Part shown: positions 1 to 32,607 of the stretch, one piece after another
How the letters are laid out: each line of letters opens with the position of its first letter
Position numbering within the stretch: the first letter of the stretch is position 1
Assembly: GCA_020722945.1 (NCBI GenBank)
Contig: DYJV01000025.1
Coordinates: 1-32,607 of the forward strand
Direction of reading: 5' to 3'
Source: Candidatus Methylomirabilis sp.
Lineage (GTDB): Bacteria; DYJV01
DNA length: 32,607 nucleotides
Notes under the pieces: model-generated
Database searches by the model: none
Told to the model about the DNA's origin: nothing
Seen by the model: the letters and a program-made list of their open reading frames with translations, nothing else
Made by a program: the position numbers and the translations under genes

Positions 1-192
1 GTTGACAAACGTTTTGAGCAAGTTGACAAACGTTTTGAGCAAGTTGATGAAAATTTTAAAGAGTTTAGAAAAGAGGTTGACAAACGATTTGAGCAGGTTG
101 ACAAACGTTTTGAGCAAGTTGATGAAAATTTTAAAGAGTTTAGAAAAGAGGTTGACAAACGATTTGAGCAGGTTGACAAACGTTTTGAGCAG
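1..192 (+). repeat. 75-bp tandem repeat with nested 21-bp repeats, inside the coiled-coil gene
   Basis: Two full 75-bp units (1-75 and 76-150) and a partial third (151-192) are nearly identical. Each holds two 21-bp units starting gttgacaaacg followed by a 33-bp unit starting gttgatgaaaa. The differences are silent (cgt/cga, caa/cag), pointing to recent duplication under protein-level constraint. The array probably continues upstream of the window. Confidence 0.9.
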
Positions 193-342
193 GTTATATC
201 TTCTATAGATAGACTTGGAGAGAAGATAGATAACAAGGTTGAGAAAACAAGAGATTTTACAATTAGAATGTTTACTATTGCAGTTGGTATTAGTTTCTTG
301 GGTGCAGTAGGTGGATTTTTGAAGATACTTGGAATACTGTAG
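1..342 (+). CDS. C-terminal part of a coiled-coil, tail-anchored membrane protein (5' end outside window)
   Basis: Frame 1 is open from the first base to TAG at 340-342 (113 residues), with no start in the window. Residues 1-64 are tandem VDKRFEQ units mixed with the 11-residue unit VDENFKEFRKE; then comes a charged stretch (about 65-86) and a C-terminal hydrophobic segment (about 87-113, ending GFLKILGIL) that looks like one membrane span. Hydrophobic V and F residues are spaced 4-3-4-3, so the repeat region should form a long coiled coil. The layout (coiled coil, then C-terminal TM, very short tail) resembles small DUF1640/XhlA-like proteins, but I cannot name a family. Another open frame over 2-208 is a by-product of the repeats. 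Function unknown. Confidence 0.8.
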   Translation, partial: VDKRFEQVDKRFEQVDENFKEFRKEVDKRFEQVDKRFEQVDENFKEFRKEVDKRFEQVDKRFEQVISSIDRLGEKIDNKVEKTRDFTIRMFTIAVGISFLGAVGGFLKILGIL

Positions 343-475
343 TTTTTTTGTTTTACGATTTATCAACAATATAGTGAATGATTAGAGTAAACTTTGCCTA
401 TAATTTAGTAGGAATATGAAAGATTAAACCAATTTATAGAAGAACTTATATTTTAAAGGATAGAGAGGTTATTGA

Positions 476-964
476 ATGTTTGAAGACCTTTATTATCTTG
501 CTGATTCATTAAAGATTTTACTTCAAAATAGAGGCTTAAAAGTTTCAACTGCTGAATCTTGCTCAGGTGGGCTCCTATCAGGGGTGTTCACTTCTGTGGC
601 TGGCAGTTCATCTTTTTTTGAGGGTGGAGTGGTTGTTTACTCCAATTATCAGAAGGAGAATCTCCTAAAGATAGATCCAGAGATACTAAAACATTATGGA
701 GCAGTTAGTAAAGAGTGTGCTCTTGCAATGGCACAAAGTGTAAAATTACTTACCAATACTGATATTGCTATTTCAACGACTGGTATTGCTGGTCCAGATG
801 GTGGGACATTTTACAACCCTATTGGGTCTGTTTACTCTGCTATTATTGTCAATAGTGATGTTTACAACTATAGTTACAGATTCTCAGGTAATAGGAGCAA
901 GATAAGGTTTGATACAGTTGAATCAACTCTTGTCAATTTATCAAATATCATAAAAGAGTTATGA
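476..964 (+). CDS. pncC: CinA C-terminal-domain protein, probable nicotinamide-nucleotide amidase
   Basis: The 162-residue protein matches the stand-alone CinA C-terminal domain: STAESCSGGLLSG near residue 24, VAGSSSFFEGGVVVYSN around 40-57, and TGIAGPDGG with a following P-x-G-x-V around 102-117. Family members deamidate NMN to nicotinate mononucleotide in pyridine nucleotide recycling; the active-site serine lies in the AESCSGG loop. The length is normal for the domain alone, so the N-terminal MoCF domain of full CinA is absent. The ATG follows an agagagg ribosome site. The stop overlaps the next gene by ATGA, so the two are probably translated together. The family is clear; the amidase activity is inferred from homologues. 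Confidence 0.9.
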   Translation: MFEDLYYLADSLKILLQNRGLKVSTAESCSGGLLSGVFTSVAGSSSFFEGGVVVYSNYQKENLLKIDPEILKHYGAVSKECALAMAQSVKLLTNTDIAISTTGIAGPDGGTFYNPIGSVYSAIIVNSDVYNYSYRFSGNRSKIRFDTVESTLVNLSNIIKEL

Positions 965-1518
965 AACGATTGTTTGTTGCCGTAAAAATTAATTTTGATA
1001 AAAAAGTTTTGCAGAGTTTACAAAATTTTAAGCAAAGTTTCCCCAATGAAAGTATCAAATGGGTTGACTTCTCACATCTTCATATTACCATCAAATTTCT
1101 TGGTGATACTGAAGATTCTTTGATTCATAAAATTATAGATTCATTAAATACACTTACTAAATTTGATAGTAAAATATCACTTGATTTTCAAGGTTATGGT
1201 CTATTTAAAAATTTTAAAGAGCCAAGGGTTTTCTGGATTGGTGTCAAGCCCAATCGTCAGCTTGAAGTGTTGCAGAGGAATGTAGATAATGTTATGACAG
1301 CAGTTGGTTTTCAACCTGAAAATAGAGGATTTCACCCGCATCTTACTATTGGAAGATGTAAATTGATAAATGACAAAAGAGAAGTTGAAAAATTTATCAC
1401 TGCCAATTCATCTCTCTATTTTCAAAGGATAGAGGTAAGTGAGATATTTCTGATTGAAAGTGTGCTTAGTAGATATGGTCCTAATTATACTGATGTAGAG
1501 AGATTTCCCATTATTTGA
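961..1518 (+). CDS. thpR: RNA 2',3'-cyclic phosphodiesterase (2H phosphoesterase, LigT/ThpR family)
   Basis: The 185-residue protein has the two catalytic H-x-T/S motifs of the 2H superfamily: HITIKFLG at residues 41-48 and HPHLTIGR at 125-132. The N-terminal MKRLFVAVKI is a typical family start. These enzymes open 2',3'-cyclic phosphates at RNA ends, and some ligate tRNA halves in vitro. It is coupled to the pncC gene by ATGA, a pairing seen often in bacteria (cinA-thpR, often with recA). Its 3' end overlaps the opposing cobyrinate synthase gene by 34 bases. Confidence 0.93.
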   Translation: MKRLFVAVKINFDKKVLQSLQNFKQSFPNESIKWVDFSHLHITIKFLGDTEDSLIHKIIDSLNTLTKFDSKISLDFQGYGLFKNFKEPRVFWIGVKPNRQLEVLQRNVDNVMTAVGFQPENRGFHPHLTIGRCKLINDKREVEKFITANSSLYFQRIEVSEIFLIESVLSRYGPNYTDVERFPII

Positions 1519-2876
1519 AAACTTTTTTTACCCTGCTGTAGTAGATTTTTTGCAAATTTAAGGTTGCTACCGAAGTGTAGATGAATGTAGCTTCCGAGAC
1601 AATTTTTATAAATGTAACCCTCATTTTTAATGAGACTACCCCTTCTCATTGTAACAAGATAAATTTTATCCAAATTTTTACCACTATTTTTAAGGTATGA
1701 GTAGTGAAATTCGTGTCCTTTGATAGTTGTCCCCTTTTTGCCAACAAAATAATCTTCTGAAATGGTTACCCTCGAATACCCGAGGACTCTCAATTTATCA
1801 AACATTACACTCTCATCATCAAATACTCCTACAAGTTTATGAAAGTTCCCTTGTAGGTCGTGTATTCCATTGGTCAGATACATAAATCCACCACATTCTG
1901 CATAAATTGTCCCATAATTTTCAGCAAAATTCTTGAGTGTTTTGAGCATTTGATGGTTGTTTGATAAAGTTTCGGCATAAAGCTCAGGATAGCCACCTCC
2001 AATATAAATCAAAGATGTCCCTTTTGGGATATCTTTATCTTTGATTGGTGAGAAAAATTGGATATCTGCACCAAATCTCTCAAGGATTTTAAGGTTGTCA
2101 TAGTAGTAAAATAAGAATGCTGTATCTTTTGCCACAGCCACTACAACTCTTTTGGAAACTCTCCTCTTTGGATAAGATTGAGGGGGGGGCTTTTTGTATG
2201 AAGTTATTTTAAGAAGTGTGGCAATATTTATCCTTCTACCTGCAATATCAGCAAGATTGTCTCCCTGTTTTGAAAAGTCGTAATTTTCATCTGCAGTTAC
2301 TAATCCGAGGTGTCTTGATGCAACTGATGGTAGCTCACCTTTAGAAAAATAGCCTAATACTTCTGCTTTGCAATACTTTTTAACACTCTCGTTGAGATAG
2401 GCAAAGTGATTCTTGCTTGTTACATTGTTGAAGATAACACCTGCAACTCTTAAATCTTTATCAAAAGTTTCAAAACCTTTGACAATAGCAGCTACACTTC
2501 TTGCCATACTTTGAGCATTTACTATCAAAATTACTGGAATATTTAATAATTTAGCTATTTCTGCAGAGCTACCTCTCTCATCTTTTGGGTTTGCACCATC
2601 GAAAAGTCCCATAACACCTTCAATTATTGCAATATCTTTTTGAGAAGAGTTTAGATGAAAATTTTTAATGTTGTAATTTTTTGAGAGCATCCAACTATCG
2701 AGATTGATGCAGCTGTTCCCACTGATCAGAGTATGGTATCCAGGGTCTATGAAATCTGGTCCTACTTTGAAAGGTTGGACGGAGTATCCTGATCTTTTAA
2801 GAAGTGCTATCAGGGCAAGTGTGATGGTTGTTTTGCCAGAACCACTATTTGTCCCACCAATTAGAAATGCATTCAT
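1485..2876 (-). CDS. cbiA: Cobyrinate a,c-diamide synthase (CbiA/CobB)
   Basis: The 463-residue protein starts with the ATP-binding P-loop GGTNSGSGKTT (7-17) followed by KVGPDFIDPGYH, diagnostic of CbiA/CobB. A C-terminal class I glutamine amidotransferase domain carries the nucleophile Cys328 in YAECGGFMYLT and a late HEFHYS / SYIHLHF region. It amidates the a and c side chains of cobyrinate using glutamine and ATP, in the cytoplasm. No other cobalamin synthesis gene lies nearby, although a B12-dependent mutase subunit is encoded about 5 kb away. The linker between domains (KKPPPQ) is encoded by a run of eight C. The ATG at 2876 has no good ribosome site but overlaps the stop of a possible 14-codon upstream ORF. 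Confidence 0.95.
   Translation of the reverse strand: MNAFLIGGTNSGSGKTTITLALIALLKRSGYSVQPFKVGPDFIDPGYHTLISGNSCINLDSWMLSKNYNIKNFHLNSSQKDIAIIEGVMGLFDGANPKDERGSSAEIAKLLNIPVILIVNAQSMARSVAAIVKGFETFDKDLRVAGVIFNNVTSKNHFAYLNESVKKYCKAEVLGYFSKGELPSVASRHLGLVTADENYDFSKQGDNLADIAGRRINIATLLKITSYKKPPPQSYPKRRVSKRVVVAVAKDTAFLFYYYDNLKILERFGADIQFFSPIKDKDIPKGTSLIYIGGGYPELYAETLSNNHQMLKTLKNFAENYGTIYAECGGFMYLTNGIHDLQGNFHKLVGVFDDESVMFDKLRVLGYSRVTISEDYFVGKKGTTIKGHEFHYSYLKNSGKNLDKIYLVTMRRGSLIKNEGYIYKNCLGSYIHLHFGSNLKFAKNLLQQGKKSFQIMGNLSTSV
2182..2189 (-). repeat. Homopolymeric C8 tract inside cbiA
   Basis: Eight consecutive G on the plus strand (C8 in the coding strand) encode part of Pro-Pro-Pro at residues about 230-232, in the linker between the ATPase and glutaminase domains. 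Long G/C runs are rare in DNA this AT-rich and can slip during replication. Confidence 0.7.
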
Positions 2877-2917
2877 ATTAAAGTTGTTGGATGGCTAAGG
2901 TGTGCTGAATATCTCAT
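2873..2917 (-). CDS. Possible 14-residue leader ORF coupled to cbiA
   Basis: On the minus strand ATG at 2917-2915 opens 14 codons (MRYSAHLSHPTTLI) ending in TGA at 2875-2873, which overlaps the cbiA ATG (2876-2874) in the ATGA pattern. An acaggaa ribosome-site-like stretch precedes this ATG at a fair distance, whereas cbiA has none. The residues suggest no attenuation signal. It may be a coupling peptide or chance; there is no homology evidence. Confidence 0.3.
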   Translation of the reverse strand: MRYSAHLSHPTTLI

Positions 2918-3231
2918 TTAATTTCCTGTTAAAAATTTTTAGGGTGAAATAAAGTCTATTTCATAAGAAGCAACTCATACTGAGCAAGTGTTATACTTTA
3001 GCAAATTATTAAAATTGAGTGATATACCTACTATTAATCTTCCTATTGACTCCATCTTTTATGCTTGAAGAAGTTTTTCCTCCAATTTTTTATTTTTCGT
3101 TATGTAATTACAGCAAAAGTAATAAGTATAACTACTTTAGTTGACAAATATATTTTATTTTTAGATTTAAGTCAAGTTGATACTTTATAAAATATATTGA
3201 CAAAAGTTTATCTTTCTATTACATCATCAAT
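2877..3231. other. Gene-free divergent region between cbiA and the 3232 operon
   Basis: Apart from the possible leader ORF, this 355-bp AT-rich stretch holds no recognisable gene. I looked for a B12 box on the cbiA side and did not see one, so a cobalamin riboswitch is unlikely. On the plus side TTGACA hexamers occur at 3141-3146 and 3197-3202, but neither has a convincing -10 at 16-18 bp. The 3232 gene must be transcribed from somewhere here. Confidence 0.6.
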
Positions 3232-3429
3232 ATGAAGATAGAGAATACCCTTCCACCTTATATAAACAACATCAACCAAATTGCCGAAGATATTGCTATA
3301 AGTGGTGTAGAAAATCTTGAATCTAATATCCCTAAGCTTATCGAAAATGAGGCTGGATTTGAGGCAAATATAGAAGTTATTAAGACCAAAGATGACCTCC
3401 TTGGTTATCTACTCGATTTGAAGGCTTGA
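3232..3429 (+). CDS. Small conserved-looking protein of unknown function (65 residues)
   Basis: An ATG at 3232 opens an acidic 65-residue protein with no Cys, no signal peptide and no membrane span. The middle and end (EDIAISGVENLESNIPKL and KDDLLGYLLDLKA) look helical. I do not recognise a family. Its TGA (3427-3429) overlaps the TTG start of the next gene, so it heads a three-gene translationally coupled unit with the phosphotransferase-like protein and the kinase, which supports it being real. There is no obvious ribosome-binding site before its ATG. Confidence 0.6.
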   Translation: MKIENTLPPYINNINQIAEDIAISGVENLESNIPKLIENEAGFEANIEVIKTKDDLLGYLLDLKA

Positions 3430-4430
3430 CATTGATAGATAACTTGCTTGATCCTACCAAATATCCTGACTCCCCTCAAAGTATAGAGTTTAAGCAGACT
3501 CATATCTCTTATGTTTTTATTTCCAAAGATTTTGTTTACAAGATAAAAAAGCCTGTTAACTTTGGTTTTCTCGATTTTACAACAATTGAAAAGAGAAAAT
3601 TTTATTGTGAGCAGGAGATCATCTTAAACAGCAGATTATCGCCTCACATTTATCTTAAAGTTGTTCCAGTTTCTAAAATTAATAACGATTTTTTTTACGA
3701 CTCCCAAGATGGCGATATTGTTGATTACGCTGTTGTAATGAAGAGAATTAACGAAAATTATCTCCTTCGCAATTTATTAAAAAAGGGGCAAGTTGATGAC
3801 CAAAGCCTAAAATCAATAGTCTCAGCACTTTACAACTTCCATCAGAAATTTCCTGCCTCTTACGATATGGCAGTTAAAAATTCTGGGGTTACTATGTTAA
3901 AGTTTACCACTGATGAGAATTTTTCTCAAACCGAAAAATATATTGATATTACTATATCATCTGACACATTCAATTCAATAAAAGATTACACCAACAACTT
4001 TTATCTCCACAATGAGCAGCTCTTTAAACAGAGGATAGAGCAGTCGAGGATTAAGGAGTGTCACGGGGATCTCCACCTTGAACATATCGGTCTTCAGAAT
4101 GGTCAAACTTTCTTCCTTGACTGTATAGAGTTTAATGATAGATTCCGAATTATAGATGTTGCCAATGAGATAGCTTTTTTATCAATGGATCTCGACTATA
4201 ATGACTATTTTGATTTTAGCAAAAAATTTACTTCTATCTATATCAGTCTCTCGGAAGATAAAGATATCAACAGACTTCTCAATTTTTACAAAGTTTATCG
4301 TGCTTATGTCAGGGGTAAAGTTATATCTTTTCTTATAGATGACCCTAATATCCCTGATGCCAAAAGAGCAGACATTATCACCACTGCTTCTAAATATTTT
4401 AAATTAGCTTATTTATATTCAAGAGGTTAA
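3426..4430 (+). CDS. COG2187-type aminoglycoside-phosphotransferase-like protein
   Basis: The 334-residue protein carries family hallmarks: QTHISYVFISKDFVYKIKKP (24-43), NFGFLDFTTIEKRKFYCEQE (45-64), an APH-type catalytic loop HGDLHLEH (213-220, putative base Asp215) and a downstream LDCIEFND (231-238). In many bacteria this domain is fused to a COG0645 P-loop kinase; here the kinase is the next gene. The substrate is unknown and antibiotic resistance should not be assumed. The start is TTG at 3426, overlapping the previous stop; it gives the N-terminal LIDNLLDPTKYP expected for the family. Only the TAA at 4428-4430 separates it from the following ATG, in the same frame. Confidence 0.88.
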   Translation: MTLIDNLLDPTKYPDSPQSIEFKQTHISYVFISKDFVYKIKKPVNFGFLDFTTIEKRKFYCEQEIILNSRLSPHIYLKVVPVSKINNDFFYDSQDGDIVDYAVVMKRINENYLLRNLLKKGQVDDQSLKSIVSALYNFHQKFPASYDMAVKNSGVTMLKFTTDENFSQTEKYIDITISSDTFNSIKDYTNNFYLHNEQLFKQRIEQSRIKECHGDLHLEHIGLQNGQTFFLDCIEFNDRFRIIDVANEIAFLSMDLDYNDYFDFSKKFTSIYISLSEDKDINRLLNFYKVYRAYVRGKVISFLIDDPNIPDAKRADIITTASKYFKLAYLYSRG

Positions 4431-4970
4431 ATGCTTATTGCTATTGGTGGATTTTCTGGTTCTGGGAAATCTTATACTTCATTCAAACTTTCAGATAAAC
4501 TAAAATGCCCCTCAATAAATTCTGACAAAATAAGAAAAGAGCTTTCCAATATCTCTATGACCCAAAAAGTTTACGAAAATTTTGGTGAAGGGATATATTC
4601 GGAGAGTTTTACCAAAGTTACCTACAACGAGCTTATCAAAAAAGCTATAAAGCTGACCAAAAACAGTAAAAACCTAATAATTGACGCAACTTTCATATCC
4701 AAAGATTCCCAAAAGCTGATTATTGACAATTTTCAAGATTATATATTTATATTCTGCTATGCAGATGAAGATATAATCAAAGATAGACTTGATAAAAGAG
4801 TCAAAAAAAAGACAATTTCAGATGGGAGATGGGAGATATATCAGAAGCAGAAAGATACTTTTGAAGGCTTTATAATCCCTGAAGATAAAATCATCAAAAT
4901 TAATACTGGTAAAGAAGGGTATCTTGATGAGTTATATCGTCTTATCAGCGAAAAGCTTGGAGAGTTTTAA
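4431..4970 (+). CDS. COG0645-type P-loop kinase (partner half of a usually fused protein)
   Basis: The 179-residue protein has a Walker A motif GGFSGSGKS (6-14), SDKIRKEL near 31 as expected for gluconate-kinase-like NMP kinases, LIIDATFIS (about 83-91), and the D-x-R-L-D-K-R lid region around 119-125. The ATG directly follows the TAA of the COG2187 gene, and the ribosome site (agagg) lies within that gene's last codons, so translation is coupled. The combined length, 513 residues, is about that of the fused bifunctional proteins. The substrate is unknown. The 3' end overlaps the opposing transglycosylase gene by 39 bases. Confidence 0.85.
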   Translation: MLIAIGGFSGSGKSYTSFKLSDKLKCPSINSDKIRKELSNISMTQKVYENFGEGIYSESFTKVTYNELIKKAIKLTKNSKNLIIDATFISKDSQKLIIDNFQDYIFIFCYADEDIIKDRLDKRVKKKTISDGRWEIYQKQKDTFEGFIIPEDKIIKINTGKEGYLDELYRLISEKLGEF

Positions 4971-5756
4971 AATTGTTTCACAGTAAAGTTTACTGTGGTT
5001 GTATTTGTATATTACATTAATCTTATCTTTATCTTGAAGATTATCGTTCCATCCTGAAAGTCTAAAGTAATTTGCAATACTGTAAATTGCATCAGGAAAT
5101 GTATCAAGATTGATGTTGCTATCGTTGTCCCCATCAACTGCTATATTGATGTAGGTTGTTGGGATAAATTGAGATAGCCCAAATGCTCCCGCCCATGATC
5201 CTTTGATTTGAAAAATATCAAGATGTCTATCAGTATAAATTTTCTTAAGTGCATCAATTTGCCCTTTTGCCCAAGAAGATTTCTTCTCTACTCTTTTTAG
5301 ATACCAATCTTTCTCTGTGTTTGGATATTTTTTTAGTATCTCTTTGTAAACTTCCTCCTGCTTATTTGGATCTTCAGCAACTTCTATAAGAGATTTGTAG
5401 GCTTCCATTATGCTGTGTTTTGGTTGGTATGAGCCGCAGTTTGTCTCAACAGTGAGGATAGCAAGGATGATGTTGTGTGAAACTCCAAATTTTTTGGCGG
5501 CAGTAAGAAAACTATCTTTATGCTCCTTAAAACATTCGATAGAGTTTTCAATTACGCTTTGTGCAAAATAGTGCTCGTAACTCTCAATTGATTCTACATA
5601 TTTTAAATTGTTAACTGTAGTTGATATATTAAAATTGAGACTTTTGTATTTCTGCAAAAAAGTTTCACTACTAAAATCTACTTTATCATCAGCAAAGGAG
5701 TTGAGAGTCAGAAATATTATAAAAAATGTTAGCAGCCAGAATTTGGAATAAGGCAT
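4932..5756 (-). CDS. mltB: MltB-type lytic murein transglycosylase (SLT_2 family)
   Basis: The 274-residue protein begins with a hydrophobic signal segment (MPYSKFWLLTFFIIFLTLNSFADD), so it is exported. The catalytic Glu sits in ILAILTVETNCGSY, matching the V/I-E-T-x-x-G block of MltB, followed by AFGLSQFIPTTY and VDGDNDSNINLDTFPDAIYSIANYF, the family's C-terminal blocks. It should cleave the MurNAc-GlcNAc bond of peptidoglycan to 1,6-anhydro products in the periplasm. I see no lipobox Cys at the signal end, so it is probably soluble. The start at 5756 has an aagggg ribosome site and overlaps the cupin gene by 28 bases. It is the last gene of the minus-strand run. Confidence 0.9.
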   Translation of the reverse strand: MPYSKFWLLTFFIIFLTLNSFADDKVDFSSETFLQKYKSLNFNISTTVNNLKYVESIESYEHYFAQSVIENSIECFKEHKDSFLTAAKKFGVSHNIILAILTVETNCGSYQPKHSIMEAYKSLIEVAEDPNKQEEVYKEILKKYPNTEKDWYLKRVEKKSSWAKGQIDALKKIYTDRHLDIFQIKGSWAGAFGLSQFIPTTYINIAVDGDNDSNINLDTFPDAIYSIANYFRLSGWNDNLQDKDKINVIYKYNHSKLYCETILKLSKLFADKTI

Positions 5757-6067
5757 ATAAATTTCCCCTTTGATTTAGCTCTTATCTGATGCTCCTCCCC
5801 TCCGGGAATAAAGAAAGCATCTCCTGCTTTAAATGGATATAGTTGATTGTTTACAAAAACTTCACCCTCACCCTCAAGAAAAAGAACTTCATGCTCCCAT
5901 GCGTGAGTATGCTGGGGGGTTGTCCCTGACTCTTCTATGTGGAATATTCTGAATGAGAAGTTGGGCACTCCATCTTTTGGTGAAAAGAGCCATTGAACCT
6001 GAAGCCCTTTTGCTCCCTGCATTTCGACTTTATCTTTTGGAACTGATTCAATATTCTTCTTTAACAT
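5729..6067 (-). CDS. Small cupin-domain protein
   Basis: A 112-residue single-domain cupin. Motif 1 includes TPQHTHAWEHEVLFLEGEG, with His, His and Glu in the usual metal-binding spacing; motif 2 is FKAGDAFFIPGGEEHQI. The frame is open upstream to 6178, but I place the start at 6067 because a perfect GGAGGAG ribosome site lies about 4 bases before that ATG and the longer version would run deep into the MBL gene. Such cupins are often metal-binding isomerases, dioxygenases or sensors; the substrate cannot be read from sequence. It overlaps the MBL gene by 20 bases and the transglycosylase by 28. Confidence 0.85.
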   Translation of the reverse strand: MLKKNIESVPKDKVEMQGAKGLQVQWLFSPKDGVPNFSFRIFHIEESGTTPQHTHAWEHEVLFLEGEGEVFVNNQLYPFKAGDAFFIPGGEEHQIRAKSKGKFICLIPNSGC

Positions 6068-7010
6068 TTTGCTCCTCCATAAATTTGGATTTATTATCTT
6101 CAACAAATTCGAGTAAACCATAAAAAAATGAAAAATGAAAGAAAAAATTTTTGCTATCTTTCCCGTAAAAATTTTCAAAATTCTCTTTGATTGTGAGGCT
6201 GGGTTGATACCTTGAGCTAATTTCTAATCCCTTTCTGGTGATATAATTTAAATGGCTATCTATCTTCTCTGATACAGAAAAATTTCTTATTCCATGTCCG
6301 GGGTATATATCAGATTGTATAAAGTTTTTAAGTTTATTAAGGGTTGCAAAGTAATTTGAAAAATTTCTGCAACTTTTCCCGTTTGAATCAAATTCAAGAA
6401 CAGGAGTTACAAACACTTCATCTAATATGGTATCTCCAGTTATCAACGAATCTTTATATAAAAAACCAGAACTTCCTGAAGTATGCCCCGGTAGATGTAT
6501 TGCTTTGATTTGACTCTTCTCAAAGGGGATTATCTGGTTATCTGAAAATGTTGTTGGCTCTGTTATTGTATTGCCAAATTGGTAAAAATTGCTGAAAAAA
6601 ATATCTAAATTTTTGAATAACTCTTGTGGAAATTGAAGTTGTTGTAGTAGGTTGCAGAAAGTGTTCTTCTTTAATTCTAATTTTTGTTGAGTATTTAGGA
6701 TGACTTTTTCAAGATCGTTATTGTGTATAAAAACTTCTGTGAGATACTTCTCTCTCATTATCCCTGCAAACCCATAATGGTCAACATGTCCATGAGTGAT
6801 GAGAATCCTCTTTATATCGCTAAAGTAAATTTTATGATTTTCAAGCCACCACTTGAGATAGTTGTTTGATACTTCACTGATGGGACCTGGATCAACAAGA
6901 GTTATGGGATCCTCTTTTATAAGATAGCTGTTTACCTTCTTGTATGTGAAACTTGAAGGTAGAGGTATCTCAATTACTGCTATTGAGATTGCAATCCCTC
7001 CCGATATCAA
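6048..7010 (-). CDS. MBL-fold metallohydrolase (glyoxalase II / LACTB2-like)
   Basis: A metallo-beta-lactamase fold with the binuclear metal signature THGHVDHYG (72-80, numbered from TTG 7010), HLPGHTSGSSG, LITGDTILDE and a final YPGHG. A C-terminal helical region follows, as in LACTB2/glyoxalase-like members. The substrate is unknown; overlap with meaB suggests a role near acyl-CoA metabolism (a thioester hydrolase is one option). The start is uncertain. The longest frame uses TTG at 7010, inside meaB, with no ribosome site before it. Family-like sequence begins about residue 13 (IEIPLPSSF), where ATT at 6974-6972 overlaps the meaB TGA. No ATG or GTG is available there. Confidence 0.85.
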   Translation of the reverse strand: MISGGIAISIAVIEIPLPSSFTYKKVNSYLIKEDPITLVDPGPISEVSNNYLKWWLENHKIYFSDIKRILITHGHVDHYGFAGIMREKYLTEVFIHNNDLEKVILNTQQKLELKKNTFCNLLQQLQFPQELFKNLDIFFSNFYQFGNTITEPTTFSDNQIIPFEKSQIKAIHLPGHTSGSSGFLYKDSLITGDTILDEVFVTPVLEFDSNGKSCRNFSNYFATLNKLKNFIQSDIYPGHGIRNFSVSEKIDSHLNYITRKGLEISSRYQPSLTIKENFENFYGKDSKNFFFHFSFFYGLLEFVEDNKSKFMEEQNVKEEY

Positions 7011-7944
7011 AATTTATTTTGTTGATAATATTGCTCACAACTTCGTATGGATTAGCCAGCTTATCCTTGATATCATTAATCAGGGTGTTATGGCTATCAT
7101 AAACTTTTTGTAGGATATTTTCTTGTATATCATTTTGAAGGAGTTTGAGAAACATCATCTCCCTTCTTTTTTGAGTAATTTTGCTGTAAGCTCCTGTATC
7201 AATAAGGAAATTTTTGTGGTTGTATATCTCATCAACCGCTTCCTTTACCCCTTTGTTGTAAAGGGCAATAGTCTCTTTTATTGAAGGAATCTTTCTATCT
7301 TTGTAAAGGTTTTTACTTAATTCGAGCATAGCTTGAAGCTCTCTTTTGGTTTTTGCAGCTCCCTCTCTGTCAGCTTTGTTGAGTATAAAGAGATCTGCTA
7401 TTTCAAGGATACCTGCTTTAATTGCCTGAACATCATCACCCATGCCGGGTATTACAACAACTATGGTGGTGTGTGCAGTATCAATGATCTCTATCTCGTC
7501 CTGTCCTACTCCGACTGTCTCGACTATGATTATAGTTTTGCCCATTGCATCCATTACATCTATTATCTCATTTGTAGAACTTGAAAGACCACCGAGATGA
7601 CCTCTTGTAGCAAGACTTCTGATAAAAACATCGGGATTGTCGCAGTGAGACTGCATCCGTATTCTATCCCCAAGAATTGCTCCACCTGAAAATGGGCTTG
7701 AAGGGTCAATTGCTATTACTCCTACTTTCTCCCCTCTCTGTATAAACTCTGAGATCAGCTTGTCTGTAAGAGTGCTTTTACCTGCACCCGGAACTCCTGT
7801 AATCCCTATTATGTAGGCGTTGCCTGTATATGGGTAAATTTTTTTTAGTTTCTCTCTGTAATTTGGGGTTTTGTCATCTATCTCCCGCATAAGTCTTGCA
7901 GCTGTCCGTAAATCACCCGATGTAAGCTTGTTAATAAAATCCAT
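6970..7944 (-). CDS. meaB: Methylmalonyl-CoA mutase-associated GTPase MeaB (ArgK family)
   Basis: The 324-residue G protein has the P-loop GITGVPGAGKST (47-58), the family block DPSSPFSGGAILGDRIRM, the switch element ETVGVGQDE and the base-specificity motif NKAD. MeaB loads and protects adenosylcobalamin in methylmalonyl-CoA mutase using GTP. It lies 41 bases downstream of the B12-binding mutase subunit on the same strand, the classical association. A gggag ribosome site precedes the ATG at 7944. Its C-terminal codons overlap the MBL frame. Confidence 0.96.
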   Translation of the reverse strand: MDFINKLTSGDLRTAARLMREIDDKTPNYREKLKKIYPYTGNAYIIGITGVPGAGKSTLTDKLISEFIQRGEKVGVIAIDPSSPFSGGAILGDRIRMQSHCDNPDVFIRSLATRGHLGGLSSSTNEIIDVMDAMGKTIIIVETVGVGQDEIEIIDTAHTTIVVVIPGMGDDVQAIKAGILEIADLFILNKADREGAAKTKRELQAMLELSKNLYKDRKIPSIKETIALYNKGVKEAVDEIYNHKNFLIDTGAYSKITQKRREMMFLKLLQNDIQENILQKVYDSHNTLINDIKDKLANPYEVVSNIINKINFDIGRDCNLNSSN

Positions 7945-7985
7945 TTTAAAAGTCTCCCTTTATAAATCAGTATGTGTGGTAGATG

Positions 7986-8396
7986 TTATACCTTTGGCGT
8001 AACATTTTTGAGAACCCAGTTGATAGTATCCTCAATCTTTGACCCTGGGAGAAAAATCTCTTTTACTCCTATATTTTTGAGAGCAGGGATATCGTCTTCA
8101 GGTATTATGCCGCCACCCCAAACTATGATATCATCTGCACCTTTTTCTTTGAGCATCTCCATAACTTTTGGAAATAGATACTCATGAGCACCTGCAAGAC
8201 TGCTTAACCCTATTGCATCAACATCTTCTTGAAGTGCAGTCATTACGATCTGATCAGGGGTCTGGTGAAGCCCTGTGTATATAACTTCAAAACCTGCATC
8301 TCTTAATCCTCTTGCGATTATCTTTGCTCCTCTGTCGTGACCGTCAAGACCCGGTTTTGCGATTAGGATTCTAAGTTTTTTGTTAATTTGAACCAT
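7986..8396 (-). CDS. B12-binding (small) subunit of a methylmalonyl-CoA-type mutase
   Basis: The 136-residue protein is a stand-alone cobalamin-binding domain. [11 protein letters not shown] (15-25) contains the D-x-H-x-x-G motif whose His20 coordinates cobalt, followed by [10 protein letters not shown] and the VWGGGIIP Rossmann glycine segment. Two-subunit mutases of archaea and many anaerobes use such a subunit with a separate catalytic chain of about 550 residues. That chain is not in this window. The start at 8396 has GGAGG 5 bases upstream and overlaps the HD-GYP gene by 14 bases. Methylmalonyl-CoA is favoured over other acyl-CoA mutases because of meaB, but isobutyryl- or ethylmalonyl-CoA types cannot be excluded. 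Confidence 0.92.
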
Positions 8397-9882
8397 TTAC
8401 TCCTCCATTAGGTTTTTGTAATTTAGATTGTATTTCAGGGAGAGATTCAAGGAATGAATCCACAACATCTGGATCAAACTGTGTCCCTCTGTTTTTCTTA
8501 ATTTCTTCAACGATAATGTTAAAAGGTAGTTTCATTCTGTATGACCTATCTGATGACATTGCATCAAATGAATCTGCTAATGTGATAATCTTGACATAAA
8601 GTGGGATGGTATTTTTGTCTAAACCATCAGGGTATCCTTTGCCGTCGTATCTTTCGTGATGGTAATATACCATATCAAGCAATGTAGGAAACTGCTCTTT
8701 CATAGAGTGAAGGATAGATTTGCCTATGACAGGGTGCTGCTTCATATGTTCATACTCTGTATCTGTGAGTTTTGATGGTTTGTTGAGTATAGATTCTGGA
8801 ATACCTATTTTACCGATATCGTGAAGTAAACTTCCATACCCTATCTCTTCTATCTCCTTCTCTGGTAGTTGTAATTTCTTGGCGAGTATCTTTGAGTATA
8901 TTGATACATTTATTGAATGGTAATGAGTATAAGCATCTTTTGCATCTATTGTCATAGCTAAAGATTGAAGAACTTTGAGGAAGATGTCTTTATTTTTCTG
9001 GTGAAGATTGGCGTTTTCGATTGCAATAGAACCTTCATCAAAAATTATCTTCAGAGGAGATAATTTTTTTTTGTAGATGTCTGAGGTTTGGTGGAGATAG
9101 ATCATTACTGCAAATCCAAGTATCTCTGATGTTTTTAGGATGTATACAAGGATACTTTTGTAATCTATGTCAATGTTTAGATTAATTTTGGTGTCTGAGT
9201 AGTAGTATGGGGAATTTGTATTTTTAAGAAGTTTTAGGATTGTATCAAGGTAAATTTTGGTGGGAATTTTTTCAAAGAGAGAGTTTGCAATTAATTTGTC
9301 TTTTTCGTTAGTAACAAAGATATCTGGGGAAGTTTTGAATATATTGAAATTTTTGTTGAGGTAGAGGGCAGATATGTCAGGTTTCATTATTTTGTGAATG
9401 TTGTTGATAAGTTTACCTGATACATCGTTGATGTCAAGAGTATTGTTGATATTTTCAGATAAGGCATAAATCTCAAGAAATTCTTTTAGTTTGAGGTTTT
9501 CCTTCTCTAACTCTGCATTTTTGATGGTTTTCTCAACTACATTGATAAAGTTGGAAACTTTGAAAGGTTTGAGGATGTAGTCTTTAACTCCAAGCTGCAT
9601 AGCTTCAACTACTGTCTCTATGCTCCCATAACCTGTCATAATAATAATTGGTGGTGGATCTTGGTGATTCTCTATGATGTATCTGGAAAGCTCTATCCCT
9701 GTCATAACTTCCATAGATAAATCGGTTATGATCAGGTTAAATCTATCTTTTTTTAAGATATCTATTGCTTTTTGAGGGGAATTGCAAAGGGTAACCCTGT
9801 AATTGAAGTTTTCTAATGTCTCTTTTACAACATCAAGTATAATTTCGTCATCATCAACTAATAGTATGTTTTTCTTATCCAT
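8383..9882 (-). CDS. Response regulator with HD-GYP output domain (probable c-di-GMP phosphodiesterase)
   Basis: The 499-residue protein has a receiver domain (1-122; acidic pocket D10-D12, phosphoacceptor Asp54 in ITDLSM, Lys105 in LKPF), a central GAF-like region (about 140-295) and a C-terminal HD-GYP domain (about 300-490). The HD-GYP domain shows HDIGK (354-358), [13 protein letters not shown] (408-420) and [15 protein letters not shown], all intact, so hydrolysis of cyclic di-GMP is likely. No GGDEF domain and no membrane span are visible. The cognate kinase is not adjacent. Its 3' end overlaps the B12-binding subunit gene, and the ribosome site of that gene lies in its last codons. It is divergent from the Re-citrate synthase gene. 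Confidence 0.92.
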
Positions 9883-10014
9883 TGCCTTCTCTTGCTTTGA
9901 ATATTTAATTTGTTTTACTACAATGTTTTTCTATAAATGTAAATAGTGTATATTGAAATTTACTTAAATGATATAGAAATATAATAATTGATACTGATAA
10001 AGTTAAATTATTGA

Positions 10015-10045
10015 TTGATTTTAAGGTCAAAATATTATATATAAA
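10015..10045 (+). promoter_or_regulatory. Candidate promoter for the Re-citrate synthase gene
   Basis: TTGATT at 10015-10020 and TATATA at 10038-10043 are 17 bp apart, with overlapping alternatives (TATAAA at 10040). It lies about 50 bp before the ATG at 10097. In DNA this AT-rich such matches arise by chance. Confidence 0.3.
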
Positions 10046-10096
10046 AAATTTCTATCTGTTTGATTGCAGATAATTTTATCTTTTAAAGGGGGGAGT

Positions 10097-11920
10097 ATGC
10101 AAAAAAGAAAAGGTCTTAATATTAACAAAATTATGCAGATACAAGAGAAAAAATTTCCTCTTATAGATGTTAAAGAGCCAAATCTTTTGAGAGAGCTCTT
10201 CCCATACAGTGAAGTTCCCAAAATAAAAGTTGAAAATAATGTTGTATTACAATTAATCCCTAATGATATATTTATTACTGATACTACTTTCAGGGATGGA
10301 CAGCAAGCAAGACCCCCTTACACTCCTGAGCAGATTGCAACTATTTTCTCTTACCTTCATAAATTGGGGGGACCAAATGGCATTATCAGAAAATCTGAAT
10401 TTTTTCTTTACTCTGATAAAGATAAAAGAGCATTAGAGCTTTGTCAGGAGAAGAACTACAAATTTCCTATTATAACTGGCTGGATTAGAGCAAATAAAGA
10501 GGATTTTAAGCTTGTAAAACAGATGGGTCTATCAGAGACAGGTATTTTGACATCTGTATCTGATTATCATATATTTCTAAAGCTCAAGAAAACAAGAAAA
10601 GATGTTATGAAAGAGTATCTTGAAGTTGTTGAAGAGGCTTTAGAAAATGGAATTACTCCAAGATGCCACTTTGAAGATATTACAAGAGCTGATATTTATG
10701 GCTTTGTTCTCCCATTTACTCAGAAGCTTTTACGATTGCAGGAGCAGGGCGATATCCCAATAATATTAAGGTTATGTGATACTATGGGGTATGGTGTTCC
10801 TTTTCCATTTGTATCACTTCCGAGAGGGGTTCCAAAGCTTTTCAGAGTGTTTGTTGATGAGCTTGGTGTTGAATCTAAAAATCTTGAATGGCATGGGCAC
10901 AACGATTTTCATAAAGTTCTTGTAAATGGGACTGCGGCATGGCTTTATGGCTGCTCTGCTGTAAATGGGGCACTATTTGGTTTTGGAGAGAGAACAGGGA
11001 ATACTCCAATAGAGGGTTTGATATTTGACTATATTAGCATAGTAGGTAGTAGCAATGGTATAGATACAACTATCATTACAGAACTCAAAAATTATTTTGA
11101 GAGGGAGATAAATTACCATACCCCCCCTAATTTCCCATTTGTTGGTTCTGAGTTTAATATTACAAGAGCGGGGATACATGCTGATGGTCTTACAAAAAAT
11201 GAAGAGATTTACAATGTCTTTGATACAACTACCCTCCTAAACAGACCTCCAGGGGTAGCCATCAATGACAAATCTGGAGCTGCAGGTATTGCTCATTGGA
11301 TTAACTCTTATTTTGGGTTTAAAGGTGATTCTGTGATAGAGAAACATCATCCAAGTATAATCAAGATTTATACATATATCAAAAATCTTTATGAGCAGGG
11401 GAGAATAACATCTTTGTCCTCTGAAGAGATGGAGAAGCTCGTAAGGAAGTATTTCCCTGAATATTTTGTTTCTGAATTTGATGTTATAAAAGAGAAAGCT
11501 AAAAATATGATGAAAAAACTTATAAATGAGTTGATAAGCAACCGCTCATTTAAAGATTTTCATATTGATGAGATGGAGAAAGAGTTAAAGACCTTGCTCT
11601 TCGAAAATAGTTTTATCCAATTTGCTTATGTTGTTGATCTTGAAGGGAATCAGATCACAAAAAATATTACTCAACTTGATGAGATGAACAAATACTCTTT
11701 AAGCTGGGTAAGGGGCAACCTTGCAGATAGAGATTGGTTTATTACTCCTCTAAAAACTGGTAAACTATTTATCTCAAACCTTTTTACATCAAAAATTACA
11801 GGGGATCTCTGTGTAACAGTGAGTAACCCTATCTGGAAAGCTGATGACGAATTAGCAGGGATACTTGGACTTGATATAAAATTTGAAAAATTGCTCGAAA
11901 TAGAGAATAGCCTCGAGTAA
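10097..11920 (+). CDS. Re-citrate synthase-like HMGL-family enzyme with C-terminal Cache/PDC-like domain
   Basis: 607 residues from ATG 10097 (aggggggag ribosome site; the frame also opens at TTG 10064, which lacks one). Residues about 50-420 are a DRE-TIM/HMGL catalytic domain: DTTFRDGQQARPPYTPEQI (62-80), SEFFLY, RCHFEDITRADIYGFV, metal-binding WHGHND (266-271), GERTGNTPIEG and HADGLTKNEEIYNVFDT. These blocks fit the Re-citrate synthase group (Clostridium kluyveri type) better than LeuA or homocitrate synthase. Re-face condensation of acetyl-CoA and oxaloacetate is therefore the first guess. The LeuA regulatory domain is absent. Residues about 500-600 instead look like a Cache/PDC ligand-binding domain (GNLADRDWF, then CVTVSNPIW and GILGLDIKFEKL), but with no signal peptide or TM segment. 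The family is often mislabelled histone-lysine methyltransferase; no SET domain is present. Confidence 0.85.
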   Translation: MQKRKGLNINKIMQIQEKKFPLIDVKEPNLLRELFPYSEVPKIKVENNVVLQLIPNDIFITDTTFRDGQQARPPYTPEQIATIFSYLHKLGGPNGIIRKSEFFLYSDKDKRALELCQEKNYKFPIITGWIRANKEDFKLVKQMGLSETGILTSVSDYHIFLKLKKTRKDVMKEYLEVVEEALENGITPRCHFEDITRADIYGFVLPFTQKLLRLQEQGDIPIILRLCDTMGYGVPFPFVSLPRGVPKLFRVFVDELGVESKNLEWHGHNDFHKVLVNGTAAWLYGCSAVNGALFGFGERTGNTPIEGLIFDYISIVGSSNGIDTTIITELKNYFEREINYHTPPNFPFVGSEFNITRAGIHADGLTKNEEIYNVFDTTTLLNRPPGVAINDKSGAAGIAHWINSYFGFKGDSVIEKHHPSIIKIYTYIKNLYEQGRITSLSSEEMEKLVRKYFPEYFVSEFDVIKEKAKNMMKKLINELISNRSFKDFHIDEMEKELKTLLFENSFIQFAYVVDLEGNQITKNITQLDEMNKYSLSWVRGNLADRDWFITPLKTGKLFISNLFTSKITGDLCVTVSNPIWKADDELAGILGLDIKFEKLLEIENSLE

Positions 11921-12023
11921 CTTTTTAATTTATTGGATATTAGATATTTTTGAAAATATTGTTGTGATATTTTAGTTTAATACTTATTTTGTTTTGTAAT
12001 TATTTTTTAAGGGAGTATCTATT

Positions 12024-13283
12024 ATGGGTAAAACGCTTGTTGAAAAAATTATAGGCATGAATGCCAACAAATCTGTCACAGCAGGGGAGATAGTCGTGGT
12101 TCCAGTGACTTCTTGCCTTACACAAGATGGGACAGGACCTCTTGCGATAGATCAGATAATGAAACTTTCTGGTGGGACAATCAAAAATCCAAACACAACT
12201 TATCTCTTTATAGACCATGCATCTCCAAGTCCAAGAAAAGAGCTCTCTAATGACCATAAAAAGATAAGAAATTTTGCTCAAAAAACAGGTGCTCACCTTT
12301 TTGATATAGGTGATGGTGTTTGCCATCAGATTGTTGCTGAGAAATTTCTAAACCCTGGTGAGATTTTAATAGGAGCTGATTCCCATACATGCACAGGTGG
12401 CGGGTTGTCTGCTTTTGCTACAGGTATGGGTTCGACAGATGTTGCTGTTGGGATAGCCTATGGGAAAACATGGCTTAGGGTTCCTGAGGCAATCAAGGTT
12501 AATATTTCTGGTAAATTTAAAAAAGGTGTGTATGCAAAAGATTTGATTCTATTCCTTATAGGTAAAATAGGTGCTGATGGAGCCACATACAAATCACTTG
12601 AATTTGGGGGAGAGAGTCTTGAATACCTCCAGATGAATGACAGACTTACACTTGCTAATATGGCTGTTGAGGCAGGTGCTAAATGTGGATTGTTTCCTTC
12701 AGATGCCATTACCAAACAGTATCTTCAGCAGAGGGGTAGAGGTGACAAATTTATCTCTATAAATATGGATAATGATGCAAATTATCAAAGTGTCATAGAT
12801 ATACAACTTGATGACCTTGAGCCTATGGTATCTTTCCCACACACTGTTGATAATACAAGGAAAATTACAGATAAAGATTGTAATGATATCAAAATAGATC
12901 AGGTATTTATCGGGACATGCACAAATGGCAGGATTGAAGATCTTAGAATTGCTGCCTCTATTTTAAAAGGGAGAAAAGTTCACCCAGGGACAAGGCTCAT
13001 AGTTACACCTGCATCGAGAGAGATTTTCTCTAATGCTATTGATGAAGGGCTACTCAAAATTTTTAATGAAGCTGGAGCTTCAATCAATAATCCTGGTTGT
13101 GGAGCTTGTGTTGGTGTCCACCAAGGGATACTCGGAGATGATGAAAATTGTCTATCTACTCAAAATAGGAATTTTCATGGTAGAATGGGTAATACAAAAG
13201 GGAACATATTTTTATCCTCTCCAGCTACTGCTGCTGCATCTGCTGTAGAGGGTAAACTTACAAACCCTATAAAATATCTATAA
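12024..13283 (+). CDS. Aconitase / homoaconitase / 3-isopropylmalate dehydratase large-subunit family protein
   Basis: The 419-residue protein is a LeuC/HacA-type large subunit. It has ADSHTCTGGGLSAFATGMGSTD around 118-140, with the first Fe-S cysteine, then FIGTCTNGR and NPGCGACVG with the other [4Fe-4S] ligands, and the active-site block GRMGNTKGNIFLSSPATAAASA near the C-terminus. It lacks the swivel domain, supplied in this family by a separate small subunit (LeuD-like), and none is encoded next to it. Placement 103 bases after the Re-citrate-synthase-like gene makes citrate to isocitrate (aconitase) a reasonable guess; homoaconitase or isopropylmalate isomerase cannot be excluded. A taaggga ribosome site precedes the ATG. 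Confidence 0.88.
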   Translation: MGKTLVEKIIGMNANKSVTAGEIVVVPVTSCLTQDGTGPLAIDQIMKLSGGTIKNPNTTYLFIDHASPSPRKELSNDHKKIRNFAQKTGAHLFDIGDGVCHQIVAEKFLNPGEILIGADSHTCTGGGLSAFATGMGSTDVAVGIAYGKTWLRVPEAIKVNISGKFKKGVYAKDLILFLIGKIGADGATYKSLEFGGESLEYLQMNDRLTLANMAVEAGAKCGLFPSDAITKQYLQQRGRGDKFISINMDNDANYQSVIDIQLDDLEPMVSFPHTVDNTRKITDKDCNDIKIDQVFIGTCTNGRIEDLRIAASILKGRKVHPGTRLIVTPASREIFSNAIDEGLLKIFNEAGASINNPGCGACVGVHQGILGDDENCLSTQNRNFHGRMGNTKGNIFLSSPATAAASAVEGKLTNPIKYL

Positions 13284-13286
13284 ATT

Positions 13287-13733
13287 ATGCCTTACAAGAT
13301 TTGGAGAGAAGATAATACCTTATTTGTAAATTATAAGGTGAGGAATCACCAGATAGATTCGTATGGTCATATTAATAATGCTACATATTTGCAGTTTCTT
13401 GAGGATGCAAGAGCTGATTTTTTCTCATTTCTTGGGCATCCTCTTAGTTTTCTTGCTAAAAATAATATTTATATTTACATTACAGAGATAAGTATTAAAT
13501 ATCTCAACCCTGGTTTTTTAGATGATGTAATAACTGTCTCAGGAAATGTAACTGATATCTCCAAAATAAGAGCTACATGGCATCAAAATATTTATAATGC
13601 TGATTCGAAGAAGCTCGTTACTGCAGATGTAAAGGGTGCATTTTTAGATTCAAATAAAAAAGGTATCAGGATTCCAGAGATTGTTTTAAAAGGTTTGGAA
13701 TCGATGCTCTTAAATAAAAATATAGAGAAATAG
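13287..13733 (+). CDS. Hotdog-fold thioesterase (4HBT / YbgC-like)
   Basis: The 148-residue protein has the 4-hydroxybenzoyl-CoA thioesterase family pattern QIDSYGHINNATYLQFLEDARADFF (split: D-x-x-G-H-I-N-N at about 24-31, Y-L-Q-F-L-E-D-A-R after it), with the putative catalytic Asp in IDSYGH. Then come the long strands ITEISIKYLNPGFLDD and IRATWHQNIYN. It should hydrolyse an acyl-CoA thioester in the cytoplasm; chain preference cannot be read. It starts 3 bases after the aconitase-like stop, so it is probably in the same transcript, though no clear ribosome site is visible. Confidence 0.85.
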   Translation: MPYKIWREDNTLFVNYKVRNHQIDSYGHINNATYLQFLEDARADFFSFLGHPLSFLAKNNIYIYITEISIKYLNPGFLDDVITVSGNVTDISKIRATWHQNIYNADSKKLVTADVKGAFLDSNKKGIRIPEIVLKGLESMLLNKNIEK

Positions 13734-13750
13734 AAAGGTTTATCTACCTA

Positions 13751-15196
13751 ATGAAGTATCTTTTTACTCTTTTTACTCTTCTTTTTTTAGTTACTTCAAT
13801 TTATGCACAAAACAAAAGACCATTTACCAAGCATGAGGTTTTTCTTAAAGGGTCGGAGTATGAGCTTCATGTTTACAGGATATATGGGAGACAAGATGGG
13901 AATACTATGCTCATTATTGGTGGGATACAAGGTGATGAGCCGGGTGGATATCTTTCGGCTGATCTCTATTCAGACCTAAAGATAGAGAAGGGGAATCTGA
14001 TAGTTGTTCCAAGGGCAAACTTCAAATCTATAATTCTTTTTGACCGTGGTCCTGATGGTGATATGAATAGACAATTTCCAAAAGGGAAAGTTGAAAGCAA
14101 AATGGATCAGGTTGTTCGTATTTTGCAGAATCTTATTTCAGAGGCTGATGTTTTTCTCCATCTTCATGAAGGGTGGGGATTTCATAGCCCCAAATATATT
14201 GACAAAAACAGAAATCCTGAGAGATTTGGACAATCGATTATTACTGACAGCGACTCTTTTAAATGTAGTAGTGGTAAGATTCTTGATCTCAAGAAAGTTG
14301 CAAATGATGTATTAAATAGTGTCAATAGTAAAATTGAAAATAAAAATTACCATCTTGTCTATTTTAACACCAACACTAATGACCCCAATACCAATTTCAA
14401 AGATATGAGGAAAACAGCAACCTTTTATGCTCTGACAAAGTATTGCATCCCCTCATTTGGGATTGAAAGCTCCAAAAATCTCTCCTCAATGGAGTTTAAA
14501 ATATTAATACATAATTATGCGATAAATGAGTTTATGAAAATTTTCGGAATAATACCTGAAAATCCGCAGATAGTAATGTTGACCCCCCAATTTAATTATA
14601 CTGTTGTCAAGGTAAATTCAAATCCAAAAGTTTTTAATAAAGATAGCATTATCCAAATTAACTCTGGTGACACTATTGAAGTAAGTGAGATAGAAGCAAA
14701 TTACAAGCGTGGACTTTCTGCTGATGTATTAGGTTTTGGTGAACTAAATGACATCAACAAACCTTTCAAAATAACTGACAATACGGTGATAATTTTTAGA
14801 AAAGATAATATAAAAATTGCAGAGATCCCGATTAATGTAGTTGGCCAGAAATCGATTAATAGAGTAAGCCATGAATCTAAATTAAAATTTAATCTCTCCC
14901 TCAATAATGTTAAAATGGAAGTTGGAGATAATCAAATTATTGAAGTAAAGATGGGTGATATATTAGAATTTTACGATGTATCATTTAATTCTAAGCCTGC
15001 CAAAGATATGGAGGTTAATTTTAAAGGTTTTGTGCCACCTAATCTTTTTAATAAAGGTGATGACAGAGGTTACAAGATACCAATAGATAAAAATCTGATG
15101 AGATCGTATTCAAAAGATTGTAAAGGTGTTTTTTATCCTGTGGTAGCTACCAAAGATGAGAATGAAAAAGCTAAAATGTGGATAAAAATTAAATGA
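13751..15196 (+). CDS. Periplasmic M99/M14-type metallocarboxypeptidase, Csd4/Pgp1-like
   Basis: The 481-residue protein has a signal peptide (hydrophobic to about residue 19, YAQNK). A carboxypeptidase domain follows: GGIQGDEPGGYLSADL (57-72) with Gln60 and Glu63 where ordinary M14 enzymes have His and Glu, RGPDGDMNRQFP (99-110), FLHLHEGWGFHS (135-146) with the third metal ligand, and GIESSK (237-242) with the probable catalytic Glu239. The Gln in place of the first zinc His is, as I recall, the hallmark of Helicobacter Csd4 and Campylobacter Pgp1. Those trim peptidoglycan tripeptides to dipeptides and set cell curvature. The last 220 residues look like beta-rich (Ig-like) domains, as in Csd4. 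The 3' end overlaps the M48 gene by ATGA. Confidence 0.8.
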   Translation: MKYLFTLFTLLFLVTSIYAQNKRPFTKHEVFLKGSEYELHVYRIYGRQDGNTMLIIGGIQGDEPGGYLSADLYSDLKIEKGNLIVVPRANFKSIILFDRGPDGDMNRQFPKGKVESKMDQVVRILQNLISEADVFLHLHEGWGFHSPKYIDKNRNPERFGQSIITDSDSFKCSSGKILDLKKVANDVLNSVNSKIENKNYHLVYFNTNTNDPNTNFKDMRKTATFYALTKYCIPSFGIESSKNLSSMEFKILIHNYAINEFMKIFGIIPENPQIVMLTPQFNYTVVKVNSNPKVFNKDSIIQINSGDTIEVSEIEANYKRGLSADVLGFGELNDINKPFKITDNTVIIFRKDNIKIAEIPINVVGQKSINRVSHESKLKFNLSLNNVKMEVGDNQIIEVKMGDILEFYDVSFNSKPAKDMEVNFKGFVPPNLFNKGDDRGYKIPIDKNLMRSYSKDCKGVFYPVVATKDENEKAKMWIKIK

Positions 15197-16443
15197 TTTT
15201 TTACGGTTACCTTCTTCTCTTCACTCTTTTTTTGATAGAGTGTTTTGAAATATTTCTGACTTATCTAAATTTAAAACATATAAAAGATAGTAAGGTAAAT
15301 ACCCCGCCAGAGCGATTATTTCAAATTTTTGATAAAAAAGATGTATATTTAGCTTTTGATTATCAGAGTGAGAAGGGTAGGCTTGATATTATAAGGAGGA
15401 TTTGTAATATCCCATTCTTCTATCTACTCTTTATTTCAGGCTACATTCAGATATATTCATCTTATCTCAACAGATATTTTCATAATGATATAATTGCTGC
15501 AGTTATATTTTTCTCATCTTTTGCGATTTACTCCTTTTTAATAAACCTACCTTTTACTCTTTACGATATTTTTACTATTGATCAGAAATACCACTTCAAC
15601 AAAATGACTCTACCTCTTTTTATAAGAGATACTCTTATTTCTGGTGTTATATCTCTGGTTATTATGGTTGTTCTTCTGGCTGTAATAACTTTCCTTAAAA
15701 ATAATTTTCAAGATATCTGGTGGTTGTGTGCGGCACTATTTGTCTCACTCTTTCTCATCCTCTTAAATTATATTTACCCAGTTTTTATTGCTCCTATCTT
15801 TAATAAATTTGAAAAAATAGAGGATAACGACTTAATAAATAAAATATCTCATGTAACAGAAGTTGCACACTTTCCACTTGAAAAGATATTTAAAATGGAT
15901 GCTTCAAAGAGATCTACTCATTCAAATGCCTACTTTACCGGTTTTGGTAGTAAAAGAAGAGTTGTTTTGTTTGATACCCTTTTAAATAATCACAGTAATG
16001 ATGAGATTGTTTCAATTCTTGCCCACGAAATAGGCCACTACAAACTGGGGCATATAAAAAAGGGTCTGATATTGAGTAATGTTTCAATATTTATACTCTT
16101 TTTCCTTATAGGCCTTATGATAAATAGAGATTTTATTTACAGTAGTTTTGGATTTGAGCAGAGAGTATATATAGGATTATTTTTATCTATGCTTTTCCTC
16201 TCTCCACTCAATTTTATTGTTCAGCCTCTATTTTCATACTTTTCAAGGCGGCATGAATATCAGGCAGATAATTTTGCAATAAATATTACTAAAAAGGGAG
16301 AGATTTTTATTCAAACAATTATTAAACTTTATAAAGATAATTTAGCCAATCCATATCCCCACCCGTTATACAAAATTTTTTACTACTCTCATCCTACTCT
16401 TTTTGAAAGGATAGAAAATATTAATAGAGGAGAAGATAAATAA
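15193..16443 (+). CDS. Ste24/CAAX-protease-type membrane metallopeptidase (M48)
   Basis: The 416-residue integral membrane protein has about six hydrophobic spans (near 3-25, 73-91, 101-121, 146-168, 175-200, 295-315 and 325-345), the zinc motif HEIGH (278-282), a third-ligand region SRRHEYQADNFA and a Ste24-like N-terminal region. It contains the family blocks LPFTLYDIFTIDQKYHFN (119-136) and STHSNAYFTGFG (241-252). Bacterial members probably act in envelope protein quality control; prenylated substrates are not expected. It is coupled by ATGA to the Csd4-like gene and sits 1 base before the M23 gene. Confidence 0.9.
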   Translation: MIFYGYLLLFTLFLIECFEIFLTYLNLKHIKDSKVNTPPERLFQIFDKKDVYLAFDYQSEKGRLDIIRRICNIPFFYLLFISGYIQIYSSYLNRYFHNDIIAAVIFFSSFAIYSFLINLPFTLYDIFTIDQKYHFNKMTLPLFIRDTLISGVISLVIMVVLLAVITFLKNNFQDIWWLCAALFVSLFLILLNYIYPVFIAPIFNKFEKIEDNDLINKISHVTEVAHFPLEKIFKMDASKRSTHSNAYFTGFGSKRRVVLFDTLLNNHSNDEIVSILAHEIGHYKLGHIKKGLILSNVSIFILFFLIGLMINRDFIYSSFGFEQRVYIGLFLSMLFLSPLNFIVQPLFSYFSRRHEYQADNFAINITKKGEIFIQTIIKLYKDNLANPYPHPLYKIFYYSHPTLFERIENINRGEDK

Positions 16444-16444
16444 A

Positions 16445-17776
16445 ATGAAAAAAATTTTTCTTTTTTTGAGTCTATTTGTAATTTTTGTTTTTTTTGTATT
16501 TATGCTCTTTTCAGAATCTTTTGAAAGGAGTAACCCTAAAATAGAGATATTATCATCACTTTATTGGAATCCTCAAAAGCCATTAAAGATAAAAATTAGC
16601 GACAATAAAGGAATCAAATCTTACCATGTGGGTATTGATAAATATATTGTAAATAAAGATTTTTTAGATAATGCTCCTCAGAGTGTTGAGATTGAGTATA
16701 ATTGGCCTGAAAAAACAGTTACTAATGGGAAGAAGATATTAAATATTAAGGTTACCGATACAAGTAAATGGAATTTTTTCTCTGGAAATATTTCAGAACA
16801 GAATTACGAAATCAATATAGACAACAAAAAACCGGCACTATACCTTGTTTCAAAATCTTACACTGTTGCGAGGGGTGGTTGTGCACTTGTTATTTTTAAA
16901 GCAACTGACGAAAATATCCAAGATAATTATGTTTTGGTAAATGGCAAGTACAAATTTAAAAGTTTCCCCTTTATCAACCCAAATTACAACTTCTCTCTCC
17001 TTGCATGGCCTGTGGTTGAGCAAAATTTTAGAGCAGAAGTTGTCTCTACCGATAAAGCAGGGAACAAATCTACAAGGTTACTCGATTTTTTTATAAAAAA
17101 TTATAATTATAGAAATTCAAATATAAATCTCTCCCAAGAGAGTATGAACTCTTTGGTTGATCAGATATTATCTGAATCTAATATGCAGATACCTGATGAT
17201 TTTGTAGAAAAATTTAAATTAATGAATGAGAAATTAAGAGAAGAGAACGAGGATAAAATATCAACTGTTGCGAATAGTTTTAATCTTGATCTGATAACAG
17301 ATTTCACAATTAAACCTTTTGAGCCTCTGCATAATGGTGCGGTTCAGGCGTTATTTGGGGATCATAGGGATTACTATTTCAATAAACAAAAGATAAGTGA
17401 ATCGTGGCATCTTGGAATTGACCTTGCAAGCGTAAAACAGGCTCCTATCTATTCGAGTAATCAAGGGACAGTGGTTTATACTGGCAGCACAGGTATTTAT
17501 GGAAATAGTGTAATTATTTATCATGGAGCAGGTCTTTATTCACTCTATTCGCACTGCTCAAGTATATCAGTTTCAGTTGGAGATACTGTAAATCAAGGTT
17601 CACTCATTGCCAATACAGGTATGACTGGGGCAGTATTTGGAGATCATCTGCATTTTGGGATGCTTTTACAGGGTATAGAAATTCAGCCTGTGGAGTGGTT
17701 TGACATTCATTGGCTTAACGATAATATATTTAAGATGATAAATGAGGCAAAAGCTGTTATTAAAAATGATAAATAG
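16445..17776 (+). CDS. Membrane-anchored M23 (LytM-type) peptidoglycan endopeptidase
   Basis: The 443-residue protein has an N-terminal hydrophobic anchor (4-22), Ig-like/bacterial-surface-type strands (about 33-220), a helical linker (230-285) and a C-terminal LytM domain. The zinc site is complete: WHLGIDLA (His322, Asp326) and HLHFG (His403), with His370 in LYSLYSH. LytM enzymes cut peptide crosslinks in the periplasm. With all ligands present it should be active, unlike EnvC/NlpD-type activators. It ends the three-peptidase run; shape-determining M23 proteins (Csd1-3) work alongside Csd4 in Helicobacter. Confidence 0.92.
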   Translation: MKKIFLFLSLFVIFVFFVFMLFSESFERSNPKIEILSSLYWNPQKPLKIKISDNKGIKSYHVGIDKYIVNKDFLDNAPQSVEIEYNWPEKTVTNGKKILNIKVTDTSKWNFFSGNISEQNYEINIDNKKPALYLVSKSYTVARGGCALVIFKATDENIQDNYVLVNGKYKFKSFPFINPNYNFSLLAWPVVEQNFRAEVVSTDKAGNKSTRLLDFFIKNYNYRNSNINLSQESMNSLVDQILSESNMQIPDDFVEKFKLMNEKLREENEDKISTVANSFNLDLITDFTIKPFEPLHNGAVQALFGDHRDYYFNKQKISESWHLGIDLASVKQAPIYSSNQGTVVYTGSTGIYGNSVIIYHGAGLYSLYSHCSSISVSVGDTVNQGSLIANTGMTGAVFGDHLHFGMLLQGIEIQPVEWFDIHWLNDNIFKMINEAKAVIKNDK

Positions 17777-17809
17777 TTTAAAAAGATTACTGCTATCTTA
17801 TAATATTAC

Positions 17810-17839
17810 GAAGTATAGGGATATTACAACCTATACTTC
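17810..17839. terminator. Perfect 10-bp inverted repeat between convergent genes
   Basis: gaagtatagg (17810-17819) and cctatacttc (17830-17839) pair perfectly around a 10-base loop. It lies between the M23 gene and the purC-like gene, whose 3' ends face each other. There is no clear U tract on either side, so it may act as a weak bidirectional terminator or an mRNA 3'-end stabiliser. Confidence 0.45.
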
Positions 17840-17922
17840 ACCACTTTAGAGTCTAACTCCTATTTAAAATTTCAATAAGAGAGAAGGTTGTTTATACTGT
17901 ATTGATGAATGTTTTACTCCTA

Positions 17923-19071
17923 TCACCTATTAAAAAATTCCAACTCTTTTAATCCTATTTTGTGTAGTGCTTCTTCCGTTTCCCCTGATGTAAAGGATCC
18001 TGTGATAAAGTTGTATATAGCTTCAAGTTTATCTCTTTGGATATCGAGGAATTCATCTTTGATTGCAGGATTAACAGGGAATTTTTCGTAAAGGTATTGC
18101 TGGAATTCTACACCTGTTTTTTTAGCTTTTAATTTTGCTTCACCTATTGCTTCTATCCAGTCAGGGTGAAATTTGATGTAGTAATCCCTTATTGATTGTT
18201 TGTTAAAATGTATGAAATTGCCGTTTATATTCATAGTCACCCTTATTGAGTCTGTATCGATAGTATCAACAACAATTAAATTTTCATCTGTTTTAGCAAA
18301 TTCCCATTTTAGGTCCCAAAGCTGAAGCCCAATCTGTGCAAAAAATGCTTTTACAAAGTTAGAGCATAATTTTACTGCTTTGAAAAGTTTATGAAAATCT
18401 TGACCATTTAATCCTGAGATATAAAATGCTTCTTGAAGTGATAAAGCCCTATCTTCCGGCTCATATTTTGTGGTAAAATCAACTTTGGGTGATGGGAAAT
18501 AACTCCATGGTTGGAGAGACTTGACCCCGTATTCTAAATGAAATTTCTCTTTTTCTGCTTCACTCATATTTTTATATTTTTTATATATTGATGATTCAGG
18601 TGTAATCCCAAACCTAACTATATTTTCTAAAGGGATGACAAAATTTTTACTTTTGTAGATCTGGCTGTAATCCCAAAGAAATGTCTCTCCAATGTCGATT
18701 TTGTCAGGTTTTATGACTGTAAATTTCTTTACAATATTGATGTTGCTTATATTTTCAGGGAATTTGCCTATGATTACATCTTGAGTTTTTGAATCAACCA
18801 TCCCTAAATGGTGAGTTTGGAGGTTTTGAGGGTATTCTCCTACCAATCTGAGCCACTCGTCCCGATTTCCCATATCTGTGTAGATTTTGTGACGGAGTGC
18901 AGCTCTGTAAATATCATTATTTTTGATATGAAAAATTGTCCCGACATCAAAAACAGAACCGCCCGTGGTAGTTTCACAAGCCATATAATCCGGGTATTCT
19001 GATAAATGATAAATTTTTTGAACAGAACCTATGTAATCAGGGTTATTAAGTTTTGAGATATCTATCTTCAT
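17923..19071 (-). CDS. purC: SAICAR synthase-like protein, long form
   Basis: The 382-residue protein has SAICAR synthetase blocks: a glycine-poor N-terminal YIGSVQKIYHLSE, VIPLENIVRFGITPESSIYKKY (compare the usual V-R-N-x-x-x-GS), QIGLQLWDLKWEF and VVDTIDTDSIRVT. PurC makes SAICAR from CAIR, aspartate and ATP in purine synthesis. Usual PurC is about 240 residues; the extra length lies mainly in the N-terminal half and at the C-terminal helices. Long divergent versions occur in several anaerobic lineages. No other pur gene is near. An aggag ribosome site precedes the ATG. Because motifs diverge, a related ATP-grasp-like function is possible. Confidence 0.75.
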   Translation of the reverse strand: MKIDISKLNNPDYIGSVQKIYHLSEYPDYMACETTTGGSVFDVGTIFHIKNNDIYRAALRHKIYTDMGNRDEWLRLVGEYPQNLQTHHLGMVDSKTQDVIIGKFPENISNINIVKKFTVIKPDKIDIGETFLWDYSQIYKSKNFVIPLENIVRFGITPESSIYKKYKNMSEAEKEKFHLEYGVKSLQPWSYFPSPKVDFTTKYEPEDRALSLQEAFYISGLNGQDFHKLFKAVKLCSNFVKAFFAQIGLQLWDLKWEFAKTDENLIVVDTIDTDSIRVTMNINGNFIHFNKQSIRDYYIKFHPDWIEAIGEAKLKAKKTGVEFQQYLYEKFPVNPAIKDEFLDIQRDKLEAIYNFITGSFTSGETEEALHKIGLKELEFFNR

Positions 19072-19196
19072 TTTAGTCTCCTAATAATAAATTTGAGTTT
19101 ATGAAATATCTGTTCTATGGACGAAAATTAGTTAAAGTCTGATTTTTTTATGTATAAAATAAATTGGGATAAAGTTCAAGTAAGATTAAACTCATA

Positions 19197-19225
19197 TTGC
19201 AATTTCATCTTTAAATTGTTATAAA
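19197..19225 (+). promoter_or_regulatory. Candidate sigma-70 promoter for the hexapeptide acetyltransferase gene
   Basis: TTGCAA (19197-19202), a 17-bp spacer and TATAAA (19220-19225) give a good -35/-10 pair about 55 bp before the TTG start at 19281. Confidence 0.5.
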
Positions 19226-19280
19226 TTGTGAGCTAAAGTTATAAGTTGAGAGTTACACAAAAATATTTGAGGTCGATATT

Positions 19281-19910
19281 TTGCAAAAGATTAAACCTGA
19301 AAAAATTTTATCAGAGCAACCTTTTATTGATGAAACTTCTTTAGTATTGGATTCATCTTTAAGTGAATATGTTGAAATTGGTCCATACAACAACATTGTG
19401 GAAACTATAATTGGCAGATTTAGTTATACTTCTGAGAATTGCCAGATTATCTACTCTGAAATCAAAAATTTTGTAAATATAGCATCTTATGTAAGATTAA
19501 ATCCGGGTCAACATCCGTATCAGCGGGTTTGCCAGCATCATATGCTTTACAGAAGAAAAATGTATGGTTTTGGTCAAGATGATAAAGATTTTTTTAATTG
19601 GAGACGAAGTAGCAGGGTTGTTATTGGTAATGATGTATGGATTGGGCATAATGTAACAATAATGGGTGGGGTAAATGTTGGAGATGGTGCTGTTATTGGC
19701 AGCGGGTCAATAGTTACCAAAGATATCCCTCCATATGCAGTGGCTGTTGGCAATCCAGCGAAGGTTATTAAATTTCGTTTTAATGAGAGGATTATTTCCA
19801 ATTTACAAAAAATTGCTTGGTGGAATTGGGATTATAGCAAAATTAAAGAACACATCAATGATTTTAATGAAGTTGAAAGTTTTATAGAGAAGTTTGGGAG
19901 CGATGAGTGA
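19281..19910 (+). CDS. Hexapeptide-repeat acetyltransferase of the phosphonate-associated (DapD-like) family
   Basis: The 209-residue protein is a left-handed beta-helix acyltransferase. After an N-terminal LSEQPFIDETSLV come hexapeptide turns with SYTSENCQIIYSEIKNFVNIAS, NPGQHP, QHH and FFNWRRSSRVVIGNDVWIGH, then coils IMGGVNVGDGAVIGSG and VAVGNPAKVIKFRF. The HP..R..QHH..YR and F-x-W-R-R-S blocks match the family named for phosphonate clusters (TIGR03308), as I recall it. No phn gene is present, so phosphonate chemistry is not supported here. The start is TTG 19281, with gaggt 7 bases upstream; no nearby ATG fits. Confidence 0.85.
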   Translation: MQKIKPEKILSEQPFIDETSLVLDSSLSEYVEIGPYNNIVETIIGRFSYTSENCQIIYSEIKNFVNIASYVRLNPGQHPYQRVCQHHMLYRRKMYGFGQDDKDFFNWRRSSRVVIGNDVWIGHNVTIMGGVNVGDGAVIGSGSIVTKDIPPYAVAVGNPAKVIKFRFNERIISNLQKIAWWNWDYSKIKEHINDFNEVESFIEKFGSDE

Positions 19911-19916
19911 GCATTT

Positions 19917-19930
19917 TACAGATATCTGTA
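19917..19930. repeat. 14-bp perfect palindrome after the acetyltransferase gene
   Basis: tacagatatctgta begins 7 bases after the stop and is flanked by T and A stretches that extend pairing imperfectly. With no loop of its own it is a weak terminator; a dimeric-regulator operator is possible. It lies in the convergent gap with pyrF. Confidence 0.3.
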
Positions 19931-20021
19931 TAAATATAAAAGTTAATCTGAATGATTTTCGCTTCTGCTGATAGGGTAAAGAATTAAAGGTGTTAAATTA
20001 GAAATATTTGATTATAATAAC

Positions 20022-20732
20022 TTACTTTATTTGAGAAAGAGCCCTATCTATGTCTTGATTTATCTCTTTACAAGTGGCTTGAGGATTCAGAGAATTGCGG
20101 ATAGGACGACCTATTACAAGATAATCACTTCCATTTATGATGGCATCGTAAGGAGTAACGATTCTTTTCTGATCATCATTGGGAACTCCACTTTCTATCA
20201 ATCTTATCCCCGGAGTAATTATGGATAGTGAATCCCCAAATTTCTCTTTGACAAATTTGGATTCTTTTGCTGCACATACAATCCCTTTGCAACCAGCTTT
20301 AAGAGCAAGTTCTGCCTTTTTTATTACATAATCTTTAATTGAAATATCTTTGGAAACATAAAGATTATGCAGATCTGACTCATCAAGAGATGTAAGAAAA
20401 GTAACGCACAAAAAACCTTCGTATAATGTATTTTTATATACTGTGTTGTAAAATTGGGTAGCTTCATCAAGGTGGACAGTTATGAAGATAGGCTCAATAT
20501 CAAGGATACTCCTCACTGCCCCAAGGACAGTATTGGGGATATCGTGCAGCTTTAAATCGAGAAAAATTTTTATATGGTGCTTTTTTACAATTTCTCTTAC
20601 CCACTGAGGACCTGCAAAACAGAAAAGTTCAAGCCCAACTTTAAATATATCGATATCTGATTTGAGGCTAATGATAAGAGCTTCTGCTTCATTGATATTA
20701 TTAGTATCAAGGGGGAAAATAATTTTTTTCAT
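20022..20732 (-). CDS. pyrF: Orotidine 5'-phosphate decarboxylase
   Basis: The 236-residue protein has the complete active site: Asp10 in FPLDT, Lys32 in FKVGLE, DLKLHDIPNT (59-68, catalytic Asp59, Lys61, Asp64), and ITPGIRL with a late VIGRPI phosphate-binding loop. It decarboxylates OMP to UMP, the last pyrimidine step. The length is typical of the short bacterial form. No other pyr gene is adjacent. No ribosome site is apparent before the ATG. Confidence 0.95.
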   Translation of the reverse strand: MKKIIFPLDTNNINEAEALIISLKSDIDIFKVGLELFCFAGPQWVREIVKKHHIKIFLDLKLHDIPNTVLGAVRSILDIEPIFITVHLDEATQFYNTVYKNTLYEGFLCVTFLTSLDESDLHNLYVSKDISIKDYVIKKAELALKAGCKGIVCAAKESKFVKEKFGDSLSIITPGIRLIESGVPNDDQKRIVTPYDAIINGSDYLVIGRPIRNSLNPQATCKEINQDIDRALSQIK

Positions 20733-20821
20733 AATTTTTATTATCAGAATAGTTTGTAAAAGTAAATTGTAAAATCTTTAATCAGTAAAAATACTCAAGC
20801 AATGCCAAATTTTATCTATGA

Positions 20822-20857
20822 AAAAAGGGGATGACATTGAAATATCATCCCCTTTTT
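20822..20857 (-). terminator. Rho-independent terminator of the cytochrome/oxidoreductase operon
   Basis: aaaaaggggatga (20822-20834) pairs perfectly with tcatccccttttt (20845-20857) around a 10-base loop. Read on the minus strand, the hairpin ends in a run of six T, just after the cytochrome gene. Confidence 0.85.
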
Positions 20858-20879
20858 AAACTGTATAGATTATAGATTG

Positions 20880-21605
20880 TTATTCACTCTTGTCGTCGTT
20901 ATCTTTATTGTCTGAATTTTTGTTAAGTAGAATGTAAAGTTGTGAGGTGAGGTAGAGAGAAACTCCAATCAGAAACAGAAAAGCTAAAAATACCCAAATA
21001 GCTGAATTTATATCTTTTGATGTGTGGAATTTGAAACTATCTTTGTTGTGGCATTTGTCGCAATTTGAAGGATTAAGGTTTTTCTCTCCGTGAGCAGCGT
21101 TGCCGTGGTGACAGTTGAGACAATTACTGTCAGAATACTCCTCCCCAGCATAAATTTTCTCATGAGCTGAAATTCTAAAATTCCCAAAAGTTCCTAAAAA
21201 TCCTTTTCCTTTAATATCTTTGTGGCATTTTGTGCATGTATCTTTAAGATTTTTCTTATTTACAGATGAAAATTCATTTTTTGAAGGGAGTATAGAGTGA
21301 GCAGTATGGCACAATGCACAATTATAGACTTTGTTGGATGTATTAAACATAACTTTGGCATGTGGAGTATTTTTGAAGCCTTCCATTTTGTCGTGGCATG
21401 AAAGACAGTCAACTCCTGATTGTAAACCCTTTGAATGCTCCTTATCAGCTCCGGTATGACATTCTAAACATTCAACCTGCCCGTTATGAACACTTGTTTT
21501 AAAGTGGTCATACTCAGATTTGTGGCATTTGTCGCATTTATCAGCAAGAAGAGAAGATGCGAATATAAAAATAAAAATTATATTTATTATAAAGATTTTC
21601 TTCAT
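20880..21605 (-). CDS. Periplasmic heptahaem c-type cytochrome with C-terminal membrane anchor
   Basis: The 241-residue protein has a signal peptide (to about residue 21) and seven C-x-x-C-H haem sites at 24-28, 46-50, 67-71, 96-100, 124-128, 162-166 and 182-186. Extra histidines (for example 34, 40, 57, 82, 103, 148, 172) could serve as distal ligands, so bis-His haems are likely. A hydrophobic segment (203-224) and a charged tail anchor it to the inner membrane. It lies 17 bases downstream of the HdrE/HdrD-type oxidoreductase gene, with its own aaggag site, and is followed by a terminator, so the two form one operon. It probably carries electrons between that enzyme's quinone/haem-b side and periplasmic partners; the direction is unknown. 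Confidence 0.93.
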   Translation of the reverse strand: MKKIFIINIIFIFIFASSLLADKCDKCHKSEYDHFKTSVHNGQVECLECHTGADKEHSKGLQSGVDCLSCHDKMEGFKNTPHAKVMFNTSNKVYNCALCHTAHSILPSKNEFSSVNKKNLKDTCTKCHKDIKGKGFLGTFGNFRISAHEKIYAGEEYSDSNCLNCHHGNAAHGEKNLNPSNCDKCHNKDSFKFHTSKDINSAIWVFLAFLFLIGVSLYLTSQLYILLNKNSDNKDNDDKSE

Positions 21606-21622
21606 TTTTCACTCCTTTCTAT

Positions 21623-23533
21623 TTAGTTTGAATTCTCATCAACAATTTCGGCAATATCTTTTATCTCTACTTCCTCTATCTTGCCAAACTCTTTTATCCC
21701 GTCAACAAGCATAGTAAGGCAGAATGGACAAGCTGTTGCAAAACATTCAGGGTTTTTATCAAGACCCTGTTTGACTCTTGCATTGTTTATTCTCTCTCCG
21801 ATTGTCTCCTCCATAAACATTCTTCCGCCCCCTGCACCACAGCAGAAACCTTTGGTTCTATTTCTGTCAAATTCAAGCAATTCAACGCCTTTTATTGAAT
21901 TGAGTATCTCTCTTGGCTCATCGTAAATTTCGTTCCACCTTCCAAGGTAGCATGAATCGTGATAGATAACTCTCTTTGAAAATGTTTTATTTGGGATCAG
22001 CTTTCCAGAAGATATAAGGTCTTGTATTAGTTGAGTATGATGGATTACCTCGTAATTGCCACCCAAATCTTTATAATCTTTTGCAAGTGTAGTAAAACAG
22101 TGAGGGCATGCTGTAATTATCTTTTTGATTCCGTGGTTATTCATTGTTTCTATATTTTCTTTTGCTACATTCTGATAAAGATATTCATTTCCAGCTTTTC
22201 TTGCTGGATCACCGCAACACTTCTCCTCTGTTCCAAGTATTGCGAATTTGATACCTGCTTTTTTTAGGATATTAACCATTGATTTTGAAACTTTTTTGTA
22301 TCTGTCATCAACAGCACCTGCACAACCTGGCCAAAAAAGATACTCTATCTGATTTTTCTCAGCATCTTCAAGCTCTCCCAATATAGGAACATTTAAGCCT
22401 TCTGTCCAGTCTGCCCTTGTAGCATGACCTACACCCCAAGGATTGCCGTTGTTCTCTATATTTCTAAAAGCAAGCTGAAGCTCACCTGAAATATTACTCT
22501 CCATCAAAACAAGATACTGTCTCAAATCTATGATTTTGTTGGTATGTTCAATCATCATAGGACAGTTTTCAACACAGGCAAGGCAAGTGGTGCATGCCCA
22601 TACCTCATCTTCAGATAATACCTCTCTGATGATGGTGTTTTTGGTGTCTTGATTGTAATTCTCCATATAGACCTTTAATTTTTGGATAACTTCTTTAGGG
22701 TTTAATGGTTTGCCTGTGATATTGGCAGGACAGTTGTCAGAACATCTCCCGCATCTAACACAAGCATCAAAGTCAAGAAGAGTCTTCCAAGAAAATTGTT
22801 CAAGGTTGTTGACTCCAAACTCCTCTTTATCCTCTAAATTGTCTGTAAGTATGTAGCCTTTATGTTTTAGGTTTCTAAAAAATATATTGAGTGGAGCACT
22901 GATTATATGAAAAAGTTTTGAGTATGGGATATAGGCAATAAATCCAAGAACAGATATAAAGTGAATTTTCCATATTATAAGAAGAAATTTGGGGGTTGCT
23001 GGGGTAAAAGATGATACCAAAGCTCCTATCGGAGAGAATTTGGTAATTTCACCACCTGATATAGCAATTCTGCTACCTTCAACAAGAAAACCTGTCAGGT
23101 AGATACCAAATAGTAAAATTAGTGCAATAAGATCGTCAGTTTTGGTGTCAAACCCTTTATCTTTAACAATCAATCTTCTTGCAAAAAGAACAACTGTGCT
23201 TACAAGTCCCATAAATCCCAAAATATCTAAAAAAATAGATAATGTTGCTGCGGTAGCTGGAGTGAATGAAAAATTTGCCTGACAGAATACCACAATGACA
23301 AAAGGGATAATAAAAGCATAAAAAATTAGTAAATGTGTGATACCAGTAAGTTTTTCTTTTAATGTTCTTGTGTGACCAAATCCTATCTGGAAAATGCCAC
23401 CAACTCTGTCGGTTAAATTGTCATATCTGTTTTCATCTTTTCCAACTCTCCATAAAGATATCCTCTTTATTACTCCATAAAAGAAAAAAAACAGAGAAAT
23501 AGCTAATAAAAAGAGATCTAAAGCACCTATCAT
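21623..23533 (-). CDS. Fused HdrE/HdrD-type membrane Fe-S oxidoreductase (EMO-like: Etf:menaquinone oxidoreductase candidate)
   Basis: The 636-residue protein has an N-terminal NarI/HdrE-like domain with five spans (about 4-24, 63-84, 94-117, 134-152, 184-203) and possible haem-b ligands His54, His67, His191 and His209. A two-cluster ferredoxin module follows: Cys258/261/264/268 and Cys314/317/320/324. Then come two CCG domains: Cys404, CCG at 439-441, Cys476/479; and Cys528, CCG at 564-566, Cys602/605. This architecture is that of the DUF224-type enzyme shown in syntrophic bacteria to pass electrons from ETF to menaquinone. etfAB genes are not in the window, so ETF as partner is inference; a thiol/disulfide or lactate partner is also possible. 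The ATG follows aggaggag. Confidence 0.88.
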   Translation of the reverse strand: MIGALDLFLLAISLFFFFYGVIKRISLWRVGKDENRYDNLTDRVGGIFQIGFGHTRTLKEKLTGITHLLIFYAFIIPFVIVVFCQANFSFTPATAATLSIFLDILGFMGLVSTVVLFARRLIVKDKGFDTKTDDLIALILLFGIYLTGFLVEGSRIAISGGEITKFSPIGALVSSFTPATPKFLLIIWKIHFISVLGFIAYIPYSKLFHIISAPLNIFFRNLKHKGYILTDNLEDKEEFGVNNLEQFSWKTLLDFDACVRCGRCSDNCPANITGKPLNPKEVIQKLKVYMENYNQDTKNTIIREVLSEDEVWACTTCLACVENCPMMIEHTNKIIDLRQYLVLMESNISGELQLAFRNIENNGNPWGVGHATRADWTEGLNVPILGELEDAEKNQIEYLFWPGCAGAVDDRYKKVSKSMVNILKKAGIKFAILGTEEKCCGDPARKAGNEYLYQNVAKENIETMNNHGIKKIITACPHCFTTLAKDYKDLGGNYEVIHHTQLIQDLISSGKLIPNKTFSKRVIYHDSCYLGRWNEIYDEPREILNSIKGVELLEFDRNRTKGFCCGAGGGRMFMEETIGERINNARVKQGLDKNPECFATACPFCLTMLVDGIKEFGKIEEVEIKDIAEIVDENSN

Positions 23534-23993
23534 TTTCTCCTCCTAAAAATTTGATAATCTATAAAAATTGAATTTATAAGATTAAAGCTCAAAATATAAA
23601 GCTGTTAAATTTCTATATGTTATGGTAAAAAATAGTTGTAGTAGTAACTTTAAAAATTGCTATATACCCTGCTACTATGCGGATATATATAATAAAAAAC
23701 AGAAAAAACCTTTTAATACATAAAGATTTTTTTTACAAGTAAAAAATAGAGCAAAAGATAGATTTTCAGGTTGATAAAATAATAATGTATTTTTTAAAAC
23801 AGATGTTATATCTATTTTAAATATTACATTTTACTGAGATTATAATATTTTGTGAAAGGTTATTCTTTTATGTATTTTAGAATTAGGTATATTGTATTTT
23901 TTATTTTATAATGCAGTTTGAATTTTTTATCTCTTTTTGAAATAGTAAAAAATCTCTTGATTTATTCTATTGTTGTATTTTATATTACGATAA
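23534..23993. other. Gene-free AT-rich divergent region (460 bp)
   Basis: Very AT-rich, with no ORF, RNA gene or hairpin that I can support on either strand. It must hold the promoter of the oxidoreductase operon (minus) and of the FlhB-like gene (plus). Confidence 0.6.
23957..23986 (+). promoter_or_regulatory. Candidate promoter giving a leaderless mRNA for the FlhB-like gene
   Basis: TTGATT (23957-23962), an 18-bp spacer and TATATT (23981-23986) lie so close to the ATG at 23994 that transcription would begin at or next to the start codon. The absence of any ribosome site is consistent with a leaderless message. Confidence 0.35.
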
Positions 23994-24257
23994 ATGAATA
24001 AAAATTTAAAAGCTGTTGCACTCAAGTATGAGCAGAGTAAAGATAGAGCTCCTAAAGTTATTGCCAAAGGTGAAAAAAATATTGCCGAGAGGATACTTGA
24101 TATAGCCAAAGAGCATAATATTCCGATACATCAAGATTCAGATTTGTTGGAACTTCTTTACAAACTTGATATCTATCAGGAGATACCAGAGGAGCTTTAT
24201 AAAGCAGTTGCTGAGATCTTGGCATACATCTATAAAGCAAACAAAAAATATTATTAA
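23994..24257 (+). CDS. Stand-alone FlhB C-terminal (export-switch) domain protein, FlhX/YlqH-like
   Basis: The 87-residue protein matches the cytoplasmic C-terminal part of FlhB after the autocleavage site: KAVALKYEQ...APKVIAKGEKNIAERILDIAKEHNIPIHQDSDLLELLYKLDIYQEIP (in pieces) and a closing EELYKAVAEILAYIY. The N-terminus begins where FlhB has N-P-T-H, but reads MNKNL, so self-cleavage is not expected. Such solo proteins can substitute for the FlhB C-terminal fragment or bind the export gate. It precedes the histidine kinase and the flagellar operon. Full FlhB is not in the window. Confidence 0.85.
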   Translation: MNKNLKAVALKYEQSKDRAPKVIAKGEKNIAERILDIAKEHNIPIHQDSDLLELLYKLDIYQEIPEELYKAVAEILAYIYKANKKYY

Positions 24258-24329
24258 TTTTATAGTCCCTGTTAAACTTTTATTACTCCCAAAGATAGCC
24301 AAAACTACTACAATTAAGGAGTTTTTCAA

Positions 24330-27221
24330 ATGTATAATCAAATATCCATTTATAAAAAAATGAATAGATTTTTTATGCTATCTTTATTTACGCTTTCACT
24401 TTTTCTTTTTTTTATATTTATTTTTATAAAATATCCATCTTTTATGAAAGAGAGAGAAAGTGTTTTAGAACAGAAGAAATTGGAGTTTAATTTATTGCTA
24501 AAAAATTTTGAAGAATTTTTTAATTCTTTAGAGTCTAAAAGTTATCAAATCGCAAACAGGAGTGTTATAAGAGATGCTCTTATCAAATACAACCAAGGGT
24601 CTATGACTATTGAAGAGTTGAATCTTTTATCTTTATCAAAATTAAAAGATGGTCTTGAATATTTTCCTGAAGCAAAAGGTTTTGTGAGGTGCAGTGATAA
24701 TGGGACTCCTGTATTAAAGATTGGTTTGGTAATTGATCCGATTTTTAAAGTTATGCCTAAAGATATGAATATTGTTTATGGTGAAGTGTTTTTTTATGAA
24801 AAAGAGTTCTACTATACACTTGGAGTCCCTATTAAGGGTGGGGTGAATCGTAATCAAAAAGTTGGCTCTGATCTTTACCTCATATCATTATCAACTATCA
24901 AAAAAATACTTTTGGAGAGTAAAAGTAAGTTTGAATATGGAACTTTTTCTCTTGCCTTAAAAGTTGATAGTCAAACTTTTTCAGATATCTTTACACCATC
25001 AAAGATTTATAAATTTGATACATCAGTAAAAAAAGATTATCAAGATGATGGAAAGAGTATCACAATTTTATCACCAAGTTTCAAAATCCCAAATTTTTAT
25101 ATTGTTTACAAAGCTGATAAAGATTTACTCTTTAAAGATTTAGATAACTTTCTTATTACCCAGCTGCTCTTTTACTTGACCCTCTTGGTTGCTGCTTTTA
25201 TTCTCTTTTTTTGGGCATCAAAAAGATTTAAAAGGGAGGTAACTAAATCATTAAAAGATATGGAGCTTCAAACAGACGAGGCAACCTCCAATCTTGACAA
25301 TGTCAAAGCAGAGAAGACTCAGATATTAAATTTTATAGGTAGTGCTGTGTGGATATTAGATAAAGATGGGAAAATATCTTTTGTAAATCAAGCAACTGAG
25401 AAAATTTTTGGGTATAAACCTGATGAGATGATTGGTAAAGATCACTGTGGTTTCCTGAAAATTTCTGACAAAGAGGGTCCTATTCCTGATAAATGCACGG
25501 TTTGTGAATCTGTTCGTAGTGGTAAATTTTTTGAAAATATAAAAAGAAAAATTTTTACCAAAGATGACAAAATTATTGACTTCTCAATAAGCACATCCCC
25601 TATATTTCAGAAAGGTGAGATAATAGGGACAATACTTATTTTAAATGATATTTCAAAAAGTGAGAGATTAATCTCTGATATGAAAAAGCTTACTGAGGTA
25701 ATCAACAGAATGCCTTCAGGAGTTGTAATTACTGATAAAAATGGAACCATAGAGTATGTTAATCCATCTTATGAGAGAATCACAAAGTATAGCAAAGATG
25801 AATTGATAGGGAAAAATCCAAGAATTTTCAAAAGTTTTATGCAAACAAATAGATTTTATGAGAATTTTTGGCATACTATTTTAAGTGGTAGTGTCTGGAT
25901 GGGGAATTTTATAAATAACAACAAATACAAAGAGTTGGTATATGAAGAAGCAACAGTTATCCCGGTCAAAAATGATAGTGGTGAGATAACAAATTTTATA
26001 GCCATAAAACATGATGTTACAGATAGAAAAAATATCTCTGACAAATTTAACCAAATTCAGAAATTTGAATCAATTGGACTTCTTGTCGGTGGTATTTCCC
26101 ACGATTTTAATAATATACTTACCGTAATATCGGGCTATAACGAAATGGTTTTGAGTTCACTAAAAGAGGATGATACTCTAAAAAGTTATATTTTAAAAGT
26201 TAATGATGGTATTGATAAGATGTCGCAACTTGTAAAACATTTATCTGCTTTTACAAGGAAACAAGATTATAACCCTGAGGTGATAAATATTTCAAAAGAG
26301 GTTAAATTAATAGAAAATATGTTAAGAAAGCTTGTTAGTGAAGATATAAAATTTTATTTTAAATACAAGACTCAAGACTCTTTTATTATTGCTGATATTA
26401 ACAATATTCAGGTAATCTTGATAAATCTCATAAAAAATGCATCAGATGCAGTAAATTCAAGGAAAGATAATTTTAACAGGGAGATAGATGTAATTGTTGA
26501 TTATCTTGATATAGGGGATGAAAATGTCTATAATCTTGATAAGGGTGGTTATGTTGTAATAGCTGTTAGAGATACAGGAATAGGTATCCCTGAAAGTATG
26601 ATAAATAGAATTTTTGATCCATTCTTTACAACCAAAGGAGTTGGTGAGAATAGTGGTTTGGGATTAAGCACAGTTTTGGGGATCGTAAAGCAGAGTGGTG
26701 CTTATATCAATGTTACTTCCAAAGTTGATGAGGGTTCAAAATTTGAAATATTGTGGCCATGTTATAGAAAAGGTATTAAATCTGAGATACCCAGCAAAAC
26801 TCCACTAACTTCTGAAAATAATCTACCTGTCTGCCCAACAGGCAGGAAAAAGAGGGTGATGGTGGTTGATGATGAGATTGAATTGGCAGAAATTACCAAA
26901 GCAACACTTGAATCTGTTGGTTACTCTGTTGAAATATCAGCAAATCCACTTTCTGCAATGGAGTTGCTCAAAAAGGAAGATTATAAATTTGATTTAGTAA
27001 TAACAGATATTATTATGCCGGATATCAATGGTAAAGATTTTTATGAAAAAGTTCATTTAGAAAACGATAAAATAAAATTTCTCTTTGTATCAGGGTATCC
27101 TGTTGGGGTGCTTGAGGAGAAAGGTTTCAGAATTGAAGAGCAAAATTTTCTCTCTAAACCTTTATCTACGACAAAACTTTCAAAGAAGATAAATGAGATA
27201 TTCTCAGACGAAAAGGGATAG
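24330..27221 (+). CDS. Membrane hybrid sensor histidine kinase (two PAS, HisKA, HATPase, receiver)
   Basis: 963 residues from ATG 24330 (aaggag 8 bases upstream). TM1 about 13-34, an extracytoplasmic sensor of about 235 residues (dCache/double-PAS-like, unassigned), TM2 about 273-296, a helical linker, PAS1 (331-445, with Cys373, Cys389, Cys392), PAS2 (452-568), HisKA with phospho-His591 in GGISHDFNNIL, HATPase with N box around Asn703, DTGIGIP (748-754), FDPFFTTKG and SGLGLS, then a receiver with DDE (847-849) and phosphoacceptor Asp893 in ITDIIMP. No DNA-binding output is present, so the signal must go to a partner. The kinase core resembles NtrB-type kinases. Its position before a sigma-54 flagellar operon is suggestive only. 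Confidence 0.93.
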   Translation: MYNQISIYKKMNRFFMLSLFTLSLFLFFIFIFIKYPSFMKERESVLEQKKLEFNLLLKNFEEFFNSLESKSYQIANRSVIRDALIKYNQGSMTIEELNLLSLSKLKDGLEYFPEAKGFVRCSDNGTPVLKIGLVIDPIFKVMPKDMNIVYGEVFFYEKEFYYTLGVPIKGGVNRNQKVGSDLYLISLSTIKKILLESKSKFEYGTFSLALKVDSQTFSDIFTPSKIYKFDTSVKKDYQDDGKSITILSPSFKIPNFYIVYKADKDLLFKDLDNFLITQLLFYLTLLVAAFILFFWASKRFKREVTKSLKDMELQTDEATSNLDNVKAEKTQILNFIGSAVWILDKDGKISFVNQATEKIFGYKPDEMIGKDHCGFLKISDKEGPIPDKCTVCESVRSGKFFENIKRKIFTKDDKIIDFSISTSPIFQKGEIIGTILILNDISKSERLISDMKKLTEVINRMPSGVVITDKNGTIEYVNPSYERITKYSKDELIGKNPRIFKSFMQTNRFYENFWHTILSGSVWMGNFINNNKYKELVYEEATVIPVKNDSGEITNFIAIKHDVTDRKNISDKFNQIQKFESIGLLVGGISHDFNNILTVISGYNEMVLSSLKEDDTLKSYILKVNDGIDKMSQLVKHLSAFTRKQDYNPEVINISKEVKLIENMLRKLVSEDIKFYFKYKTQDSFIIADINNIQVILINLIKNASDAVNSRKDNFNREIDVIVDYLDIGDENVYNLDKGGYVVIAVRDTGIGIPESMINRIFDPFFTTKGVGENSGLGLSTVLGIVKQSGAYINVTSKVDEGSKFEILWPCYRKGIKSEIPSKTPLTSENNLPVCPTGRKKRVMVVDDEIELAEITKATLESVGYSVEISANPLSAMELLKKEDYKFDLVITDIIMPDINGKDFYEKVHLENDKIKFLFVSGYPVGVLEEKGFRIEEQNFLSKPLSTTKLSKKINEIFSDEKG
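26826..26846 (+). repeat. GC-rich hairpin inside the kinase linker
   Basis: cctgtctg (26826-26833) and caggcagg (26839-26846) form an 8-bp stem with one G-U pair and a 5-base loop. It lies in the HATPase-receiver linker (encoding LPVCPTGR) and stands out in AT-rich surroundings. Confidence 0.55.
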
Positions 27222-27493
27222 GGCTGAAGGCTGAAGGCTGAAGGGGAAAAGGGGGAAATAGTTGTTAGTTGAGAGTTGTTAGTTGTTAGTGTTTAGAGGA
27301 GAAAAATAGAGAAAAGACCACCCTGCCGATGATATAGTTTTTTTAAAAAATCATTCTCCATTCTCAATTCATCATTTACAATTCATCATTCATCATTCAA
27401 TATTAAAAGGTGAGTAACCATCTCTTCTAATAATAACTTGATAAAAATTTTTTCTAATTTTTATTTGCTAAATTTCACACTTCACACTTCAAT
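27222..27493. repeat. Four stacked degenerate heptanucleotide arrays
   Basis: In the 357-bp gap before flgB four short arrays share a 7-bp period: ggctgaa x3 at 27222-27242; ttgttag-type x5 at 27262-27296 (one ttgagag, one tgtttag); cattcat/cattctc/aattcat-type x7 at 27352-27400; cttcaca-type x3 at 27473-27493. Between them are purine-rich or plain AT-rich stretches. They resemble the short tandemly repeated repetitive (STRR) heptamers known from cyanobacterial genomes. No gene lies in this gap. Confidence 0.85.
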
Positions 27494-27532
27494 CTCAAAT
27501 AGAGCATTTAACTTTCTCTTTTTAATTTAATA

Positions 27533-27550
27533 TTGGCATTTTAATTGCTT
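27533..27550 (+). promoter_or_regulatory. Sigma-54 (-24/-12) promoter for the flagellar operon
   Basis: TTGGCATTTTAATTGCTT has GG at 27535-27536 and GC at 27547-27548, exactly 10 bases apart, in the TTGGCA-N6-TTGCT context of the RpoN consensus. Transcription would start near 27560, just before the flgB ribosome site at about 27567-27573. Confidence 0.85.
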
Positions 27551-27578
27551 AATCAGAGAAAAAGATAAGGAGGGTAAA

Positions 27579-27995
27579 GTGGGACTCAGCTTATTTGACC
27601 AAAATATCTCAAATCTTGAAGCTTCAATGAATATAAGAAGTAGAATACAAGATGCTATTAGCTCAAATATTGCTAATGTAAATACTCCGGGATACAAATG
27701 TAAAAATATAAATTTTCAGGAAGAGTTTGAGAAGGTTGTTCAACAGAAGAAACCTATGGATATGGACGCTACCAACGAGAAACATTTTAAAATCCATTAT
27801 GAAAAAAATGATGGTTATCAGGTAGAGCAGAAAGATTGTGACAACTATATATTGGGAAATGATAAGAATAACGTTGATATGGATAAAGAGATGTCAGAGA
27901 TGTCAAAAAATAATTTATATTTTACCGTTGAAAGTCAAATTCTTGTCAAAAATATGAAAATTTTGAAAGATGTAATTATGCAAGGGGGTAAATAA
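27579..27995 (+). CDS. flgB: Flagellar proximal rod protein FlgB
   Basis: The 138-residue protein has the rod-protein N-terminal block RIQDAISSNIANVNTPGYK (split over residues about 22-40) and a C-terminal coiled helix ending LVKNMKILKDVIMQGGK. FlgB forms part of the proximal rod joining the MS ring to the driveshaft. The start is GTG 27579, with aaggaggg 4 bases upstream. The stop overlaps the flgC start (TAATG). First gene behind the sigma-54 promoter. Confidence 0.96.
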   Translation: MGLSLFDQNISNLEASMNIRSRIQDAISSNIANVNTPGYKCKNINFQEEFEKVVQQKKPMDMDATNEKHFKIHYEKNDGYQVEQKDCDNYILGNDKNNVDMDKEMSEMSKNNLYFTVESQILVKNMKILKDVIMQGGK

Positions 27996-28435
27996 TGAGC
28001 TTTCTTAATGCTTTTGAAATCTCTACTTCAGGATTGAGTGCTGAAAGATTTAGAATTAATGTCATAAGCAGTAATGTTGCTAATATTAATACTACAAGAA
28101 CCGCAGAGGGTGGTCCATATGTGAGGAAAGATGTTCTCTTTCTTGCTTCACCTGTTACTGAGAATAAGTCTTTTAGTCAAAATCTTGATGATGAGATTGA
28201 TCTTCAAAAAGTTGAGGTAAAGGAGATCGTAAAGGATCAGAGACCACCCATCTTAAAATATGACCCTTCACATCCTGATGCTAATTCTGAGGGGTATGTT
28301 GCGTATCCTCACATAAATATTATGGAAGAGATGGTTAATCTTGTGAATGCTTCCAGAAGTTATGAGGCAAATGCAACTACATTGAGAGCGGCAAAAGATA
28401 TGGCAATGAAATCTATTGAAATTATAAAAGGTTAG
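27995..28435 (+). CDS. flgC: Flagellar proximal rod protein FlgC
   Basis: The 146-residue protein has the N-terminal FEISTSGLSAERFRINVISS and SNVANINTTRTAEGGPY rod signature, and the C-terminal block YVAYPHINIMEEMVNLVNAS followed by RSYEANATTLRAAKDM, typical of FlgC. It assembles with FlgB and FliE. Its ATG overlaps the flgB stop by one base. Confidence 0.97.
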   Translation: MSFLNAFEISTSGLSAERFRINVISSNVANINTTRTAEGGPYVRKDVLFLASPVTENKSFSQNLDDEIDLQKVEVKEIVKDQRPPILKYDPSHPDANSEGYVAYPHINIMEEMVNLVNASRSYEANATTLRAAKDMAMKSIEIIKG

Positions 28436-28446
28436 AGGTTTGAGCT

Positions 28447-28734
28447 ATGATAGATAAAATAAATAGCAGTATTCCAACTCAGATTCAGCTTACCAAAAAA
28501 TCTACGGATAAGGTCTCTACTTTCTCTGAAACTTTGGGTGATTATATAAAAAGTGTAAGTAATGACCAGTTGGATGCGAAGCATTCAATAGAGAGGTTTT
28601 TGAGGGGTGAAGAGAAAGATATCCATAATACTATGATAACTATTCAGAAAGCAGATATATCGCTTCAACTAATGATGCAGGTTAGAAGCAAACTTATAAC
28701 TGCTTATCAAGAATTAATGAGAATACAAATATAA
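28447..28734 (+). CDS. fliE: Flagellar hook-basal body protein FliE
   Basis: The 95-residue protein has the FliE pattern FSETLGDYIKSVSNDQLDA (about 27-45), then a C-terminal helix with LQLMMQVRSKLITAYQELMR. FliE links the MS ring to the rod and is the first axial protein exported. The length is normal. It sits 11 bases after flgC with an agaggt-type site. Confidence 0.96.
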   Translation: MIDKINSSIPTQIQLTKKSTDKVSTFSETLGDYIKSVSNDQLDAKHSIERFLRGEEKDIHNTMITIQKADISLQLMMQVRSKLITAYQELMRIQI

Positions 28735-28748
28735 GAGAGGGAATTTAG

Positions 28749-30410
28749 ATGGCTGCTTCAATTGGTGATTTCTTAAATAAATTTACAAAAATGGAGAAAA
28801 TTCATAAAATTATAATTTTGTCAGGGGTTGGGTTTATGCTTCTATTTACTATTCTGATAATTTCATTCTCCAACTCAAAAAAATATGTTCCTATATATTA
28901 TAATCTCCCTGAAAGCCAATCTGGCGAAGTAGTTGAATTTCTCAAAAAGCAGCATATACTTTACAAAATAAATAGTAGTTCAGGACTTATTGAAGTTCCT
29001 AATGAAAGTGTATATGAGGCAAGGATGCAACTTGCAAGGTCAGGTTTGCCTGCGAGCAAAAATATAGGACTTGAGATATTTGATAAAACAAAATTAGGAC
29101 AAACTGAGTTTGTTCAGAATGTAAATTATATAAGAGCAATACAGGGTGAACTTTCAAGGTCAATAGAATCTATAAGAGGTGTCAAGTCTGCAAGGGTTCA
29201 TATTGTAATACCGAAAGATTCACTTTTTAGCCAAGAGCAACTTCCTGCTACAGCATCTGTAATTATTGATTATAGTGCTGCTGAAGGTAAAATGAACAAG
29301 AATCAGATACAAGGTATCGTAAATCTTGTTGCTAATTCAGTAGAGGGACTCAAAGTAGAAAATGTGAAGATAATAGACTCTTTTGGTAATATAATAAGCG
29401 ATATTTTAAAAGATGATAGTGAAGATGTTACAGGTGAAGTAAATAAGAAACTTGATTATAAGAAGAAGATGGAAAGTTATTATGAAAAGCGAGTTCAATC
29501 AATGCTTGAACAGGTTGTTGGAAAAGGTAAAGTTATAGCAAGAGTTACTGTAGATATAGATTTTACAAAATCTGAAAAAATTATGGAGTTTTATGATCCT
29601 GAAAATATAGCTGAAAGAAGTCACCAGAAAACAAAAGATACTGCAGTAGAATATGATGCTACCAAAGGTGGTGTCCCGGGTGTAGCTTCCAATGTCCCTT
29701 CAGTGATGGCAGATCAGAATAGTAAACTTGTGAATGAGAATTTAAAGAAAAATATGAATAAAGAGCAGGAGATTGTTAACTACGAAGTTAGCAAAACTGT
29801 GGATAAAATAGTCAATGCAACAGGTGTTTTGAAAAGAGTTTCTGTTGCTGTTGTTGTAGATGGTATCTATAAAGAAGTTAAGAAAGATAAAAAAGTTATA
29901 AAAGAATTTTCTCAGCGAACTCCACAGGAGATGGATACCTTTAGAGAGATAGTCAAAAAGGCAATAGGATTTAATGAAACCAGAAAAGATCAGGTGGAAG
30001 TTTCATGCGTTGCTTTCAGTTATAATGAATTAGATGAAATTACTGATAAAATCCAGCAGGATAGGAAGAATGAAATTATAATGACTGCAGTTAAATATGG
30101 ATTGACAACATTACTCTTATTGATTATATTTATCTTTATATTTAGGCCTTTCTTGAAAATTATATTAGAGAGAGTGAAGCCTCCTGCAGAACTAATTAGA
30201 AAACCTAAAACAATTGAATCTCTTGAAAAAGAGATTAAGGCAAAAGGTGGTCAAGTTGGACAGGGAGGAGTTTCAGCAGGGGGTAAAGTATCAGGTGAAG
30301 AGGGTTTAGAAGCAAAGGGTCCATCACCAAGAGAGATACTGGTTCGGTTGATAGAGCAGAATCCTAAAGAAGTTTCCAAATTAGTTCAGCAGTGGGTAAG
30401 GAGCAGATAG
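28749..30410 (+). CDS. fliF: Flagellar MS-ring protein FliF
   Basis: The 553-residue protein has TM1 (about 21-43), the periplasmic ring-building motifs (KVKSARVHIVIP-like VKSARVHIVIPKDSLFS near 146-162 and GKGKVIARVTVDIDF near 257-271), TM2 (about 445-470) and a cytoplasmic tail. The C-terminal PREILVRLIEQNPKEVSKL and QQWVRSR is the FliG-binding segment. It forms the MS ring in the inner membrane. The stop TAG is followed directly by the fliG ATG. Confidence 0.97.
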   Translation: MAASIGDFLNKFTKMEKIHKIIILSGVGFMLLFTILIISFSNSKKYVPIYYNLPESQSGEVVEFLKKQHILYKINSSSGLIEVPNESVYEARMQLARSGLPASKNIGLEIFDKTKLGQTEFVQNVNYIRAIQGELSRSIESIRGVKSARVHIVIPKDSLFSQEQLPATASVIIDYSAAEGKMNKNQIQGIVNLVANSVEGLKVENVKIIDSFGNIISDILKDDSEDVTGEVNKKLDYKKKMESYYEKRVQSMLEQVVGKGKVIARVTVDIDFTKSEKIMEFYDPENIAERSHQKTKDTAVEYDATKGGVPGVASNVPSVMADQNSKLVNENLKKNMNKEQEIVNYEVSKTVDKIVNATGVLKRVSVAVVVDGIYKEVKKDKKVIKEFSQRTPQEMDTFREIVKKAIGFNETRKDQVEVSCVAFSYNELDEITDKIQQDRKNEIIMTAVKYGLTTLLLLIIFIFIFRPFLKIILERVKPPAELIRKPKTIESLEKEIKAKGGQVGQGGVSAGGKVSGEEGLEAKGPSPREILVRLIEQNPKEVSKLVQQWVRSR

Positions 30411-31421
30411 ATGGCTACCAAAGGTGAGTTGACAAAAAAGAGGAAGATGGCTGCAATTATTCTTGCACTTGGAGATGATGTTGCATCAAAAATTCTTACA
30501 AATCTTGATGATATGGATCTACATATTTTAGGGAATGAAATGACATTTATGGACAAGGTTTCCCCTAAAGAGCTTGAAGGTTATATCAATGAATTTATAA
30601 AGGAGCTTGGAAGAGAGCCCGAAATTGAAGGTGGTCTTGAGCATATAAGGAAGATATTAATAAAAGCTTTTGGTGAGGAGAAAGCTCGAGTAATGCTTGA
30701 AAAGATTGGAAGCCCTCTTAAAAAGATACCATTTTATTCTCTTACAAATATTGATTCCAAAATGCTTGCAGGTTTCATAAAGGGTGAGCATCCTCAGACA
30801 ATTGCAGTAATACTTGCTCACCTTGAAAGTAAACATGCGGCTGATACTCTCCGTTATTTACCTGAAAATTTACAAACAGAGGTTATGTTTAGAATAGCAA
30901 AGCTTGAGACTGTTTCTCCTGAAATTGTCAATGAGCTTGAAAAAGCACTTGAAGAGGAGGTCAAATCTGCAGGTGGATCAGAAAGCCATCAGGTTGGTGG
31001 GATAGAACCTGTTGCGGAGATCCTTAATAATGTTGGCAAAGATTTAGAGAGGAAGATCCTTGAATCGATAGAAGAGGAGAACCCTGAAATTGCTGAAGAG
31101 ATAAGGAAGAAGATGTTTGTATTTGAAGATCTCAATTATGTTGATGATAGAGGTATTCAGACAATACTTAAAGAGATCAATAATGAAGATCTGCTACTTG
31201 CATTAAAAACAGCCACAGAGAGTATTAGAGAGAAAATCTTCAAAAATATGTCTTCAAGAGCTTCTGAAATGATAAGAGATGATCTTGAAGCTATGGGACC
31301 TGTGAAGCTCATAGATGTTGAAAAAGCACAGCAGAATATAGTTCAGGTTGCAAAGAGACTTGAAGAAGAGGGTAAAATATTTGTTGCAAAAGGTGGTGCA
31401 GGGGGTGAAGTAGTTGTCTAA
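30411..31421 (+). CDS. fliG: Flagellar motor switch protein FliG
   Basis: The 336-residue protein has all three domains: N-terminal FliF-binding, a middle domain with GEHPQTIAVILAHL (about 120-133), and a C-terminal torque domain with MFVFEDLNYVDDRGIQTIL (about 234-252) and the later RASEMIRDDLEAMGPV. It sits in the switch complex, interacting with the stator and FliM. An aaggag site lies in the fliF end. The 3' end overlaps fliH by 8 bases. Confidence 0.98.
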   Translation: MATKGELTKKRKMAAIILALGDDVASKILTNLDDMDLHILGNEMTFMDKVSPKELEGYINEFIKELGREPEIEGGLEHIRKILIKAFGEEKARVMLEKIGSPLKKIPFYSLTNIDSKMLAGFIKGEHPQTIAVILAHLESKHAADTLRYLPENLQTEVMFRIAKLETVSPEIVNELEKALEEEVKSAGGSESHQVGGIEPVAEILNNVGKDLERKILESIEEENPEIAEEIRKKMFVFEDLNYVDDRGIQTILKEINNEDLLLALKTATESIREKIFKNMSSRASEMIRDDLEAMGPVKLIDVEKAQQNIVQVAKRLEEEGKIFVAKGGAGGEVVV

Positions 31422-32241
31422 TCAATCGATAAAAAACTTTCAATTTGAACAATTTGATCCCCAAAATTTAAAAGGGAAGAAAAGTGAAAGTCTGTATAAA
31501 TTTGAAGAGAGGAAAGGGAGTGATTTTAAATTATCATTTGAGCAAAGCAATGATATAAAAACCTACTTCTCCCCACTTTTTATAGGTTCTAAAAAGGTAA
31601 CAATGGAGGATTATGACAGACAGTTGAAGGATTACTATGACCAGAAGCTTGCTGATATTAATAGAGAGTTAAAGGAGTATTCAGAGAAAAATAAGGCTTT
31701 AGCAGAAGCACTCCTTGAAAATAGTAAAAAAGAGGCTGAATCTTTATTTGAACAGAGAAAAAATGATGGTTATAAAGAGGGTTTTGAGCATGGTTCGACT
31801 GAAGGTTTTAAAAAATCTTATGAAGAGCATAGTGGTAATTTTGATGATTTGAAAGCACTGATACAAGATATTGCTAATTTTAAAAATAGTTTGCTTGAGA
31901 AGTATGAAGATAAAATCAAAAATATTATTATTGCTATTGTTAAGAAGATAATAAAAAGAGAGCTTGATAGAGACTCAAACAGCATCCTACTCGAAAATAT
32001 CAGCTATCTTCTTCATAAGATAGTGGATAAAGAGGAGCTTACTATATATGTTTCTGCTAAAGATTACGAGTTTCTTAATAAAAATATTGATACCTTAAAA
32101 GATATATTTTCATTGGAAAATGTAAAAATACTCAAATCAGAAGCAGTTGCAGAGGGTAGCTCTATTATCGAATCAAATTATGGAACTTACGATTTAGGCG
32201 TCCAAACTCAGATTGATGAATTTGAAAATATGTTAAAATAG
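31414..32241 (+). CDS. fliH: Flagellar assembly protein FliH
   Basis: The 275-residue protein has a long charged helical N-terminal half (about 65-150, Glu/Lys-rich coiled coil) including YKEGFEHGSTEGFKKSYEE, the G-x-x-x-G repeat type of FliH, and a C-terminal FliH/HrpE domain with IVKKIIKRELDRD and YGTYDLGVQTQIDEFENML. FliH restrains and positions the export ATPase FliI. The start is TTG 31414, overlapping the fliG end, with ggggg 8 bases upstream. fliI does not follow. Confidence 0.93.
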   Translation: MSNQSIKNFQFEQFDPQNLKGKKSESLYKFEERKGSDFKLSFEQSNDIKTYFSPLFIGSKKVTMEDYDRQLKDYYDQKLADINRELKEYSEKNKALAEALLENSKKEAESLFEQRKNDGYKEGFEHGSTEGFKKSYEEHSGNFDDLKALIQDIANFKNSLLEKYEDKIKNIIIAIVKKIIKRELDRDSNSILLENISYLLHKIVDKEELTIYVSAKDYEFLNKNIDTLKDIFSLENVKILKSEAVAEGSSIIESNYGTYDLGVQTQIDEFENMLK

Positions 32242-32530
32242 CTATTTTTATTGATAATTCCTTTAAATTTAATACTCTATAGAGTTAATCTCATCCCATC
32301 TACAAAACTGTTCTTTATTTTTATCTTAACTATTTCTAAAGTGATGTATTATTTTTAACTATTTTAAGCCTATGTAACATAACTTTTGTAGATATTATTG
32401 GGTAAGTTGCCTTTCTTATCCTTTTATTGGCTGTGACTACACCAGAACATAAAAGTAAATCATAAAATAAACTCTTCTACTCTTTTCCGATTACCTGATA
32501 CAATTTCAAGGTTCAAAATTTGAATTATAG

Positions 32531-32552
32531 TGACAAACTATATTTTTTGTCA
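32531..32552. repeat. Small inverted repeat next to the repeat-like element
   Basis: tgacaaa (32531-32537) pairs with tttgtca (32546-32552) around an 8-base AT loop. It overlaps the left edge of the 32548-32582 element and may belong to it. Confidence 0.45.
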
Positions 32553-32582
32553 TTTCGACGAGCGTAGCGAGGAGAAATCTCA
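32548..32582. repeat. Probable dispersed repeat element (ATTTC...GAAAT type)
   Basis: The stretch tgtcatttcgacgagcg continuing to gcgaggagaaatctca is bounded by complementary atttc (32552-32556) and gaaat (32574-32578), with a GC-rich core unlike its surroundings. I recall close relatives of this sequence as abundant intergenic repeats in several bacterial phyla; copy number here cannot be judged from one window. Confidence 0.55.
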
Positions 32583-32607
32583 AGGGTAGTCTCAATAAAA
32601 AGATAAA

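Follow-up and report, generated by a model that had tools for sequence, protein, structure and literature searches.

Sensor domains of this Cache type normally serve bacteria in the extracellular sensing of amino acids. Within the window analyzed here (the whole 32,607-nucleotide stretch of DNA), a gene of 607 codons at 10097..11920 (+ strand) was annotated as a probable Re-type citrate synthase with a C-terminal cytoplasmic Cache domain. This locus raises the questions of whether such a fusion is genuine, which reaction the enzyme catalyzes, and what the domain might sense. An HMGL synthase with its usual regulatory domain replaced by a cytoplasmic Cache domain is real and conserved. No paper describing a fusion of citrate synthase with a Cache/PDC sensor was found in the open-access literature, which is weak evidence of novelty since key biochemical papers lie outside it. 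A description of a cytoplasmic Cache domain was likewise not found there, and the literature searched gave no account of how the Re-type citrate synthase of anaerobes is controlled allosterically.

Gene and domain architecture

The open reading frame is uninterrupted, starts with ATG at 10097, and has a strong ribosome-binding site immediately 5' of it, seen in the sequence itself as the Shine-Dalgarno-like stretch AAGGGGGGAG (10086..10095, + strand). An HMGL-like match (Pfam PF00682, E 8e-27) covered residues 59-332 (10271..11092, + strand), a TIM-barrel catalytic domain that was also evident from invariant columns and structure alignment. Catalytic residues were compared by alignment with the LiCMS, LeuA, and homocitrate synthase structures, and R66, D67, E193, D194, H266, and H268 were invariant in 58 sequences. 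The intact HMGL catalytic set that a preliminary description of this DNA had placed in the N-terminal part is borne out by the profile match and by these metal and catalytic residues. Using the alignment of 58 sequences, the whole protein was modelled by AlphaFold2 with a mean pLDDT of 90, and the catalytic part grouped with homocitrate and isopropylmalate synthases in Foldseek. A helical linker (residues 442-480, 11420..11536, + strand) was delimited using the AlphaFold2 secondary structure and the ends of tailless enzymes.

The C-terminal domain, hereafter the tail (residues 487-607, 11555..11917, + strand), was identified as a cytoplasmic Cache/PDC domain using PF22673, AlphaFold2, and Foldseek. 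MCP-like_PDC_1 (PF22673) matched residues 517-599 with an E value of 2.6e-10 (41.1 bits against a Pfam cut-off of 27), and dCache_1 scored slightly below its cut-off (40.1 bits against 45); both models were matched by 63 of 63 tails in the alignment of relatives. The isolated tail was predicted by AlphaFold2 with a pLDDT of 89 and a pTM of 0.82, and its nearest PDB structures by Foldseek were the sensor domains of KinD, Tlp3, Mlp24, and PctA, as well as part of YkuI. The tail therefore has both a Cache profile above cut-off and a PAS-like fold with an N-terminal helix, arranged as a single lobe of about 115 residues instead of the two-lobe extracytoplasmic layout of dCache_1AA sensors. The profile search and structure prediction, which had been suggested as checks on a Cache/PDC-like C-terminal domain, agreed in placing it there. 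The motifs from which that domain had been proposed (R-D-W-F, C-V-T-V-S-N-P-I, and G-I-L-G-L-D-I) correspond to residues 545-548, 572-579, and 588-594 and include several of the most conserved columns of the family. The fusion of an HMGL synthase with a C-terminal Cache domain is confirmed as real, far beyond chance.

The maximum hydropathy over 19 residues was 1.15, so the window protein has no membrane helix; it is cytoplasmic, as previously described, and an extracytoplasmic sensor was ruled out. LeuA_dimer gave no Pfam match in the window protein, and the Cache domain stands in the place where LeuA-type enzymes have their feedback domain, an arrangement that had also been anticipated.

Assignment of the catalytic part

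Three HMGL synthases were detected in the genome (98% complete) by searching with the window protein. The other two were LeuA and CimA, each a full-length model match above its NCBIfam equivalog cut-off; since both are encoded elsewhere, the window enzyme was rejected as a second LeuA or CimA. Its own best NCBIfam scores came from homocitrate and isopropylmalate synthase models, all far below cut-offs. These scores are what would favor a homocitrate or citramalate synthase, or one using another 2-oxoacid, over a citrate synthase, a reading that we regard as very improbable in view of the separate LeuA and CimA genes, the missing Si-citrate synthase, and the genomic patterns among relatives. 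The Si-citrate synthase family (PF00285) was absent from this 98%-complete genome, whereas 13 of the 14 genomes used as controls yielded a match in the same search. Across 148 Desulfobacterota genomes, the HMGL enzyme, tailed or tailless, was encoded by 74 and PF00285 by 74, with 11 genomes having both and 11 neither. The window-type enzyme and Si-citrate synthase were largely mutually exclusive in these genomes (Fisher p=1.5e-18, a value overstated by the non-independence of related genomes; the exclusion pattern is strong nonetheless).

The gene for an aconitase/homoaconitase-family large subunit (12024..13283, + strand; TIGR01343, E 1e-168), the proposed next enzyme of the pathway, starts 103 bases downstream. 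For this family, the genome encodes two large subunits and two small ones, and a larger aconitase gene was not found in it. One small subunit adjoins an isocitrate/isopropylmalate-dehydrogenase-like gene, interpreted as leuB. The other is located on contig C152 (L089), unlinked to the window, and carries the loop HLRS, also present in the small subunits of relatives' citrate synthase operons. Arginine at this site is associated with enzymes acting on tricarboxylates. The C152 subunit is the likely partner of the window's large subunit. Elsewhere in the window, a stand-alone methylmalonyl-CoA mutase-type B12-binding domain is encoded beside MeaB (6970-8396), where the last part of an HD-GYP response regulator gene overlaps its start, and a frame open at the window edge (1-342) encodes repeated VDKRFEQ units followed by a terminal hydrophobic helix.

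Among relatives, the order citrate synthase, aconitase large subunit, aconitase small subunit, isocitrate dehydrogenase was found at four loci (L007, L008, L016, L022), and aconitase and isocitrate dehydrogenase genes were downstream of the enzyme at two more (L013, L030). In several Desulfovibrio loci, the enzyme was followed by isocitrate dehydrogenase and an aconitase; Desulfovibrio vulgaris uses a Re-citrate synthase and has an incomplete TCA cycle (PMC12016533). Malate dehydrogenase and fumarase followed the enzyme at L023 and L164. The L164 enzyme and that of L165, which adjoins isocitrate dehydrogenase, are tailless, so these TCA gene contexts support citrate synthase function independently of the tail. 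Citrate synthase is the best-supported function of the window protein, which is almost certainly the citrate synthase of this genome, because PF00285 is missing, LeuA and CimA lie elsewhere, the neighbor is of the aconitase family, relatives have TCA operons, and Si-citrate synthase is mostly excluded. The same evidence upholds the Re-citrate-synthase-like identity given in the preliminary description, with the face itself assigned by family; Re stereochemistry is what membership in this family would predict.

Distribution of the tail and a second host

In a contig search, the tail was present in nearly all of the best 80 relatives, whose record labels included Nitrospirae, Deltaproteobacteria/Thermodesulfobacteriota, Spirochaetes, Omnitrophota, Elusimicrobia, Lentisphaerae, Fibrobacteres, Armatimonadetes, Termititenax (Margulisbacteria), and Auribacterota, among others. 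The tailed enzyme is present in many anaerobes, from about ten phyla. Overall, 83 of 100 enzymes compared had the tail, which rules out an isolated oddity or an assembly artefact. By phylum, the tail was found in 72 of the 74 Desulfobacterota genomes having the enzyme (the other two were tailless), in 29 of 31 Nitrospirota (the other two were left unassigned), and in 2 of 2 from the window's own phylum; the phylum of L083 had 17 tailed, 5 tailless, and 1 cut enzyme. In 29 Spirochaetota genomes, 11 copies of the enzyme were tailed and 20 were tailless; G370 (L166, L167) and G406 (L168, L169) had one copy of each form. The preliminary description had thus named a genuine fusion, and its proposed survey of homologues found the tail widely shared; as a singular fusion it did not stand, since this is the usual form of the enzyme in several phyla.

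The tailless relatives examined aligned only up to residue 455-462 of the window protein, and in one comparison up to 455-458; their end, near residue 457, marks the module boundary. Given that many relatives are without the tail, it is dispensable for catalysis in those relatives. When mapped onto a tree built from the catalytic part, tail presence changed at least 6 times against a shuffled mean of 15; as this tree has no root, a gain looks the same on it as a loss. The tailless relatives, together with the two spirochaete genomes having both forms, are natural controls for tail function.

The tail profile was searched in 198 Desulfobacterota genomes at a threshold of E 1e-14, and nine further tail-type domains were recovered besides the citrate synthases. 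Eight were C-terminal (L155-L162): seven in chemotaxis signalling proteins and one (L158) in a contig-edge fragment. MCPsignal was detected by Pfam in L155, L156, L159, L161, and L162 and by eye in L157 and L160. Hydropathy gave no membrane helix in L155, L156, L157, L159, and L160; L161 and L162 had hydrophobic N-terminal segments. The ninth (L163) was the N-terminal Cache domain of an ordinary membrane receptor. The L155-L162 tails keep the Arg, Trp, aromatic, Tyr, and Asp residues and grouped together as a single clade (support 99) in the tail tree, which, at 106 columns, is too short to order the chemotaxis proteins and the enzyme as first host.

Candidate ligand and proposed regulation

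In PctA numbering, the dCache_1AA motif comprises Y121, R126, W128, Y129, Y144, and D173, of which R126 is in contact with the carboxylate of the ligand, while D173 is one of the motif's key residues (PMC10104139). By profile alignment, R545-D-W547-F548 (11729..11740, + strand) corresponds to PctA R126-x-W128-Y129, with F548 at Y129, a structural position; F563 and the invariant S565 (11783..11791, + strand) lie opposite Y144 and D146; and the invariant D593 (11873..11875, + strand) corresponds to D173. The window tail thus reads G, R, W, F, F, and D at the six positions, with aromatics exchanged and glycine at that of Y121. At position 563, Phe in the window protein, 68 of 82 tails have Tyr. 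Trp, Asp, and Ser were each present in 82 of 82 tails and Arg in 77, and the set R, W, F/Y, Y/F, D was complete in 74. Positions G517, R545, W547, F548, S565, T568, L571, T574, and D593 hardly vary. Among 10 membrane Cache domains found with the same profile in the same genomes, Arg, Trp, and Asp occurred together in only 3, so the combination is not general to Cache domains.

An amino acid is, from these residues, the likeliest ligand. The preliminary description proposed an allosteric module for a small carboxylate; taken as one with no amino group (pyruvate, 2-oxoglutarate, acetate, or citrate), we hold such a ligand to be unlikely. In its favor are the best Foldseek matches, which were structures of the KinD sensor domain that include a pyruvate complex, the mutation of the equivalent KinD arginine (R131) by the depositors of the structure, and the consideration that a citrate synthase would naturally respond to 2-oxoglutarate and pyruvate. 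The pyruvate-bound KinD shares the Arg, but the Asp at the D593 position, found in every one of the 82 tails, is absent from it, and the Arg-Trp-aromatic-Asp set fits the amino-acid motif. An amino acid is favored over a small carboxylate because five of the six dCache_1AA positions are kept, including R545 and D593. Against an amino acid stand the Y121 position, where Tyr occurs in just 10 of 82 tails, the Phe of the window protein at Y144, and the absence of Arg from 5 of 82.

We would also give only a small probability to a tail that no longer binds any ligand and has a role solely in oligomerization or stability. Tailless enzymes exist, and conservation is clearly lower in the tail (38% mean identity to the window protein) than in the core (63%), as such a role might predict; however, the columns conserved best in the tail fall on the positions that form the pocket in amino-acid receptors, and chemotaxis signalling domains carry domains related to it.

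With modest confidence, we lean towards a Re-type citrate synthase in which an amino-acid-binding Cache lobe, with glutamate as the first candidate, provides end-product feedback. The enzyme would condense acetyl-CoA and oxaloacetate as the only citrate synthase of the genome, and the adjoining aconitase-family enzyme would take the product towards 2-oxoglutarate and glutamate. The cytoplasmic, dCache_1AA-like single lobe would substitute for the LeuA regulatory domain, and its pocket would be occupied by an amino acid derived from 2-oxoglutarate. R545 would bind the carboxylate of this ligand, and D593 would bind its amino group. From there, the signal may travel via the helical linker (442-480) into the catalytic part, where ligand binding would lower activity. 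We infer the allosteric role, the amino-acid ligand, its identity as glutamate, and the direction of the effect. The sequence itself points to no particular amino acid; glutamate was put first because the 2-oxoglutarate made via the enzyme leads to it and because D. vulgaris has an incomplete TCA cycle (PMC12016533).

We know of no lone distal Cache lobe for which regulation of a metabolic enzyme has been demonstrated. Should the tail prove to sense an amino acid, Cache domains would count among the modules that regulate metabolic enzymes, and ligands could be predicted from the dCache_1AA motif. The Cache domains of the chemotaxis proteins may also be linked to internal sensing and report the same signal as the enzyme tail. 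A broader proposal, which we find possible rather than probable, is that cytoplasmic single-lobe Cache domains form a widespread class responding to the amino acids inside the cell (glutamate first), giving end-product control of TCA entry in Re-citrate synthase and control of movement via soluble chemotaxis proteins.

Several known systems resemble the window protein in part. The Re-citrate synthases of Clostridium kluyveri, Syntrophus aciditrophicus, Dehalococcoides, and Heliomicrobium are HMGL-type enzymes that replace Si-citrate synthase (PMC12016533), and the window enzyme is of the same type with the same pathway position. LeuA and CimA share a related catalytic domain, a linker, and a C-terminal regulatory domain, whereas that domain is Cache/PAS-like in the window protein. 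The dCache_1AA receptors PctA, Tlp3, and Mlp24 share the ligand-binding distal-lobe fold, with five of six motif positions in most tails; the tail differs in being one lobe only, cytoplasmic, and on an enzyme, with Y121 mostly lost. The Bacillus subtilis KinD sensor (pyruvate), the top Foldseek match, has local similarity to the tail (for example, NLADRxxFI ... SxITG), but it is extracellular, part of a kinase, and larger than one lobe. The C-terminal domain of YkuI (PF10388), weakly matched by 30 of 63 tails, is also Cache-like on an enzyme-type domain, although that is an EAL domain and not an enzyme of central metabolism. The closest other hosts of the tail profile are the L155-L162 proteins with C-terminal Cache domains (E about 1e-23 to 1e-30), which have the same motif residues on an MCP signalling domain instead of an HMGL domain and form their own clade.
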